Shown one piece after another: positions 1 through 64,000 of a DNA stretch of 64,000 nt. The position numbers and the translations under genes are program-made. This DNA comes from Halopiger aswanensis. Lineage in GTDB: Archaea > Halobacteriota > Halobacteria > Halobacteriales > Natrialbaceae. Every line of letters begins with the position of its first letter. Positions within the stretch are counted from its first letter, which is position 1. The notes under the pieces are model-generated. The model made no database searches and was not told the DNA's origin. It worked only from the letters and a program-made list of their open reading frames with translations. The DNA lies in the NCBI RefSeq assembly GCF_003610195.1, contig NZ_RAPO01000002.1, forward strand, positions 124,001 through 188,000, given 5' to 3'.

Positions 1-52
1 CACTCACCTGTAAGTGAAGCGAATCTCCCCCTGTGCATACACCTGCTTAAAT

Positions 53-313
53 ATGACCAAACGCACCAGCTTGAAACTCACCGACGAACGGCAACGAAAA
101 CTCGACAAGGCCAGCTCAATTGTTGCAGAAGATGAATATGACGACCCACCGATGAGCGTGGTGATCGACGCTGCGCTTACGCACTTGGTAGAAAGTAAGC
201 AGAATATCGACAACGCCCGCGGTGATATCGACCCGGAGACGATCCAGACGGTTGCGAATACGTCTGTGATTGGGCTCAGATATCGGACAAGCATTGAAAG
301 CAAATGGCGATAG
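53..313 (+). CDS. small ribbon-helix-helix-like DNA-binding protein
   Basis: Predicted 86-aa protein beginning MTKRTSLKLTDERQ, a basic N-terminus followed by helices, as in haloarchaeal ribbon-helix-helix proteins that bind DNA as dimers. I recall a haloarchaeal family of this type (DUF7386), but that label is from memory. The start is placed at the ATG at 53 because an earlier in-frame ATG at 14 would add a cysteine-containing leader that does not look like the family. It lies 80 bp upstream of the SIR2 gene on the same strand and shares its low GC content, so both probably arrived on the same mobile element. It may be a regulator or antitoxin-like partner, which is inference. Confidence 0.7.
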   Translation: MTKRTSLKLTDERQRKLDKASSIVAEDEYDDPPMSVVIDAALTHLVESKQNIDNARGDIDPETIQTVANTSVIGLRYRTSIESKWR

Positions 314-362
314 AAACCAAGATAAGATTTCAGCCTCTGTTATTCGAAAACTCATAGCCAAA

Positions 363-372
363 TTATTATATC
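363..372 (+). promoter_or_regulatory. TATA box of the SIR2 gene
   Basis: The AT run TTATTATATC is centred about 26 bp before the ATG at 394. This is the spacing expected for a leaderless archaeal transcript, so the SIR2 gene can probably be transcribed independently of the upstream small gene. Confidence 0.5.
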
Positions 373-393
373 ATCTATGCTAACCCACACGAT

Positions 394-2190
394 ATGTTAT
401 CGGATCGGAGTTCTCATCGCCAATGGGCCACTAAGAAACTAAAAGAGACAATTGATGAATACGATTTGAGACCCATATTATTTATCGGATCTGGTATCTC
501 TCAAAGATATCTTGATGATGCACCCAGTTGGGATGGGCTATTAAGGGAATTAATAAACGAATGTCCGGACACGCACATTGATTACCCGTTGGAGTATTAC
601 AAACAAAAATATAGCAATCCACGCATTGGAACAGAAATTGCAGATGCTTATGCTGAGTGGGCGTGGGAAGTAAGAGAAACCTCAATATTTCCCGACTGGA
701 CATATGAACATGAAAATAGGGAGGTGTTTCTGAAACAAAAGGTATCGGAGAAGTTTGACGACCTCTCACCAGACTCTATCGAAGACTTCGATAAAAATAT
801 TGAAGAAGCAAAGATTCTTCAAGAGATAGGACCCCACGCAATCATCACGACAAACTATGATACCGTGATCGAAGAGGTGTTCCCCGACGAATATAACACA
901 ATTGTTGGTGAACAAGTGTATGACGTTGACTTCACGAGTATTGGTGAAATCTACAAAATCCACGGATGTACTAATGAACCGGAGAGTATCATTATAACTG
1001 AAAACGATTACCAGAGATTTTTGAATAGAAAGAAGTATTTGAGCGCAAAACTACTCACCTACTTTGCAGAACACCCTGTTGTTATTTTAGGATATGATAT
1101 CACAGACCAGAATGTTACCACTATTCTTTCTGACTTAGATACTGTTACCACTGATGATGAAAATGATCTTCTAGAGAATATTTTCCATATAGATTTTACA
1201 AGAGGAATATCCAATAATGATGATTTGCAGAAATATAGTGTGGTCAATCATGAAGATGGTGGGAGATCTCGCGTACGTTCTATCAGTGCAGAAGATTACA
1301 GTTGGATTTATGAGACACTCACCTATGAATCTGAACTTTCTGCTGTCAAAATAAAACATCTGAGAGAACTAATGAACAATACGTATAAGGTTGTAACTCA
1401 GGATGCCCCCAGAAAAAAGGTGCAGATCGAGATTCTTCAGCAGGCCTCTGATGAAGATGAACTCACAAATATGCTAGGCGTGCTCCCCATGGACGGAGAT
1501 TCTGAGAGTGCAGATATACTTAGGAAATATCTTATCAATCAGAAAGAATCTGAGACCCGAGATGGAGAGAACTTGCAAACAAACCTTGAGCTAGCGACAT
1601 TGACGTTCATTGGTGATAAGAACCAGACATTAAGTTCAGATGAAGTGGTTCTCATGATGAGGAAAGAGATCGACGAGTTAGATTGGAACGATGACCGATG
1701 TGAACTTCTTATCCACAGTAGTTTGGAAAATGGGTTACACGGTGTTGAATGGCTATTAATGCATAATGAGGATATCTCTGAAGTTCTTCATGATATCGCC
1801 GGGAAAGTCGGGAAGAAGAACAAAGCTCAACGACTCGAATACATTCTTTATGTTCTTGGGGAGGAGGAGCCCCTTCAAACTCTGTCGGAAAATGAAAGTA
1901 TTCAGCAGTATAAATTGAACTATGAAGAATTCCTTGAAAATATCAACAATCCTGTTGAAGAGAGAGTGGGTCGATATGGTGCCAGTGATACGATTCATTA
2001 CCCAGATGGAGAAACTACGTATGACGAACTATTAGGAGACCAGGAAAAGACTGAGAAAGTGTTGAATAGCCTGAATGAAGCAATACTTCCAGATACAGGT
2101 GTTGAATTAGGAAGAACAAACCCGAAGATGTACTTCAGAGCAGCAGAATTGGTTAAAATTGCGAATGTGACCGGCCTCACTAACGATTAG
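394..2190 (+). CDS. SIR2-family protein, candidate NAD-depleting antiviral effector
   Basis: 598 aa. The N-terminal part (about residues 25-260) has the hallmarks of a SIR2-like NAD-binding fold: GSGIS at 32-36, TTNYD at 152-156, KIHG at 188-191 and LGYDITDQN at 232-240. By family analogy N154 and H190 would be the catalytic pair. The remaining roughly 300 residues are predicted mostly helical and match nothing I recognise; in known defence proteins this position holds the phage sensor. SIR2 proteins of this shape (ThsA, DSR and SIR2-HerA families) cleave NAD+ during infection. The gene is visibly AT-rich against the GC-rich chromosome, which points to recent transfer. It ends 3 bp from a convergent winged-helix gene. 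The defence role is inferred from fold and context. Confidence 0.82.
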   Translation: MLSDRSSHRQWATKKLKETIDEYDLRPILFIGSGISQRYLDDAPSWDGLLRELINECPDTHIDYPLEYYKQKYSNPRIGTEIADAYAEWAWEVRETSIFPDWTYEHENREVFLKQKVSEKFDDLSPDSIEDFDKNIEEAKILQEIGPHAIITTNYDTVIEEVFPDEYNTIVGEQVYDVDFTSIGEIYKIHGCTNEPESIIITENDYQRFLNRKKYLSAKLLTYFAEHPVVILGYDITDQNVTTILSDLDTVTTDDENDLLENIFHIDFTRGISNNDDLQKYSVVNHEDGGRSRVRSISAEDYSWIYETLTYESELSAVKIKHLRELMNNTYKVVTQDAPRKKVQIEILQQASDEDELTNMLGVLPMDGDSESADILRKYLINQKESETRDGENLQTNLELATLTFIGDKNQTLSSDEVVLMMRKEIDELDWNDDRCELLIHSSLENGLHGVEWLLMHNEDISEVLHDIAGKVGKKNKAQRLEYILYVLGEEEPLQTLSENESIQQYKLNYEEFLENINNPVEERVGRYGASDTIHYPDGETTYDELLGDQEKTEKVLNSLNEAILPDTGVELGRTNPKMYFRAAELVKIANVTGLTND

Positions 2191-2193
2191 AAT

Positions 2194-2463
2194 TCATTCC
2201 AGTTCCTTTGTAGACAACTCTCCCTGAAGATATTCAAGGCCCTGACCGGTAATCTGATACCGACCGCTTTCGATTTTCTCCACTAATCCATATTCGTTTA
2301 AATCAGACAATTTCCGTGCAACGTTTTCCTGTGTATAGTCCAGATTATATGCGATGATCGCAGGAGACTGGATTTTAAGTTTCGTCTCTTGAGCTTCAGC
2401 TAACGATTCTAAAATATGATACGCACTTCGAGTCATCCAATCTGGTCTATCTCTAAGCGACAC
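2194..2463 (-). CDS. winged-helix DNA-binding protein (PhiH1-repressor-like)
   Basis: 89 aa with a GTG start at 2463. It begins MSLRDRPDWMTRSAYHILE and contains a recognition-helix region around YTQENVARKLSDLNEYGLVE, followed by a wing (KIESGRYQIT). This is the pattern of small haloarchaeal winged-helix proteins related to the phage PhiH1 repressor. It is convergent with the SIR2 gene, and the two stop codons are only 3 bp apart. It is AT-rich like its neighbour. In an integrated element such a protein would keep integrase or lytic genes off; that role is inferred. Confidence 0.75.
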   Translation of the reverse strand: MSLRDRPDWMTRSAYHILESLAEAQETKLKIQSPAIIAYNLDYTQENVARKLSDLNEYGLVEKIESGRYQITGQGLEYLQGELSTKELE

Positions 2464-2544
2464 AAATTTATCTACAGCAGCAGCTACAATCGTTATTTCT
2501 AATTAATCAGTGTATGCTGATCTCAGATTTGTTTCTATTGATTA

Positions 2545-2553
2545 GATATAAGT
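2545..2553 (+). promoter_or_regulatory. TATA-like box before the tnpB relic
   Basis: GATATAAGT is centred about 26 bp before position 2575. A transcript from it would start almost exactly where the recognisable tnpB/hairpin sequence begins. Half of the integrase palindrome (AATTTCGGTT) directly follows it at 2554-2563, so the same regulator may control both. Confidence 0.4.
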
Positions 2554-2576
2554 AATTTCGGTTGTTGGTGATTTGT

Positions 2577-2642
2577 AACGGAAGCCGGACGGACCAACCA
2601 GTACGTGGTTGGAATCTCGTCAGAAACGCAGGCCCGGTGTAA
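2577..2642 (+). pseudogene. tnpB: 3' end remnant of an IS200/IS605-type tnpB
   Basis: Reading from 2577, the frame gives NGSRTDQPVRGWNLVRN followed by AGPV and a stop at 2640-2642. The DQPVRGWNLVRNAG tail is, as I remember it, the C-terminal end of haloarchaeal IS1341-type TnpB proteins. A stop codon at 2553 and unrelated sequence upstream show that the rest of the gene is gone. The catalytic RuvC part is therefore absent and no nuclease can be made. The gene end overlaps the hairpins of the element's right end. Confidence 0.6.
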
Positions 2643-2683
2643 GGGCACCGACCTGCTGGCTTCCGTAACCACACTACGGAAGC
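2577..2683 (+). ncRNA. possible orphan omegaRNA/sotRNA at the tnpB 3' end
   Basis: Several stems can form here. The hairpin CCAACCA/TGGTTGG spans 2594-2612. GCAGG/CCTGC with CGGTG/CACCG inside spans 2628-2656. GCTTCCGTA (2659-2667) can pair either upstream with the ACGGAAGCC copy at 2578-2586 or downstream with TACGGAAGC at 2675-2683. In TnpB elements the guide RNA scaffold comes from exactly this 3' part, and sense overlapping transcripts are known from haloarchaeal IS1341 elements. Transcription here is inferred from the TATA box only. Confidence 0.35.
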
Positions 2684-2755
2684 ATGCAATTGCACGACAC
2701 CGCGGGGAATAAACGTCCCGCTCGAGAGTCGTATCGATCACATACGAACTCGGCA

Positions 2756-2902
2756 GTGAACGGAAAGGGCCACCACCACCCCGACGCTGTACCGCGCTTT
2801 CGGGTTTACCGTTCATTCTGGCCGTTTTCCGCTCACCGAAATAGAGCGGTTTTCTACCCGGATATCGTCACAGAGAGACGTTTTCGGCGATTTTCCGTTC
2901 AC
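2756..2902. repeat. three copies of an 11-bp motif upstream of the integrase
   Basis: TTTCCGTTCAC occurs inverted at 2756-2766, with one mismatch (TTTCCGCTCAC) at 2826-2836, and directly at 2892-2902, so the copies are spaced about 65-70 bp apart. Repeated short sites beside a tyrosine integrase gene are what arm-type recombinase sites or repressor operators look like. Confidence 0.45.
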
Positions 2903-2958
2903 CTCCGCTGTAGACACAAGAAGTACCCCCTCTTGCCAGTAGGTATGTTCGATCTGTC

Positions 2959-2974
2959 AACCGAAATTTCGGTT
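2959..2974. promoter_or_regulatory. perfect 16-bp palindrome before the integrase
   Basis: AACCGAAATTTCGGTT is a perfect palindrome ending 14 bp before the integrase ATG. Its right 10 bases recur at 2554-2563. The position suggests an operator that shuts off the integrase, possibly bound by the winged-helix protein encoded at 2194-2463 (inference). Confidence 0.45.
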
Positions 2975-2988
2975 ACGGGGGGTAGCGC

Positions 2989-4074
2989 ATGAGCGACGAA
3001 CTCGAGCCGATGAAACCACGGGAAGCCGTGGACATGTGGATCGATCGGCTGCAGTCCACGCGGGCTGACGAGACGCTCAAGAGCTACCGCTATCGGCTGA
3101 AACCGTTTCTCGAGTGGTGTAACTCGGAAGGAATCGACAATCTGAATGATCTCACCAGCCGTGACATCTTCCAATATGACTCACATCGGCGGTCTAAGGG
3201 GCTGAAGGTATCGACGTTAAATAACCAGATCGGCACGCTCAAGCAGTTCATTGAGTTTTGCGAACGGATCGATGCGGTCCCGGAGGGACTTCCGGCGAAG
3301 GTCGAAGTCCCGTCAGTCAAGCTGGCCGATCGAGTCAATGACGAGCTGCTGTCCGCCAATCGTGCCGAGACAATCCGAGAGAATCTACACCTCTACCAGC
3401 GCGCGTCGCGACGGCAAGCGATGTTCGAACTGCTTTGGCATACCGGCTGCCGTCTCGGTGGGCTGCGCTCGCTTGATCTTCGTGATTGCTTTTTCGAGCA
3501 ATCGGACCTCGAGCGGCTTCGCCATCAGGACGATATCGAGAAAGATGCGCTCGAGGCGGTCGACGTGCCATTTGTCTACTTCCGCCACCGACCGGAGACG
3601 CCGCTGAAGAACAAGCGCGAGGGAGAGCGTCCGGTGGCGCTCGAGCAAGAAGTTGCCGACCGAGTGCAGGAATACATCGACATAAATCGAGTCGAGCGAA
3701 CTGATTCGGACGATCGAAAGCCCCTGTTCACGACCGAGAAAGGCGAGAACGCCAGAGTATCGAAGTCGAGCATCCGGCGGGAGGTCTACATCATGACTCA
3801 ACCCTGTCAGTGGGGTTCCTGTCCTCACGATCGGAATATCTCGAAGTGCGAAGCCCGGGAGCACGGCCACGAGGCACGGTGTCCTTCGAGCCGATCACCG
3901 CACCCGCTTCGAACCGGCGCAATCACGCACATGCGCGATCAGGGTTGGCCGCCAGAAGTCGTCGCGGAGCGAGTGAACGCCACCCCTGAGGTGATCAGAG
4001 AGCACTACGACCACCCCGACCCGATCCGGCGAATGCAGTCTCGTCGCGAGTTTCTCACGGAGGACTCAGCATGA
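2989..4074 (+). CDS. tyrosine recombinase / phage-type integrase
   Basis: 361 aa. An N-terminal SAM-like core-binding domain (about 10-110, with TLKSYRYRLKPFLEWC) is followed by a catalytic domain. The first catalytic arginine is in HTGCRLGGLRSL (about 154-165), the H-x-x-R box is HPLRTGA, and the nucleophile is the tyrosine in VIREHYDHP near the C-terminus. A Cys/His-containing insertion (QWGSCPHDRN...CEAREHGHEARC) lies just before the HxxR box; this is common in haloarchaeal XerC/D-like integrases and may bind metal. It would integrate and excise the element that brought the SIR2 region. No tRNA gene or att duplication is visible nearby. Confidence 0.9.
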   Translation: MSDELEPMKPREAVDMWIDRLQSTRADETLKSYRYRLKPFLEWCNSEGIDNLNDLTSRDIFQYDSHRRSKGLKVSTLNNQIGTLKQFIEFCERIDAVPEGLPAKVEVPSVKLADRVNDELLSANRAETIRENLHLYQRASRRQAMFELLWHTGCRLGGLRSLDLRDCFFEQSDLERLRHQDDIEKDALEAVDVPFVYFRHRPETPLKNKREGERPVALEQEVADRVQEYIDINRVERTDSDDRKPLFTTEKGENARVSKSSIRREVYIMTQPCQWGSCPHDRNISKCEAREHGHEARCPSSRSPHPLRTGAITHMRDQGWPPEVVAERVNATPEVIREHYDHPDPIRRMQSRREFLTEDSA

Positions 4075-4522
4075 CTGCAGCAATTGCTCAAATCGGGCAG
4101 TTCAGCATGCGTAAAAGCCGAATCGACCACCTCGGCGGTCCCACTTCTCATTCCCTGAGTGTTCAACTCTTAGCGGCTCGTGTCTCGAGACGGCCGAAAA
4201 TTCAGTTCTCGGTTTCGGCACAATATCAAATACCGGATATTTCATCTGGTGATGGACAGCGTGACGGTCGTACCAGAGCCGTTAGCCGGCCAGTCGATAT
4301 ACTTTCACTGCGATTCGCTCGTCTCCGATCGGTTCGGATCCGTCTTCGGTGACGAAAGCGGCGGCGTTCACCGTGTTCGGAGTTCCACTCCTCCGTGCGG
4401 TTGACTCGCGGAGCCGCTGCTAAGGTGTCGTCCGAGGGCTCGCGCACACTCCGTCAATCGGTCCTCCCGAGTTAGTTGTGTCGTGACCAGATCCGACACT
4501 GATGGCCGCTCTCGAGCCAGTC
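4075..4522. other. no convincing gene
   Basis: Short open frames occur on both strands but none shows a recognisable domain. One of them (4071-4352, +) overlaps the integrase stop by ATGA but has arginine-rich shadow-like composition. I see nothing else here; it is probably degraded element or junction sequence. Confidence 0.5.
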
Positions 4523-4705
4523 TCACCTGTCGTCGGATGGCTCGTCGAGGTCGTCCGTATTGACTCGCGAAAACGACGAACTACCGCACTGGCACCCGTC
4601 TCGAGAGCCGAGTGGAATGATTCGCCCGGTCTCAGTTTCGGTTGCAGCGTAGACGGCGCTACATTCGTCACAGGCAGCGAGAAAGTCATCCCCCGTCTCT
4701 GTCAT
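4523..4705 (-). CDS. small haloarchaeal zinc-binding protein
   Basis: 60 aa, beginning MTETGDDFLAACDECSAVYAA and containing a C-x2-C pair and a later C-x-C (DGCQCGSS). That is a treble-clef or zinc-ribbon-like arrangement. The layout matches the small protein at 29959-30114 (CEQC...NCSCDE), so the two are probably paralogs. The tail is acidic (DDLDEPSDD). Function unknown. A TATA box on the minus strand at 4741-4749 supports expression. A longer frame in another register overlaps it and is a shadow. Confidence 0.7.
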   Translation of the reverse strand: MTETGDDFLAACDECSAVYAATETETGRIIPLGSRDGCQCGSSSFSRVNTDDLDEPSDDR

Positions 4706-5127
4706 CGGTTGGTCACGTAGTACTTAATACGACGACCAAATTATATAGGTCTAGGGTAATCCGAATCGGTGTCCTGCGGGCGATTCGGCGCGCGATGACG
4801 TGTTCACTTTCGACCAGACGACCGCACGTACTATTGCGTCGAGTCAGCGTGGATCGATTCTACCGTGTGACGACTCGAGCACAGCGAACTTCCGGTCCGT
4901 CGTCGGAACCATCACAATAGTATAAAGATTCAAGCCGGTGCTGCAGCGTAGAAGTCGATAGAACGGATGATCGTCCCGACACACACCCCTGCAATCCATA
5001 CTCCGAGCTGGCGTGTGTGGGACGAGCGCAAGCGTCAGTGGGACCGCGGCCAGCCGATTAACTCCCGGAAGCCGATCGAATCTGAGCCGCGGGTCGAGAC
5101 GACCCGCAACGCCGGGAGGCACAACCG
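4706..5127. other. intergenic stretch with a minus-strand promoter
   Basis: No gene is recognised. TTATATAGG at 4741-4749 reads on the minus strand as CCTATATAA, about 40 bp before the start of the small zinc protein, and is its likely TATA box. The rest shows no repeat or stem that I could support. Confidence 0.45.
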
Positions 5128-5388
5128 ATGATCAAGCGACTCGACGACTACATGTCGCCGGCCGTCACCAAGACGACGCTATACCACGTCGTCCGGCTCG
5201 GGCTGCGGGTATACATGATCGCATTACTCGTCGCGGGGGGCTACAGCCTCCTTTGGCTCGCCGAATTCGCCGACGTCATTCCCGAGCGGTTGGTGTCGAC
5301 GATCTGGATCGCCATCGCCGTCATGGGAACGCTCTTTCTGGTCCTTCTGATTCCGCTCTTTTACGTCTCGCAGTCGAGCGACCGGTAA
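5128..5388 (+). CDS. small two-helix membrane protein, unknown
   Basis: 86 aa with two hydrophobic segments (about 28-48, VYMIALLVAGGYSLLWLA, and about 59-80, IWIAIAVMGTLFLVLLIPLF), separated by a short charged loop. Both termini are polar. No enzymatic motif is present. The start ATG follows a purine-rich stretch (GGAGG, 8-12 bp upstream). Nothing in the neighbourhood tells its role. Confidence 0.6.
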   Translation: MIKRLDDYMSPAVTKTTLYHVVRLGLRVYMIALLVAGGYSLLWLAEFADVIPERLVSTIWIAIAVMGTLFLVLLIPLFYVSQSSDR

Positions 5389-5485
5389 TCGGGTCTACTG
5401 CTGGTGACCGACAGCGGCGCGATGACGATCATCGGTGCTACTGGTATCGAGCGCTTTATCGCACGCGACTTCCGATACTCCGTCG

Positions 5486-6316
5486 ATGACGGTCGTCCTC
5501 GCAGGCGTCGGTGCCGACAGCACGAACCTCGGCGCGCTCGGACCGCTGTACGATGACGGGCAGTTCGAGTACATTCCGATCCCCGAGAAGACCCGCGAGA
5601 CGAGCGAAGCCGAAACCCTCGGCTCGTGGGAGCTCCGCGCCAGCGACGACCACCGCGTCGCGGCGGATCTCACGACCCGCATCGAACCCCAGCCCGTCCG
5701 CGGCGGCGTCGAGACCGTCACCGGCGACGCCCTCGAGTCGTGGCCGTTCCACCGCGATCCGAACTTCGAGGCGCTCACCTACGGCGAACACCGCACCAGC
5801 GGCTACGTCTCCCGGCTGCGCGCTCTCGAGCCGGGCGACGTCGTGGGCTTTTACGCCGGCTTACGCCGTCCGGGCGGAGAGCGCGCACACCGGTACCTGA
5901 TCGGCTACTTCACCGTCGATCGCGTCGACGTAATCTCGCCAGAGACGCCGCCCGCGGAGTGCGAAGCGATCTTCGAAGCCCATTCGGAGAACGCGCACGC
6001 GAAACGCGCTCGAGACGGGGAACCGTACCTCGCGGAGAAAACGATCGTCCTCGTCGACGGTCGCGAACCCGGCGGCCTCTTCGATCGGCATCCGATCCGG
6101 TTGAGCGAGTACGTCGTGAAGCCGGGCAACGAACGCCCGCAGTACTATCTCCGCGAGGAGGTGGCGTCGGCTTGGAACGTCACCGAAGGCGGTGCGAACA
6201 TGATGTTCAAGCCGGCGTACCGCTGTGAGCTTTCGGGCGAGCGGTTCCGCGAGTTGGTCGGGCAGCCGAGAGCTCGGGCGGCCGCGGACGCGACGGTCGA
6301 GACGCCGCAGCCCTGA
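5486..6316 (+). CDS. Nmad3-like putative nucleotide-modification protein
   Basis: 276 aa from the ATG at 5486; an upstream in-frame ATG at 5435 adds a non-conserved leader. The protein starts MTVVLAGVGADSTNLGAL and has SGYVSRLRALEPGDVVGFY, RAHRYLIGYF and NMMFKPAYRC, features I associate with the haloarchaeal Nmad3 family (nucleotide modification associated domain 3). Nmad domains were predicted from phage and restriction contexts to help make modified bases. Here the gene stands alone, with no modification or restriction partner within the window, so the biochemical role is open. Confidence 0.65.
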   Translation: MTVVLAGVGADSTNLGALGPLYDDGQFEYIPIPEKTRETSEAETLGSWELRASDDHRVAADLTTRIEPQPVRGGVETVTGDALESWPFHRDPNFEALTYGEHRTSGYVSRLRALEPGDVVGFYAGLRRPGGERAHRYLIGYFTVDRVDVISPETPPAECEAIFEAHSENAHAKRARDGEPYLAEKTIVLVDGREPGGLFDRHPIRLSEYVVKPGNERPQYYLREEVASAWNVTEGGANMMFKPAYRCELSGERFRELVGQPRARAAADATVETPQP

Positions 6317-6389
6317 CGACGCCGACGGTATCGTCGACTGTCCGCGAGATCAATCGGTTTCTTGTATCGATAGGTCGAACTGCCGACGA

Positions 6390-7001
6390 GTGACTGACGA
6401 CAGCCCTGGTACCGAATCCGAATCTGAATCTGAATCTGGATCTGGATCCCGCACCCGACACGATCGCATCACCCGCCACCCGACCGCGGGGCCGCGCAAC
6501 TCGCTCGCGTTCTGGACCGACGCCAAGCACCCGCTCCGGATCGCGATCAACTACGTTGTCGTCTGGCTCGTCCGGATCTCGCCGAGCCTGCGGCTCAAGC
6601 GCTGGCTCATGCGTCGCATCGGCGTCACCGTCGGCGATGACGTTTCGTGGGGGCTCGAGGCGACACCGGACGTCTTCTGGCCCGAACTGATCACGCTCGA
6701 GGACCACGCGATCGTGGGGTACGACGCGACCCTGCTCTGTCACGAGTTCTTACAGGACGAGTACCGGACGGGCGAGGTCGTCGTCGGCGAGCGGGCGATG
6801 ATCGGCGCGGGGGCGATCGTCCTGCCGGGCGTCGAGATCGGTGCCGAAGCGCGGGTCGCGGCGAACTCGCTCGTGACGCGGGACGTCGAACCCGGAACGA
6901 CGGTCGCCGGCGTGCCGGCGCGGCCGATGGGTGGGGATAGCGATGACGACACCGGAGCTACGGCGGACGAGGCGGACGAAAACGAGAGCGGCGAGCGGTA
7001 A
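6390..7001 (+). CDS. left-handed beta-helix acyltransferase (hexapeptide repeat)
   Basis: 203 aa if it starts at the GTG at 6390. The open frame extends back into the preceding gene, but that part is not conserved-looking. After a low-complexity ES/SG-rich stretch comes a hydrophobic helix (IAINYVVVWLVRISPSL), then hexapeptide repeats (VTVGDDVSWG..., GEVVVGERAMIGAGAIVLPGV, VAANSLVTRDVEPG) ending in the classic TTVAGVPAR motif. This is the signature of trimeric O- or N-acetyltransferases of the maltose/galactoside transacetylase type. The acceptor is unknown. The C-terminus is an acidic tail typical of haloarchaea. Confidence 0.8.
   Translation: MTDDSPGTESESESESGSGSRTRHDRITRHPTAGPRNSLAFWTDAKHPLRIAINYVVVWLVRISPSLRLKRWLMRRIGVTVGDDVSWGLEATPDVFWPELITLEDHAIVGYDATLLCHEFLQDEYRTGEVVVGERAMIGAGAIVLPGVEIGAEARVAANSLVTRDVEPGTTVAGVPARPMGGDSDDDTGATADEADENESGER
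6414..6449 (+). repeat. hexanucleotide tandem repeat inside a gene
   Basis: Six units of GRATCY (GAATCC, three GAATCT, GGATCT, GGATCC) encode the ES/GS-rich N-terminus of the acyltransferase. Each unit is two codons, so copy-number change would keep the frame. Confidence 0.7.
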
Positions 7002-7036
7002 CGCGTTGGACAGTAGCGCGTCGTTTCGATACCGGG

Positions 7037-8206
7037 TTACAGCGACGACCAGGACTTGCGCGCCTCGTTCCACGAGGTGATGCTCGCGATCCAGCGCGCG
7101 GCGATCATCTTCTTTAAGGTCTGGGCCGGGACGCCGCCGAAAGTGCCGACGGGCAGGGAGATGCCGAAGCCCGGCTTGACTTCGTGGGCGACGGCCTTCT
7201 CGCCGACGGAGACGACGGTCCCCTTGTCCTCGTGTTCCCAGGTCTTGAGCGGCCGGTTCTCGATCGCGCGGGCGATGTTCTCGCCGGCGACCTCCGCGGC
7301 CTGCCAGGCGGCCTGTGCCGTCGGCGGTGCGGGCTGGTCGCCCTGATCGATAATCGCCGAGTCGCCGATCGCGAACACGTGCTCGTCGGAGGTCTGGAAG
7401 TTCGGCTCGGCGTTGACGCGGTTGTGCTCCTTCTCGAGTTCGGCGTCGTCTAAGGCGTCGCGGCCCGTGATGCCGCCGGTCCAGACGAGCACGTCGTGGT
7501 CGAGGGGTTCGCCCTCGTCGAACTCGATGTGGTCTTCGGTGGCCTCGGTGATCGGGTCGTCCGTGTGGATGCGGACGCCGGCTTCCTCGAGCAGGTCGCG
7601 CAGGGCCTGCTGGATCTCCGGATCGTTGCCGGGGAAGATCTCCTCGAGTGCTTCGACGAGGTGGATCTCGATCGGCGCGCGGTGTTCGTCGCGGAACTCG
7701 GCGATCTCGCCGGCGGTCTGGATCCCGGAGAGGCCGGCGCCGCCGATGACGATCTGCGCGGGGTCGCCGCGGGTCGCTTCCTGGCTGGCCTCCTGGACGG
7801 CCTCGTGGATCTCGAGGGCGTCGTCGAGACTCTTGAGCGTCAGGGAGTGTTCCTCGAGGCCGGGGATGCCGTAGTAGGCAGTCTGGCTGCCCAGCGCGAC
7901 GAGGACGTAGTCGTACTCGACGTCGTCGCTGTCGGCGAGTTCGACGACCTGCTCGTCGACGTCGAGGCCGACGACTTCGTCCTGGATGAACCGGGTCGAG
8001 GGGTCCGCGATCTCGGTTACGGGGAAGGTGATGTCCGAGCGGACGTCCGGATCGCGGATCACGCGGTGGGCCTCGTGGAGTACGAGGTGGTAGTCGACGT
8101 CAGCGATCCACGTTAGTCGCGCGTTGCCATCGAGTGCCGACTGGAGTTTGGTGACCGCACCGGCACCGGCGTATCCGGCGCCAAGTACGACGACGTTCTC
8201 AGTCAT
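7037..8206 (-). CDS. type II NADH dehydrogenase-like FAD oxidoreductase
   Basis: 389 aa. It opens with the FAD-binding motif VVVLGAGYAGAG (5-16), has the second dinucleotide motif IVIGGAGLSGIQTAGE (about 150) for NAD(P)H, and the C-terminal FAD motif HVFAIGDSA (about 290). Length and layout fit NDH-2, which passes electrons from NADH to menaquinone at the membrane surface without pumping protons. The C-terminal segment (ISLPVGTFGGVPAQTLKKMIAA) would be the membrane-associated part. It is transcribed away from the acyltransferase and stands as a single gene. Confidence 0.85.
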   Translation of the reverse strand: MTENVVVLGAGYAGAGAVTKLQSALDGNARLTWIADVDYHLVLHEAHRVIRDPDVRSDITFPVTEIADPSTRFIQDEVVGLDVDEQVVELADSDDVEYDYVLVALGSQTAYYGIPGLEEHSLTLKSLDDALEIHEAVQEASQEATRGDPAQIVIGGAGLSGIQTAGEIAEFRDEHRAPIEIHLVEALEEIFPGNDPEIQQALRDLLEEAGVRIHTDDPITEATEDHIEFDEGEPLDHDVLVWTGGITGRDALDDAELEKEHNRVNAEPNFQTSDEHVFAIGDSAIIDQGDQPAPPTAQAAWQAAEVAGENIARAIENRPLKTWEHEDKGTVVSVGEKAVAHEVKPGFGISLPVGTFGGVPAQTLKKMIAARWIASITSWNEARKSWSSL

Positions 8207-8314
8207 ACCAACTAGTCTAAAAGCCTACGATACAAAGGTATTGGAACCGTTATACCGTGGTTCTCGTTACCATCGATCAATGATGGCGCGGGGGTCCGTG
8301 GCCGAACGCACCGC

Positions 8315-9274
8315 TCAGAGGATCCGCTTGCCGAACGCGCTCGCGGTGAGTTCAGCCGCGAGCGACGCCGTTTCGTTCGCCTCGTCGAGGATCGGGTTGA
8401 CTTCGACGACGTCCATCGAGCGGAGTATCCCGTCGCGGTCGTGGCGCTTCGAGACGGTCTCGAGGGCGGCGTGGGCCTCGCGGTAGGTGACGCCGCCGCG
8501 GACCGGGGTCCCGACGCCCGGCGCGGCCTTGGGATCGATCATGTCGAGGTCGAGGCTGACGTGGACGCCGTCGGTACCGTCGGTCGCGACTTCGAGGGCG
8601 TCCTCGACGACGGCCGTCATGCCCCGCTGGTCGATGTCGGACATCGTGAACGCGGTCATCTCGCTTTCGCGGACCAGTTCCCGCTCGCGCTCGTCGATGC
8701 TGCGGAGGCCGACGTAGGCGATCGAGTCCTCCTGCAGTCGGGGGGTGTGGGCCCAGTCCATGTCCCCGAAGACGCCTCGGCCGAGCACGGCGCCAAGCGG
8801 CATGCCGTGAACGTTGCCGCTGGGCGAGGTTTCGGGCGTGTTGAGGTCGGCGTGGGCGTCGAACCAGATCGCGCCGATGTCCGCGTCGCGTGCGGAGCCG
8901 TGGAGCGATCCGATCGCGACCGAGTGGTCGCCGCCGAGCACGAGCGGGAACTCGCCGTCAGCGAGCGTCTCCGCAACGCGGGCGGCGAGCCGGACGTTGA
9001 CTCCCTCGATCGCCGGGAGGAACTTGGCGTTCTCGACTCCTGAACTCTCCGACTCGGTCGATGTGAGTCCGGACGCCTCGTCCGTATCGGGGTCGATCTC
9101 CTCCGCGCGCGGCATCGAGAGGTCCCCGTCGTCGATCGGGTCCACGCCCGCGCGCTCGAGTTCGTCGGCGAGGCCGGCGTAGCGGATCGCCGACGGCCCC
9201 ATGTCGACGCCGCGGCGGTTGGCCCCGTAGTCCATCGGCGCACCGATGATTCGAACGGTCGCGTTCGTCTTCAT
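8315..9274 (-). CDS. rocF: arginase
   Basis: 319 aa, starting MKTNATVRIIGAPMDYGANRRGVD; a much longer open frame upstream is spurious. All ureohydrolase metal motifs are visible: GGDHS (about 120), FDAHADLNTPETSPSGNVHGMP and SLDLDMIDP. They bind two Mn(II) ions. SGNVHGMP and the TPVRGG element are closer to arginase than agmatinase. It would cleave arginine to ornithine and urea. It is divergent from the metal-regulator gene, with 129 bp between the two starts. Confidence 0.85.
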   Translation of the reverse strand: MKTNATVRIIGAPMDYGANRRGVDMGPSAIRYAGLADELERAGVDPIDDGDLSMPRAEEIDPDTDEASGLTSTESESSGVENAKFLPAIEGVNVRLAARVAETLADGEFPLVLGGDHSVAIGSLHGSARDADIGAIWFDAHADLNTPETSPSGNVHGMPLGAVLGRGVFGDMDWAHTPRLQEDSIAYVGLRSIDERERELVRESEMTAFTMSDIDQRGMTAVVEDALEVATDGTDGVHVSLDLDMIDPKAAPGVGTPVRGGVTYREAHAALETVSKRHDRDGILRSMDVVEVNPILDEANETASLAAELTASAFGKRIL

Positions 9275-9370
9275 GCGTAGCCGTACGCCGGGCACCGGTT
9301 TGGTCGTGACGATCCCCTGTGGCCCACCCTCGAGCAGTTGACTCCTCGATCGGTCGATTTCGGTGGCGGT

Positions 9371-9398
9371 AGATTTAGGGGTAGACGGGGCTAAATCT
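9371..9398. promoter_or_regulatory. inverted-repeat operator before the DtxR-family gene
   Basis: AGATTTAG (9371-9378) and CTAAATCT (9391-9398) form a perfect 8-bp inverted repeat with a 12-bp spacer. It ends 5 bp before the first ATG and overlaps the expected TATA position of a leaderless promoter. This suggests autoregulation by the DtxR-type protein. Confidence 0.5.
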
Positions 9399-9403
9399 CG
9401 AGT

Positions 9404-10084
9404 ATGATGCTGAGCGACGTGATGGAAGACTACCTCAAGGTCATCTACCAGCTCCAGCGGTCGACCGACGACCGCATCAAGACCTCCGAGATCGCCGCGG
9501 AGCTGGACGTCACGTCGCCGACGGTCACCAGCATGCTCGACAAACTCGAGGACCGCGGGCTGGTCGACCGGGAGAAGTACCGCGGGGTAACGCTCACCGA
9601 CGAGGGCGAGACCGTCGCGCTCGAGGTCGTCCGCCACCACCGCCTGCTCGAGGCCTACCTCACCGAACACCTCGACTACGACTGGTCGGAGGTCCACGAC
9701 GAGGCCGACCGGCTCGAACACCACATCAGCGAGGACTTCGAGGCCCGCGTCGCCGACGCGCTCGGCGAACCGGAGGTCGACCCGCACGGGTCGCCGATCC
9801 CCGGCGCCGACCTCGAACCCCCCGAACGCCCCGAGGGGAAGACCGTCTCGGAGTTTGCGGAGGGCGAAACCGTCGTCGTCGAAGAGGTCGCCGACCGCGA
9901 CCCGGAGGTACTGTCCTACCTGGCCGACCACGGCGTCGAGCCCGGCGTCGAACTCGAGATCGTCGAAGTTGCCCCCTTCGGCATGGTGACCGCCCGCTCG
10001 AGCGCACACGACGAGCCGGTCTCACTGCCGGAAGCGGTCGCACGACACGTCCGCGTTTCCTCGCCAACGAAAGTCGAACAATAG
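9404..10084 (+). CDS. DtxR/MntR-family metal-dependent regulator
   Basis: 226 aa. The N-terminal winged helix (TSEIAAELDVTSPTVTSMLDKLEDRGLV, about 26-53) is followed by the metal-binding dimerisation domain (LTDEGETVALEVVRHHRLLEAYL, ...HDEADRLEHHISEDFEARV), whose His and Glu residues fit the Fe/Mn sites of the family. A C-terminal SH3-like FeoA domain (about 145-218) follows. Such proteins repress metal-uptake genes when Fe(II) or Mn(II) is plentiful. It sits just upstream of a ZIP transporter and of three inverted repeats that could be its operators. ATG codons at 9404 and 9407 are both possible starts. Confidence 0.88.
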   Translation: MMLSDVMEDYLKVIYQLQRSTDDRIKTSEIAAELDVTSPTVTSMLDKLEDRGLVDREKYRGVTLTDEGETVALEVVRHHRLLEAYLTEHLDYDWSEVHDEADRLEHHISEDFEARVADALGEPEVDPHGSPIPGADLEPPERPEGKTVSEFAEGETVVVEEVADRDPEVLSYLADHGVEPGVELEIVEVAPFGMVTARSSAHDEPVSLPEAVARHVRVSSPTKVEQ

Positions 10085-10130
10085 TTCTTTTCGAACTACT
10101 TTCGTCCACCATATTCTGATTTCGGTTGGT

Positions 10131-10186
10131 TTAGATCCAGTCTAATGCAGTATGCGCGGAAAAGCTATAAGTTTAGATTCGTCTAA
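10131..10186. promoter_or_regulatory. two TTAGA/TCTAA operators around the ZIP promoter
   Basis: TTAGA-TCCAG-TCTAA lies at 10131-10145 and TTAGA-TTCG-TCTAA at 10173-10186. A TATA box (CTATAA, 10165-10170) lies between them, so one repeat flanks the promoter upstream and the other covers the stretch just after the TATA box. This is a standard repression layout. The likely binder is the DtxR-family protein encoded directly upstream. Confidence 0.5.
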
Positions 10187-10196
10187 TCGATACGTG

Positions 10197-10232
10197 ATGA
10201 GTACGGTAGCTGGACCGGACGGAGGTGAGTGA
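10197..10232 (+). CDS. possible 11-codon leader ORF before the ZIP gene
   Basis: ATG at 10197 lies about 29 bp after the TATA centre, so it would be at or near the 5' end of the transcript. The frame reads MSTVAGPDGGE and stops 3 bp before the transporter ATG. The transporter's ribosome-binding site (GGAGGTGA) lies inside this frame, so its translation could affect transporter initiation. It may also be chance. Confidence 0.25.
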   Translation: MSTVAGPDGGE

Positions 10233-10235
10233 CGA

Positions 10236-11174
10236 ATGCGTGAGCGATCGAACGGGGCGCTGCCCCAGTGGCTCCTCGCGGTCGGTCCCGTCCTCGTTCT
10301 CGGTTCGATCCTCGGGCTCCTGTCCCTAACGACGCCCTTCGAGGCCCTCGTTGCCGTCGACGATGCGAGCACGCTCGAGATCGTTTGGCTGCTCACGGTA
10401 ATCGGGGCGCTCGCGGGCGTCGTTCCGGTCGCGATCGGCATGCTCTGGTTTCCGTTCATCCGGGATCTCGACCCGCGATATCTCCACGGATTCCTCGCGC
10501 TCGCCGGCGGCGTGCTGGCGTTTATCGCGATCCAACTGACGGTCGACATCGTCGAAACCGGACTGGCCGCCGACCGGACCGGGCTGGCGATGGGGCTCGC
10601 AGTCGTCGGCATCGTCGGGACGTTCGTCGCGATGCACGCGGTAAGCGCGTGGCGACAGCGGACGATGGCCGCGGCCGACACGGACGCGAACGGACTCGCG
10701 ATCGCGTACCTCGTCGCGCTCGCACTCGGCCTGCACAGCATCGGCGAAGGACTCGGGATCGGCGTCTCCTTCGTCCGCGGCGACACCACGCAGGTGACCC
10801 TGCTCGTGCTCGCGTTCGTGACCCACAACGTCATGGAAGGACCGACCGTCGTTGCCGCGGTCGCCCGCGACCGGACGGCGCCCCCGCTGCGTCACTTCGC
10901 CGCGATGGGGCTGCTCGCCGGCGGTCCGGTCATCCTCGGCGGTTGGCTCGGCAGCTTCGCCAACTCGGCGCCGCTCGCCGTGTTGTTCTTCGCGGTCGCC
11001 GTCGGTGCGATCGCACAGGTGCTCATCGAGGTTGCGGGGCTGATCCGCTTCGACGCCGAGGGCGTCCTGACTCGGACTAACGTCGCCACCTTCGCGGTCG
11101 GATTCGCCCTGATGTTCTTCCTCGAGGACGTGCTCGCCGGTGCGTTGCTGAACGGGGTGCTCGTGCCGTCGTGA
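10236..11174 (+). CDS. ZIP-family metal transporter
   Basis: 312 aa with about eight hydrophobic segments. Two helices carry the ZIP metal-binding signature: HSIGEGLGIGVSF (about residues 168-180) and HNVMEGPTVVAAVA (about 199-212). The paired His/Glu residues in these helices form the binuclear site. It should import Zn(II), Fe(II) or Mn(II) across the cytoplasmic membrane. Start chosen at ATG 10236 with GGAGGTGA 7 bp upstream. The DtxR-type regulator upstream and the two inverted repeats at the promoter indicate metal-dependent repression. Confidence 0.85.
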   Translation: MRERSNGALPQWLLAVGPVLVLGSILGLLSLTTPFEALVAVDDASTLEIVWLLTVIGALAGVVPVAIGMLWFPFIRDLDPRYLHGFLALAGGVLAFIAIQLTVDIVETGLAADRTGLAMGLAVVGIVGTFVAMHAVSAWRQRTMAAADTDANGLAIAYLVALALGLHSIGEGLGIGVSFVRGDTTQVTLLVLAFVTHNVMEGPTVVAAVARDRTAPPLRHFAAMGLLAGGPVILGGWLGSFANSAPLAVLFFAVAVGAIAQVLIEVAGLIRFDAEGVLTRTNVATFAVGFALMFFLEDVLAGALLNGVLVPS

Positions 11175-11355
11175 TCGACGCCCGTCGACGTCCGTCGATG
11201 CAGCACCGCTGATCGGACTGCAGGCCTACGTGGGTCGCTCCCGCACCCGGAACCGAAGAGAAACGCCTTACTGTCCCCGCTGCCGATACCGAAATCCCGA
11301 AGAACGACCGACGTCACCCGTCGGGTTTAAGGAAATCAACTACGAACAATTCACC

Positions 11356-11889
11356 ATGTCATCAATTGAACTAACCCCGAGTCAGAAGAAGATCCTCCGC
11401 GCGCTCACGAATCTCCACAAGGAGTCCGAGGACGCGATCAAGGGGGAGGACATCGCCGAACAGGTAGACCGTAACCCTGGTACCATCCGCAACCAGATGC
11501 AGAGTCTCAAGGCCCTCCAGCTGGTCGAAGGTGTACCGGGGCCGAAAGGTGGCTACAAACCGACAGCCGCAGCCTACGAAGCCCTCGAGATCCAGCAGAT
11601 GGACGATCCCGCGTCCGTCCCGCTCGAGCACGAGGGCGAGCCGGTCGAGGACGTCATCGTCGAGGAGATCGACCTCTCGAGCGTCCACCACCCCGAACTC
11701 TGCCGCGCGGAGATCCACATGCAGGGGACGATCGACGGCATCTCGGAGGACGACGCCGTCACCGTCGGTCCGACGCCGCTGTCGAAGCTCGTGATCGACG
11801 GGCGCGTCGACGGCAAGGACGACACGAACAACATCCTCATCCTCCGGATCGAGGACATGACCGCCCCGGGCGAAGAGCCGGCACACTGA
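11356..11889 (+). CDS. winged-helix regulator (Rrf2-like) with unknown C-terminal domain
   Basis: 177 aa from ATG 11356. Residues 5-75 form a winged helix (LTPSQKKILRALTNLHKES, GEDIAEQVDRNPGTIRNQM, VPGPKGGYKPTAAAYEAL); the GPKGGY wing is typical of Rrf2-type proteins. Residues 80-177 are predicted mainly beta (VEDVIVEEIDL, CRAEIHMQGTIDGI, DAVTVGPTPLSKLVIDG), resembling a small ligand- or signal-sensing barrel I cannot assign. A single Cys (HPELCRAE) gives no obvious Fe-S site. No partner gene is adjacent. Confidence 0.7.
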   Translation: MSSIELTPSQKKILRALTNLHKESEDAIKGEDIAEQVDRNPGTIRNQMQSLKALQLVEGVPGPKGGYKPTAAAYEALEIQQMDDPASVPLEHEGEPVEDVIVEEIDLSSVHHPELCRAEIHMQGTIDGISEDDAVTVGPTPLSKLVIDGRVDGKDDTNNILILRIEDMTAPGEEPAH

Positions 11890-12163
11890 TCGCCGTCCTT
11901 CCCCAGTCACCGACAGCCAACACTGGCCGCGACCGGACGGCCGGACTCTAGACCCGTCTCTCCCGATTTCTGGTCTTCTCGTCTTCTTGTCTCCGCGTCT
12001 TCTCGGTTCCGCGTTCGCACCCTTGCCGCTCCGCTAGTCGGTTATGCTGGTGCTTTGAATCCGAAGTCACGCCGGCGCTCGAGCGGTCAGTCGCGAGCGC
12101 GAACGGTGAAAAGGGGCCGTTTCTCGCTGCTAGCGGCTCCGGCGTCGAATCGAGGCGAACCGC

Positions 12164-14671
12164 TCAGTCGTCGGCTGCGTCGGCGTCTACGTCTGCGTCT
12201 TCCTCGATGTCGGACTCGAGCGACTCGACGGGAACGACGTCGACGCTCGCGACCGCGTCGTCGCCCTCGACTTCCATCACGATCACGCCCATCGTGTTGC
12301 GACCGACCGTCGAAATCTCGTCGACGCGGGTGCGCATGATCTGTCCGTCCTCGCTCATCACGACGAGTTGATCGTCGTCGTCGACGGCTTTGACCGCCGT
12401 CACCGGTCCGTTCCGGTCGCCGGTCTTGATGTCGATCAGCCCCTTCCCGTACCGGGACTGGCGGCTGTACTCGGAGAGGCGAGTCCGCTTCCCGTACCCG
12501 TTTCGGGTGACGGTCAGCAGGGCCTTGTCGTCGGCCTCGTCGGTCGCGACCAGGCCGGCGACCGCGTCGTCGCCCTCGAGTTTGATGCCGTTGACCCCGC
12601 GGGCGTTGCGGCCCATCGCGCGGACCTCGTCCTCGTCGAAGCGGATCGTCATCCCGCCCTCGGTGGCGATCACGAGGTCCTTCGTGCCGTCCGTGACCTC
12701 GACGTCGACGAGTTCGTCGCCCTCCTCTAAGTCGGAGGCGATGATACCGGTCGAGCGGATGTTATCGAACTCCTCGCCGGCGGTCCGCTTGACGTAGCCG
12801 TTGCGCGTGACCATCGTCACAAACTCGTCGTCGGCCAGCGCGTCGGTGTCGACGATGGCGGTGATGTCCTCGCCGTCGTCGAGGTCGAGGATGTTGACGG
12901 CGGACTTCCCGCGGGCCGTCCGACCCATCTCGGGGATCTCGTAGGTCTTGAGCTGGTAGACTTTGCCCTGATTCGTGAAGCACAGGAGGTAGTCGTGGGT
13001 GTTCGCCCGGAAGACCGTCGAGACGCGGTCGCCCTCCTTGACGTCCGCGCCGATGATGCCCTTGCCGCCTCGACCCTGGGGGTCGAAGTCCTCGATGGGC
13101 ATCCGCTTGACGTAGTCGTCCTCGGTCATGACGACGAAGACCTCTTCCTCGGGGATGAGGTCCTCGTGGGTGACCGTCCCCTGATCCTCGACGATCGAGG
13201 TCCGGCGCTCGTCGCCATATTCGTCCTTGACCTCGCGGAGTTCGTCCTTGATGACCTCGAGCAGCTTCTGTTCGCTCTCGAGGATGGCGGTCAGGCGCTC
13301 GATTTCTGCCTGAACCTCCTCGTACTCGTCCTCGATCTCGGCGGCCTCCATCGAGGTGAGGCTGCCCAGTTGCATGCGGACGATGTGGTCGGCCTGATCC
13401 TGGGAGAAGCCGTAGGCGTCCTGAAGGTTCTCCTTCGCGTCGGAGCGGGTCTCGCTGTCGCGGATCAGTTCGACCACGTCCTCGGCGTTCTCGACGGCCT
13501 TCAGCCGGCCCTCGAGGATGTGCGCCCGATCCTCGGCTTCCTCGAGGTCGTACTCGCTGCGTCGGCGCACGACCTCGCGGCGGTGGGCGACGTACTCCTC
13601 GAGCGTTTCCTTCAGCGACAGCACCTGGGGCTGGCCGTCGACCAGCGCGAGGTTGATGACGCCGAAGGTCTTCTCTAAGTGGTTCTCGAGCAGTTTGTTC
13701 TTGACGACCTCGCTGTTGGCGCCGCGCTTGAGTTCGATGACGACGCGGACGCCGTCGCGGTCGGACTCGTCGCGCAGGTCGGAGATGCCCTCGATCTCGC
13801 CCTCGTTGACGTCCTCGGCGATTCGCTCGACGAGGCGGGCCTTGTTGGACTGGAAGGGCAGTTCGGTGACGACGATCCGCTCGCGGCCGTTCTTCCACTC
13901 CTCGACCTCGAACTCGGCGCGCACGCGGAGGCGTCCGCGGCCGGTCTTGTAAGCGGAGTAGATGGCGTCGCGACCGACGATGTTCGCACCCGTCGGGAAG
14001 TCGGGTCCCTTGACGTGCTCCATCAGGTCCTCGACCGTCGCGTCGGGGTTGTCGATCAGTTCGATCGTCGCGTCGATCACTTCCCCGAGGTTGTGCGGCG
14101 GGATGTTCGTCGACATCCCGACCGCGATCCCCGAGGAGCCGTTCACCAGCAGGTTCGGGAACGCCGCCGGCAGGACGTCGGGCTCCTGCAGGCGGTCGTC
14201 GTAGTTCGCCGAGAAGTCGACGGTGTCCTTCTCGATGTCCTCGAGCAGTTCCTCGGAGATGGGCGACATCCGGGCCTCCGTGTACCGCTGTGCGGCGGCC
14301 GGGTCGCCGTCCATCGAGCCGAAGTTCCCCTGGCCGTCCACCAGCGGATAGCGCATCGAGAAGTCCTGGGCCATCCGGACCAAGGTGTCGTAGATCGCGC
14401 TGTCGCCGTGGGGGTGGTAGTCACCCATCGTCTCCCCGACGATCGAGGAGGACTTCCGGTGGGAAGAGCCGCTCGAGACGCCCATCTCGTGCATCGCGTA
14501 CAGGATGCGGCGGTGGACGGGTTTGAGGCCGTCCTCGACGCGGGGGAGCGCACGACCCGCGATGACGGACATCGCGTAGTCGATGTAGCTCTGCTCCATC
14601 TCGTCCTCGATGCGGACGTTCTCTACGGCTCGAGCCTCTACGTCTGTCGGATCGGGTACGTCTGAACTCAT
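12164..14671 (-). CDS. gyrA: DNA gyrase subunit A
   Basis: 835 aa. The breakage-reunion domain starts with [15 protein letters not shown]. The catalytic tyrosine is Y130 in [10 protein letters not shown]. The quinolone region contains GDSAIYD (S91, D95), i.e. wild-type residues at the positions linked to drug resistance. The GyrA box appears as PQGRGGKG in the C-terminal beta-pinwheel, supporting true gyrase (negative supercoiling) activity. The tail is very acidic. It lies 25 bp downstream of gyrB on the same strand, so gyrBA form an operon and encode the A2B2 enzyme. Confidence 0.97.
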
Positions 14672-14696
14672 GTGGACATCACCTCAGCTACCGCGG

Positions 14697-16637
14697 CTAT
14701 ATGTCGATCCACTCTGCCTCCGGCGCGTTCTCCTTGATGAACTGCTTGCGCGGTTCGACCGCGTCACCCATCAGCACGGAGAACATCTTGTCCGCGGCGG
14801 CCGCGTCCTCGATCGTGATCTGTTTGAGGATGCGGTTCTCCGGGTCCATCGTCGTATCCCAGAGCTGCTGGGGATTCATCTCGCCCAGGCCCTTGAACCG
14901 CTGGACCTGCGACGGCGAGCCGTCGCACTTCTCCTCGATGATCTCGTCGCGCTCCTGATCGGTCATCGCGTCGTAGGTCTCGCCGCGGTACCGGATGCGG
15001 TACAGCGGCGGTTGGGTCGCGTAGACGTAGCCGCCTTCCAGCAGCGGCCGCATGTGCCGGTAGAAGAACGTAAGGAGGAGGGTGCGGATGTGGGCGCCGT
15101 CGACGTCGGCGTCGGTCGCCATGATGATCTTCTTGTAGCGGACGTCCTCGACGTCGAACTCGTCGCCGACGCCGGCGCCGATCGCCGTGATGATGTTCCG
15201 GATCTGGTCGTTCTCGAGCACCCGATCGAGGCGGTGTTTTTCGACGTTCAGCACCTTCCCGCGGATCGGGAGGACGGCCTGGAACTCGGGGTTGCGGGCC
15301 TGCTTCGCGCTGCCGCCCGCGGAGTCACCCTCGGCGATGAACAGTTCGGCGTCCTCGGGATCTTTGGTCTGACAGTCCGCGAGCTTGCCGGGCAGCGAGG
15401 TCGACTCGAGGGCCGACTTCCGCCGCGTCAGCTCCTCGGCCTTCTGGGCGGCCATTCGCGCTTTCGCGGCCTCGACGGCCTTGGTGATGATCGCCTCGGC
15501 GGTGTCGGGGTTCTCCTCGAAGTACGTTCCGAGCCCCTCGTGCATGGCGCTCTCGACGATACCACGGACTTCCGAGTTGCCGAGCTTGGTCTTCGTCTGG
15601 CCCTCGAACTGCGGGTCGGGGTGTTTGACCGAGATAACCGCGGTCAGCCCCTCCCGGATGTCCTCACCCTTGAGGTTGTTGTCGAGGTCGCCGAGCATGT
15701 TGTTCTCGTTGGCGTAGTCGTTGACCGTCCGCGTGAGGGCGGTCTTGAATCCCGTGAGGTGGGTACCGCCCTCGCGGGTGTTGATGTTGTTCGCGAAGGC
15801 GTGGATCGAGCCCTGGAGCTCCTCGGTGGCCTGCATCGCCACCTCGACCTGGATGTTCTGCTCCTCGTCCTCGAAGTAGATGATGTCGTCGTGCATCGCC
15901 GAGCGCGTCTCGTTCAAATACTCGACGAACTCGCGGATGCCGCCCTCGTACTCGAAGGTCTCCTCGACGGGGCCCTCGTCGTCGGCGTCGCCGGCGTCCT
16001 CGCGCTCGTCGCGCAGCGTGATGCGCACGCCGGAGTTGAGGAAGGCCAACTCGCGAAGGCGGTTCGCGAGCGTCGAGAACGAGAACTCGTTGGCCTCGAA
16101 GATGCCGGTGTCGGGCCAGAACCGGACTTCGGTGCCGGTCTCCTCGTCCGGCTCCATGTCGCGAACGCGCTCCATATCGCCGACGGGCTCGCCGGCTTCG
16201 AAGGCGTGGCGGAAGACGCCGCCGTCGCGCTTGACCTCGGCCTCGAGGCGCTCGGAGAGGGCGTTGACTACCGAGACGCCGACGCCGTGGAGGCCGCCGG
16301 AGACCTGGTAGGACTTGTTGTCGAACTTGCCGCCCGCGTGGAGGACCGTCAGGATGACCTCGAGGGCGGGGCGATCGTACTCATCGTGCGTGTCGACGGG
16401 GATGCCGCGGCCGTCGTCCGCGACGCTCACCGAGCCGTCCTCGTGGATGGTGACGGTGATGTCGTCGCAGTAGCCGGCCAGCGCCTCGTCGATCGAGTTG
16501 TCCACCACTTCGTAGACGAGATGGTGGAGTCCTCGAGAGTCGGTAGAACCGATGTACATCGCCGGCCGTTTCCGCACGGCTTCCAGGCCCTCTAGGACCT
16601 GGATTTGTCCGGCGCCGTACTCGCTTTCCTGGGACAT
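14697..16637 (-). CDS. gyrB: DNA gyrase subunit B
   Basis: 646 aa, normal for GyrB. The GHKL ATPase domain has DNSIDEALAGYCD and GGLHGVGVSVVNALS. The transducer follows, then the TOPRIM domain with EGDSAGGSA and DADVDGAHIRTLLLTF (Mg-binding acidic residues), and it ends in a short C-terminal segment (FIKENAPEAEWIDI). It supplies ATP hydrolysis for gyrase and is the novobiocin target. A TATA-like CTTTATTAG on the minus strand at 16669-16677 could drive the gyrBA operon with a very short leader. Confidence 0.97.
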   Translation of the reverse strand: MSQESEYGAGQIQVLEGLEAVRKRPAMYIGSTDSRGLHHLVYEVVDNSIDEALAGYCDDITVTIHEDGSVSVADDGRGIPVDTHDEYDRPALEVILTVLHAGGKFDNKSYQVSGGLHGVGVSVVNALSERLEAEVKRDGGVFRHAFEAGEPVGDMERVRDMEPDEETGTEVRFWPDTGIFEANEFSFSTLANRLRELAFLNSGVRITLRDEREDAGDADDEGPVEETFEYEGGIREFVEYLNETRSAMHDDIIYFEDEEQNIQVEVAMQATEELQGSIHAFANNINTREGGTHLTGFKTALTRTVNDYANENNMLGDLDNNLKGEDIREGLTAVISVKHPDPQFEGQTKTKLGNSEVRGIVESAMHEGLGTYFEENPDTAEAIITKAVEAAKARMAAQKAEELTRRKSALESTSLPGKLADCQTKDPEDAELFIAEGDSAGGSAKQARNPEFQAVLPIRGKVLNVEKHRLDRVLENDQIRNIITAIGAGVGDEFDVEDVRYKKIIMATDADVDGAHIRTLLLTFFYRHMRPLLEGGYVYATQPPLYRIRYRGETYDAMTDQERDEIIEEKCDGSPSQVQRFKGLGEMNPQQLWDTTMDPENRILKQITIEDAAAADKMFSVLMGDAVEPRKQFIKENAPEAEWIDI

Positions 16638-17427
16638 GAGAAACCTGCTTTCGGGTAGTGGCTACCGACTAATAAAGCTCACGTACGCGCTCGCGCGCGA
16701 AACGCGAGAAGCGGATAATGTTCTCCCCAGCGGCTGCAAGCCCAAAGTAACCGCGCGTCGGCCGTTGTATCGACCGCCCGGCTGACCGGTCGTCTGCGTC
16801 CGCGTCCGTCGGATCGGTATGAACTGCGGGTTCTAACGGCGCGTCGTGTTGGTTTCGCTGATCGGATCTGACGGCGTGTAACCGGTCGCACGGGCCACTA
16901 GTGCCTCGATTTCATCGACTCGAGACCGTCCGGTCTCTGGATGTGACAGAATGACGGCACTTGGAATGCTGCTGGTCGAAATCCACCAGTACAAGAATTC
17001 CGTTGATACGGGGCCTGACTACGCGGTTAATCGGATCTTCCCCGTACGGGCCGGTTTCCGAGTGCAAAATTTGATAGACTCCTTTCACCTGCCAGCCAGC
17101 AACTCACTTGGCAGGATACCCCAGATAGGGACGAGGCGAATTAGGCGACGTGTCGCCGTCTCTCGCGCCGAAACGGTCGCCACCGCGTTTGGCTTCCAAT
17201 CGGGGACGAGCGCACCCGTCTCCGACCCCACTACACATGATCGACTCATTCGATCGGACGGGCACACCGGAACCGGAATCGCAATCGAATATCCCAATCT
17301 TCTTTCGTTCGAATCGGGTTGGTCCCCCGGCTACCCCGACGATCGACGGATTCGAACGGACGGTTCGCGTAATCGGCCACGGACTCGTCCGTCGAAGTTG
17401 CGGGCGTGTTCCTCGGGGTGATCTCGC
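16638..17427. other. 790-bp intergenic stretch, no convincing gene
   Basis: Apart from the gyrB promoter at its left end I see no gene with supportable codon pattern. An open frame at 16951-17421 (+) and others on the minus strand have no recognisable motif. A weak stem CTGCCA/TGGCAG lies near 17089-17114. The stretch is less GC-rich than its flanks in places (about 16,985-17,090), which could mark old insertion debris. Confidence 0.45.
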
Positions 17428-18684
17428 ATGAGCGAGCGATCGGCGACGCCCTCCGAGCTCGTCCAGTCGATCCCCGGCGGCGAGACGGTCCACGGCGCGC
17501 TCTACAAGTACGGATTGGGAATTCTATTCGCAGCGAACGTGTTCGGCGCTGGATCGGTGTACATCCTCGCCGACACGGGCGCGAATTTCGCGTTCTCGCT
17601 GCTGTGGGTGCTCCCGCTGGCGTTCCTGATCGACATCGCGCTCCACGACATGAGCGCCCGTCTGGCGGTCGACGACGAACCGCTCGCGGACTACATCGTC
17701 GAGACGCTTCCGGTCGGCGGGACGGCGCTCGTGGTTTCGATTTCGCTGATGTCCGCGCTGTGGGCCGTCTCGAACTACGCGGTCGCCGGAGCGGCGCTCG
17801 CCTGGCTCGTTCCGGGGATCGACAACGTGCTCGTCGGCATCGTCCTCGCTGCCGGCACGGGGATCGCCATCGTGCAGCTCAAGGTCTACGACCGCGTCGA
17901 AGCCGCGATCGCCGCCGCCGTGTTCGCCGTCTTCGGCTCGTACGGACTGCTCCTGGTCGGGCTCGACGTCCCGTGGCAGTCGGTCGCCGCGGGGCTGCAA
18001 CCCGCGCTCCAGAGCGATATCGGCTACTTGACCGCGGTCATCGCCCTGTTAGGGACGACCGTCTACTGGCCGAACTTCTTCATCCAGTCGAGCATCAAAC
18101 CGACGAAGGAGTGGACCGACATCTGGCGGTACCGGCAGGACAACGCCGTCGGCATCGCGACGACACTCACCATCGGGAGCTTCGTGATGATCGTCTCGGC
18201 GGTGACCCTCTCCGAAGGCGAGATGACGCTGACGGGGCCTGGCGTCCCGCTCGCGGACATTCTCGGTCACGGGGCGCTGGTCGTGTTCATGCTCGCGGCG
18301 TTTCTCGCGAGTATCACCTCGGCGACCGGGACGCTGTTCGGCGCCGGCTTCATGGTTCCCCAGTCGCTCGGTCGGGACACGGTGTTCGGCGACGTCGCGT
18401 TCCGCCGAACCGTCGTCGGACTGATCGCCGCCTCGGGAGTCGTCGCGCTACTGATGCTCGTGTACACGGGCTTCGGACCGGTCGAGATGGCGATCATCAT
18501 GCCGGCGGTCAACGGCGCCATCGGGCTACCGGTAACCGTCTTCGCGCTCATCGGCGCGGTCAACAAGTTCTACGACGTCGAGTGGTACGAGAACGCCGCG
18601 TTTCTGGCCGCAGGACTTGTCCTGCTGGTCGGGAGCCTCCTCACGGTCCAGTCGCTCTACGAGACCATCGTGAACATCCTGTAG
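17428..18684 (+). CDS. divergent NRAMP-like transporter
   Basis: 418 aa with about 11 hydrophobic segments. The overall layout matches NRAMP (LeuT-fold) carriers, e.g. the ANFAFSLLWVLPLAF stretch that follows helix 1 in MntH. The helix-1 metal motif DPGN, however, appears as GAGS (FGAGSVYIL), and the helix-6 MPH motif appears as YWPN (TTVYWPNFFIQSS). The residues that bind Mn(II)/Fe(II) in characterised members are thus missing. It may carry another ion (Mg-type NRAMP relatives also deviate here) or an organic substrate. ATG start 17428. Confidence 0.7.
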   Translation: MSERSATPSELVQSIPGGETVHGALYKYGLGILFAANVFGAGSVYILADTGANFAFSLLWVLPLAFLIDIALHDMSARLAVDDEPLADYIVETLPVGGTALVVSISLMSALWAVSNYAVAGAALAWLVPGIDNVLVGIVLAAGTGIAIVQLKVYDRVEAAIAAAVFAVFGSYGLLLVGLDVPWQSVAAGLQPALQSDIGYLTAVIALLGTTVYWPNFFIQSSIKPTKEWTDIWRYRQDNAVGIATTLTIGSFVMIVSAVTLSEGEMTLTGPGVPLADILGHGALVVFMLAAFLASITSATGTLFGAGFMVPQSLGRDTVFGDVAFRRTVVGLIAASGVVALLMLVYTGFGPVEMAIIMPAVNGAIGLPVTVFALIGAVNKFYDVEWYENAAFLAAGLVLLVGSLLTVQSLYETIVNIL

Positions 18685-18900
18685 GCCCCCGATCGCGTCG
18701 CTCATCGACGCCCTTCGTCACCGTTGTCGGGTCCGATCCCGGCGGACGCGGCTGCGGGTTTTTGTCGACGCTCCTCGAGCAGATGGCGTCCGGTCTCCGG
18801 CGGAATCGACCCGCTCGCCAACGAGACGAGGGGTGATGCCGACGAACACGATTGTCGACGAATCTACGGACTAATATGTCGAACCGTTGAACGACCCACT

Positions 18901-20049
18901 ATGTCAGATACCGCCGCGCCGACCGACTGGATCGTCGATCAGCCCGGACTGACCGCGCTCGGACTGGTGAGCGCCCTCCTCGCGCTGGTCGTCCTCCTCC
19001 CGTACCTACAGTTCGTCCTGTTCGGCGTCGTCCTCGCGTACATCCTGTTTCCCGTCCAGCGACGCCTCGAGCGGTACGTCAGACCGACGATCGCTGCGGG
19101 CGCCGTCGTCGTCGGCACGCTCCTGACGGTCCTTCTCCCGCTCGTCTACGTGATCGCGATCGCCGTTCGACAGTCGCTCGACGTCGCTCAGTCCGTCAGA
19201 GGCGGTGAATTCAACGTTGCGGAGATCGAGGCACTGCTCGAGGCCAACGGCATCGCCGTCGATCTCGCTGCGCTGTACGAGGCGAATCAGGATCGGATCG
19301 CAACGGCGGTTCAGGAGGTGACGATGAGCGTGATGGGGTTCCTCGGAAACCTCCCGAGCCTCTTTATCGGCCTGACGGTGACGCTGTTCGTCCTCTTCGC
19401 CCTGCTGCGGGACGGGGAACGACTCGTCGCGTGGGTGCAGTGGGTGTTGCCGGTCGACGACGCGGTACTGGCGGACCTCCGCGGCGGACTGGACGACCTC
19501 ATGTGGGCCTCGGTCGTGGGGAACGTCGCCGTCGCGGCGATTCAGGCGGTGCTGCTCGGCGTCGGGTTAGCGATCGCCGGCGTCCCCGCCGTCGTCTTCC
19601 TCACAGTCGCGACGTTCGTCCTGACGCTGCTGCCGCTGGTCGGCGCGTTCGGCGTCTGGCTCCCGGTCGCTGGGTACCTCGTCGCGGTCGGCCGGCCGAC
19701 CGTCGGCGCGGCCGTCGTCGTGTACGGGCTGCTCGTCACGTTCTCCGATACGTACTTGCGACCCGCGTTAATCGGCCAGACCGAAGCGTTCAACGCCGCG
19801 ACCGTCGTCGTCGGTATCTTCGGCGGACTCATCGCGTTCGGTGCGGTCGGGCTGTTTATCGGCCCCGTCGTCCTCGGAGGGTCGAAACTCGCGCTCGACT
19901 GTTTCGCCCGCGGCCACGCCGGGACGCCGCCCGACGGAGCGCCGCCCGAGGGGTCGGCAGCCGAACCCGATGCGACCGAGTCGGCTACTGGCCGAGAACC
20001 GACCGACGCGGACGACTCCGACGCGGACGACACCGACGCCGACGAGTAA
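18901..20049 (+). CDS. AI-2E family transporter (PerM-like)
   Basis: 382 aa from ATG 18901. Two N-terminal helices, a soluble segment (about 95-145) and a cluster of C-terminal helices match the AI-2E/PerM layout, including the conserved-looking DTYLRPALIG segment (about 283-292). Despite the name, members include Na+/H+ antiporters and exporters of unknown substrate, so no substrate is assigned. The last 50 residues are acidic low-complexity (DADDSDADDTDADE). The frame extends upstream to 18724 without conserved features. Confidence 0.75.
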   Translation: MSDTAAPTDWIVDQPGLTALGLVSALLALVVLLPYLQFVLFGVVLAYILFPVQRRLERYVRPTIAAGAVVVGTLLTVLLPLVYVIAIAVRQSLDVAQSVRGGEFNVAEIEALLEANGIAVDLAALYEANQDRIATAVQEVTMSVMGFLGNLPSLFIGLTVTLFVLFALLRDGERLVAWVQWVLPVDDAVLADLRGGLDDLMWASVVGNVAVAAIQAVLLGVGLAIAGVPAVVFLTVATFVLTLLPLVGAFGVWLPVAGYLVAVGRPTVGAAVVVYGLLVTFSDTYLRPALIGQTEAFNAATVVVGIFGGLIAFGAVGLFIGPVVLGGSKLALDCFARGHAGTPPDGAPPEGSAAEPDATESATGREPTDADDSDADDTDADE

Positions 20050-20142
20050 CCGTTCGTCGCACGGTTGCGTCGCCCCCGCCCGGTCGCTGTCGCTCGTAAC
20101 CGGAAGAGTCACGGGTGCGGCCACGAAGCCTCGATACCGTCG

Positions 20143-20922
20143 ATGTTCGGGCTCCCGTTCGACCTCTCGCTCCTCCTGTTGCTCGCGTCGATCGCCTTCT
20201 TCTCCGGCATCGGTATCACGACGATCGGCCCCGGCGGTATTTTCGTCACGATTGCGCTGTACTCGCTGACGGGACTCGCCGCCGGCGAGGTCGCCGGCAC
20301 CGCCCACGCGACGTTCATCTTCACCGGCCTCGTCGGCAGCGCGGCGTACCTCCACTCCGGCGAGATGCGAACGGGTCACGGACGTGCGCTGGCGGTCATC
20401 CTCAGCGGGTCGAGCATCGTCGGCGCGCTCGTGGGCGCGTACGTCAACGCCTTCGTTCCGCGTTCGGTGTTCGGCCTGCTGCTCGGCGGAGTTGCCGCAA
20501 CCGTCGGCGGGATCATCCTCTACCGGGAGCGGCACGGCTTTAGTCCGGTTTACGACCTCGAGCCGCTGCAGCGACAGGGGAAACTCACCCTCGCCGGACT
20601 CGGATTCGCACTCGGCGTCTGCAGCGGCTTGCTCGGAATCGGCGGCCCCGTGCTGGCCGTGCCGGCGCTGGTGCTGGTCGGCATTCCCATGCTGCTTGCG
20701 GTCGCCGTCGCGCAGGTCCAGTCGATCTTTATCGCGGCGTTCGCGACGACCGGCTACGTTCTTCAGGGGAGCGTCAACGTTGCGCTCGCGGTCGTCGTCG
20801 GAACGCCGCTCCTGCTCGGCGTCGTCGTCGGCTGGAAGGTCGCACACGTCGTCGATCCGGAGAAGCTGAAAGTCGCGCTGGGGATCGTCCTGCTTGCCGT
20901 CGGGCCCTATCTCGCCCTCTGA
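20143..20922 (+). CDS. TauE/SafE-family sulfite exporter-like membrane protein
   Basis: 259 aa with about eight hydrophobic helices in two similar halves. Each half holds a glycine-rich motif typical of the family: GIGITTIGPGGIFVT and GVCSGLLGIGGPVLAVPAL. These proteins move sulfur- or carbon-containing anions (sulfite, sulfoacetate and similar). ATG 20143 is chosen because it begins just before the first helix. It follows the AI-2E gene by 93 bp and precedes a UspA gene by 83 bp. Confidence 0.8.
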   Translation: MFGLPFDLSLLLLLASIAFFSGIGITTIGPGGIFVTIALYSLTGLAAGEVAGTAHATFIFTGLVGSAAYLHSGEMRTGHGRALAVILSGSSIVGALVGAYVNAFVPRSVFGLLLGGVAATVGGIILYRERHGFSPVYDLEPLQRQGKLTLAGLGFALGVCSGLLGIGGPVLAVPALVLVGIPMLLAVAVAQVQSIFIAAFATTGYVLQGSVNVALAVVVGTPLLLGVVVGWKVAHVVDPEKLKVALGIVLLAVGPYLAL

Positions 20923-21005
20923 ATCGAGATCGAGACTCGAGAACCGAGCGTTGAGACTCGCGACCCGAGACCAGACTAAAGGCGCCGCTGCCCGTTATCA
21001 ACCCC

Positions 21006-21428
21006 ATGGCACGCGTTCTCGTCCCGTTCGACGACTCCGATCCCGCCCGCGAGGCGCTCGAGTACGCGTTCGATCTCTTTCCGAACGGCGAGTTCGTCGC
21101 CCTGACCGTCGCCGACACGTCCGCAGTGCCGTTCATCCCGAACGCGGCCGACGACGCACCCGACGAACAACTCGAGGACCTGCTCGGCGAGGCGACCGAC
21201 CAGCTATCGGCAGCCGAGGACTTCGCAGCCGAACGGGGCGTCGACATCGAGACGCACACCCGGATCGGCTCGCCGGCTCAGGAGATCGTCGAGTTTGCCG
21301 AGACGAACGACGTCGACCACGTCGTGATGGGGAGTCGCGGCCGGTCGGGCGTCACCCGAATTCTACTCGGTAGCGTCGCCGAAGTCGTCGTCCGTCACTC
21401 CTCGGTGCCGGTAACCGTCGTCCGCTGA
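21006..21428 (+). CDS. universal stress protein UspA
   Basis: 140 aa, a single Usp domain: beta-1 ARVLVPFDDSDPAREAL, later DVDHVVMGSRGRSGVTRILLGSVAEVVVRHSSVPVTVVR. The G-x2-G-x9-G-S/T ATP-binding motif is complete (GSRGRSGVTRILLGS), so it is expected to bind ATP and form dimers. A close relative is encoded at 29277-29900. It is convergent with the FAD oxidoreductase gene (20 bp between the ends). Confidence 0.9.
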   Translation: MARVLVPFDDSDPAREALEYAFDLFPNGEFVALTVADTSAVPFIPNAADDAPDEQLEDLLGEATDQLSAAEDFAAERGVDIETHTRIGSPAQEIVEFAETNDVDHVVMGSRGRSGVTRILLGSVAEVVVRHSSVPVTVVR

Positions 21429-21448
21429 CCCGAACCAGAGCGAGGGGC

Positions 21449-23089
21449 TCACCCGACGAGCGTCGAAATCGACCGCCGCAGCGAGTGCGTTACGTCGGCG
21501 GGATGGGGCAGTCCGAGCCGGTACCGAACCCGATCCTGCCGTTTGAACGGCTCGAACGGTGCCGGTTCCTCGAGTTCCCACACCTGCGGCGCCGGTCTGC
21601 GGACGCCCAGCCGTTCGAGCGCGGCAGCCGCCGCCCGGCGACCGGCTTCGTTCGCCGATTCCATCGAGGCCAGATCCGAGTTCGTCCGCACGTAGTCGCT
21701 CGCGAGCGTGAGGTTCTCGACGTCGGGGTCGGCCGACGGCCGGTTTCGCAACGAGCCGACGGTGTTGATCAACAGCGGCGACCGGTTTACGAGGCCGTCT
21801 TCGGTCTCCTCGAGGGCCGGATCGAGGAACCAGTCGACCAGCATCTCGTCGCGCAACCGCTCGTCAGGGCCGTTCAGGTGGGCCTTCAGTTGGGCCCAGA
21901 TCTCCGTCGCGACCTCCTCGCGGGTGCACTCTCGGGCCGGCTTTCCGTGGACGATCCCCGGCGTGTCCCAGTCGGAGGCGATCACCGAGAGCACCCCCTC
22001 AACGTCGACCTCGTCGGGACCGCGCGCCCCGAGTTCGTACGCGGAGTCCTCCCAGAACTGGCGCTGGGAGATCGACGTCAGCGCCCACGGCGCGTCGGCG
22101 TAGACCTGATGGCCGCGGGTCAGCGAAACCTCCTCCGAGAGGTAAAACTGGATGCCGTTCATCCAGGCGGTGTCGAGGCGCTCGATCCGACCCAGCTCCG
22201 GCGCGGCGCGGGCGAGCTCGGGCGTGACGAACTCGGTCGCGACCTCGACCGGCACGGCGAGGACGTACTCCTCGGCCGTCACCGTCTCGCCGTCGGCCAG
22301 AACGACGCCCTCGATTCGTCGCCCGCGACCGCCGACGGCGAGTTCCCGGACCGGCGCGTTCGAACGACAGTCGACGCCGAGCGACTCGAGGTGGCGAACC
22401 CAGGGATCGATCCAGGCCTCGCTGGTCGGCGCGTTCAGGATCCGTTCGGTCGGCCGACTCGGATCGAGTTGCCCGAACAGCAACTGGAGGTAGATGGCGC
22501 CGATCGTCCGGGCGCTGCCGACCTGCGGCCGGAGCGCGACCAGCGCCTGGGTGGCGTAGGCGAGCCGATCGCGGAACTCCGGCGAGCGGTTTTCGGCGTC
22601 GATGAACTCCCACCACGAGACCGCGTCGAACTCGTTTTCCCGCCGCTCCTCGCAGGCGGTCAAGAAGTACAGCAGCCGCTCGAGCAGGAAGCGCACGTCC
22701 GACGGCGGCAGATCGTCCGCGAAGGCCGGGCGAAGCGCCTCGAGCCAGCCCCGCAGCGAGTCGGGGCGGCCGGTGTCGGCGATCCGGTCGGCACCCGTCG
22801 TGCTCGCGATGAGCGTCGCTTCGGTTTCGACGAGGTTGTCGGCGACGGTGCCGTTGCCGTCCGGAATGCGAGCCATGGTGTCGACGACGTGGCGGTAAAA
22901 CGCCGGGAAGAACCGGAAGCCGTGCTCGCCGTGCAAGGGCGCCGGGCCGTCGTCGATCGGTATCGATCGCGCCTTGCCGCCGAAGCGGTCGTTCGCCTCG
23001 AGGACGGTCACGTCGACGCCCCGCGTCGCGAGTTCCTGGGCCGCTGTGAGGCCGCCGACCCCGCCCCCGATGACGACAACGTCTGTCAT
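21449..23089 (-). CDS. FAD-dependent amine-oxidase-fold oxidoreductase (HpnE/phytoene desaturase-like)
   Basis: 546 aa from ATG 23089 (MTDVVVIGGGVGGLTAAQEL). The N-terminal FAD motif GGGVGGLTAA and the following ...VLEANDRFGGKARS are classic for the phytoene desaturase/amine-oxidase superfamily. HGEHGFRFFPAFYRHVVDTM resembles hydroxysqualene dehydroxylase and carotenoid desaturase members. It probably acts on an isoprenoid or another hydrophobic substrate. No carotenoid genes are adjacent, so the substrate is open. The frame upstream of 23089 runs into the divergent SGNH gene region and is spurious. Confidence 0.8.
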   Translation of the reverse strand: MTDVVVIGGGVGGLTAAQELATRGVDVTVLEANDRFGGKARSIPIDDGPAPLHGEHGFRFFPAFYRHVVDTMARIPDGNGTVADNLVETEATLIASTTGADRIADTGRPDSLRGWLEALRPAFADDLPPSDVRFLLERLLYFLTACEERRENEFDAVSWWEFIDAENRSPEFRDRLAYATQALVALRPQVGSARTIGAIYLQLLFGQLDPSRPTERILNAPTSEAWIDPWVRHLESLGVDCRSNAPVRELAVGGRGRRIEGVVLADGETVTAEEYVLAVPVEVATEFVTPELARAAPELGRIERLDTAWMNGIQFYLSEEVSLTRGHQVYADAPWALTSISQRQFWEDSAYELGARGPDEVDVEGVLSVIASDWDTPGIVHGKPARECTREEVATEIWAQLKAHLNGPDERLRDEMLVDWFLDPALEETEDGLVNRSPLLINTVGSLRNRPSADPDVENLTLASDYVRTNSDLASMESANEAGRRAAAAALERLGVRRPAPQVWELEEPAPFEPFKRQDRVRYRLGLPHPADVTHSLRRSISTLVG

Positions 23090-23215
23090 TGGTCGTACTC
23101 CGGGATCGAACGGATTAACGCGTGGCCCTAACGACTGCAGGGATCCGGAAGTCGATCGATCCTGAATCGATCGGACCCCACTCATTCTCGGAGTATCCCG
23201 GCGCTCCGCGGCCAG

Positions 23216-24565
23216 TTGCAGCATATGCCGGGGCAATCCACTTGGGGCCCGTTCCTGTATCCCCGTATCCGGATGCTTCCGTTCCTCGCGCTCGCCGTCG
23301 TCCTCGCCGGTATCGTCGTCGTCCTCGAGGCCGTCTCCTACGCCGCGCTCGAGCGGATCCCCTCGGTGGCGACCGAGGAATTTCCCGAGATCGACCGAGA
23401 GTTGCTCGGCAAGTTCAGCAGTTTCGACCCCGAACTCGGCTGGGTGCCCCAGCCGAACCAGGAGAAACAGAAGGACACCGGCGACCACCTCCCCGGCGAA
23501 GAACTCCGGACGGTCGTCACCTACTCGACGGACGAGTACGGGAGTCGCGTCTGTCCCGCAAAGGACCGGGACGAGGACCGGGCGGCGACAGCCGCCGACG
23601 AGGAGCGGTCCGGAGGGACCGCGAACGCCGGCGTGACGGTCTCGACCTACGGTGACTCCTACTGCTTCTGCCGCGAGGTCAACAACGACGAGACCTTCCA
23701 GCACTACATGGCCCAGGAGTTAGACACCCACGTCGCCAACTACGGCGGCGGAAACTACGGGCTCGACCAGGCCCTGATGCGGCTCAAGCGCCAGTACCCC
23801 GACGAGCCGACCGACTACGTCTTCGTGGTCGTCACCGCCTCCTCGATCGCCCGCATCCTCTCGGTGTGGAAACACTACCAAGAGTTCGGCAACATCCTCG
23901 CCGTCAAACCGCGGTACGTCCTCGAAAACGGCGACTTAGAGCGGATCGACAGCCCGGTCGACGAAAAGGAAGATTTGCTCGACCTCGAGTCGAAGGCCGA
24001 CTTCCTGCGGGAGTACGACTTCCACTACGACCACTGGTTCAAGCCCCACTACGCCACGTTCCCGTACACGACGGACTTCGTCGACGACGCCGAGAAGGTG
24101 CGGTACGCGCTGATCGAGGCCGGTATCGAGATCGAAAAGCGCCTCGAGCAGCCGATTCCCGGGATCGACTTCGACGGGGCCCAGACTCAGTCGGTGCTGC
24201 GGATGGAACAGCCCCGCGTGCGCTACCACGAGCGGCTGTTCGAGACCCACGAACCGCTGTTCGACGCGCTGATCGCGGAGTTCGTCGACTACGCGGACGA
24301 ACAGGAGTTTACCCCGGTGTTCGCGATGGTCCAGCAACTCCGGTACGCGAAGTACGAGGCCGAACACGGCCCGATCTACGGCGACCTGCTGGACCGGTTG
24401 GACGAGCGGTACGACGACCTCGAGACGATCGACATGGTCGAGCACCTCTCGCCCGAGGACGGCGACGTCGAGTCCCTGTACGTCGAGCGCGGCGAAGGTG
24501 GCCACTACAGCCCGGAAACGAACCGAGAGATCGCGACGGTGCTCGCCGACGTGGTCGAGTCGTAG
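23216..24565 (+). CDS. membrane-anchored SGNH/GDSL-like protein
   Basis: 449 aa. A hydrophobic anchor (MLPFLALAVVLAGIVVVLEAV, broken here by nothing charged) lies at about residues 20-40. It is followed by an extracellular-looking domain. The nucleophile block is TYGDSYCF (about 144-151), and YGGGNYGLDQ gives the glycine block. The C-terminal block is GGHYSPETNREIA, with the catalytic His but Glu instead of the usual Asp three residues before it. The layout resembles AlgX/AlgJ-like O-acetyl-handling proteins of polysaccharide pathways. The start could also be the ATG at 23273, directly before the anchor. Confidence 0.65.
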   Translation: MQHMPGQSTWGPFLYPRIRMLPFLALAVVLAGIVVVLEAVSYAALERIPSVATEEFPEIDRELLGKFSSFDPELGWVPQPNQEKQKDTGDHLPGEELRTVVTYSTDEYGSRVCPAKDRDEDRAATAADEERSGGTANAGVTVSTYGDSYCFCREVNNDETFQHYMAQELDTHVANYGGGNYGLDQALMRLKRQYPDEPTDYVFVVVTASSIARILSVWKHYQEFGNILAVKPRYVLENGDLERIDSPVDEKEDLLDLESKADFLREYDFHYDHWFKPHYATFPYTTDFVDDAEKVRYALIEAGIEIEKRLEQPIPGIDFDGAQTQSVLRMEQPRVRYHERLFETHEPLFDALIAEFVDYADEQEFTPVFAMVQQLRYAKYEAEHGPIYGDLLDRLDERYDDLETIDMVEHLSPEDGDVESLYVERGEGGHYSPETNREIATVLADVVES

Positions 24566-24614
24566 CACGTTGGCTAACCGGATCGTCTCGTCCAGGGACC
24601 ACCAACACACATTG

Positions 24615-24813
24615 GCGTCAGGGATACCATCCCTGCGTGCATACGAGGGAATACGGCAGGACGGTCCACTCAATCACTGCCACATCATCACTGCGCCATA
24701 CACGCACACACATCGTCCTGCCACGACCGCGATCGCTTTGTCGCGGTCCCTTTCACTACTTCGACAGCGCCCGCTACCCCCTTCAGACGGTGTTGAGAGG
24801 GAGATACCGAAAG
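24615..24813 (-). ncRNA. candidate structured RNA between convergent genes
   Basis: Stems visible in the sequence: CAGGGAT/ATCCCTG (24619-24635), GGCAGGACG/CGTCCTGCC (24655-24663 with 24714-24722) and GACCGCGA/TCGCGGTC (24725-24748). On the minus strand the largest loop contains GTGATGA (24685-24691), which fits a box C consensus, and CTGA occurs near 24619-24622, as in box D. That would suit a C/D-type guide RNA but may be coincidence. The 5' end is inferred from the TATA box at 24836-24843; the 3' end is unknown. Confidence 0.35.
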
Positions 24814-24835
24814 CTCTCGAGTGTTCCGAAAACCG

Positions 24836-24843
24836 ATTTTATA
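24836..24843 (-). promoter_or_regulatory. minus-strand TATA box downstream of gshA
   Basis: TATAAAAT on the minus strand lies only about 22 bp past the gshA stop and points away from gshA into the gap. It predicts a transcript starting near 24813, just before the hairpin-rich stretch. No coding frame follows. Confidence 0.4.
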
Positions 24844-24865
24844 GGGTCGAGTACCGGATCTCCAG

Positions 24866-25954
24866 TTAGTCGACCTGCAGCAGGAGCGACTCGCAGAGCG
24901 CGTCCGGCCCCGCTTCCTCGAGGAGTCGGCGCTGTTTTTGCGCGCCGCTTTCGCGCTCGTAGACGCGCTTGATGCCGTCGATGCCGAGTCGCTCGCACTC
25001 GCGATCGACGAGTTCGCCCAGATCGACGGTATCCTCCATGTCGCGGTCGAGCAGGCTGGCCTCGTGGCCGTAGCGGATCGCGCGCCACTTGTGTTCGTCC
25101 AGCAGTTCCCGGCGGTGATCCCGGCCGTAGCCCGGCGCGCCGTCCTCGTACTCCTCGGCCAGCGCGCAGACGAGCGCGTGGGCGTACTCGACGAACGCCA
25201 TCACGACGTCGGGGTCGGCCTGGCCGTCCGGCGTCCGGAGTTCGACCGTCCCGTGGGCCGTGTGCGGGCGGACGTCGTACCAGAGTTCACCCCGATCGTT
25301 GATCGACTCGGTCTCTAACATCCGGCGCTCGAACCGGTCGAAGGCCGCGAAGTCCTCGAAGTAGGTCGGCATCCCGGTGTTGGGCAGTCCTTCGAAGATC
25401 TTCGCACGGGCCGACTGGAGGCCGGTGTCGAACCCGTTCCAGTACGGCGAGTTCGCCGAGAGCGCGAGCATGATCGGCACGTACCACCGCAGTTCGTTGG
25501 CGATCCAGACCGCCTTGTCGGCGTCGTCGACTCCGACGTGGACGTGGACGCCGGCGGTCGTGTTCCGGTGTTGGGGGTACTGGATGCGGTCCAACTGCGA
25601 GCGGTAGCGGGGCTTCTCGGCGTGCTCGAGTTCGCGCCACTTGGCCAGGGGGTGGAGCCCGGCGGCGGCGATCTCGTAGCCGTGCTCGCGGGCGTAGTCG
25701 ACTAACGCCTGTCGAATCTCGAGCAAGGCGTCGCGGGCGTCGTCTGGGTCCTCGATCAGCGGGGTTTGGGTTTCGATGACGGATTTAAAGAGTTCGTGAT
25801 CGAGGCGGTCCTCGAGGATCTCCGGGGGGTCGTGTTCGTAGACGAGTTCGTCGGTCCCGCTGGTGGGTCGGCCGCGCTCGTCGACGACGAAACACTCCTC
25901 CTCGATCCCCAGCGTGCCCATGCGCGTAAACGATTCCGGCGACCCGCGTTCCAT
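24866..25954 (-). CDS. gshA: glutamate-cysteine ligase (gamma-glutamylcysteine synthetase)
   Basis: 362 aa from ATG 25954 ([25 protein letters not shown]). It belongs to the GCS2/YbdK-type family: GTLGIEEE near the start, [10 protein letters not shown] in the middle, and [17 protein letters not shown], all part of the ATP/glutamate site of this fold. Haloarchaea make gamma-glutamylcysteine rather than glutathione as their main low-molecular-weight thiol, and this enzyme supplies it. The monothiol glutaredoxin at 43504 may use the same redox pool. Confidence 0.88.
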
Positions 25955-26152
25955 CGTGGCATCTTTTCCACGCCGGGAGTAAATACGGTTTGGAGTCGGC
26001 GCGTCCCTCCGGCTTCGGTTCGGTTCCGGCCCGTCGCCGCCTGCGCCGGCGTCAGCGTGACGCTGTGCGCCCCACCGCGCGACTCGAGCGCGAGGGCCCA
26101 CCGATCGAAATATGTTCCTTCGGCAGAATTATCCGGCGAGTGAATTCGATCC

Positions 26153-26647
26153 GTGTCTCCGCCCCTCCCCTCCGCTTTCGTCGGTGAACTCGGCCAGTGG
26201 CTCGCGTTCGCTGCGCTACTGCTGGTCCCCGGACTCGTCGCGACCGTCCTCTGGGCGCCGTTCTTGCTGTCCGAGCGGCTCAGGGCCCTCTTTCGTTCGC
26301 TGCCGCCGGCCGGCCGTACGCTGCCGACCTACGTCCTCATCGGCATCGGCGCGTCGATCCCCTACCTCGCCGGCTTCCTGGCTATCCTCGCGCTCGTCGA
26401 CTCGAGCGGGGTCGCCTGGAGCAACGCCTTCCTCACCCTCTGTTTCCAACTGGGCGTGCTGTACGTCGTCGGCCTCCCCATCCTCTGTGCGGTCGGCCTG
26501 CCGCGGCTCGGCGTCGACTGGGATCCGACCGGCTACGGCTGGCCGACGTGGGGGCTGCTCGTGGTCGGCGCGGCCTGGTACGCGCTGCTGTTTACGGTCC
26601 CGATCGCGCTGTTGAGTTTCGTCTTCGCGTTGCCCGGCGGCTACTGA
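26153..26647 (+). CDS. four-helix membrane protein, unknown
   Basis: 164 aa, GTG start. Hydrophobic segments lie at about 14-36, 58-80, 90-112 and 133-158. The second has YVLIGIGASIPYLAGFLAILALV. Small and without charged active-site motifs. It sits between the divergent gshA and the convergent flpA with no visible partner. Function unknown. Confidence 0.6.
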   Translation: MSPPLPSAFVGELGQWLAFAALLLVPGLVATVLWAPFLLSERLRALFRSLPPAGRTLPTYVLIGIGASIPYLAGFLAILALVDSSGVAWSNAFLTLCFQLGVLYVVGLPILCAVGLPRLGVDWDPTGYGWPTWGLLVVGAAWYALLFTVPIALLSFVFALPGGY

Positions 26648-26673
26648 GCCCCAAACGAAAACTGAACCCCTCC

Positions 26674-27315
26674 TCAGCGCGGCCGTGCGACGATCCCGAG
26701 GTGGTCCGCGTGGTACTGCTCGAGCCGCTCGGACTCGAGGATCTCGTAGCCCGTTTCGAGTTCCTCGCGAACCTCGCCGAACACCTCGCCGGGATCCTTC
26801 GTCACGTCCTCGCTGCGGGCCTTCACCGCGAGCAGGAGCCGGCCGTCCTCGGCCAGGAATCGTCGATTCTCGAGCGCGACGCGGGCCTGCCCGCGCGTGG
26901 CGACGTCCTGCACGATCGCGTCGACGTCCGACTCGACGACGTGGGCGTACGTCTCGGGCTTGCGGGCGTCCTTGAGCAGCGGGAACAGCCGCGGGCGCGA
27001 TTCGGCCGCCTCGAGCAAGTCCCGGACCGGTCGCGCGGCGAACTCGACGGCGTAGGTCGGGCCCGCGAAGTCCGCGACGTGGCTGACCGTCGTGCCGCTG
27101 GCGGCGCCCAGATAGAGGACGGTCTCGTCGTCCCCGCCCTCGAGGCCGGTGTCCATGCCGAGCTCGAGCATCGCCCCGAGCTTGGAGCGGTCGGGGTTCC
27201 AGGTGCGCCACTCGCCGTCCGTGGGCTCGCCGTAGACCGGTTCGCCCCGCGTCGCGAGGCGTTCGGTGCCGTCGAACTCGCGGCGCTCGATGCCGTCGGG
27301 GAGCGCGTCAGTCAT
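26674..27315 (-). CDS. flpA: fibrillarin-like rRNA/tRNA 2'-O-methyltransferase
   Basis: 213 aa from ATG 27315 (MTDALPDGIERREF); an ATG 9 bp earlier is also possible. The SAM-binding motif is VLYLGAASGTTVSHVADF, and AVEFAARPVRDLL and DAIVQDVATRGQ follow as in fibrillarins. It methylates ribose 2'-OH at sites chosen by C/D box guide RNAs, together with Nop5 and L7Ae. Its start overlaps the nop5 stop, so the two are translationally coupled. Confidence 0.93.
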   Translation of the reverse strand: MTDALPDGIERREFDGTERLATRGEPVYGEPTDGEWRTWNPDRSKLGAMLELGMDTGLEGGDDETVLYLGAASGTTVSHVADFAGPTYAVEFAARPVRDLLEAAESRPRLFPLLKDARKPETYAHVVESDVDAIVQDVATRGQARVALENRRFLAEDGRLLLAVKARSEDVTKDPGEVFGEVREELETGYEILESERLEQYHADHLGIVARPR

Positions 27316-28195
27316 CGCTGCCACCTCCGTCGTTGCTGCTGTTGCTGTCGACTGTCCGCGACTGAATCGTCTCGATGCGCTCCTCGAGTTCCGCGTCGAG
27401 TTCGGGCTTGCGCTCGCCCGAGTAGTGGTCGACGCGGGCGGCGATGGCGAGCTTGCCGGCCAGCGCGCGGGCCGCCGAGCCGCGGTTCTCGGGGTGGGTG
27501 CCCCGGACCGCGTCGTGAACGTAGATAATCCCGTGCTTGGGCGAGGGCGCGTGCCCGCGCAGGTGGGCGAACAGGGCGTCTTCGGCGCCCAGCACCTGAA
27601 TCGTGCCGCTGGGTTTCTTCGCGAGTTCCTCGAGGCCGCCGGCCAGCGAGATCAGCCGGGCCGCGAGCACGGGGCCGGCCAGCGCCGCGAGGTTGGGGGC
27701 GACGGTCGGGGTCTGCCGTTCGACGAACTCCCGCAGCTCCTCGGCCTCGTCCGCGAGGCCGGCGACGCGCTCGGCCAGCGAGACGATCGCCGCTTCCCCG
27801 GGTTCGGGATCCTCGCGGGTCGCCAGTTCGCGGGCGTACTCGACGCCCGTCCCCGCGTCGGGGTCGACGGTCCCGGCCCACTCGGCGAGCCGTTCGGCGA
27901 GCTCGTTGGCCGTCCGCTCGCAGTCGTCCATCGCGCGCACCGCGTGGACGAGCTGGCGGTCGTCCGCCCCCTCGCGTTCGGCGACCGCGGCGCGGGTTGC
28001 GGCGGTCGTCGCCTCCTTCAGGCGGTCGTAGTACGCCTCGGTCGACTCGGCGGCGCCAGTTTGAACGGCGAGCGTCGGCCAGTCGTTCGGCTCGTCGGCG
28101 CGGCCGTCCCGTATCGCCTCGGCGGCCGCGTCGGTATCTCCGGAATCAACGTCCGCAAACCAGCTCCCTGCCGCTGGATCGGTCCCGTCGCTCAT
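27308..28195 (-). CDS. Nop5/Nop56-family C/D RNP core protein
   Basis: 295 aa from ATG 28195. The Nop domain is clear: VAPNLAALAGPVLAARLISLAGGLEELAKKPSGTIQVLGAEDALFAHLRG, about residues 165-215, followed by SPKHGIIYVHD and the positively charged-to-acidic C-terminal tail. It bridges fibrillarin to the guide RNA-L7Ae complex. It overlaps flpA by a few bases, the usual archaeal gene order. Confidence 0.93.
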   Translation of the reverse strand: MSDGTDPAAGSWFADVDSGDTDAAAEAIRDGRADEPNDWPTLAVQTGAAESTEAYYDRLKEATTAATRAAVAEREGADDRQLVHAVRAMDDCERTANELAERLAEWAGTVDPDAGTGVEYARELATREDPEPGEAAIVSLAERVAGLADEAEELREFVERQTPTVAPNLAALAGPVLAARLISLAGGLEELAKKPSGTIQVLGAEDALFAHLRGHAPSPKHGIIYVHDAVRGTHPENRGSAARALAGKLAIAARVDHYSGERKPELDAELEERIETIQSRTVDSNSSNDGGGSDD

Positions 28196-28375
28196 TACCC
28201 GACGGTTGTCCCCCTGCTCGTATATGCGTTCCCGAACCGTTCTCCGGTCGAGGTGGCGGCCGCTTCGAGCGTCGACCGCCATCGGCTGCGCATCGTCCCG
28301 CTCGAGTCCGGCCCCTTCGCTCTCGCCTCGAGCCGAAAACGCGCCGATAAGCGCCTGAACGCCACGTTCGGTGCA

Positions 28376-29029
28376 TCACTCGTTCGGATCGTCGTCCCGG
28401 AGGAGGGCGTCTTCGACGACCGCGTTCGTCGCCCGTCGGAGACGCTGTGAGAGCGCGCTGTCGCTGATCTCAACGGTGTCGGCGAGTTCGGTGAGCGTCG
28501 TGCGTCGGGGTACCTCGAAGTACCCCTGTCGGTACGCCGTCAGTAGCGCGTCGCGCTGCTCGGCCGACAGCGCAGCCTCGTCCTCCGGGAGAGTGGGATT
28601 ATAGATGTGGCGCAACGTGACGGGAATGTCGTTTTCCGTGAGCGCGACGTTGAACGTGGACAGCTCCTCGTGGGACGAAAAGCGCAGTCGAAACTCCCAC
28701 TCGTCGGCGGTCCCGGTCGCCTCGAGAATTTTCGCGCGCGTGTCGACGAGCGCGCCGATAAGGCCGTTAATGTCGGGACTCCAGCGGACTTCGAACAGCG
28801 TCGCGTCCTCGGCGGACGTGAGCTGGTCGACCGCCTTCGTCTCGGGATGGTCGCGCAGCGTCGTATCGATCGTGCTCGCCTCGCCGCCGGAAATCCAAAA
28901 CAGCGGAATAATGGCTTCCTGGAGGGGAACGATACGCTCGAGTTCGATTTCGACCCCCGGGATGTCCTCCAGCACGCGACCGAGCGGGAACGCGTCCGCG
29001 GGAACGGAGATGTCGGCGATGACGGTCAT
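28376..29029 (-). CDS. Bat-like HTH-10 transcriptional regulator
   Basis: 217 aa from ATG 29029 (MTVIADISVPADAFPLG). The N-terminal 150 residues match the ligand/sensor half of haloarchaeal bacterioopsin-activator-like proteins. The C-terminal 55 residues are the HTH-10 domain: LSAEQRDALLTAYRQGYFEVPRRTTLTELADTVEISDSALSQRLRRAT, a family hallmark. Target genes are unknown. It diverges from the UspA gene at 29277, and the shared 247-bp region may hold its site. Confidence 0.88.
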   Translation of the reverse strand: MTVIADISVPADAFPLGRVLEDIPGVEIELERIVPLQEAIIPLFWISGGEASTIDTTLRDHPETKAVDQLTSAEDATLFEVRWSPDINGLIGALVDTRAKILEATGTADEWEFRLRFSSHEELSTFNVALTENDIPVTLRHIYNPTLPEDEAALSAEQRDALLTAYRQGYFEVPRRTTLTELADTVEISDSALSQRLRRATNAVVEDALLRDDDPNE

Positions 29030-29276
29030 TGGTATCGTCGGTGGACTGGCGTGTCGTGCTGGGTGCCTCCTGACGGCGCGGGACGGGTATCGTCCTTCGA
29101 GATCGAACGTAAAAACGCTCGGGGGTCGTCGAATCGGTTCGAGGTCGAAGGTCGGCTCGCTCGGACGCGACGGCCTGACGTTCGATACCGAAGCGTCCGA
29201 CGGGACGCCAGCGAATCGAGGCTGAAGGCAACCCTTGTCGCCGGTCTCGCTGTATTCCGGCCGGAGGCGGAAACCC

Positions 29277-29900
29277 ATGACGACACCAGACGACCCCACG
29301 GTAGCGGGCGAGTTACACACCGCTGACGTTCCTCGAGAGCGGGTGTGGGAACGAGTCCGCGACGTCGACCGGAACTGGAACCCGGAACGAGAGGGAGTGC
29401 ACAGCCGAGTGCGAGACCGAGACCGAGGCCGAGACCGATTCACGAGCGCGAACGGCCCGTCCCGCGTCCTCGTCCCGTTCGACGACTCCGGCCCCGCGTA
29501 CGATGCGCTCGAGGCGGCCTTCGACCTGTTTCCCGACGCCGCCGTAACCGCGCTGACGATCGTCGACGACTCGACGGTCGTCTACGCACCGGCACCATCG
29601 ACCGAACCGCGCGCGAGCACGGACGGCGAACTCTTGGCCGGACGCCCGGCCGAACTCGAGCGCGCGATCGAGATCGCCGACCGCTGCGACGAACGGATCC
29701 GGACGGCGGGCCGCGTCGGGTCGGCGACGCAGGGCATTCTCGAGTACGTGACCCGCGAAGCCGTCGATCACGTCGTCATCGGGAGTCACTGTCGGTCCGG
29801 CCTCGCGAGATTCCTGCAGGGAAGCGTCGCCGAGACCGTCGTCCGTCACTCGCCGGTTCCGGTCACCGTGATCCCCGCGTCGTCGCTCGGGGGTGACTGA
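29277..29900 (+). CDS. universal stress protein with N-terminal extension
   Basis: 207 aa. The first 60 residues are charged and repetitive (VRDVDRNW, VRDRDRGRDR) and probably disordered. The Usp domain starts at SRVLVPFDDSGPAYDALEAAFDLFPDA and closely resembles the protein at 21006. Its ATP motif reads GSHCRSGLARFLQGS: the second glycine of G-x2-G-x9-GS is a cysteine here, so ATP binding may be weakened or redox-sensitive. The following small zinc gene begins 58 bp after it. Confidence 0.85.
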   Translation: MTTPDDPTVAGELHTADVPRERVWERVRDVDRNWNPEREGVHSRVRDRDRGRDRFTSANGPSRVLVPFDDSGPAYDALEAAFDLFPDAAVTALTIVDDSTVVYAPAPSTEPRASTDGELLAGRPAELERAIEIADRCDERIRTAGRVGSATQGILEYVTREAVDHVVIGSHCRSGLARFLQGSVAETVVRHSPVPVTVIPASSLGGD

Positions 29901-29958
29901 CCGTGTCGCTCGAAACCGACGCCGTCCCCGGGGACGGCGAGATCGAGGGTGGTCGACG

Positions 29959-30114
29959 GTGACGAACGACCGACAGAAGGGCGTCGTGATGTGCGAGCAG
30001 TGCCGGACGGTCTACGCCGTGTGGATCCGACCCGACGGACGGCGCTACCCGATCAGTTCGCACAACAACTGTTCGTGCGACGAGCGCGCTCGGGTCGTCA
30101 TCGACAAACCCTGA
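29959..30114 (+). CDS. small zinc-binding protein
   Basis: 51 aa from GTG 29959 (an ATG at 29893 would overlap the UspA stop and add a basic leader). C-x2-C (MCEQCRTVYAVWI) and C-x-C (NNCSCDE) would bind one Zn. It is similar in layout to the protein at 4523-4705. Its position right after a UspA gene suggests co-transcription. Function unknown. Confidence 0.6.
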   Translation: MTNDRQKGVVMCEQCRTVYAVWIRPDGRRYPISSHNNCSCDERARVVIDKP

Positions 30115-30195
30115 CTGCGTCCATCGCAGCCCCGTCGCCCCGTCGTCGCCCCATCGTCGCCCCATCGTCGCCGGTTCGGCCACAACCGAGGGAAC

Positions 30196-31491
30196 TCATT
30201 CTCGCGATTCGAATTCGTGGACGGTCAACTGCGTCGACGGCGGCGCTTCCTCGCGTTCCCGGTCTCGATTCGGCTCGAGGGTTTCCCAGCGGAGTGCGTA
30301 CTGCGTCTCGCCGGGCGAGTCGCCGCCGTCGTCGACCCAGTTGACCTGCATGTCGGGATACGCCGTCCGCACCTCTCGCAGCGCGTCGGGGTAGGTGTGC
30401 CACGGCGAGTACCAGTCGGTCGGCGTCAGCGTTTCCTCGTCCAGCACCCACTTGCCGGTGCCGTACTCGACGTGGTCGTAGGTCTGGACCAGCTTCCCGT
30501 CCTCGCGTTCGACCGGGCCGAACTCGATCTCGAAGGGGATGGTGCCGCCGCCGCCGAAGGCCCAACGGTAGTCCCAGTCGCTGGTCCGATAAATCTCCCA
30601 GCCGTCGGCCTCTGCACGGGCGTTGTAGAGCTGCGTGTTCCCCTCGTGGTCGAACTTGTGGTAGCTGACGACGACTCGTCCCTCGGTGTCGAAACCGATC
30701 TTCGTGTTGTTGTTGATCATCCCGCCGTAGGGCGGCACCGGATCGACGAGGTCGCCCGAATTGATGTCGATCGGCAACTCGAGCGGGTCCCCCTGGCTGG
30801 TTTCCCACTCGCGCAGATCGGGACTGCGCGCGTAGCAGAGGTCGTGGTTCGTCTGCGCGCCGCCGTGGTCGCGCCAGACCCAGCACAGGTGGTAGTCCCC
30901 GTCGGGGCCGACGACCGGTCCGTAGGGGTAGGCGTTCATCGCGTCGCCGCCGTAGGTTAGCGGCTCCTCGAGCAGGCGCTCCCACTCTCGACTCTGTTCG
31001 TCGTAGACGTTGTAGCGCCAGTCGCCGCCGCCGCTGTAGCCGTCGCGGTACTTGAAGACGAGTTCGTCGTCGGGACCGCGGAGAAACTGCGGGTACGTGA
31101 CCTGTGACTCCTCGCTGCCGACCATCTCGTCGAGCCGCTCGAACGTGGTGACGTCCAGCGGCTCCCGCGTCCGGTAGTATTTCAGCGGGTGGACGTGCAT
31201 ATTCCCGCTCAGGTGGAGGTAGCCGTCGCGATCGACGGCTACCGTGAGGTCGTTGTGGGCGTCCCACTTCACCTTGCGATCCTCCGGCAGGCGGGCGACC
31301 GTCCAGTCGTCGGTCCCGAGTTCGCGCTGACCGACCGCCAGATTCCGATCGGCGTCGTAGAACGCGACGAACTGCCGGTCACCCCGCGTGTATAGGTCGA
31401 ACTCGGCCGCCGCCCCCGCCCAGACGTCCGCGATTTCGGTCCGCGATCGCTCCTCGAGTTCGGTGTTAGAGACCACGAGACGGGGTATCAC
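30196..31491 (-). CDS. BNR_4-family beta-propeller protein, possible polysaccharide lyase
   Basis: 431 aa. Repeated beta-propeller motifs are visible (TVAVDRDGYLHLSGNMHVHPLKYYRT, GPVVGPDGDYHLCWVWRD, VVSYHKFDHEGNTQLYNARAE). This is the pattern of the BNR_4 family, which includes ulvan and rhamnogalacturonan-type lyases (PL24/25-like). His and Tyr residues in HNDL, HVHPLKYY and SYHKFD could be catalytic. There is no signal peptide at the N-terminus, which is odd for a polymer-degrading enzyme, so an intracellular oligosaccharide may be the substrate. Confidence 0.7.
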   Translation of the reverse strand: MIPRLVVSNTELEERSRTEIADVWAGAAAEFDLYTRGDRQFVAFYDADRNLAVGQRELGTDDWTVARLPEDRKVKWDAHNDLTVAVDRDGYLHLSGNMHVHPLKYYRTREPLDVTTFERLDEMVGSEESQVTYPQFLRGPDDELVFKYRDGYSGGGDWRYNVYDEQSREWERLLEEPLTYGGDAMNAYPYGPVVGPDGDYHLCWVWRDHGGAQTNHDLCYARSPDLREWETSQGDPLELPIDINSGDLVDPVPPYGGMINNNTKIGFDTEGRVVVSYHKFDHEGNTQLYNARAEADGWEIYRTSDWDYRWAFGGGGTIPFEIEFGPVEREDGKLVQTYDHVEYGTGKWVLDEETLTPTDWYSPWHTYPDALREVRTAYPDMQVNWVDDGGDSPGETQYALRWETLEPNRDREREEAPPSTQLTVHEFESRE

Positions 31492-31561
31492 GCCCCAGTA
31501 TTATTAGGGCTTCTGACACGCGATCAAACGGTGGACGAGAGAAAACGGGGCCGCGGGCGGC

Positions 31562-33868
31562 TCAGCCGAACAGCCGTTCCCGCAGCGACCGCGAGGTTGG
31601 CCGTTCGGCGAGGATCACGGACCGGTCGACGTCGTGGACGACATCGTAGGCGAGCGAGCCCCGAAGCAGTCGCGAGAGCAGTCCGCGCTCGGTCGCGCCG
31701 AGGACGATCAGCGAGTGGTGGGTCGCTTCCGTCGCGATTGCGCCCTCAACGTCGCCGGACGCGTCGATCTGGATCGTCGCATCCTCGAGCCCGTGGTCGG
31801 CGGCCCATTCGGTCAGGAAGGTCTCACCTGCGGTTCGCTCGCTCTCGTCGTCGACGACGTGCAGGAGCGTGATCTCCGAGCCGAGTTGGTCGCGCATGTG
31901 GCGCGCAACCTCCGCGCTCAGATCGGAGTCGGGCCCGCCAGCGGTCGGCACCAGCACGCGGTCGGGCTCGAGACCGCGGTCGTTGAGCACGAGAAAGTCA
32001 CAGGGCAGGTCGTGTGCGAGTTCGTCGAGCGGCCGTTCCGCGCGGCCTGCGGACCAGGGGCGACCGGGCCCCCAGCCCATGACGACCGTATCAGCCTTCT
32101 CGCGGCGCGCGACGTTGAACACTTCCTCGAACGAGCGATGGGAGACGACCGTCCGCACGTCGACCGGCACGTCGAGCGTCTCGGTGCTCTCACGGACCTG
32201 TGTCATCAACTGCTGCGATTCCGCGTCGATGCGCTGGATGTGCTCGGAGCCCTCCTCGAGCGGCGTCTGGTCCGGCACTTCGACGATGTGAACCGCTTGG
32301 ACGACGCCGTCGTTGGCCTTCGCGAGCACGCTCGCGAGCTCGAGCAGTTCGGATTCGGTCCGCGGGTTCGAGACCGGGACGACGACGGTGTACTCGTCGC
32401 TGGCGGGGCGTGCAGCGCTCGCGGCTGTCACCGCCGCGTCGGGCATCGTTCCCGATCGCGAGAGGATATAGTTGCTCAGTACGCCCTCGCGGTCGGTCTT
32501 GTTGCGGGCGTAGATTCCGTACCAGACCACCGCGATAACGACGAACAGCAGGCTCAGTGCGACCTCCTTCAGGTCCATGAAGTAGATGAGCGCCAGCGAG
32601 AGGGAGAACCCGGCAATCGGCGTGGCGGGGTAAAACGGCACCTCGAAGTCCGGATCGTACTCCGGCACGTCCGCCTCGCGGAAGACGATCAGCGCCGCGT
32701 TGATCAGCGCGTAGACGATCAGGTGAAGCACGCTCGCGGCCTTCGAGAGCACCTCGAGATCGTTCCCCAGAACGGCGATAAATAGGAGGATCATGCCGCC
32801 GGTGACGGCGATCGAACGGTACGGGGTCGCGAACCGAGGGTGGATCTCGTTGAGCCAGTCGGTGACGATCTTGTCCCGCCCCATAGCGAAGTTGATCCGT
32901 GCGGACGCGAGAATCGAGGCGTTTGCGCTCGAGGCGGTCGCCAGCAGCGCCGCGATCGTGATCGAGGCGATGCCGACCGCGCCGAGGTTGCCGTCGAAGA
33001 CGATGCCCGCGGCGTGGGACATCGGCGTCTCGTCGCTGATGGAGTCGTAGGGGATGATCCCGACCATCAGGCCCACGAGGATCGCGTAGATGACCATGAC
33101 GATGGCGACGCTGCCGATGATCGCGATCGGCAGGTTTCGCCCCGGATTCTTCAGTTCCTCCCCGATCGTCGCGATCTTCGCGTAGCCGAGGAACGAGACG
33201 AACACGAGCGCGGTCCCCGGGAGAATCTGGCCGTAGCCGAGCGGCGCGACGCTCCCGTCGATCATCACGGTCCCCCAGTCGAACGAGAAGAAGCCGAAGA
33301 TCGCGAAGACGGTGAGGATACCGAGCAGCAGCGTCACGATAACCGTCTGGACGCCGCCGGTCTCCTTCGCGCCGATGTAGTTGACCCCGACGAACGCGAC
33401 GCCGGCGAGAAGGGCACCGATCTGGATGTCCGAGAGGACGAGTGGCCCGAGCACGATCGTCGGGATCAGCGTGATCTCGCCAATTCCGGGGATCGGGAGG
33501 ACAACGCCCTCGAGAATGTCCGCCAGATAGCCGCCGAAACCGATGCAGTAGAACGCGCTGGCGAAGGCCAAGCCCATCCAGTCGCCCATGCCAGAGATCG
33601 AGCCGAACAGCGGCCCGAGCGAGCGGTTGATGTAGTAGTACGCGCCGCCGGCTTTGGGCATCGCCGTCCCGAGTTCGCTGACCGTGAAGGCGTTGACAAG
33701 GGCGATCATCCCGCCCACGATAAACGAGAGGACGACGATCGGACCGGCCTCCTGTGCCGCGACGCCGGGTAATACGAAGATACCCGCCCCGATCATCGTC
33801 CCGATTCCAACGGCGAGTGCTGACAGCAGTCCGAGGTCCTTCGCGAGTTCCTCGTCGGTCTCAGCCAT
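31562..33868 (-). CDS. amino-acid permease fused to two UspA domains
   Basis: 768 aa from ATG 33868 (MAETDEELAKDLGLLSALAVGIGTMIGAGIFVLPG). Residues 1 to about 430 are an APC-family permease with the helix-1 GIGTMIGAGIF motif and about 12 helices. Two Usp domains follow (about 455-600 and 605-750), the second with the ATP-type motif GATERGLLSRLLRGS. The cytoplasmic Usp part probably tunes transport by nucleotide or stress state. It is the downstream member of a tandem duplicate with 34067-36436. A GTG 9 bp upstream is an alternative start. The substrate is not predictable. Confidence 0.88.
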   Translation of the reverse strand: MAETDEELAKDLGLLSALAVGIGTMIGAGIFVLPGVAAQEAGPIVVLSFIVGGMIALVNAFTVSELGTAMPKAGGAYYYINRSLGPLFGSISGMGDWMGLAFASAFYCIGFGGYLADILEGVVLPIPGIGEITLIPTIVLGPLVLSDIQIGALLAGVAFVGVNYIGAKETGGVQTVIVTLLLGILTVFAIFGFFSFDWGTVMIDGSVAPLGYGQILPGTALVFVSFLGYAKIATIGEELKNPGRNLPIAIIGSVAIVMVIYAILVGLMVGIIPYDSISDETPMSHAAGIVFDGNLGAVGIASITIAALLATASSANASILASARINFAMGRDKIVTDWLNEIHPRFATPYRSIAVTGGMILLFIAVLGNDLEVLSKAASVLHLIVYALINAALIVFREADVPEYDPDFEVPFYPATPIAGFSLSLALIYFMDLKEVALSLLFVVIAVVWYGIYARNKTDREGVLSNYILSRSGTMPDAAVTAASAARPASDEYTVVVPVSNPRTESELLELASVLAKANDGVVQAVHIVEVPDQTPLEEGSEHIQRIDAESQQLMTQVRESTETLDVPVDVRTVVSHRSFEEVFNVARREKADTVVMGWGPGRPWSAGRAERPLDELAHDLPCDFLVLNDRGLEPDRVLVPTAGGPDSDLSAEVARHMRDQLGSEITLLHVVDDESERTAGETFLTEWAADHGLEDATIQIDASGDVEGAIATEATHHSLIVLGATERGLLSRLLRGSLAYDVVHDVDRSVILAERPTSRSLRERLFG

Positions 33869-34066
33869 CCCCACCACCTCGAGGTGGGAGCCGATCGTCG
33901 ATCCGCGGATGAACGCAAGTGTGTCCTATCATGGTGGCCCTCCGAATACTCCGTACGGGCAGCCGAGGAGGGACGCCACCTTAGCTTATTCGGTTACCGA
34001 ATATTCTGGGCGCAAATTCGAACGGATCGAAAATCGGTGCCGCGTGAGAATACGCTTTCCTGATTC

Positions 34067-36436
34067 CTACTCGCTTCGCCCGTCGTCGGAACCGTCCGAC
34101 ACTGCCGTTGTCGACGAACCTGGTGTAGCGCCGGCCGCCTCGAGCGATTCGGAATCGTTACCGGATCCGAAGAGACGCTGTCGAATGCTGCGGTCGTGGC
34201 TCTTCTCCGCGAGGATGACCGAACAATCCACCATCTCGAGGACGTCGGAGGCGAGCGATCCCCGGACCAGCCGCGAGAGCAGCCCGCGTTCCGTCGCCCC
34301 GAGAATGACCAGCGAGTGCTGAGCGGACGCGGTCGCGATCGCGGCTTCGATATCGCCGGAGGTGTCGATCTGGGTCGTCGCGTCCGCGAGCCCGTGGTCG
34401 GCAGCCCATTCGGTCAGGAAGGCCTCGCCGTCGGCCCGTTCGGATTCGTCGTCGACGACGTGCAAGAGCGTGATCTCGGAGCCGACCTGATCGCGCAGAT
34501 AGCACGCGACCTCCGCGCTCAGATCGGAGTCGGGACCGCCAGCGGTCGGCACCAGCACGCGGTCGGGCTCGAGACCGCGGTCGTTGAGCACGAGGAAGTC
34601 ACAGGGCAGGTCGTGTGTGAGTTCGTCGAGCGGCCGTTCCGCGCGGCCCGCGCTCCACGAGCGGCTCGGTCCCCATCCCATGACGACCGTATCGGCTTGC
34701 TCCCGGCGTGCGACATCGAACACTTCCTCGAACGAGCGGTGGGAGACGACCGTCCGTACGTCGACCGGCACGTCGAGCGTCTCGGTATCTTCCCGTACCT
34801 GCTCCATCAACGCCTGCGACTCCGCGTCGATGCGCTGGATGTGTTCGGACCCCTCCCGGAGCGGCGTCTGGTCCGGCACTTCGACGATGTGAACCGCTTG
34901 GACGACGCCGTCGTTGGCCTTCGCGAGCACGCTCGCGAGCTCGAGCAGTTCGGATTCGGTCCGCGGATTCGAGACCGGGACGACGACCGTGTACTCCTCG
35001 TTGGCGGGGCGTGCAGCGTTCGCGGCGCTCACTGCGACGTCCGGCATCTCCTCGGACCGGTCGAGGATCCAGTTGGCGAAGACGCCGGCGTTTTCGACCC
35101 GCGTCCGGGAGTACAGCAGGTACCAGCCCGCTGCGAAGACGACCAGCCCGGCCGAGAGGGCGATGACGAACGGTTCGATGTACGCGATCAGCGCGAACGA
35201 CGAGACCGCGCCGATAATCGGAACGAACGGATAGAACGGCACCTCGAAGTCGGGGTCGTAATCGGGCGGTTCGGCCTCCCGCATCACGATCAGCGCGATG
35301 TTCAACAGTCCGTACACGATCAGGTGGAGCACGGACCCGGCGGTCGACAGCAGTTCGATGTTCCCGACCAGGAGGAAGACGACGATGAGCGTCCCGGTGA
35401 TCAGAATCGACTTGAACGGCGTCCCGAACCGCGGGTGAATCTCGTTGACCGACGGCGAGATGATCTTCTCTCGGCCCATCGCGAAGTTGATCCGCGACGA
35501 CGAGAGGATCGACGCGTTCGCGCTCGAAGCGGTCGCCAGGAGGCCCCCGAACAGCAGCATTCCCCAGCCGAGGAGGCCGAGGTTGTAGCCGAAGATCTCG
35601 TACTGGCCGAACAGCAACTGGGCCGCTTCGACGACGGCCGTCTCGTTGTCGGCCACCAGTTCGGTCGGTACCGCCGCCAGCAGTACGAGGAGGAACAGCG
35701 CGTAGACGACCGTGACGATCGCTACGCTGCCGATGACCGCCAGCGGAAGATTCCGCCCCGGATTCTTGATCTCCTCGGCGACGGAAGTGATCTGGACGAA
35801 TCCGAGGTAGGAGACGAAGACGAGGGCCGTCACGGGAAGGACTTCGCCCATCGCGCCCTCCTCGACGATCGGCTGCAGCGACTCCATATCCGCGTTCAGC
35901 AGTCCGACGACGGTGAACGCGGCGAGGATCGCAAGCAGCGTGACGACGATGACGATCTGGAGGCCGCCGGTCTCCTTGGCACCAAAGTAGTTGACGGCGA
36001 TGAAAAGCACCGCGCCGACGAGGCCGATCGTCTGGGCCGCCGTCACCGTTACCGGTCCGAGCCCGAGCGCCGGGGCGCCGACGAGTTGGTTGACGTACTC
36101 GCCGAAGCCGTACATGTAGAACGACGACGCGAACGCTAATCCCAACCAGTTCGCCCAGCCGCTGATCGAGCCGAACAGCGGCCCGAGCGCACGGTTGATG
36201 TAGAAGTACGCGCCGCCGGATTTCGGCATCGCCGTCCCGAGTTCCGACGCCGACAGCGCCGTAAACATCGCCGTGATACCGCCGATAACGAAGGTCGCGG
36301 CTGCGAGCGGCCCGACGTCTGCGACCGCGGTCCCCGGGAGCACGAAGATACCCGCCCCGATCATCGTGCCGATCCCGATCGTGATCGCCGACAGGAGCCC
36401 GAGGTCCTTCGCGAGTTCGTCGTCGCTGCCGCTCAT
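34067..36436 (-). CDS. amino-acid permease fused to two UspA domains (paralog)
   Basis: 789 aa, starting MSGSDDELAKDLGLLSAITIGIGTMIGAGIFVLPG. It has the same architecture as its downstream neighbour: APC permease, then two Usp domains, the second with GATERGLLSRLVRGS. A short Ser/Asp-rich tail (SDGSDDGRSE) is unique to this copy. The permease halves differ markedly while the first Usp domains are almost identical, including a 108-bp run with no mismatch, so the copies seem to have exchanged sequence. 198 bp separate the two genes and each has its own upstream TAAGCTAA element. Confidence 0.88.
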   Translation of the reverse strand: MSGSDDELAKDLGLLSAITIGIGTMIGAGIFVLPGTAVADVGPLAAATFVIGGITAMFTALSASELGTAMPKSGGAYFYINRALGPLFGSISGWANWLGLAFASSFYMYGFGEYVNQLVGAPALGLGPVTVTAAQTIGLVGAVLFIAVNYFGAKETGGLQIVIVVTLLAILAAFTVVGLLNADMESLQPIVEEGAMGEVLPVTALVFVSYLGFVQITSVAEEIKNPGRNLPLAVIGSVAIVTVVYALFLLVLLAAVPTELVADNETAVVEAAQLLFGQYEIFGYNLGLLGWGMLLFGGLLATASSANASILSSSRINFAMGREKIISPSVNEIHPRFGTPFKSILITGTLIVVFLLVGNIELLSTAGSVLHLIVYGLLNIALIVMREAEPPDYDPDFEVPFYPFVPIIGAVSSFALIAYIEPFVIALSAGLVVFAAGWYLLYSRTRVENAGVFANWILDRSEEMPDVAVSAANAARPANEEYTVVVPVSNPRTESELLELASVLAKANDGVVQAVHIVEVPDQTPLREGSEHIQRIDAESQALMEQVREDTETLDVPVDVRTVVSHRSFEEVFDVARREQADTVVMGWGPSRSWSAGRAERPLDELTHDLPCDFLVLNDRGLEPDRVLVPTAGGPDSDLSAEVACYLRDQVGSEITLLHVVDDESERADGEAFLTEWAADHGLADATTQIDTSGDIEAAIATASAQHSLVILGATERGLLSRLVRGSLASDVLEMVDCSVILAEKSHDRSIRQRLFGSGNDSESLEAAGATPGSSTTAVSDGSDDGRSE

Positions 36437-36767
36437 CGTTTCCCCCTCGATTCGTCCGCGGTCGAACGCGACGTTGTGATCCCCACCATGTCTGTCTTGC
36501 GTATCCGCATCTCCCCTCCGACGGTGACCGTCGGCATTAGCTTACACTCGAACGCCGCAACAGGACGGTTCCAAACCGATAGGCGCGACTCCTCGAGTTT
36601 TGATGAACATAGTAAATCGAAGCGCCACGCCGCCCTTAATTCGTTCGTTTAACGACTAATGACCGTATTCGTGAAACGCGCAAACATTTCAAATTTTGCG
36701 ACGCTACGGCGGGTCGACGAATGGGGGCGCCGTCACCGGGCCGAGAACGGAGCCGCAGCGACGACGG
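36437..36767. other. intergenic stretch with promoter of the upstream permease gene
   Basis: A minus-strand TAAGCTAA (36537-36544) matches the element at the same distance from the other permease gene and is a likely promoter part. An 18-codon frame (36489 to 36433, minus) overlaps the permease start by ATGA. The right part (36,595-36,710) is AT-rich without a recognisable gene. Confidence 0.45.
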
Positions 36768-37895
36768 TTAGACGCCGAACGTCGCCCGGAGCATGTCTCG
36801 CGTGCCGGGCCCGAGTCCGACCGCGACAACCGTGATCATGAGCAAGATCGCGTAGCGCGGGCTATCCTCGAAGACCGTTTCGTCGAAGATCCAGACGACG
36901 ATGACCGCCGCGGCGAGTTTCACCAGCAGGAACGGCCAAGCTTCCCCGGTGACGGCGACGACGCTCGGCGGGAGGATCGAGCCGGTCCAGTCGACGATGG
37001 CCGCATTGATCGGGTGTTTCGGGACGAGATTGTTCGAGTGGCCGAAGGCGGTCGCCCAGTCGAGCCCGATGACGTTCGCGACGCCGTCGACCGCGTGGGC
37101 CCAGATGACGACGATCCCCATGTACTCGGTTCCGCGGTTGATCCCGGGCGCGAACCGCTGGATCGCAGCCCAGGTGAGCCACGTTGCGGCCGTCGCGCCG
37201 ACGAGCGTGGCTATCAGCAGGAGCGGGTAAAACCGGGAGAACGCCTCCGTCGCCGCCGTGTAGCCGAGGTGGGCCAGCGTGAGCGTGAGCAGCCCGGTAC
37301 CGATCGCGAAGAGGGGGTACTCGTAGCCCGAGACGTAGTCGTTGCGCTCGAGCCAGACCGAGACGACGACCGCGACGGCGGTGACGGCGAAGACGGTGAA
37401 GTAGATGAGCGGGCTGATGATGAATCCGGACCACGGGAGATCGATCGCGAGCGTCCCCGTGGCGCGGTAGGCGGCCGCGTTCGCGTCCTCGACGACGCGC
37501 AGCGCGCCGCCGAACAGCATGAACGGGAAGAGTCCGTAAAAGCCCGCCCGATACCGCTCGATCTCGAGGCGTTTGATGAGGAAGACGACCCCGATGACGC
37601 CCAGGATGAGCGTCGGGATGTAGCCCGCATACGAGACGAACGTGTAGCCCGGCGACGCGGTCGGGCCGGCGTTCGGGCCGGCCTGTGAGCACGGGAGCTG
37701 CTCGCCGCCCGCCCAGGCGACGCAACTCCAACTGTGGGCGTCGGCGACGACCGGCCCCCAGTAGTACTGCCAGATGAACTCGACGTACACCTGCTTGGGG
37801 AACGCGGCGGCAGCCCCTGCGACCCCCGCGACGAAGAGGACGACGGCCGCGGCCCAAACGCGTTCGGGCCCGTACCGCTCGATGGACTCGTACAT
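36768..37895 (-). CDS. DUF63 integral membrane protein
   Basis: 375 aa with about nine hydrophobic helices. The conserved-looking [20 protein letters not shown] (about residues 148-167), the [10 protein letters not shown] segment and [12 protein letters not shown] are typical of DUF63, an archaea-specific family. A short periplasmic-side Cys pair ([17 protein letters not shown]) could form a disulfide. No biochemical function is known. It lies 87 bp upstream of the inositol-monophosphatase gene's stop region and is transcribed in the same direction. Confidence 0.85.
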
Positions 37896-37982
37896 ACCCG
37901 ATATCCGTTACGGCGGGCGCTTACCGTTTCCGGTTCTCGATTCGCCGGTCGCCGCAGTGGAAGATTCCCCGCGCCCCTTCCC

Positions 37983-38816
37983 CTACGCGGCGTCGATCTC
38001 CCGCGCCGCCTCGAGCAGGTCGTCGTGAACGCCGCCGTTCGAGGCGACCAGCCCCCGACTGTCGTGGCGCCAGCGGTCGCCCTCGAGGTCGGTGACCGTC
38101 CCGCCGGCCGCGCGGATCAGGGCGACGCCGGCGACGGTGTCCCAGGGGTTCGCCCGCAGGTTCGTCACGACGCCCTCGAGCGCGCCGGAGGCGACCATCC
38201 CGAGTTCGAGTTGGGCGCAGCCGAAGCGGCGGACGTCGCCGAACCGGTCGACGAGCGCACGCGTCGCCGCGGCGTACTGGTCGCGCTGGTCGAAGTCCCA
38301 CCAAAAGGTCGGGCAGACGTGCGCGCGTTCGGGGTCGGTGCAGTCGCTGACCGACAGCGGCTCGTCGTTCAGGAAGGCGCCCTCGGGACCGACGCGGTAG
38401 GCGTCCTCGAGAGCGGGACAGACGGTCGCCCCGGCGACGGGGTCGCCGTCGACGACCGCCGCGATGGCCGTCCCGAACGCGCGAATGCCGTCGACGTAGT
38501 TGTTCGTACCGTCGATCGGGTCGACGATCCAGGCCGGTCCCTCCTCGGGCACCCGCTTCAGTGCGTCCTCCTCCTCGCCGACGATCGGGTCGTCAGGGAA
38601 CGTCTCGCGGATGACCTCGATGACGCGCTCCTGGGCGTTCCGATCGACCTGTGTGACGACGTCGGTCTTCCCGTCTTTCTGTTCGACCTCGAGCTCGCTG
38701 CGGAACGAGTCGGCCGCGATCGCGGCGCCGGCTTCGGCGGCGGTGACAGCGACGTTCGCCCGCCGCTCCGGTTCGTACTCGGCGCCGACCTCGCGATAGC
38801 CATCGCGTTCGCTCAT
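37983..38816 (-). CDS. inositol monophosphatase-family phosphatase
   Basis: 277 aa. The Li-sensitive phosphatase signature is complete: VGEEEDAL (metal Glu), AWIVDPIDGTNNYVDG (two metal Asp residues and the nucleophile-positioning Thr) and a C-terminal NPWDTVAGVALIRAAGGTVTDLEG. Family members in archaea act on inositol-1-phosphate and often also fructose-1,6-bisphosphate. Two or three Mg ions are bound. It is a single gene between DUF63 and the HTTM gene, all on the minus strand. Confidence 0.92.
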   Translation of the reverse strand: MSERDGYREVGAEYEPERRANVAVTAAEAGAAIAADSFRSELEVEQKDGKTDVVTQVDRNAQERVIEVIRETFPDDPIVGEEEDALKRVPEEGPAWIVDPIDGTNNYVDGIRAFGTAIAAVVDGDPVAGATVCPALEDAYRVGPEGAFLNDEPLSVSDCTDPERAHVCPTFWWDFDQRDQYAAATRALVDRFGDVRRFGCAQLELGMVASGALEGVVTNLRANPWDTVAGVALIRAAGGTVTDLEGDRWRHDSRGLVASNGGVHDDLLEAAREIDAA

Positions 38817-38879
38817 TGATCCCAGTCGTGTCGCGTCGCGAAAAGGTGTAGCGGTTCTCGGCAGTGCGTGCCGCGGCGC

Positions 38880-40439
38880 TCAACACCCGTATTCGATCCG
38901 CTGGTCGACCTCGAGGTCCCCCACCGGACCCGAGGGACCGATCGGCTGTTCGACGGTGTAGACGGTCACCGACTCGAGGTCGGCATCCGGTTCCGTTTCG
39001 TGCTCGGCGACGTGGTCACAGAGGTAGGCCGCCAGCGGCTCGTACTCGTTCTCGCCCGCGCTGCGCAGATCCAACCCGTACCGCATCCAGAGCGTCGACG
39101 GGTACCTGTCCGCGGCGTCCGGCGGCCGATCGATCGCACCCGACTCGTCCCTGAGCGTGTCGATCGTCTCGCCGGACTCGAGGTCGGCTTCCCAGGCGAA
39201 CCACCAGTAGCCGCTCAGCGGATCCGGCGCGAAAAACGCCCAACTGACGTCTTCGACGTCGCCCTCGACGATTTCTTCGGGCATCTCGACGAATCCCAGC
39301 CCGGCGGCCTGCCACGCGATCAGTCCGAGGAGAAAGCAGACGAGCGCGACGTTCCCGGCGATTCGCGCGCGACGGCGCACGGCCGGCGGAATCGCGATCG
39401 ATGGAAGCGAGGGCAGTCGTCGGCCGCCGTCAGTCGCTACCGCGCGATCGGTCGCCGATTCGAGCCGCCGCTCGAGTCCGGTGCGCTCGAGCACCGCCTC
39501 GAGGCGATCCCAGGCTCGCGGCGGGAAAAAGAGCAGCAGCGCGGCGACCATGACGAACGGGAACGCGCCGAGGCGCATCGTCGCGGCCAGCCCCAACTGC
39601 GCGCCGACGAACGCGCCCGCCAGCGCGAGTCGCAGTCGATCGCGGAACACGAGCAACAGCGGCGCTGCGGTGAGCAGCGCCGACCACGACCAGTTGGCCG
39701 CGACGAGCAGCGGCGTCCGGTCCGCGAGATAGGGGCCGAATCCCACGATGAGCTGCTCGAGGTGGAATATCTGCGCGACGGCGGTGCCGTTCATCCAGGT
39801 CTCGCTGCGGGTCTTGAGCACGCCGTTGACGGCGTAGATGGTCACGAAGTGAACGAGGACGGTCGCGGTTGCGACCGAGAGGACGCGGCCGTCGACCGTC
39901 GCTGGGGGATCGGTATCACGATCAACGCGGTACCCGCGCCGACGCGCGTCGATCGACCAGCGAGCGCCCAGCGGCAGAAAGAGTCCGAGAACCAGCAGGG
40001 ACAGCAGGATCGTGTCCCCGCCGTTGAGGACGTAGGGGTTTCGGGCTTGCATCGAGGCGAGCAAGATCGCGGAGCCGAGCGTCGCCGGCGTCGTCCGGTA
40101 GCCGACGAGCAACAGCCCGGCGAAGACGCCGGCGACCGCGAACAACAGCCCCTGTACCCACGCCGAACCCGACAGCGCGTGCAGCGAAAGCGCCTCGAAC
40201 GTCGGAAAGAGTTCCGCTAGCGCCGATCGCGGCAGCGTTCCGGCGTCGGTGTAGAACGTCACGACTCCCGGAACCCGGAGATAGAGGAGATCGCAGAGGA
40301 GAATCAGTCCCAGCGCGATCCGAAACGCAGCGAGCGCTCGCGGGTCGATTCCGAGTCGCGGTGCGACCGCTGATCGAAGCCGGGTAGCGACCGCTGCTCG
40401 GCTGCCTACCGTCGACGCATCGGATCGGGAGGGAATCAT
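38880..40439 (-). CDS. HTTM-domain membrane protein (gamma-carboxylase-like)
   Basis: 519 aa from ATG 40439. It starts with LGIDPRALAAFRIALGLILLCDLLYLR, the characteristic first helix of HTTM proteins. NGGDTILLSLLVLGLFLPLGARWSID and HFVTIYAVNGVLKTRSETWMNGTAV follow, all typical of the family named after vitamin K-dependent gamma-carboxylase. About seven to eight helices are predicted, then a C-terminal soluble region (about 385-519) that begins after a TM anchor and has the sequence WAFFAPDPLSGYWWF. Substrate unknown. Confidence 0.85.
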   Translation of the reverse strand: MIPSRSDASTVGSRAAVATRLRSAVAPRLGIDPRALAAFRIALGLILLCDLLYLRVPGVVTFYTDAGTLPRSALAELFPTFEALSLHALSGSAWVQGLLFAVAGVFAGLLLVGYRTTPATLGSAILLASMQARNPYVLNGGDTILLSLLVLGLFLPLGARWSIDARRRGYRVDRDTDPPATVDGRVLSVATATVLVHFVTIYAVNGVLKTRSETWMNGTAVAQIFHLEQLIVGFGPYLADRTPLLVAANWSWSALLTAAPLLLVFRDRLRLALAGAFVGAQLGLAATMRLGAFPFVMVAALLLFFPPRAWDRLEAVLERTGLERRLESATDRAVATDGGRRLPSLPSIAIPPAVRRRARIAGNVALVCFLLGLIAWQAAGLGFVEMPEEIVEGDVEDVSWAFFAPDPLSGYWWFAWEADLESGETIDTLRDESGAIDRPPDAADRYPSTLWMRYGLDLRSAGENEYEPLAAYLCDHVAEHETEPDADLESVTVYTVEQPIGPSGPVGDLEVDQRIEYGC

Positions 40440-40618
40440 CGGCGGGACCGCTCGAGGCTCGAGTCGGTCCCCAGTTCTCAACAATCGTATAAGTGTTTTG
40501 TCGTCACTCGGCGTCGTGGTCGACTCGAGCGGTAGACGCCGAACGGCGACGCTCCCGACGCATCGTCCCGGAGAAGCTTTGCGAGGGCAAGACGCTCCGT
40601 CTTGCCGCACTGTTGCAG

Positions 40619-40701
40619 TGCGAGGGGAGGGAATCGAACCCACGAACCCCTACGGGAGCGGATCTTGAGTCCGCCGCCGTTGACCGCTTGGCTACCCTCG
40701 C
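40619..40701 (-). tRNA. tRNA-Leu (anticodon CAA)
   Basis: The minus strand folds as a class II cloverleaf. The acceptor stem is GCGAGGG/CCCTCGC, the D-arm region starts TAGCCAAGCGGT, and the anticodon stem-loop is GCGGA-CTCAAGA-TCCGC with anticodon CAA. A long variable arm follows, and the T-arm contains GGTTCGATTCC. The discriminator base is A, as required for Leu. No intron and no encoded CCA. It lies between the HTTM gene and a small zinc-ribbon gene. No integrase or att duplication is seen next to it. Confidence 0.95.
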
Positions 40702-40794
40702 ACGCAGCCGTTCGTACGACCGTGTCGTTTGAATAGTCTGCGATTTCTCGTGCGGCGACTCGAGCGTGCGATCGCGATCTACTAGTCCAACCGA

Positions 40795-40971
40795 TCAGGC
40801 CGTCGATTCACCGTGCTCGAGGTCCGGTGCCGACTCCGAACCGGACTCGAGATCGAAGTCGAGGTCGTCGGCCGCGTACTGCGTTTCGCAGTTCGGGCAC
40901 CGATAGCCGCCCTCGATGTGCTCGTAGAGGCGCTCTCCGCAGTTCTGACATCGCCCGTAGGGGTGGTTCAT
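40795..40971 (-). CDS. small zinc-ribbon protein
   Basis: 58 aa, starting [18 protein letters not shown] and continuing to [20 protein letters not shown]. Two C-x2-C knuckles 17 residues apart form a rubredoxin-like zinc ribbon. The tail is acidic ([16 protein letters not shown]). It starts at ATG 40971. Too small for many gene finders but the codon use and Cys pattern are convincing. Function unknown. Confidence 0.7.
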
Positions 40972-41090
40972 TCACCCGAGGTTACCAGTTCGATCGAAAT
41001 AAACGTCAGCCTTCTCGGAGACAGGCTTTACGTACGCCGACGGCCGGGCACGCCGAACAGTATACCCGTCGCACGCACGAAGGATACTCC

Positions 41091-41582
41091 ATGAGCGATC
41101 ACACCAGCGATCCCACCGTCGCGCCGCCGCCCGACGGCACGGCGCCGACCGGCTGGCTCGCGTCCGCTGGCCGCTGGGAGCATGCGACCCTCCGGAAGGC
41201 GACGATCCACGGCGTGCGGCTGTTCAACGACGGCGCCTACCACGAGAGCCACGACTGCTTCGAACTCGAGTGGTACAACTACGGCCGCGGCAGCGAGGAG
41301 AGCGCCTTCCTCCACGGGATGGTCCAAGTCGCCGCGGGCGCGTACAAGCACGTGGATTTCGAGAACGACGACGGGATGCGCTCGCTGTTTGGAACCGCCC
41401 TCCAGTACTTCCAGGGCGTCCCCACCGACTACTACGGCGTCGACGTCCTCGAGATTCGGACGACGCTGACCAACGCCCTCGAGGACCCTACCGTCATCGA
41501 CGGCTGGCGGATTCCGATCGACGGCGAGCGACCGACCGCGCGAGCGATCGATTACGAGTACATCGAGGCTCTCGAGGAGTGA
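41091..41582 (+). CDS. DUF309 domain protein
   Basis: 163 aa from ATG 41091. The DUF309 core is [48 protein letters not shown], an all-helical domain with the conserved FN-x3-Y/F-x-E-x-H-x3-E pattern. The His/Glu residues could coordinate a metal, but no activity is established for the family. It stands alone between a zinc-ribbon gene and the aspartoacylase-like gene. Confidence 0.85.
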
Positions 41583-41723
41583 CAATTCCGCCCGTCCGCC
41601 CGCGAAATCGGTCGGCTGTGTGCGGGACGGTACCGTGATTTCCGCTCGTCGTACTCGTCTTCCGACCGGCAGGGAGTGTGACAGACCGAACGGCCTTTGT
41701 CCGCGTAGCCCAACTAACGGACA

Positions 41724-42521
41724 ATGAGAGTCGCACAGATCGGGTCGGGAACGCCGGAGATCGCAGTCGTTGCGGGCGTCCACGGGGACGAACCCTGTGG
41801 CGTCCGCGCGGTCGAACGGCTGCTGGACGAGCGCCCGACCGTCGAACGGCCCGTCAAGCTCATCGTCGCCAACGAGAAAGCCTTGGAGCGGCGGGTGCGA
41901 TTCGTCGACGAGGATCTCAACCGCGCGTTCCCGGGCGATCCGGACGCGAAGACCCACGAAGGACAGCTCGCCAACCGGCTCGTCGAGGAACTCGAGGGTT
42001 GTCTCACCTTCTCGATGCACTCCACACAGAGCCACGCAGAGCCGTTCGCAATCGTTAACGGCGTCAGCGAGACGGCCGAGGAAATCGTTCCGCAACTCCC
42101 GGTTACGGCGATGGTCGAGACGAGCAACTTCGCGGAGGGACGGCTCTTCTCCGAGATCGACACCATCGAGGTCGAGTGTGGGATGCAGGGGTCGGAGACG
42201 GCCGCGCAGAACGCCGACCGGTTGACGCGGGCGTTCCTCACGGCCGTCGGCGCCTTGCCCGGCGACGCGATGCGTCGCGATCTGCCGGTCTTCCGGCTCA
42301 CCGACGTCATCCGCAAGCAGGAGGCCGACACCTACGAGGTGTTCGTCGACAACTTCACCGAGGTCGAGGCCGGCGAGTCGTTCGCGGCGGCCGACGGCGA
42401 CGAGCAGATCGCCGACGAGTCGTTCTACCCGGTGCTCATGTCGTCGAACGGCTACCGCGACGTCTTCGGTTACGCCGCCGAAAAGCTGGACGTGCTGACG
42501 GCGCCGCCGGCAGCCGACTGA
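41724..42521 (+). CDS. succinylglutamate desuccinylase/aspartoacylase-family hydrolase
   Basis: 265 aa from ATG 41724. The M14-type zinc site is visible: GVHGDEPCG (His and Glu ligands, about 18-26), DEDLNRAFPGD (Asp/Asn/Arg for substrate carboxylate) and FSMHSTQSH (third ligand His, about 97). IEVECGMQG supplies the general-base Glu region. It hydrolyses an N-acyl amino acid or similar amide; the substrate is not set by context. A C-terminal beta domain (about 195-265) closes the active site in this family. Confidence 0.85.
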   Translation: MRVAQIGSGTPEIAVVAGVHGDEPCGVRAVERLLDERPTVERPVKLIVANEKALERRVRFVDEDLNRAFPGDPDAKTHEGQLANRLVEELEGCLTFSMHSTQSHAEPFAIVNGVSETAEEIVPQLPVTAMVETSNFAEGRLFSEIDTIEVECGMQGSETAAQNADRLTRAFLTAVGALPGDAMRRDLPVFRLTDVIRKQEADTYEVFVDNFTEVEAGESFAAADGDEQIADESFYPVLMSSNGYRDVFGYAAEKLDVLTAPPAAD

Positions 42522-42557
42522 ACCGATTGCACCGACGGTAGCGGCGCGTTCGAGGAC

Positions 42558-42629
42558 CAACTGTTGTCGCACCCGCATGCTTCCTTGAGGTGAGTGTGCC
42601 GGGGGAAGGTACGGTGCTCGCAACAGTTG
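42558..42629. repeat. inverted repeat between two genes
   Basis: CAACTGTTG (42558-42566) and CAACAGTTG (42621-42629) are perfectly complementary across a 54-base loop. The stretch 42,540-42,720 is less GC-rich than its flanks. It lies after the aspartoacylase-like gene and could be a terminator or a relic of an inserted element. Confidence 0.4.
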
Positions 42630-42779
42630 TGATCGCGGTGTGAGTTTTTCTCGCCGTTGTTACTGTATCCAGCCTGAACGCAGCCTGTCTCGGGGGCTCC
42701 GCTCGTAGTCATCGCTGGTAGTGCGACGGAATCCCACACTGTGGAAATACCTAACAGGACCGTTCTCGATACGTGTCGT

Positions 42780-43409
42780 ATGGTCGACAAAGACGCCGTT
42801 CGTCGGGGCTACGACGGACTGGCGGAAACGTACGCCGCGCGGCGCGATCCCGACGACGGCGAGTGGGCGATGCTCGAGCGACTGCGGAAGCAGTTGCCGG
42901 CAGCCGCGCGGGTGCTCGACGCCGGCTGCGGGCAGGGCGATCCGATACTGCGCCGGCTGGCAGAGGCTCCCGCGATCGAAGCGACCGGCGTCGACTTCTC
43001 GCGCGAGCAACTGCGGTTCGCGCACGAAGCCGCTCCGGACGCCGCCCTCGCGCAAGGCGATATCACGTCGCTTCCAGTGGGCGACGACGCGTTCGACGCC
43101 GTGACCGCCTTTCACTCGCTGATTCACGTCCCCGAATCGGAACATCAGGCGGTCATCGACGAGTTCGCGCGCATCCTGCGTCCGGGCGGGCTGGCCCTGC
43201 TGACCGAAGGGACGAACGACTGGCACGGCAGGAACCCGGACTGGCTCGAGACCGGCGTCGAGATGCAGTGGCACATCGCCGGCGCGGACACAACGCGGGA
43301 GCAACTCCGGGCCGCCGGATTTACCGTCCGCGACGAGCGGCTGGTCGGCGACGAACTCGCCGACGAAGACGCTTCGTGGACGGTGTTTCTCGCGCAACTC
43401 GAGGCCTGA
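42780..43409 (+). CDS. class I SAM-dependent methyltransferase
   Basis: 209 aa from ATG 42780 (MVDKDAVRRGYDGLAETYAARRDP). SAM-binding motif I is VLDAGCGQGDPILRRL (about 40-55). The acidic residue of motif II is in ATGVDFSREQLRFAH, and motif post-II is LAQGDITSLPVGDDAFDAVTAFHSLIHVP. The layout is Methyltransf_11/25, acting on small molecules. The substrate is unknown. A TATA-like AATACCTAAC lies about 30 bp upstream. Confidence 0.88.
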   Translation: MVDKDAVRRGYDGLAETYAARRDPDDGEWAMLERLRKQLPAAARVLDAGCGQGDPILRRLAEAPAIEATGVDFSREQLRFAHEAAPDAALAQGDITSLPVGDDAFDAVTAFHSLIHVPESEHQAVIDEFARILRPGGLALLTEGTNDWHGRNPDWLETGVEMQWHIAGADTTREQLRAAGFTVRDERLVGDELADEDASWTVFLAQLEA

Positions 43410-43503
43410 GCGGGCTGCTCGAGCGCTCGAGCCGCCGCGGGGCTTCCGGACAGTACCGTGGGCCGACGCAAGGTCTATCCCTCCGCGCCGCCATACGACG
43501 GAT

Positions 43504-43848
43504 ATGGACTTTCCACCGAACCAGGGACTCGATCAGGAGGAAGTAAACGAACACGTTGCAGAAGCCATCGAAGAAAACGAGGTCGTCCTCTTCATGAAGG
43601 GGACCGAACTCATGCCCCAGTGTGGCTACTCCCGCAAGGCGCTCGGGCTGATCGATCACCACCGCGACGAGTACGAGACGGTCGACGTCCTCGAGTCGCT
43701 CGACGAGTACCGACAGGCCCTTGCCGAACACAGCGACTGGGAGACCATCCCGCAGACGTTCGTCGACGGCGAGTTCGTGGGCGGCTCGGACATCCTCGAG
43801 GAACTCGAGGAGCGCGACGAGCTCGCAGAGACGCTCAACGCGGCCTAA
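43504..43848 (+). CDS. monothiol glutaredoxin-family protein
   Basis: 114 aa. The active site is MPQCGYSRKAL, i.e. CGYS in place of the CGFS of Grx4-type monothiol glutaredoxins. VVLFMKGTELMPQCGYS and IPQTFVDGEFVGGSDILEEL give the thioredoxin-fold cis-Pro and the glutathione-binding GG-D. Relatives carry [2Fe-2S] clusters and serve Fe-S assembly. In haloarchaea the thiol ligand would have to be gamma-glutamylcysteine, not glutathione. Confidence 0.9.
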   Translation: MDFPPNQGLDQEEVNEHVAEAIEENEVVLFMKGTELMPQCGYSRKALGLIDHHRDEYETVDVLESLDEYRQALAEHSDWETIPQTFVDGEFVGGSDILEELEERDELAETLNAA

Positions 43849-44068
43849 CAGCGCCGAATCGAGTTGTGGCTCGTTCGCCGTTCGTTTCTATCGTTCAGAG
43901 GCGAAACGAGACGAAACGGCCGGTACGAGCGCTCTACTCGGAATACCCGGTGAGCCTGTGACTTAAATTTATCCAGATACGCGGTACACGCATTTAATAG
44001 CAGATCATATAAGTCACGCACCCGTACACTGAAGCAAGCGACCGTCGCCCCACAGTCAACTTCCCACT

Positions 44069-44650
44069 ATGTCAACAGAGGAATCCAGACACGTTTATCG
44101 GCTGCACTCGACGCTCGAACTGCCCCTCGAAGACCTGCGCGACCACCTCGAAGAGGCGAAATACCCGGACGGCATCGACGACGTCGAGCTCACGCGGCGG
44201 AACAACACGCTCATTCTCAAGGCCGTCGCGGAGGATCAGTCGGTCAGCAAGTACACGCCGACGGCCCAGCTCAAGGCCAGCGTCACCGAGAACCGCGTCT
44301 ACGAGGAGGATCCCGACGAGCGCCGCCAGTCCTTTAGCTGGGACGAGGAGGAAGAGGAGGAGATCGAGTCCGAACTCGTCGAGTTCGCGGCGTTCAAAGG
44401 CGACCGCGAGACGGTACTGCAGAACTCCTTGCTGCAGTACGAGATGTTCCTCGTGCTCTGCGAGATCGCCGAAGCCGCCGAGAAGGGCACGCTGACGGCC
44501 ATCTCGGAGCGTGACGGCGAACTGCAGGCGACCCGGATCGTCGACGGCGAACCGCGGCCGGCGAACATCGAAGTCGTCGAGGGGCCGCGCGACCACGGCT
44601 CCGGCGAAGGCGGTGTCAACTGGCGCGACAACAAGTTCATCAGCGACTGA
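44069..44650 (+). CDS. haloarchaea-specific conserved protein (DUF7110-like)
   Basis: 193 aa, beginning MSTEESRHVYRLHSTLELPLEDLRDHLEEAKYPDGI. An N-terminal alpha/beta part is followed by an acidic stretch (DEEEEEEIESELVEF) and a helix (TVLQNSLLQYEMFLVLCEIAEAAE). I recall this as a haloarchaeal family labelled DUF7110; the label is from memory. No catalytic motif is seen. A TATA box (CATATAAG, about 44,007) lies some 60 bp upstream of the ATG. Confidence 0.7.
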   Translation: MSTEESRHVYRLHSTLELPLEDLRDHLEEAKYPDGIDDVELTRRNNTLILKAVAEDQSVSKYTPTAQLKASVTENRVYEEDPDERRQSFSWDEEEEEEIESELVEFAAFKGDRETVLQNSLLQYEMFLVLCEIAEAAEKGTLTAISERDGELQATRIVDGEPRPANIEVVEGPRDHGSGEGGVNWRDNKFISD

Positions 44651-44921
44651 TAGCGCTCCGTTTTAGCGGCTATCCTTTTAGCGGCTATCCCCCACCCCCG
44701 CGGACGAGTAGGCTCGACCCCGAACGCTGGACGGAAAGAGACGAGTGACGCCGAGTATTCGAACGTTCCTACGCGTCTCCCTAATCACGGCTCTCCCGTC
44801 TAATGGTCCTGTTTACCGGCCTATACGACTACTACGGACGAAACAAGAGAACGGCGGGCAGCGAGTAACGGGGAACGCGGGAGATAACAAACCGAATCGA
44901 CGGTACCAGAAACCGGAACGA

Positions 44922-45770
44922 ATGAGTTGCACGGACATCGGCGTCCTCCTCGACGGCGAGTACCTGCCCGCGTATCAGACGGCGGCCCTCGAGAAAGTGA
45001 GCGCCGAGACGGCGGCCGACGTGTCGCTCGTCGTCGTCAACCAGGAATCCCGTTCGCTCCGGCACCGGTCGCTGCGTCGCCAGGCCCGGCGCGCCTGGAG
45101 CTGGGGGGCGTGGCTGCCCGTCTGGACGGGGACCGAACTGCTGCGATCCGTCCGGGGCCGACCCGCGTACGACGAGCCGCGGCACGTCTCGACGGTCGAT
45201 GTGTTCGCCGGCGCGGACGTCGTCGGTTGCACACCGGAACGGACGGACGACCTGTGGGCGACGCTGCCGGATCCGATCGTCGACAGGCTCGCCGCCGAAA
45301 CCGACGTCGTGATCCGCTTCGGCTTCGGCCTGCTCACCGGTCGGATCCTGAACGCGCCCGAGCACGGCGTCCTCTCGTTTCACTACAGCGATATTCGCGA
45401 CTACCGCGGCCGAATCGGCGGCCTGTGGGAGTTCATCGGCGACGACTCGAACGCCGGCGTCACGCTTCAGCAGCTCACCGACCGCATCGACGGCGGCCGG
45501 ATCGTCGCGCTCGAGCACGTTCCGATCGAAGAGACCGATACGTACCAGGACCTCAAGCACCGCCAGCGCGATCCCACCACGGGAACGGTACTGGTCGACG
45601 GCGTCCGGAACCTGAACGATCCCGAGTTCGAACCGGCCGCTCCGGACACGCTGGGGACCTACCGCACCGCACCCACGCCGCTCGAGGTCGCGCGGTACCT
45701 CCGGAAGAACAACGCGAACAAACTCAGACGGCTACTCTCCGAAGGTCGACCAGCGTCCAGCCCTCCGTGA
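44922..45770 (+). CDS. formyltransferase-like protein with altered active site
   Basis: 282 aa from ATG 44922. The core GVLSFHYSDIRDYRGRIGGLWEFIGDD followed by AGVTLQQLTDRIDGGRIVALE is the formyltransferase signature (methionyl-tRNA or sugar-nucleotide formyltransferases). The catalytic Asn of N-x-H is Ser here (SFH), while the His, the YRG loop and the later Asp of DRIDGG are kept. Similar proteins occur in surface-glycan clusters, and the DUF354/wecB genes 600 bp downstream fit such a role. The C-terminus is basic. Confidence 0.7.
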   Translation: MSCTDIGVLLDGEYLPAYQTAALEKVSAETAADVSLVVVNQESRSLRHRSLRRQARRAWSWGAWLPVWTGTELLRSVRGRPAYDEPRHVSTVDVFAGADVVGCTPERTDDLWATLPDPIVDRLAAETDVVIRFGFGLLTGRILNAPEHGVLSFHYSDIRDYRGRIGGLWEFIGDDSNAGVTLQQLTDRIDGGRIVALEHVPIEETDTYQDLKHRQRDPTTGTVLVDGVRNLNDPEFEPAAPDTLGTYRTAPTPLEVARYLRKNNANKLRRLLSEGRPASSPP

Positions 45771-46383
45771 CTGTTGCCGCGGAGGCGACGGCTCGAGTCT
45801 CCGGTGTTACGCTCGTCCGAGCGATCTTTCGCGGCGGTCGCGGGGTAGTGGGTCGGACTGCAGCGGTGCCGCTCCCGATGGCGACACCGTCGGCGAATCC
45901 GCCGAGCAGTCGCCGTCGACTGAGAGCGAGCGGGCCGGGACCGTCGTACCTGCCGGCGATCCTCGGTATCGAAGATGTCTTTTCCCGTGACGGTCACGAC
46001 ACGATGATCGGACGCGGCCCGGCCGCTTCGAAGCGGCCGGATCAGCGGGGTAATGAGTTGCTGAGGATTCACGAGGCGCCGACGGCAGCTGCCGGGACGG
46101 CGACCGCGAGGGGTGAAACGATCCGTAGTTGCGTCCTAGCCACCCGGCGCCGTTGCGGTCGAACCGAGGTAGTCCGAGGTAGTCGCTCATTTTCGCGCGT
46201 AGCCGAACCCAACACCGACGCCCGAGTGCGAGCGCCGTCACTCGACGACGCATTACGATGGCTAAAATTCGCCGCCGCGCCCGCTACTCGCGGCCGATCC
46301 GGTCGCCATCCGGAGTAGCGCGCTGATAACGATATAGCGCGTTTTGGAAGGGACAGTTGTCATGAGCTACGAGGTGATACGAC
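45771..46383. other. 613-bp intergenic stretch with a 22-bp palindrome
   Basis: No convincing gene. It contains a perfect GC-rich palindrome at 46019-46040 and, at its right end, a TATA box (GATATAG, 46331-46337) for the DUF354 gene. A 13-codon frame (46362-46403) overlaps the start of that gene. Short open frames elsewhere look like shadows. Confidence 0.5.
46019..46040. terminator. perfect 22-bp palindrome, possible terminator or protein site
   Basis: The left arm is CCGGCCGCTTC and the right arm its exact complement, with no spacer. An 8-10 bp stem with a short loop could form in RNA. No T-run follows, so a transcription stop is uncertain; a dimeric DNA-binding protein is the alternative. 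Confidence 0.3.
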
Positions 46384-46403
46384 GTGCGCTGTCTCTTCTT
46401 TAA
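46362..46403 (+). CDS. possible 13-codon leader ORF overlapping the DUF354 start
   Basis: ATG 46362 lies about 28 bp after the TATA centre, so it would sit at the 5' end of the transcript. The frame reads MSYEVIRRALSLL and stops inside the DUF354 gene, in another frame. The ribosome-binding site of that gene (GAGGTGAT) lies within it. Same layout as in front of the ZIP gene. Confidence 0.25.
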   Translation: MSYEVIRRALSLL

Positions 46404-47496
46404 CAATACGCCGGCTCACGTTCATCTGTACAAACACACCGTCGAGCGACTCGAGGCGGACGGACACGACGTGCTCGTGCTCGCGCGCGGCGACGAGTTC
46501 ACCGAGTCGCTGCTCTCGTACCACGACGTGCCCTACGAGACCTACGGCGATCGGGGCGAGTCGCTGTCCTCGCTGCTGTGGGAGCTGCCGACCCACCTGT
46601 ACGCGATGGGCCGCAAGGCGCGAGCGTTCGATCCGGACGTCATCTTCGGCATCGGCCCCTACGCGGCCTATACGGGCACGATCACGGAGACCCCGGCGAT
46701 CGCCGTCCTCGATTCGGAGCCGTCGCTGGACCACGTCGTTTCCCGCCCCTTCGTGCAGGCGTTCCTGACGCCGGAGGCCTTCCAGAAGGACCTCGGCGCG
46801 AAACACTACCGGTTCGAGGGGTTCAAGGAATCGGCCTATCTCCACCCCGACGTCTTCGAGCCGGACGAGTCGGTCCGCGACGATCTGGGCGTCGGTTCCG
46901 ACGAACCGTACGCGATCGTCCGACTCAACGCCTTCAACGGCCACCACGACGTCGGCCGCGAGGGCTTCTCGCTCGAGCAGCGCCGGCGGCTGATCGAGAC
47001 GCTTTCCGAGCACGCGACCATCTTCGTCTCCGACGAGGGCGGCGATCTCGACTTCGCGAATCTCGACGCGCAGCCGTACGATCTCCACCCGGCGCGGATC
47101 CACGATGCGCTCGCGGAGGCCGACCTGCTTGTCGCGGACACGCAGACGATGGTCACCGAGGCCGCGCTGCTGGGCACGCCGGCGATCCGCTCGAACTCCT
47201 TCGTCGGCGAGGACGACATGGGCAACTTCCTCGAGCTCGAGGACGCGGGGCTCGTCGAGAACCTCGCGGAGTTCGAGGCGGTGCTCGAGCGCGCGGCGGA
47301 ACTGCTCGCGGACGAATCGGCACCCGAACGGTGGGAGCGGCGGCGGGACGACTACGTCGAAGATATGGTCAATCTCACGGAGGTTCTCTCGAACATCGCA
47401 CTGGCGTACAGCGAGACGAGCACCGATCCGGTTCCGGTCGACGTGACCGGGCCAAGCGCAGGAACAGGGACAGGCCGCGGCGAGGGGGTGAACTGA
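46384..47496 (+). CDS. DUF354 protein, glycosyltransferase/epimerase-like fold
   Basis: 370 aa with GTG start at 46384 preceded by GAGGTGAT. It begins RCLFFNNTPAHVHLYKHTVERLEADGHDVLVLAR, the Rossmann-like opening of DUF354, which is related to UDP-GlcNAc 2-epimerases and GT-B glycosyltransferases. DLLVADTQTMVTEAALLGTPAIRSNSF is the typical nucleotide-sugar-binding C-half. It is 3 bp upstream of wecB, so both are co-transcribed and probably act in surface polysaccharide or N-glycan precursor synthesis. The acidic/TG-rich tail is not conserved-looking. Confidence 0.85.
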   Translation: MRCLFFNNTPAHVHLYKHTVERLEADGHDVLVLARGDEFTESLLSYHDVPYETYGDRGESLSSLLWELPTHLYAMGRKARAFDPDVIFGIGPYAAYTGTITETPAIAVLDSEPSLDHVVSRPFVQAFLTPEAFQKDLGAKHYRFEGFKESAYLHPDVFEPDESVRDDLGVGSDEPYAIVRLNAFNGHHDVGREGFSLEQRRRLIETLSEHATIFVSDEGGDLDFANLDAQPYDLHPARIHDALAEADLLVADTQTMVTEAALLGTPAIRSNSFVGEDDMGNFLELEDAGLVENLAEFEAVLERAAELLADESAPERWERRRDDYVEDMVNLTEVLSNIALAYSETSTDPVPVDVTGPSAGTGTGRGEGVN

Positions 47497-47499
47497 TCG

Positions 47500-48606
47500 A
47501 TGCGCGTCTGTTCGGTCGTCGGCGCGCGCCCGCAGTTCGTCAAGGCCGCGGTCGTCTCCCGGAAAATCCGCGACGTCGGCGAGGAGGTGCTGGTCCACAC
47601 CGGCCAGCACTACGACGAGGAGATGTCCGACGTCTTCTTCGAGGAACTGGACATCCCCGAACCCGAGTACAACCTCGGCGTCCAGTCCGACACGCACGGC
47701 CGCCAGACCGCCCGGATGATCGCCGAACTCGAACCGGTCGTCGAGGCGGAAGACCCCGACGTGATGCTGCTGTACGGGGACACGAACTCGACGCTGGCCG
47801 GCGCGATCGTCGGCTCGAAGCGCGATATGGCCGTCGCCCACGTCGAGGCCGGGCTGCGCAGCGGCAACCGCGAGATGCCCGAGGAGATCAATCGCATCCT
47901 CACGGACCACGCCTCGGATCTGTGTTTCGCGCCCAGCCAGGCCGCGGTCGACAACCTCGCGGCCGAGGGAATCGTCGACGGCGTCCACTGGACCGGCGAC
48001 GTGATGTACGACGCCGTCCTCGCGGCCCGCGACCGCGCACGCGAGAACTCGACGATCCTCGCGGACCTCGGCCTCGAACCCGACGAGTTCGTCCTGACGA
48101 CGGTCCACCGCGCGAGCAACACCGACGAGCGCGAGAATCTCGAGGCGATCTTGGACGGCCTCGCGGACGCGCCGCTGCCGGTCGTCTTCCCCGCGCACCC
48201 GCGGACGGTGAACCGGCTGCAGGAGTACGACCTCTGGGAGCGCGCCAACGAGGCCCTCGAGATCATCGAGCCGCTGGGCTACCTCGATTTCGTCCGGCTG
48301 CTCGATACGGCCGAGCGGGTCGCCACCGACTCCGGCGGCGTCCAGAAGGAGGCGTTCTTCCTCGGCACCCGCTGCGTAACGATGCGCGAGGAGACCGAGT
48401 GGACCGAAACCGTCGACTGCGGCTGGAACCAACTCGTCGGCCCGAACGCGGACCTGATCCGCGAAGGACTGACGACCGACTGGGAGCCCGAATCGAACCC
48501 GCAGCCCTACGGCGACGGCTCCGCCAGCCGACGAATCGTCGGACTGCTGCAGGAGGAACTCGAGACGATGCCGGATCGGCGGATCGAAGCGCCGCCGCTC
48601 GACTAG
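47500..48606 (+). CDS. wecB: UDP-N-acetylglucosamine 2-epimerase (non-hydrolysing)
   Basis: 368 aa. Opening RVCSVVGARPQFVKAAVVSRKI is the classic WecB/MnaA start (GARPQ). HTGQHYDEEMSDVFFEEL, YGDTNSTLAGAI, AHVEAGLRSGNREMPEEINRI and TDSGGVQKEAFFLGTRCVTMREETEW are all present; the catalytic Asp/Glu/His residues sit in these blocks. It interconverts UDP-GlcNAc and UDP-ManNAc. Paired with the DUF354 gene upstream; no UDP-ManNAc dehydrogenase is in the window. Confidence 0.95.
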   Translation: MRVCSVVGARPQFVKAAVVSRKIRDVGEEVLVHTGQHYDEEMSDVFFEELDIPEPEYNLGVQSDTHGRQTARMIAELEPVVEAEDPDVMLLYGDTNSTLAGAIVGSKRDMAVAHVEAGLRSGNREMPEEINRILTDHASDLCFAPSQAAVDNLAAEGIVDGVHWTGDVMYDAVLAARDRARENSTILADLGLEPDEFVLTTVHRASNTDERENLEAILDGLADAPLPVVFPAHPRTVNRLQEYDLWERANEALEIIEPLGYLDFVRLLDTAERVATDSGGVQKEAFFLGTRCVTMREETEWTETVDCGWNQLVGPNADLIREGLTTDWEPESNPQPYGDGSASRRIVGLLQEELETMPDRRIEAPPLD

Positions 48607-48851
48607 CGGCCGTCGTTGCGGTATGACGTCCGAAATGCCGTGCCGACGTTTCGGAACGGCCGAGTATTGCCGCTGCTATCGCGCCTTCGATTGACTGTCG
48701 ACTCCGCGAAGCCGGTGCCGACCGGCCGTCCGAGCGTCGATTGCCGCCCAGATCGACATCGAGAGCGGCCCGTCGCGTACTCGCAGCTTCCGTCAGGCGT
48801 TTCCGGTCCCAAAAAGTGTTTAACCCTGCTAATTATATCTAATTACACGAA

Positions 48852-49823
48852 ATGACGGAGAACTTCCCCGACTACGTCGACGTCGACTACGACGACGGCG
48901 ACGGCGAAGATCCCGAGGACTACCCGCACATCCAGGACAAGATCGAGAAGGCCATCGAGGTCACCCGCGAGGGCCTCGAGGCGTACGAGAACCCGGCCGT
49001 GATGTGGACCGGCGGCAAGGACTCGACGCTCACGCTGTACTTCATCAAGGAGGTCGCCGACCGCTTCGACCTCGAAGTACCGCCCGCGGTCTTCATCGAC
49101 CACTACCAGCACTTCGACGAGATCCACGACTTCGTCGACCACTGGGCCGACGAGTGGGACCTCGAGGTCATCTACGCGCGCAACGAGGACGTCGGCGAGT
49201 ACGTCGACGAGCACGGCCTCGACCCCGGCGACGACATCGAGATCTCCGAACTGTCGGAGCACAACCAGCACCACGTCCGCGAGATCCTCGAGTACGAGGA
49301 GGACACCTTCCCGTTCCTGCTGGACACCTACGTCGGCAACCACCTGCTGAAGACGGTCGCGCTCAACGACGCGCTCGAGGAGTACGACATCGACGGCGTC
49401 ATCTCCGGCGTCCGCTGGGACGAGCAGGAGGCCCGCGCCGACGAGACGTTCTTCTCGCCGCGCCACGATCCGGACATCTACCCGCCCCACGACCGCATCC
49501 AGCCCATCCTGCAGTTCGACGAGGCCGCGGTGTGGGACGCCTTCTGGAACTTCGTCGTCCCGGACACCGTCGACGAGTTCCCCGAGGAGGGCTACGTCCC
49601 GCAGGCCGACGACGACCTGCCGGAGGGCGTCACGCAGGCGGACATCCCGATCTCGCCCAAGTACTTCGCCGGCTTCCGCTCGCTGGGCAGCGAGGTCTCG
49701 ACCGAAAAAAGCGACGAGGATCCCGCCTGGCTGCAGGACCTCGAAGGAACGACCGAGCGCGCGGGCCGCGCCCAGGACAAGGAGGACCTGATGGAGCGCC
49801 TGCGCGACCTCGGCTACATGTAA
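48852..49823 (+). CDS. CysD-like ATP pyrophosphatase (PAPS-reductase family)
   Basis: 323 aa. The P-loop is AVMWTGGKDSTLTLYFIKE (about 49-67). The protein has no cysteine at all, so the ECGLH redox motif of real PAPS reductases is absent. Instead GVRWDEQEARADETFFSPRHDP and the ending FRSLGSEVS...TERAGRAQDKEDLMERLRDLGYM follow the pattern of CysD, the small subunit of ATP sulfurylase. No cysN partner is adjacent. It may activate sulfate or adenylate another substrate. A TTTAAC element 27-30 bp before the ATG supports a leaderless start. Confidence 0.75.
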   Translation: MTENFPDYVDVDYDDGDGEDPEDYPHIQDKIEKAIEVTREGLEAYENPAVMWTGGKDSTLTLYFIKEVADRFDLEVPPAVFIDHYQHFDEIHDFVDHWADEWDLEVIYARNEDVGEYVDEHGLDPGDDIEISELSEHNQHHVREILEYEEDTFPFLLDTYVGNHLLKTVALNDALEEYDIDGVISGVRWDEQEARADETFFSPRHDPDIYPPHDRIQPILQFDEAAVWDAFWNFVVPDTVDEFPEEGYVPQADDDLPEGVTQADIPISPKYFAGFRSLGSEVSTEKSDEDPAWLQDLEGTTERAGRAQDKEDLMERLRDLGYM

Positions 49824-49857
49824 GTCGCGTCGGTTCGCTCACCGCTTCGCGTTTCGC

Positions 49858-49880
49858 GTTTCCGTTTCCGTTTCCGTTTT
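49858..49880 (+). repeat. short GTTTCC repeat followed by a T-run
   Basis: Three to four GTTTCC/GTTTCG units directly follow the CysD-like gene and end in TTTTTG. A pyrimidine-rich stretch with a T-run after a stop codon is a plausible archaeal terminator. Confidence 0.4.
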
Positions 49881-49976
49881 TGCGACGACCCGCACTCGAG
49901 TAGTGGCGACGATGCTGAGCGGCTAGTCATCGCCCAATCTCGAGTAGGAATCAGGCTAACTACGGCGGCAACGCAG

Positions 49977-50168
49977 TCAGGGACTCGCCCGATACTGGCC
50001 GTGGAGGAGACCGATGCCGAACATAATCAACCCGAAGACGATCATCGACGGCGCGACCATCATCAGGACGGTGTCCGTCGTCATCATCGGCGCGGCGATG
50101 AGGCCGCCGACGCCGAGTGCGATCACTGCGATGAACGCGGCCGCGGTCGTGGGAAGATCGAATTCCAT
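49977..50168 (-). CDS. small two-helix membrane protein (DUF7333-like)
   Basis: 63 aa, starting MEFDLPTTAAAFIAVIALGVGGLIAAPMM. Two hydrophobic helices (about 9-28 and 35-54, VLMMVAPSMIVFGLIMFGIGLL) are joined by a short TTDT turn. I recall near-identical haloarchaeal proteins under DUF7333. Function unknown; no partner nearby. Confidence 0.7.
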   Translation of the reverse strand: MEFDLPTTAAAFIAVIALGVGGLIAAPMMTTDTVLMMVAPSMIVFGLIMFGIGLLHGQYRASP

Positions 50169-50314
50169 ACGTGAGCGTTGGGAAGCGACCGCCTAATGGT
50201 AACGGAATCCGGAAATCAGTTCAGCGAGCCGATTCCTGATCGCGAGTCAATCCGATCGCGAGGCGAGAATCCCGTGACTGTCGCGAAAACGTGGTGCTGA
50301 GTCCGTCGCAGCGC

Positions 50315-51085
50315 TCAGTTCGACGGCCGAACCAGATTCGCCAACGCGACGACGATCCCGAAGAACCAGCCCAGCGGGAAGGAGAGACCGAACCACATTC
50401 CCGCGTAGGCGGCGCCCTCGAGGCTGTAGTTCGCCCAGAGGTACTCGTTGATGCCGCCGATCGACAGCGGGTTCTCGAGCAACCAGGCCGCGAACGCGTA
50501 GCTCGGCTCGAGGACGTACGGCTCGAGCGCGGGCGTCACGAGGGCGGCGACGACCGGGGGCAGGAACAGCGCCGTCATCGCGAAGGGATAGGCGAGGACG
50601 ACGGTCGTGACGCGGCCGCCGAACTTGGCACAGGACGCGGCGAGTGCAGTCGCCAGCGTCGCGACGCCGCTGGCTGCGGCGACGGCGAGCACCGAGTTGA
50701 GCGGGATATCGACCTGTTCCATATACGACATCGCGCCCCAGGCGAGCGTCAGCGCGCCCCAGCCGACCAGCGCGAGGGCGGTAACGCCGACGATGCCGAG
50801 TCGGGTGCGGGTCGAGTCGAGTTTCGCCGCGTAGTAGCGGGTCGCGAGACCGACGACTGTGAGCGGATAGAGGAGGAGCAAACCGATCGTTCCGAGGACG
50901 CTCCAGCCGTGGTAGCCGATCTTCTGCGGGAGCGTTTCGGGCTCCCACTTGCCCATGACGGAGTGGCCGCGGCCGCGCTGCCTGGGGAAGACGATTTCCA
51001 TCCAGGCACCGTGTAACCGCTGTAAGTCGGTCTTCACCGCGCCGACGATCCCACCACCGCCACGACTCCGTGTGCGGGTGGACAT
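50315..51085 (-). CDS. multi-helix membrane protein, unknown
   Basis: 256 aa. After a basic N-terminus (STRTRSRGG...) and a soluble stretch (WMEIVFPRQRGRGHSVMGKWEPETLPQKI) come five or six hydrophobic helices (about 58-80, 96-118, 126-150, 160-185, 226-250). It looks like a haloarchaeal family without assigned function. The basic/soluble N-terminal part likely faces the cytoplasm. Confidence 0.6.
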   Translation of the reverse strand: MSTRTRSRGGGGIVGAVKTDLQRLHGAWMEIVFPRQRGRGHSVMGKWEPETLPQKIGYHGWSVLGTIGLLLLYPLTVVGLATRYYAAKLDSTRTRLGIVGVTALALVGWGALTLAWGAMSYMEQVDIPLNSVLAVAAASGVATLATALAASCAKFGGRVTTVVLAYPFAMTALFLPPVVAALVTPALEPYVLEPSYAFAAWLLENPLSIGGINEYLWANYSLEGAAYAGMWFGLSFPLGWFFGIVVALANLVRPSN

Positions 51086-51221
51086 ACCCGATCCAAACTG
51101 CCGGCGTACCGTAAGCTTTCCTTCTCTTTCAGGATTCGTTACAGGTTAGCGATCGGAGTCGACATCGCCGGTTTCCGAGCCAGGACGGGCGAGGGGTTCG
51201 ATTCGCGGCGGTGCGAACCGG

Positions 51222-52061
51222 TCAGTTCCACGGAGCGAATCCGGGATCGATCGTGCGGTTCGTCTCCGCAATGGCGTCGATCGCGTCGACGTCTTCTCGA
51301 GCCAACTCGAGGGTCAGCGACTCGAAGTTATCCCGAATGTGCTCCGCGCCGGTCGCCTTCGGAATCGCCGTTATCCCCTTCTCGCGCAGCCAGGCGAGGC
51401 TGACCTGCGCCTCGGTGACGTCGTATTCGTCCGCGATCTCCCGAATCTCGGGCCGGTCGAAGATCCCGCCGCGCGCGAGCGGACTGTACGCGACGACCTC
51501 GACGTCGTAGTGCTCGCAGGCTTCCCGGATCTCTTTCTGGGGTAACAGCGGATGGCACTCGATCTGATTCGCGAGGATCGGCGCGTCGCAGACGTCGACC
51601 GCGACCTCGAGTTGTTCGGGTTCGAAGTTGCTGACGCCGACGTGCTCGATCAGCCCCTCGTCGTACAGTTCCGAAAACGCGGCCAGCGTCTCCTCGGGGT
51701 CGTACGTCTTGGCCGGCCAGTGGACGTACAGCAGGTCGACCGTCTCGACGCCAAGGCGGTCGAGGCTCGCGCGGGTCGTCTCGAGGACGTCGTCGTGTGC
51801 GAGGTTCGACGTCGAGACCTTGGTTGCGAGGAAGAGTTCCTCGCGGTCGACGTCTGCTCGGGCGATTCCCTCGCCGACGGCGGCCTCGTTGTCGTAGCCC
51901 TGTGCGGTATCGATGTGGCGGTAGCCCGTCTCGAGCGCCGTGCGGACGCTCTCGGCGCACTGATCGCCCGTGTTTTGCCACGTCCCGAGGCCGAGCATCG
52001 GGATCCCGCTGGCGGTCGGACACAGTTCCGGATCGATCGCGTCGGCGTCGTCGACTCCCAT
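51222..52061 (-). CDS. aldo/keto reductase
   Basis: 279 aa from ATG 52061. All AKR signatures are visible: GYRHIDTAQGYDNEAAVGEGI (catalytic Asp and Tyr), ELFLATKVS (catalytic Lys), LYVHWP (catalytic His), GVSNFEPEQLE, and IPKATGAEHIRDNFESL for NADP(H) binding. A 2,5-diketogluconate-reductase-like AKR that reduces aldehydes or ketones. The open frame extends 60 bp upstream without conserved residues. Confidence 0.93.
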   Translation of the reverse strand: MGVDDADAIDPELCPTASGIPMLGLGTWQNTGDQCAESVRTALETGYRHIDTAQGYDNEAAVGEGIARADVDREELFLATKVSTSNLAHDDVLETTRASLDRLGVETVDLLYVHWPAKTYDPEETLAAFSELYDEGLIEHVGVSNFEPEQLEVAVDVCDAPILANQIECHPLLPQKEIREACEHYDVEVVAYSPLARGGIFDRPEIREIADEYDVTEAQVSLAWLREKGITAIPKATGAEHIRDNFESLTLELAREDVDAIDAIAETNRTIDPGFAPWN

Positions 52062-52205
52062 AGGCGACGGACAACCGGCACGCGAAAAGTGGTTAGGGTA
52101 CCGGTGACTCGAGGCTGACATCTGCTCGAGCGCGGGCCGTCAGGATGTCGTACAATAGCTGAGAAGCAGCTTGACGGCCGTCGCGACCTGCCGCTGGATT
52201 CCGGT

Positions 52206-52415
52206 TTACTGAACGGAAATCGCGTAGTAATCGGTGTACTTCACGAGGTCACAATCGCGAAAGTCCGCTGCAGCCGCCCCGTCCACTGTGACGGTCCCGT
52301 CGTTCGCGAGCGCTGGAAGCGTCGCCTTTGCCGGTTCGTCGAGTTCGTCGTAGTGACAGACCCGCGATTCCGCAGGTACTTCCTCGATCCGCTCGAGCGT
52401 AACTTTCTGTCCCAT
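52206..52415 (-). CDS. small haloarchaeal protein, unknown
   Basis: 69 aa from ATG 52415 (MGQKVTLERIEEVPAESRVCHYDEL); ATG codons at 52427 and 52430 are alternatives. It ends in DCDLVKYTDYYAISVQ, a motif I have seen in other small haloarchaeal proteins. A mixed alpha/beta mini-domain is likely. No function can be assigned. Confidence 0.6.
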   Translation of the reverse strand: MGQKVTLERIEEVPAESRVCHYDELDEPAKATLPALANDGTVTVDGAAAADFRDCDLVKYTDYYAISVQ

Positions 52416-52674
52416 GGTATCGTACATCATACGATGGATTCGGATAACTTCAAACTTTCTCCGGTCTAAGTCCACTCAGATCAATCTGAAGTCGATATAC
52501 CGGGCAAAGATTAGACATACGTCTTCTTCAACCGGTAACCGGATATTCTGCCTACTGTCCTCGGCTGTTTCGTCATAGAAAACCACGTTCGCAGTCTTTC
52601 ACCACTCATTCGGCTTACTAATACCTGCGTTCGTTCCGAAAGTTATTAACGGGCGAATGTGGCCCTACGTAGCA

Positions 52675-52929
52675 ATGGCACGGACACTCGAGACGGAGCC
52701 GGACCGGGTATACGAACGGATCGTGACCGAGGTCGCGGCGATAGACGGGACGGATCCGATGGAGCTCCCGCCGTTGTTCAACGCGGTCGATCCCGATGCT
52801 CTGCTGTCCGTTTTCTCGGCTACCGAATCCGGCGTTTCACGATCGGGCCGCGTCGAGTTTCCGTACGCCGGCTACGAGATTACGATCACGTTCGACGACG
52901 ATCCGGAACTGCGGATCGAACGTGCGTAA
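52675..52929 (+). CDS. HalOD1 output-domain protein
   Basis: 84 aa from ATG 52675. ERIVTEVAAIDGTDPMELPPLFNAVDPDALLSVF and RVEFPYAGYEITITFDDDPELRI match the HalOD1 domain, the output domain of many haloarchaeal signalling proteins, here stand-alone. TTATTAAC lies 26-30 bp before the ATG, so the gene is likely leaderless. The signalling partner is not visible nearby. Confidence 0.85.
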   Translation: MARTLETEPDRVYERIVTEVAAIDGTDPMELPPLFNAVDPDALLSVFSATESGVSRSGRVEFPYAGYEITITFDDDPELRIERA

Positions 52930-53018
52930 CTGCGCGTCGCTGCATTCGTTCGACTCGAGAACCGTCGATCCGCATCGGCGATCCGTGAACCCGAACCGCC
53001 GCGAGACGGAAGCGATCC

Positions 53019-53336
53019 TTAGTGGTCGATACCCGGCCGTTGGAACGTCGTTTCGTCGTCCGTCGGATCCGCGAGCGCGCGCTTGATCTCCGGTGCAGCG
53101 AGGATTTCGTTCCGATCGTCGTCGGACGGCCGTCTGAAGTAGTAGGTGTCCGCACAGCCGGCGACCATCTCGGAGAGGGCTCGGTCGTCGGTGTGCACGA
53201 CGGACACGAGATCGCCGGTCACCGCCACTAATACTGCGTCCTCGGGTTTGTGCAGTTCGTCCCGCAGTTGCTCGACGGTACAGTCGTCGGGCAGTTGCAG
53301 ATAAACACCGTCGACGGTTGCCCATCGCGTCTCCAT
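53019..53336 (-). CDS. conserved-looking small protein, unknown
   Basis: 105 aa, starting METRWATVDGVYLQLPDDCTVEQLRDELHKPEDAVLVAVTGD. The order of strands and helix (GVYLQLPDDCTVEQLRDEL, then AVLVAVTGDLVSVV) could fit a small beta-grasp (ubiquitin-like) fold, but there is no C-terminal di-glycine and the idea is weak. The remaining C-terminal half is polar. Transcribed toward the HalOD1 gene. Confidence 0.5.
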   Translation of the reverse strand: METRWATVDGVYLQLPDDCTVEQLRDELHKPEDAVLVAVTGDLVSVVHTDDRALSEMVAGCADTYYFRRPSDDDRNEILAAPEIKRALADPTDDETTFQRPGIDH

Positions 53337-53528
53337 ACCGCTCCGTTGGGAGGGGAGACCCTATACCATTGTGCCCGCAACGACAGGTTGGCGCCTGCAA
53401 CCCTGCCGTATTTCTCCCGTCCGGGGCGGGAAGCACTCGTGCCGAACGGGCCCGTCTTATCGTCGATCGCTACGACCGGCACCGACCGGTCCGGAAACGC
53501 TTAGGGCGGTCAGGTCGCTACCTCGAGT

Positions 53529-53756
53529 GTGAGCGAGAATCGCGTCGTTCAGGGGCGTATGGTGACGGCCGAAAAACTCGCCGAACTGGTCGAGGGCGGC
53601 TCCGTGATGGAAGTCGACTCGATCGAGGAGGCCGACAGGGAGTGTCCGGACTGCGGCGGTAACGTCCTCAAAGTCACGTACATGCCGTCGGTGACGGAGC
53701 TCGTGACCGGCTGGAAGTGCCAGGACTGCGACTGGAGCGAGGCCGACCGCGACTGA
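53529..53756 (+). CDS. DUF5795 zinc-ribbon protein
   Basis: 75 aa with GTG start. VVQGRMVTAEKLAELVEGGSVMEVDSIEEADRECPDCGGNVL and WKCQDCDWSE carry two C-x2-C pairs 25 residues apart, a zinc ribbon. The whole sequence matches the haloarchaeal family DUF5795 as I remember it. Function unknown; possibly nucleic-acid or protein binding. Confidence 0.8.
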   Translation: MSENRVVQGRMVTAEKLAELVEGGSVMEVDSIEEADRECPDCGGNVLKVTYMPSVTELVTGWKCQDCDWSEADRD

Positions 53757-53829
53757 TCGCTTCGGCCGGGACCGCGCCCCTTCGTTCGGACGGGAACTAC
53801 CCCTTGTTTAGCGGCTGCGCTACGTGCAG

Positions 53830-54702
53830 TCACCAGACCGCCCACTCGAGGGCGATCACGAGCGCGGCCAGAAAGACGTGCTCGCCGTCGACGACGAACC
53901 CGTAGAACAGCGGGCCGCGATCCTCGGTCGAGAACGGGATGTAACAGGCCACGTAGGCGTTCATCGCGAGGACGACGAGGAACTGGCTCGAGAGCGAGGT
54001 GAGCGCGACGACGGCGACGACCGCCGCGGCGACCGCCACGTTTGCGGCCTGGCAGACGCGTCGGGTCGTCGCCGGCCCGTACCGGTTCGGCACCGTCGCG
54101 ATCCCTTCTTCGCGGTCGCCCTCGATGTCCTTCACGTCGAAGATCACGGCGGCGATGGTGATCATGGCGGTGATGTAGCCGGCGACGAACAGGATCGCGA
54201 GCGACTGAAACTGTCCGTAGTAGTAGCCGACCCCGAGCGGGATGATCCCCCACGCGAAGCCCACGAACAGGTTTTTCACCAGAAACACGCGCTTGACCCC
54301 GGCCAACGAGTAGAGGACGGCGACCGCGACCGGCAGGAGCATGAACCCCGCGCCCGGCAACTCCAGCGCGACCGCAACCCCGATCGCCGCGAGGTAGAGT
54401 CCGCCGCCGAGCGCGAGCCAGAAGCGGCCGTAGCGCTTGACGAACGCGGCTCGTCGCGGGACGTTCTGCTCGTCCTCCTCGAGGTCGAGGAACCGGTTAA
54501 TCGTGTAGATGAACAGCGTCGCCGCGAAGACGATGAAGATCGGCAGCGGTTCGACCGGCAGGTCCGCGAGGAGAATCGTCGTCGTCGCCACGCCGACGGT
54601 CGCCAGCGAGATAAAGAGGTTGCTGTGAACCAGAAACCGGAGGGCGCCCTCGAGCGACGACGCCCACCGCCGGACGCGACGCGTGCGAGTCGGGGTCGTC
54701 AC
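53830..54702 (-). CDS. UbiA-family prenyltransferase
   Basis: 290 aa with about eight helices. The two Mg/diphosphate motifs are present: NRFLDLEEDE (about 67-76) and DVKDIEGDREEGIATVP (about 189-205). UbiA enzymes attach isoprenyl chains to menaquinone precursors, archaeal lipids or carotenoids. No neighbouring gene tells which, so no symbol is given. It diverges from the sucCD operon. Confidence 0.85.
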   Translation of the reverse strand: MTTPTRTRRVRRWASSLEGALRFLVHSNLFISLATVGVATTTILLADLPVEPLPIFIVFAATLFIYTINRFLDLEEDEQNVPRRAAFVKRYGRFWLALGGGLYLAAIGVAVALELPGAGFMLLPVAVAVLYSLAGVKRVFLVKNLFVGFAWGIIPLGVGYYYGQFQSLAILFVAGYITAMITIAAVIFDVKDIEGDREEGIATVPNRYGPATTRRVCQAANVAVAAAVVAVVALTSLSSQFLVVLAMNAYVACYIPFSTEDRGPLFYGFVVDGEHVFLAALVIALEWAVW

Positions 54703-55173
54703 CGGGGGTCGACCTCCGGCGTGGATCGGGTGACGTGTCTGGCGTGTCCCATGTGTGATCTCGATCGGCGTGACGTTCCTGATCCCGGCCCGATTGCGCG
54801 CTCGGTCGCGGTTCCAGTCTCGGTGTCGCTTTGCTATTGGGACTCGCGCGAGTCAAACGCTGCGGTTGGGGCGACGCGTTCATCGTTGAGTGCGGCGCCG
54901 CAGCCGGAGGCGACGGTGGTCACCGACGAATCCGAACCGTACGCGGCCCGAGAAAAATTGACGAACGTCGCGGGGATCACGGTATCGATCCACGAAACAT
55001 CCACGACTGTGTTCGTTTCTCCCACACGTGGTTTAGATGCGGAACAAATGGCGGGTTATGAGTACGAGTATATAGCCGCTCGAGCGGCGGAGTTCCATAC
55101 CCGTCGATGGATTCCCGTCGCGAGTGGAAACTGGCAGGATTTAAGCGGGGTCGGAACGCGGGTTCGAATGCCT
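54703..55173. other. intergenic stretch with sucC promoter candidates
   Basis: No gene is seen; the long open frame that runs through here into sucC is spurious. Two TATA candidates exist: AGTATATAG at 55063-55071 and ATTTAAG at 55139-55145. The latter lies about 26 bp before ATG 55168, giving a leaderless start two codons upstream of the annotated one. Confidence 0.5.
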
Positions 55174-56322
55174 ATGAAGCTACACGAGTACCAGGCGAAG
55201 GACGTCTTCGCCGACGCCGGCATTCCGACGCCGGCATCCCAACTCGCCTCCGATGTCGACGGCGTCGTCGCCGCGGCCGAGGAGATCGGGTATCCAGTCG
55301 CAGTCAAGGCGCAGGTACAGGTCGGCGGCCGCGGGAAGGCCGGCGGTATTAAACTCGCCGAGGACGAGGACGAGGCTCGCGAGGCAGCCGAGTCCATCCT
55401 CGGCATGGACCTGAAGGGTTACCACGTGGATCAGGTCCTGGTCGAGGAAGCGGTCGACTTCGTGAACGAACTCTACGTCGGCATCACGATGGACCGCGGC
55501 GAGGGCAAGCCCGTCGCCATGGTCTCGACCAAGGGTGGGGTCAACATCGAGGAAGTCGCCGAGGAGGACCCCGAAGCCATCGCGCGGGAGCACATCGACC
55601 CCTCCTTCGGCATGCACCCGTACCAGGCTCGAAAGGCCGTCTACGACGCGGGCGTCGACCAGTCGGTCGCGCGCGACGTCTCGAGCGTCCTCACGACGCT
55701 CTACCAGCTCTGGGACGAGAAGGACGGCGCCGACGCCGAGATCAACCCGCTGATGGTCACCAGCGACGACGAGGTCATCGCGGCCGACGCCGTGATGAAC
55801 ATCGACGAGGACGCCCTGTTCCGCCAGCCCGAACTGGCCGAGATGGAAGAGGAGGCGTCCTCGGGCGACGAACTCGAGCAGAAGGCCGACGAGTACGACT
55901 TCGACTACGTCCGCCTCTCGGGCAACGTCGGCATCATCGGCAACGGTGCGGGCCTCGTGATGACGACGCTGGACCTCGTCGACCACTACGGCGGCGAGCC
56001 CGCCAACTTCCTGGACGTCGGCGGTGGCGCGAAGGCCCAGCGCATCGCCAACGCCCTGGACATGGTCTTCTCGGACGACAACGTCGATTCCGTCGTCTTC
56101 AACATCTTCGGCGGGATCACCCGCGGCGACGAGGTCGCCCGGGGGATCAACGAGGCGCTCGAACAGTTCGACGAAATCCCCAAGCCGGTCGTCGTCCGTC
56201 TGGCCGGCACCAACTGGGAGGAAGGTATGGAGATTCTCAATGAAGACCTCGTGACGGTCGAACAGACCCTCGAGGACGCGGTTCAGCGTGCCGTCGAATA
56301 CGCTGACGAGGTGGAAGCATGA
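55174..56322 (+). CDS. sucC: succinate-CoA ligase (ADP-forming), beta subunit
   Basis: 382 aa from ATG 55174 ([20 protein letters not shown]), the canonical SucC start; an ATG two codons upstream could be used if the mRNA is leaderless. ATP-grasp motifs: [21 protein letters not shown] and [18 protein letters not shown] follows; the C-terminal ligase domain has [29 protein letters not shown] and [14 protein letters not shown]. It makes ATP from succinyl-CoA in the TCA cycle. It overlaps sucD by ATGA. Confidence 0.96.
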
Positions 56323-57191
56323 GTGTACTAGTCGACGACGACACGCGCGTCGTGGTACAGGGCATCACGGGCGGGGAAGGCAAGTTCCACGCCAAGCAGA
56401 TGATGGAGTACGGCACCAACGTCGTCGCCGGCGCGGTCCCCGGCAAGGGCGGCCAGGAGGTCGAGGGCGTCCCCGTCTACGACACGGTCCACGAGGCCGT
56501 CGAGGAGGAGAACGCCGACACCTCGGTCATCTTCGTCCCGCCGGCGTTCGCGGGCGACGCCATCTTCGAGGCGCTGGACACGGACCTCGATCTGGCGGTC
56601 GCCATCACGGAGGGCATCCCGACTCAGGACATGGCCCGGGTCAACAAGCGCCTCTCCGAGACCGATACTCGACTCATCGGCCCGAACTGTCCCGGTCTCA
56701 TCACGCCCGGCGAGGCCAAACTCGGCATCCTCCCCGGCAACATCTTCTCCGAGGGGAAGGTCGGTCTGGTCTCCCGCTCGGGCACGCTGACCTACCAGGT
56801 CGTCGACAACCTGACGAACCGCGGCATGGGCCAGAGCACCGCGATCGGTATCGGCGGCGACCCGATCATCGGTACCGACTTCGTCGACGCCCTCGAGCTG
56901 TTCGAGAACGACCCCGAAACCGAAGCCATCGTCATGTGCGGTGAGATCGGCGGCGAAGACGAGGAGGAGGCCGCCGCCTACATCGACGAGCACGTCGATA
57001 CGCCGGTCGCCGGCTTCATCGCCGGCCGCACGGCCCCGCCGGGCAAGCGCATGGGTCACGCCGGCGCGATCGTCTCCGGCTCCGGTACCGGCACCGCCGA
57101 GAGCAAGATCTCGGCGCTCAACGACGCCGGCGTCCCCGTCGGCGACACGCCCGAGGAAGTCGCCGACCACATCGAAGAGTTCCTCGCCTGA
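56319..57191 (+). CDS. sucD: succinate-CoA ligase, alpha subunit
   Basis: 290 aa. [37 protein letters not shown] is the CoA-binding Rossmann start. [20 protein letters not shown] and [28 protein letters not shown] contain the active-site histidine that is phosphorylated (GHAGAI). It forms the alpha/beta heterodimer with SucC and is translationally coupled to it. Confidence 0.96.
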
Positions 57192-57386
57192 TCGCGCGGC
57201 CCGCTCGCCGCGTTCCGTTCTCGGTCGCTTCTCTCGTCTGCGGTCCACGAATTCGAGTGCTCCTCGAGGAGCGTCGCGTATCCGCCGGCGGCTGTCTCCG
57301 TCGCTGCAGTCAGATTCGCCCGCTCACTCTCATCCCCGTCACTTCCCGGCAGCATTCCCATCCCCTATCGCAGCGTACCGACTCGT

Positions 57387-57539
57387 ATGCCGGTCCATCT
57401 CGAGTGTGACGTTTGCGGCGCCGCGCACACGATTCCGGAGCGGCCGTTCGATCCGGATACGGGGACGGGCTGTCCGGAGTGTGGCGGGACCCCGTACACG
57501 GTCGTCCGGGCGGGGCTCGCGTGGCATCCGGAGCCGTAG
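57387..57539 (+). CDS. small zinc-ribbon protein
   Basis: 50 aa from ATG 57387: MPVHLECDVCGAAHTIPE, then TGCPECGGTPYTVVRAGLAW. Two C-x2-C knuckles 20 residues apart form a zinc ribbon. Below the size many gene finders accept. It sits about 195 bp after sucD; function unknown. Confidence 0.6.
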   Translation: MPVHLECDVCGAAHTIPERPFDPDTGTGCPECGGTPYTVVRAGLAWHPEP

Positions 57540-57621
57540 AACGAGGGCGGAGTTCGCGAGAACCGACTGAATCGACTGTAGTGCCCCGCCGATTGCGGTC
57601 AGAAAGTGCGCTCGAGCGGCG

Positions 57622-58428
57622 TTACGAGAACTTCGAGCGGACCCAGCCGAGGAGGCCGGACGCGTCGCCTTCGTCCGCTTCGTCGGCCGTTTCGGTCTCG
57701 GCGGTCGGGTCGTCGGTATCGGAATCGGCACCGGCCGTTGCTCCGTCGACAGCCTCGGGTGCGTCCGCTTCGTCGGCAGCGGGTTCGTCACCTGCCTGCT
57801 CGTCAACGGACGGTTCGTCAGCCGATTCCGTGGGTTCGTCCTGCGTCTGTCCCTCGTCCTCCTCAGCCGACGCGTCAACGGCCGGCTCCGGTGCGTCGTC
57901 CGCGTCGGTGGACGGCTCGCCGGCGTCGCTGGACGCATCCGGTTCCGCGTCGGCGGAGCGGTCGTCGGCCTCGGCTGAGTCGTCGGGTTCGTCGGCCTCC
58001 GAATCCGATTCCGCCGAGTCGGACGGGTCCGGATCGACCCAGAGGAACTCCTCGCCCTTCGTCCGGCCCGACAGCAGGAGATTCTCGAGTTCCGCTTCGT
58101 CGGCGACCAGGTCGTCGTCGACGTCCCAGTCCGGTTCCACGGGTTCGTCCGCGCTCGCGATGATCTCCTCGGGCGTTTCGCCCTCGAGGACCTCGTCGGT
58201 GTCCTCGTCGCCGTCGACGTCGTCTTTGAGTTGCCCGAAGACGTTCGCCGCGGTTTGGTCTTCGATCCCGTCGTCGCCGCGCTCGTCGGCAGCGTCGGCG
58301 TCCCCGTCTCGATCGACCCCCGCCATCTCGGGTTCGTCGTCCGCGATCGCCCCGAACAGATCGTCGGCGCTCGCCCCGGCGTCGAACCCACCGTCGCCCG
58401 ATTTATCGTCGATCGTACTTTCGCTCAT
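57622..58428 (-). CDS. highly acidic, mostly disordered protein with hydrophobic tail
   Basis: 268 aa from ATG 58428. Residues 1-125 have some order, with FDAGASADDLFGAIADDEPE, TAANVFGQLKDDVDGD and ELENLLLSGRTKGEEFLWVDPD. About 130 residues follow that are almost only D, E, S, A and T. The protein ends in a short amphipathic element, GLLGWVRSKFS. The short motifs separated by acidic linkers look like docking sites of a scaffold or adaptor; this is inference. No domain is recognised. Confidence 0.65.
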   Translation of the reverse strand: MSESTIDDKSGDGGFDAGASADDLFGAIADDEPEMAGVDRDGDADAADERGDDGIEDQTAANVFGQLKDDVDGDEDTDEVLEGETPEEIIASADEPVEPDWDVDDDLVADEAELENLLLSGRTKGEEFLWVDPDPSDSAESDSEADEPDDSAEADDRSADAEPDASSDAGEPSTDADDAPEPAVDASAEEDEGQTQDEPTESADEPSVDEQAGDEPAADEADAPEAVDGATAGADSDTDDPTAETETADEADEGDASGLLGWVRSKFS

Positions 58429-58662
58429 AGGCTCGCTCTGTAGGTCTACATAATCACACGTCATTAAGTTTGGCAATTTTTTCAGTCACGATTCGTTAGG
58501 GGAGTACCATATTAGCGTGACGGCCGATCCCGGCTGTGTCCCCAGGAGCTGGTTTACAAACGTCTACTTCTCCCGGATAGGATCTGCCGATATGAAAAAC
58601 ACCGCTCGTCGGCCGGAAGATCTCCCCGTTCGAATGGTTCGCACGCCGAGACGGTCCCCAAC

Positions 58663-58670
58663 TATTATAT
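58663..58670 (+). promoter_or_regulatory. TATA box of the biotin operon
   Basis: TATTATAT is centred about 27 bp before the GTG at 58694, the spacing for a leaderless transcript. It decides the GTG start of bioB over the longer open frame beginning at 58517. Confidence 0.6.
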
Positions 58671-58693
58671 CTCCGTCAATCACTCTAGCAGGT

Positions 58694-59824
58694 GTGGTTT
58701 ACGAGACGGGAAACGAGACGGTCGACGACGCGCTCGAGCGAGTGTTGGCCGGCGAGCGGCTCGATCGAACTGACGGACTAGCGCTGATCGCCCAGCCGGT
58801 CGAGCCGCTGGCCGAAGCCGGCGCGGTCGTGTGCGACCGCTTCGGCGACGGCACGGTCGACGCCTGCTCGATCGTCAACGCGAAGGCGGGCAACTGCGCC
58901 GAGGACTGTGGCTTCTGCGCGCAGTCGGTCCACTTCGACACCGGGATCGACACCTACGGCTTCCTCGGGCCGGAGAAGGTACTCGAGGCGGCAAAGCGCG
59001 CCGAGCGCGACGGCGCCCAGCGGTTCGGCATCGTCGTCGCCGAGAAGGGCGTCTCGAAGGAGCACCGTCCCGAGGAGTGGCGGGACGTCCTCGAGGCGAT
59101 CCGCCTCGTCCGCGAGGAGTGCGACCTCGAGGTCGACGCTTCCCTTGGGATTCTCACCGAGGAAGAAGCCGAGATCCTCGCCGCGGAAGGAATCAACCAC
59201 TACAATCACAACATCGAGACCTCGCCGCGGTACTTCCCCGAGATCGTCGATACGCACAGTTTCGAGGACCGCGTGCAGACCCTCGAGGTGGCCAAAGAGG
59301 CCGGGATGGACCTCTGTGCCGGCGTGATCCTCGGCATGGGCGAGACGCCGACCGACCGCGTCGAGGCGGCGATCGCCCTGCAGGATATCGGCGTCTCCTC
59401 GCTGCCAGTGAACGTCCTGAACCCGGTTCCCGGGACGCCGCTGGCCGAGCGGGGTGTCGAGATCACGACCGAGGAAATCGTGAAGACGGTCGCCGTCTTC
59501 CGGCTGCTCCACCCCGAGGCGCGCGTGCGCTTGACCGGCGGCCGCGAAGCCAACCTCGAGCCCGACGAACAGCACTTACCGCTCGAGGCCGGCGCCGACG
59601 GACTGCTGACGGGCGACTACCTCACGACCGACGGCCAGTCGCCCGCCGACGATCTCGAAATCATCGAGCGCGCGGGTCTCGAGCCGAACCGCGAGACGAA
59701 TGCGTTCGACCCCGAGGCGGTCAAAGCACGCCGCGGCGACGGCGAGGCGTCGACGGCCGAATCGGAGGCAGCGACGAACGCGGACGCGGACGCGGATGCG
59801 GATGCGGAACCGAGCGACGACTGA
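58694..59824 (+). CDS. bioB: biotin synthase
   Basis: 376 aa from GTG 58694. The radical-SAM Cys motif is NAKAGNCAEDCGFCAQSVHF (C-x3-C-x2-C), and HYNHNIETSPRYFPEIV, LCAGVILGMGET, SSLPVNVLNPVPGTPL and RLTGGREANL are all typical of BioB. It inserts sulfur into dethiobiotin using a [4Fe-4S] and a sacrificial [2Fe-2S] cluster. A DA-repeat tail (encoded by a GCGGAC/GCGGAT repeat near 59,779-59,810) is an unusual extension. First gene of the bioB-bioU-bioF-bioD cluster; bioU follows after 33 bp. Confidence 0.94.
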   Translation: MVYETGNETVDDALERVLAGERLDRTDGLALIAQPVEPLAEAGAVVCDRFGDGTVDACSIVNAKAGNCAEDCGFCAQSVHFDTGIDTYGFLGPEKVLEAAKRAERDGAQRFGIVVAEKGVSKEHRPEEWRDVLEAIRLVREECDLEVDASLGILTEEEAEILAAEGINHYNHNIETSPRYFPEIVDTHSFEDRVQTLEVAKEAGMDLCAGVILGMGETPTDRVEAAIALQDIGVSSLPVNVLNPVPGTPLAERGVEITTEEIVKTVAVFRLLHPEARVRLTGGREANLEPDEQHLPLEAGADGLLTGDYLTTDGQSPADDLEIIERAGLEPNRETNAFDPEAVKARRGDGEASTAESEAATNADADADADAEPSDD

Positions 59825-59857
59825 TTCGATTCACACGGATTTCGAACCCACACACCG

Positions 59858-60967
59858 ATGGACGAAACGACGTTTGCAGTACTCGGCACCGGCGGTATCG
59901 GCAGACGAGCGCTCGAGGTCAGCCAGCACAAAGATGGGGTGACGCCGGTCGCGGCCTGCGACCGAAACGGCGTCGCCGTCGATTTCGACGGGCTGGACGT
60001 CGACGAACTGCTGGCGGCCACGGAAGGAAATATCGACAGCGGACCGAACGACGACGACGTTGCGGCCGACGGCGGCGCGGCAACTGGCGACGGCAGCACG
60101 ACTACCGACGACGGCGAGACGACGGTCGACTCGAGCGGCGTCAAACAACACGGCGAGCAACGAGGCGTCGTCGCCTCCGCGCAGGCTCGGCCCAGCGACG
60201 ATCCCATTCAGGACGTCATCGACGCGGGCGACGGGATCGACGCCGTCCTGCTCGCGCTGCCGAACTACGAGCACGACTTCATCCCCCGAACCGCGGATCG
60301 GTTCGTCGAGGGCGGCTACTCGGGCGTCTTGATCGACGTGCTCAAACGCTCGCGCGTGATTGACATGCTCGAGGATCGCAGCGACGACCTCGAGGCGGCG
60401 GGGATCACGTTCATCTGCGGCGCGGGCGCGACGCCCGGCTTCCTCACCGGCGCGGCCGCGCTGGCGGCCCAGTCGTTCGTCGAGGTCGAGTCGGTCGACA
60501 TCTGGTGGGGCGTCGGCCTCAAATCGGGCTACGAGGACAACCGCGGCACCGTCCGCGAGGACATCGCGCACCTCCCCGAGTACGACCTCGAGACCGCCCG
60601 CGAACTCTCCGACGAGGAGATCGAGGAAATCGTCGACGACCACGACGGCGTCATCGAGTTCGAAGACATGGAACACGCCGACGACGTGCTGCTCGAGCGC
60701 GCCGGGATCTGCGACGCCGCGGACGTCACCGTCGGCGGAATTTTGGACGTTCGCAGCGACGAGAAACCGACGACGACCACGGTTTCGGTAACGGGGACGA
60801 CCTTCGACGGCGAGCGCGCGACGAACACGTTCGAACTCGGCGACGAGACGAGCATGGAAGCGAACGTCAACGGGCCCGCGCTGGGCTACCTGAAGGCCGG
60901 CGTCAGGCGGAATCGAGCGGGCGAGTACGGCGTCTTCGGTCCCGCGGAACTGATGCCCGGCTTCTGA
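59858..60967 (+). CDS. bioU: BioU-like suicide dehydrogenase replacing BioA
   Basis: 369 aa. The N-terminal Rossmann motif is FAVLGTGGIGRRALEV. VLIDVLKRS (159-165) contains K163, which by position should match Lys124 of Synechocystis BioU, whose amino group is donated to the substrate. GAGATPGFLTGAAALAAQSF, REDIAHLPEYDLETAREL, FEDMEHADDVLLERAGIC and DETSMEANVNGPALGYLKAG follow the BioU pattern ('saccharopine dehydrogenase-like' in databases) as I remember it. It would turn 8-amino-7-oxononanoate into diaminononanoate, using its own lysine as amino donor, so each molecule works once. A roughly 45-residue Asp/Gly/Thr-rich insert (about 58-105) is unusual. It sits between bioB and bioF, and no bioA is seen. 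Confidence 0.8.
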   Translation: MDETTFAVLGTGGIGRRALEVSQHKDGVTPVAACDRNGVAVDFDGLDVDELLAATEGNIDSGPNDDDVAADGGAATGDGSTTTDDGETTVDSSGVKQHGEQRGVVASAQARPSDDPIQDVIDAGDGIDAVLLALPNYEHDFIPRTADRFVEGGYSGVLIDVLKRSRVIDMLEDRSDDLEAAGITFICGAGATPGFLTGAAALAAQSFVEVESVDIWWGVGLKSGYEDNRGTVREDIAHLPEYDLETARELSDEEIEEIVDDHDGVIEFEDMEHADDVLLERAGICDAADVTVGGILDVRSDEKPTTTTVSVTGTTFDGERATNTFELGDETSMEANVNGPALGYLKAGVRRNRAGEYGVFGPAELMPGF

Positions 60968-61035
60968 GGCGCCGGCGGCCGACTGTGCTCGTCCCGAACG
61001 CCTCGGACGAGAACCGTGAAAGTGATACCACGTCG

Positions 61036-62268
61036 ATGACTCCGTTCACGCGAATGGAAGACCGCGACCGCGGGTTCGACCTCGAGGATCGGCTCGCGAC
61101 TCTCGAGGACGGCGACCTGAAACGGACGCTCTCGCCCGTCGACCGGGTCGCCGAGCGGGGCTACTTCGCCGAACCCTCCGGCGGGGACCTGCCGGTCCTC
61201 GAGACCGACGAGGCGCTCGTGTTCGCGTCGAACAACTACCTGGGGTTGACCGCCGATCAGCGGGTCCAGGACGCGGCCCGTCGGGCCGCCGCGACCGTCG
61301 GTACGGGTGCCGGCGCGAGTCGGCTCGTCACCGGCGACACGATGGTCCACCGGGACCTGGAGCGACTGCTCGCGGAAACCAAGGGCTGCGAGCGGGCGCT
61401 GACCTTCTCCTCGGGATACGCGGCCAACGTCGGGACGATCACGGCCCTCGAGCCGGACGTCATCTTCTCCGACGAACTCAATCACGCGAGCCTCATCGAC
61501 GGCTGCCGACTCTCGGACGCCGAGACGGTCGTCTACGACCACCGCGACGTCGCGGACCTGCGGTCGAAACTCGAGGCGCGCGCCGACCGTGACGACGCGA
61601 GCGAGGACCGGTGGCTCGTCGTCACGGACACCGTCTTCAGCATGGACGGCACCGTCGCCCCCCTCGAGGCGATCTGCGACCTCGCCGAGGAGTTCGGCGC
61701 GTGGGTGATGGTCGACGAGGCCCACGCGACGGGGTTGTACGTCGACGGCGGCGGCGTCGTGCAGGCCGAGGGGCTCGCGGACCGGGTCCACGTCCAGATG
61801 GGGACGCTCTCGAAGGCGCTGGCCAGTCAGGGCGGCTACGTCGCCGGCAGCGACGACCTAATCGAGTGTCTGGTCAACGAGGCGCGGTCGTTCGTCTACT
61901 CGACGGGACTGACGCCGCCGGCCGCCGCGGCGGCCAGCGAGGCACTGCACCTCGCGCGCCACGGCGACGCCCGCGAACGGCTCTGGGAGAACGTCGCCCA
62001 CCTCCGGGACGGCCTCGAGACGATGGGCTTCGACGTGCCCGGCGACTCCCAGATCCTCCCCGTGATCGTCGGCGACCGGGAGGATGCGCTCGCGCTCGCC
62101 GAGGGACTGCGCGAGCGCGATATCGTCGCGCCGGCGATCCGACCGCCCACGGTGCCAGAGGGGACGAGCCGCATCCGCGTGACGCCGATCGCGACCCACG
62201 ATAAGGACGATATCGTCACCTGTCTCGAGGCGTTCCGAACGGTCGGCGACGAGTTAGGACTGCTCTGA
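61036..62268 (+). CDS. bioF: 8-amino-7-oxononanoate synthase
   Basis: 410 aa from ATG 61036; ATG 61054 or GTG 60985 are alternatives. It is a PLP fold-type I alpha-oxoamine synthase: FASNNYLGLT, GTGAGASRLVTGDTMVHRDLE, FSSGYAANVG, DELNHASLIDG, VVTDTVFSMDGTVAPL and VDEAHATGLY. The PLP lysine is in QMGTLSKALASQGGYVAGS. It condenses pimeloyl-thioester with alanine. The product feeds the BioU-like enzyme encoded just upstream; bioD follows after 12 bp. Confidence 0.94.
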   Translation: MTPFTRMEDRDRGFDLEDRLATLEDGDLKRTLSPVDRVAERGYFAEPSGGDLPVLETDEALVFASNNYLGLTADQRVQDAARRAAATVGTGAGASRLVTGDTMVHRDLERLLAETKGCERALTFSSGYAANVGTITALEPDVIFSDELNHASLIDGCRLSDAETVVYDHRDVADLRSKLEARADRDDASEDRWLVVTDTVFSMDGTVAPLEAICDLAEEFGAWVMVDEAHATGLYVDGGGVVQAEGLADRVHVQMGTLSKALASQGGYVAGSDDLIECLVNEARSFVYSTGLTPPAAAAASEALHLARHGDARERLWENVAHLRDGLETMGFDVPGDSQILPVIVGDREDALALAEGLRERDIVAPAIRPPTVPEGTSRIRVTPIATHDKDDIVTCLEAFRTVGDELGLL

Positions 62269-62280
62269 GACGGACGGACG

Positions 62281-62991
62281 ATGAACGAATCCGAACCGAT
62301 CGACGCGAACGGACCGATCGCCGTCGTCGGCACCGACACCGGCGTCGGCAAAACTGTCGTCACCGCGGCCCTCACGCGTTATTTTCGTAAGTCGGATATC
62401 GACGCCCGAGCGATCAAACCCGCTCAAACCGGACACCCGCCAGATGACGACGCCGGCTTCGTGGCCGACGCCTGTGACGACCCCGACGCCGCGACCTGTC
62501 TCCGATACCTCGAGCCCGCGCTCGCGCCGCGGGTCGCCGCCGAGGTGGCCGACGAGGACCTCTCGTACGAGTCGATCCTGGCCGCCTGTCGACGCGAATG
62601 CGAGGGAACGCCGCTGCCCCTCGTCGAAGGCATCGGCGGCCTGCGCGTCCCGCTGGCCGGCGACCGCGAGGTGATCGACCTCGTCGCCGATCTCGAGGCG
62701 ACGGCGGTCGTCGTCGCGCGGTCCGGACTGGGGACGCTCAACCACACGGCGCTCACCGGCGAGGCCCTCGAGCGCCGCGGCGTTCCGGTCGCCGGAATCG
62801 TCTGTAACGAGTACGAGGGCGCGTCGCTCGCCGAGCGGACGAACCCCGACGAACTCGAGCGGCTGACCGGCGTCCGCGTCGAGACGGTCCCGCCGCTCGA
62901 GGGCGGACCGACGGCGCTGGCAGACGGCGTCGCCGACGCGCTCTCGACGAGGTTGTTCGATCGACTCGAGCGACTGGCGGCGGAGAGATAA
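62281..62991 (+). CDS. bioD: dethiobiotin synthetase
   Basis: 236 aa. P-loop VVGTDTGVGKTVVTAAL (about 15-31), then AIKPAQTGHPPDDDAG, LVEGIGGLRVPLAGDREVIDLVADL and ARSGLGTLNHTALTGEAL, all BioD motifs. It closes the ureido ring of dethiobiotin from diaminononanoate, CO2 and ATP. In cyanobacteria the BioU product is thought to be a carbamate of diaminononanoate, which BioD could use directly. Last gene of the operon. Confidence 0.94.
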   Translation: MNESEPIDANGPIAVVGTDTGVGKTVVTAALTRYFRKSDIDARAIKPAQTGHPPDDDAGFVADACDDPDAATCLRYLEPALAPRVAAEVADEDLSYESILAACRRECEGTPLPLVEGIGGLRVPLAGDREVIDLVADLEATAVVVARSGLGTLNHTALTGEALERRGVPVAGIVCNEYEGASLAERTNPDELERLTGVRVETVPPLEGGPTALADGVADALSTRLFDRLERLAAER

Positions 62992-63067
62992 CGAAACCCG
63001 ATACGGACACGAACGCGGCCGCAGCACTGACTCGCCGACCCACAGACCGGTTACGCCCCGCTCCGGC

Positions 63068-63268
63068 TCACGCCTGGGGGGCTCGCGGCTCGCCGTCGAC
63101 CGTCATCGATCCGTCTTCCGCGTCCGCCGTCTCGGATCGGTGGCGCCGGGAGTCGATCAGCTTCGAGACGATTTCGGATTTGCGGTGTTCGACCTCGAGG
63201 TGGATTCGAAGGTTCGTTCGCTCGGCGTAGTGCTCCGCACAGAGTGGACAGCGTTGCTGGTCAGTCAT
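63068..63268 (-). CDS. small C2H2 zinc-finger protein
   Basis: 66 aa from ATG 63268 (MTDQQRCPLCAEHYAERTNLRIHLEVEHRKSEIV). The C-x2-C...H-x4-H spacing fits a classical C2H2 finger, which in archaea occurs in small regulators and AbrB-like partners. The C-terminal half is charged. It may bind DNA; targets are unknown. Confidence 0.75.
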   Translation of the reverse strand: MTDQQRCPLCAEHYAERTNLRIHLEVEHRKSEIVSKLIDSRRHRSETADAEDGSMTVDGEPRAPQA

Positions 63269-63367
63269 GGGCCCGTTCACCGTCAGCACGTGACGCGACG
63301 GAACGACGTAATAGTGTCGTTTAGTCTATGTTTCGATATGTCTCTCACGAGAGAGTGACCGATCCGC

Positions 63368-64000
63368 TCAGAGGAAATCGTTCAGTCCCGACTGGTCGTC
63401 GTCCGGTTCCGTCGTCTCCGCTGCGGACTCGTCCGCATCTGTCGCCGTGCTCGAGTCGATCCCACTGTCGGCGTCGGCGTCGGCGCCGGCACCGCTCGAG
63501 GCCGCGAGCGTCGCTTGATCGTTCTCGCTTTCGTCGCCGGTCGTATCGCTCGAGTCGCTCGAGGCGGCCCCGTCGCTCGCGTCCTCGGCCTCGAAGAACG
63601 CGCTGCCGGAGTGCTCGACGGTCTCCTTCTCGCGCATCTCCTCGGCGTCCTCGACGATCGACTGGACCTTGTTGGTGTCTTTCCCGCTGCCGGTGACGAA
63701 GGAAACTTCCTTCTCGTCGAGTTCGTAGGTCGCGGCCATTCGGACGGTCAGGTCGCGGTTCTTGCAGTGGTGGGTCATCGCCGAGAGGTAGGGGAGGATC
63801 TCTCGGCGGGCGGTCCCGACGCTCGTCCCTTCGCGTTCGGCGATGCGTTCGGCGATCGAGTCCCGGGTGTTGCGCGTGCCCTTGCTGCTGCCGAGCTTGC
63901 GCCAGTAGCTCGGCGGGCCGTAGCGGGTCCAGCCGCCCTTGGGTTCGCGCCGCGAGGCGGCGACGCCGGCGGTCATGTTGTCCGTCGCGTAGCGCCAGAA
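63368..64000 (-). CDS. rfcL: replication factor C large subunit, C-terminal part (cut by window edge)
   Basis: The frame is open to the right edge (encoding ...FWRYATDNMTAGVAASRREPKGGWTRYGPPSYWRKLG), so only the C-terminal 210 residues are here. The helical collar domain is followed by an acidic, Ser/Ala/Asp-rich linker of about 70 residues. The end is QSGLNDFL, a PCNA-interacting (PIP) box. With RfcS it loads the PCNA clamp. The ATPase domain lies outside the window. Confidence 0.88.
   Translation of the reverse strand, partial: FWRYATDNMTAGVAASRREPKGGWTRYGPPSYWRKLGSSKGTRNTRDSIAERIAEREGTSVGTARREILPYLSAMTHHCKNRDLTVRMAATYELDEKEVSFVTGSGKDTNKVQSIVEDAEEMREKETVEHSGSAFFEAEDASDGAASSDSSDTTGDESENDQATLAASSGAGADADADSGIDSSTATDADESAAETTEPDDDQSGLNDFL

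What the first reader, a model, noticed from the sequence alone, without database searches (positions are those of the whole stretch)
59858..60967. Archaeal biotin operon with a BioU-type suicide enzyme in place of BioA
The cluster runs bioB, an unexpected dehydrogenase-fold gene, bioF, bioD, and lacks bioA. The odd gene has the Rossmann start, a VLIDVLKRS lysine and the EDMEHADDVLLE and GDETSMEANVNGP blocks I associate with cyanobacterial BioU. BioU gives up its own lysine amine to make diaminononanoate. K163 is the predicted sacrificial lysine. A single-turnover enzyme in a halophilic archaeon, encoded inside the biotin operon, would extend this chemistry to another domain of life. Family membership is from remembered motifs, not a database search.
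Basis: partly seen in the sequence, partly recalled or inferred. Interest (0 to 1): 0.78.

Follow-up and report, generated by a model that had tools for sequence, protein, structure and literature searches.

The report
Haloarchaeal BioU in a biotin operon
A salt-loving archaeon makes biotin with an operon in which the usual enzyme BioA is replaced by a relative of BioU, the cyanobacterial enzyme that sacrifices one of its own lysines per reaction; the same arrangement runs through many haloarchaea and fills a known gap in their biotin pathway.

Summary
Window 59858-60967 encodes a 369-aa protein between bioB and bioF-bioD. It matches NCBIfam BioU (E=3e-101) and the solved Synechocystis BioU Slr0355 (E=4e-83, 46% identity). 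Its AlphaFold model superposes on BioU structures (TM 0.82-0.83). K163 aligns with the sacrificial Lys124 and H273 with His233; both are kept in every intact haloarchaeal relative examined. No bioA reaches the family cut-off in this genome or in 80 other Halobacteria. About 150 of 391 sampled Halobacteria species carry BioU, nearly always as bioB-bioU-bioF-bioD. bioD occurs in 29/29 BioU-positive and 0/40 BioU-negative genomes tested. Natronomonas pharaonis, reported as a biotin prototroph, has this operon and no bioA over cut-off; Natrialba magadii, a reported auxotroph, lacks it. A 2018 survey found haloarchaea with bioF, bioD and bioB but never bioA. Public plasmid records name the gene "transcriptional regulator". 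So this is an archaeal branch of a known enzyme kind, not a new kind. Single-turnover chemistry is inferred, not shown, and the source of pimeloyl-CoA is unknown. I could not read the original BioU paper, so whether it already mentions haloarchaea is unresolved.

The parts
58694..59824 (+). bioB, biotin synthase (radical SAM, BATS domain)
   Evidence: TIGR00433 341.8 bits over cut-off 225; PF04055 and PF06968. Start inferred from the GTG aligned with the start in relatives.
59858..60967 (+). bioU homolog, 369 aa; predicted to convert 8-amino-7-oxononanoate to carboxylated 7,8-diaminononanoate
   Evidence: NF047886 BioU E=3.4e-101, 338 bits, below the curated cut-off of 600; PDB Slr0355/BioU E=3.9e-83; 145/318 identical; AF2 model TM 0.82-0.83 to 6itd/6ir4/6k38
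60344..60346 (+). codon of Lys163, predicted sacrificial lysine (Lys124 of Slr0355)
   Evidence: same column as the K-to-A site of 6itd; K in all intact haloarchaeal homologs, the one exception L094 being a broken translation
60674..60676 (+). codon of His273, equivalent of His233 of Slr0355 (Ala in 6k38)
   Evidence: alignment; H in 92 of 92 haloarchaeal sequences
60026..60163 (+). haloarchaeal insertion (about residues 57-102), Gly/Thr/Asp-rich, variable in length and predicted disordered
   Evidence: pLDDT below 50 for residues 57-83 and 86-102; 50 residues here versus 11 in Slr0355 for the same stretch
61036..62268 (+). bioF, 8-amino-7-oxononanoate synthase
   Evidence: TIGR00858 E=2.4e-124, 414.8 bits, just under cut-off 426.45; start
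62281..62991 (+). bioD, dethiobiotin synthetase
   Evidence: TIGR00347 106.7 bits over cut-off 83.3

Best explanation
The gene is a haloarchaeal bioU that stands in for bioA. BioF makes 8-amino-7-oxononanoate (KAPA). BioU condenses the KAPA ketone with the epsilon-amine of its own Lys163, reduces the imine with NAD(P)H, carboxylates the 8-amino group with CO2/bicarbonate, and re-oxidises on the lysine side. This releases 7,8-diaminononanoate-carbamate and leaves Lys163 as allysine, so each protein molecule works once. BioD then closes the ureido ring and BioB inserts sulphur. Shown here: family, residue alignment, fold, operon, absence of bioA, co-occurrence, link to prototrophy. Inferred from Slr0355: the chemistry and the single turnover.
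For: BioU profile E=3e-101; Slr0355 structures E=4e-83, with K163 and H273 on the residues mutated in 6itd and 6k38; 46% identity, with 84 positions at least 98% conserved in haloarchaea and identical in Slr0355; AF2 model best matches are five BioU structures, TM 0.81-0.83, the next class only 0.49. Order bioB-bioU-bioF-bioD in nearly all loci from many genera (among 57 long loci bioB 56, bioF 54, bioD 54). No bioA over cut-off in this genome or in 80 Halobacteria. bioB in 40/40 BioU-positive vs 8/40 BioU-negative genomes; bioD 29/29 vs 0/40 (Fisher p=4e-20, not corrected for kinship). In the eight bioB-positive BioU-negative genomes bioU is absent or a remnant and no bioD passes the cut-off. 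Natrialba magadii (contig lengths) is reported as an auxotroph and lacks bioU, bioB and bioD. Published survey: Halobacteria bioA 0/31 but bioF 18, bioD 14, bioB 19 (PMC6138646). Mechanism of BioU as summarised in PMC12915131.
Against: No biochemistry or genetics on any haloarchaeal member was found in the library. The score (338 bits) is well under the NCBIfam curated cut-off of 600, so NCBI's own rule would not name it BioU. Class III aminotransferases of unknown specificity exist in the genome and could in principle have BioA activity. The upstream pathway is incomplete: no BioW and no BioC over cut-off.
Confidence: 0.9

Rival explanations
1. A BioU homolog that makes the same product but as a true multi-turnover catalyst, for example using an external amino donor or having its lysine restored.
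For: The protein is about half diverged from Slr0355, has an extra flexible insertion and works in a high-salt cytoplasm; no turnover data exist.
Against: The sacrificial lysine and His233 are invariant in every intact haloarchaeal sequence, and the lysine is the amine source in the studied enzyme. No lysine-less variant was seen.
Confidence: 0.07
2. A dehydrogenase or regulator of another function that happens to sit in the bio operon (public records call it 'transcriptional regulator'), with one of the class III aminotransferases acting as BioA.
For: Annotation in plasmid records; six class III aminotransferase-like hits to the bioA profile in the genome.
Against: No DNA-binding family in Pfam; the fold is BioU. 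The bioA-profile hits score 110-233 against a cut-off of 405; four score higher as argD, diaminobutyrate or GABA transaminases and two read as glutamate-1-semialdehyde aminomutases (read by eye). Strict co-occurrence with bioD.
Confidence: 0.03

Closest known systems
BioU of Synechocystis sp. PCC 6803 (Slr0355; PDB 6ir4, 6itd, 6k36, 6k37, 6k38)
   Same: Homologous over the full fold; Lys124 and His233 equivalents conserved; same predicted step, replacing BioA
   Different: 46% identity; variable Gly/Thr/Asp-rich insertion; encoded inside a bioB-bioU-bioF-bioD operon in Archaea; activity untested
BioA (TIGR00508), PLP-dependent diaminopelargonate aminotransferase
   Same: Same pathway step (KAPA to diaminopelargonate)
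   Different: Unrelated fold and chemistry; absent over cut-off from the BioU-bearing haloarchaea tested
meso-diaminopimelate / D-amino acid dehydrogenases, Gfo/Idh/MocA oxidoreductases
   Same: Rossmann dehydrogenase relatives, the next structural matches (TM about 0.5)
   Different: Much weaker structural match and not detected by sequence in the PDB search; ordinary catalysts
BioW-BioF-BioA-BioD-BioB set of Methanococcales (PMC6138646)
   Same: Archaeal biotin synthesis
   Different: Uses BioA and BioW; this haloarchaeon has neither

Membership tests
BioU | Full-length homology to Slr0355 / NF047886 | tested here: met
   E=3e-101, best stretch profile 42-321 of 323; E=4e-83 to PDB chains; fold TM 0.82-0.83
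BioU | Curated NCBIfam equivalog cut-off (600 bits) | tested here: not met
   338.5 bits; none of 391 Halobacteria reach it. I read this as a naming threshold set on cyanobacterial members, not as a functional boundary.
BioU | Sacrificial lysine (Lys124) | tested here: met
   K163 on the K-to-A column of 6itd; invariant in intact homologs
BioU | Active-site His233 | tested here: met
   H273, column of the H-to-A change in 6k38; 92/92 conserved
BioU | Genome lacks bioA but holds bioF, bioD, bioB | tested here: met
   for this genome; for relatives
BioU | Single-turnover conversion of KAPA to diaminononanoate carbamate with Lys to allysine | not testable with these tools
   needs purified protein, KAPA, NAD(P)H and bicarbonate
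BioA | TIGR00508 over cut-off 405 / PLP aminotransferase fold | tested here: not met
   the gene has a Rossmann dehydrogenase fold; best genome hit 233 bits

The most novel reading that the evidence does not exclude
Haloarchaea across about ten families depend on a single-use protein for every biotin molecule they make. BioU reached them by gene transfer to or from cyanobacteria, is repeatedly lost or carried on plasmids, and works with a still unknown archaeal source of pimeloyl-CoA (no BioW, no BioC over cut-off).
Probability: 0.6. Interest if true: 0.6.

Novelty: new member of a known kind. Interest (0 to 1): 0.5.

Why it matters
Haloarchaea were recorded as having bioF, bioD and bioB but never bioA (PMC6138646), so how they make biotin was an open gap, although some are prototrophs. 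BioU fills it, moves the sacrificial-lysine chemistry from cyanobacteria into a second domain of life, and explains a gene that public plasmid records call a transcriptional regulator. It also gives a genomic marker for biotin prototrophy in the class and, because the operon occurs in Haloferax, a genetically tractable setting in which to ask why a cell would pay one protein per vitamin molecule.

Tried and rejected
Lysine variation: the only non-K at position 163 (R in L094) is a frame break or assembly gap, not a variant. A BioD-like hit beside bioB in G138 is part of a 355-aa protein that reads as a phosphotransacetylase-type protein next to an acyl-CoA synthetase, not BioD (read by eye, not profiled). 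Whether a different gene replaces bioU in bioB-positive BioU-negative genomes: not seen in the eight examined; bioU is gone or a remnant and bioD is gone too. BioU outside Halobacteria: in 295 genomes drawn from the phylum only Halobacteria members matched. A pimelate gene in the conserved neighbourhood: none; the frequent flanking gene is rfcL. The original BioU paper (Sakaki 2020) is not held, and papers in the library that hold the terms BioU with haloarchaea or Haloferax are unrelated. Cyanobacterial genomes could not be sampled, so no tree of haloarchaeal versus cyanobacterial BioU was made. The 'transcriptional regulator' reading was rejected on fold.

Full report
Observation. Window 59858-60967 (+) holds a 369-aa ORF between bioB and bioF-bioD. 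NCBIfam gives bioB (342 bits, over cut-off), bioF (415 bits, cut-off 426), bioD (107 bits, over cut-off) and, for the odd gene, NF047886 BioU at E=3.4e-101 and 338 bits, well under that model's curated cut-off of 600. Intergenic gaps are 33 (bioB-bioU), about 68 (bioU-bioF) and 12 bases (bioF-bioD), consistent with one operon. Pfam has only weak Rossmann hits to the odd gene.

Identity. A plain sequence search of the PDB returns the Synechocystis Slr0355 (BioU) chains at E=4e-83 and nothing else convincing. The lysine in GVLIDVLKRS lies on the position that is Ala in 6itd (BioU K124A), and the His of EDMEH lies on the position that is Ala in 6k38 (H233A). Identity is 145/318 aligned residues; 84 positions are at least 98% conserved in haloarchaea and the same in Slr0355. 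An AlphaFold model from 22 haloarchaeal sequences (mean pLDDT 73) finds the five BioU structures first (TM 0.81-0.83, E about 1e-40); the next matches, amino-acid dehydrogenases, reach only TM 0.49. The low-confidence stretch, residues 57-102, is a Gly/Thr/Asp-rich insertion that varies among haloarchaea and is mostly absent from Slr0355. dN/dS against nine relatives is 0.10-0.23, so the gene is under purifying selection.

Conservation. 62 loci from named haloarchaeal genomes and 30 from unnamed ones were examined. Nearly all have the order bioB-bioU-bioF-bioD; among the 57 long loci bioB is present in 56 and bioF and bioD in 54. Lys163 is conserved in every intact sequence; the single exception is a broken translation. 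By my count of the strong matches, about 150 of 391 sampled Halobacteria species carry BioU, in about ten of eleven families. In a draw of 295 genomes from the whole phylum, only Halobacteria members matched.

bioA and the rest of the pathway. The best bioA-profile hits in this genome score 110-233 bits against a cut-off of 405. Four were profiled and score higher as ornithine, diaminobutyrate or GABA-type transaminases; the other two read as glutamate-1-semialdehyde aminomutases (by eye). None of 80 further Halobacteria has bioA over the cut-off, while six of fourteen control genomes do. bioB is in 40/40 BioU-positive and 8/40 BioU-negative genomes; bioD over cut-off is in 29/29 and 0/40. Fisher p values (7e-15, 4e-20) ignore kinship and overstate certainty. 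This genome has a biotin ligase and a BioY transporter, but no BioW and no BioC over cut-off; the source of pimeloyl-CoA is not identified, and no extra conserved biosynthetic gene was seen at the locus.

Decay as a natural test. In the eight bioB-positive, BioU-negative genomes, bioU is missing or survives only as a fragment (L112, L114, L115, L116), and none has bioD over cut-off. In the same-genus genome G242, bioB is followed directly by bioF (85% and 93% identical to the window's) with bioU and bioD gone. bioU is thus lost with the pathway and no substitute appears.

Phenotype link. G099 has contigs of 2595221, 130989 and 23486 bases, matching the published chromosome size of Natronomonas pharaonis DSM 2160 and, summed, its total genome size. 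It carries bioB-bioU-bioF-bioD and no bioA over cut-off. G032 has contigs of 3751858, 378348, 254950 and 58487 bases, exactly Natrialba magadii ATCC 43099; it lacks bioU, bioB and bioD. The literature states that N. [quoted passage not shown] magadii an auxotroph (PMC3403918). The prototroph statement is second-hand there, citing an earlier genome paper.

What is known. Chow et al. 2018 list Halobacteria with bioF 18, bioD 14, bioB 19 and bioA 0 of 31 (PMC6138646). BioU's three-step, single-turnover mechanism on Lys124 is summarised in PMC12915131. The primary paper (Sakaki et al. 2020) is not held. From memory it may mention homologs outside cyanobacteria; I cannot confirm this, and it limits the novelty claim. 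Six of seven plasmid records with a hit call the gene 'transcriptional regulator' and the seventh 'hypothetical protein' (contexts).

Verdict. A haloarchaeal BioU replacing BioA, well supported by sequence, structure, synteny, co-occurrence and a prototroph/auxotroph pair. Single turnover is inferred from homology. New member of a known kind, in a second domain of life, resolving a recorded gap.

Noticed in passing
window 1-4074: Low-GC patch (47% against about 65%) with a SIR2-like ORF (394-2190; PADLOC PDC-S25 E=1e-76, weaker ThsA) and an integrase-type recombinase (2989-4074): a likely inserted defence island.
   Followed up: partly
NZ_CP078064.1 (L109), NZ_CP119793.1 (L110), CP031304.1 (L108): The complete bioB-bioU-bioF-bioD set lies on haloarchaeal plasmid records, so it may move between species; bioU is annotated 'transcriptional regulator'. 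L108 also carries sucCD and rfcL as the window does, so that 987-kb 'plasmid' may be a chromosome piece.
   Followed up: partly
L111 (G242) and L112-L118: Decaying biotin loci that keep bioB (some also bioF) but have lost bioU and bioD; bioB alone may salvage dethiobiotin.
   Followed up: partly
whole genome G000: No BioW, no BioC over cut-off and no conserved neighbour that could make pimeloyl-CoA; the haloarchaeal source of the pimelate moiety is unknown.
   Followed up: partly
L044, L053, L081: bioB-bioU without bioF and bioD next to it (two Halostagnicola loci, and a second copy in Halorientalis salina, which also has the full set in L079); whether the Halostagnicola genes lie elsewhere was not checked.
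   Followed up: no
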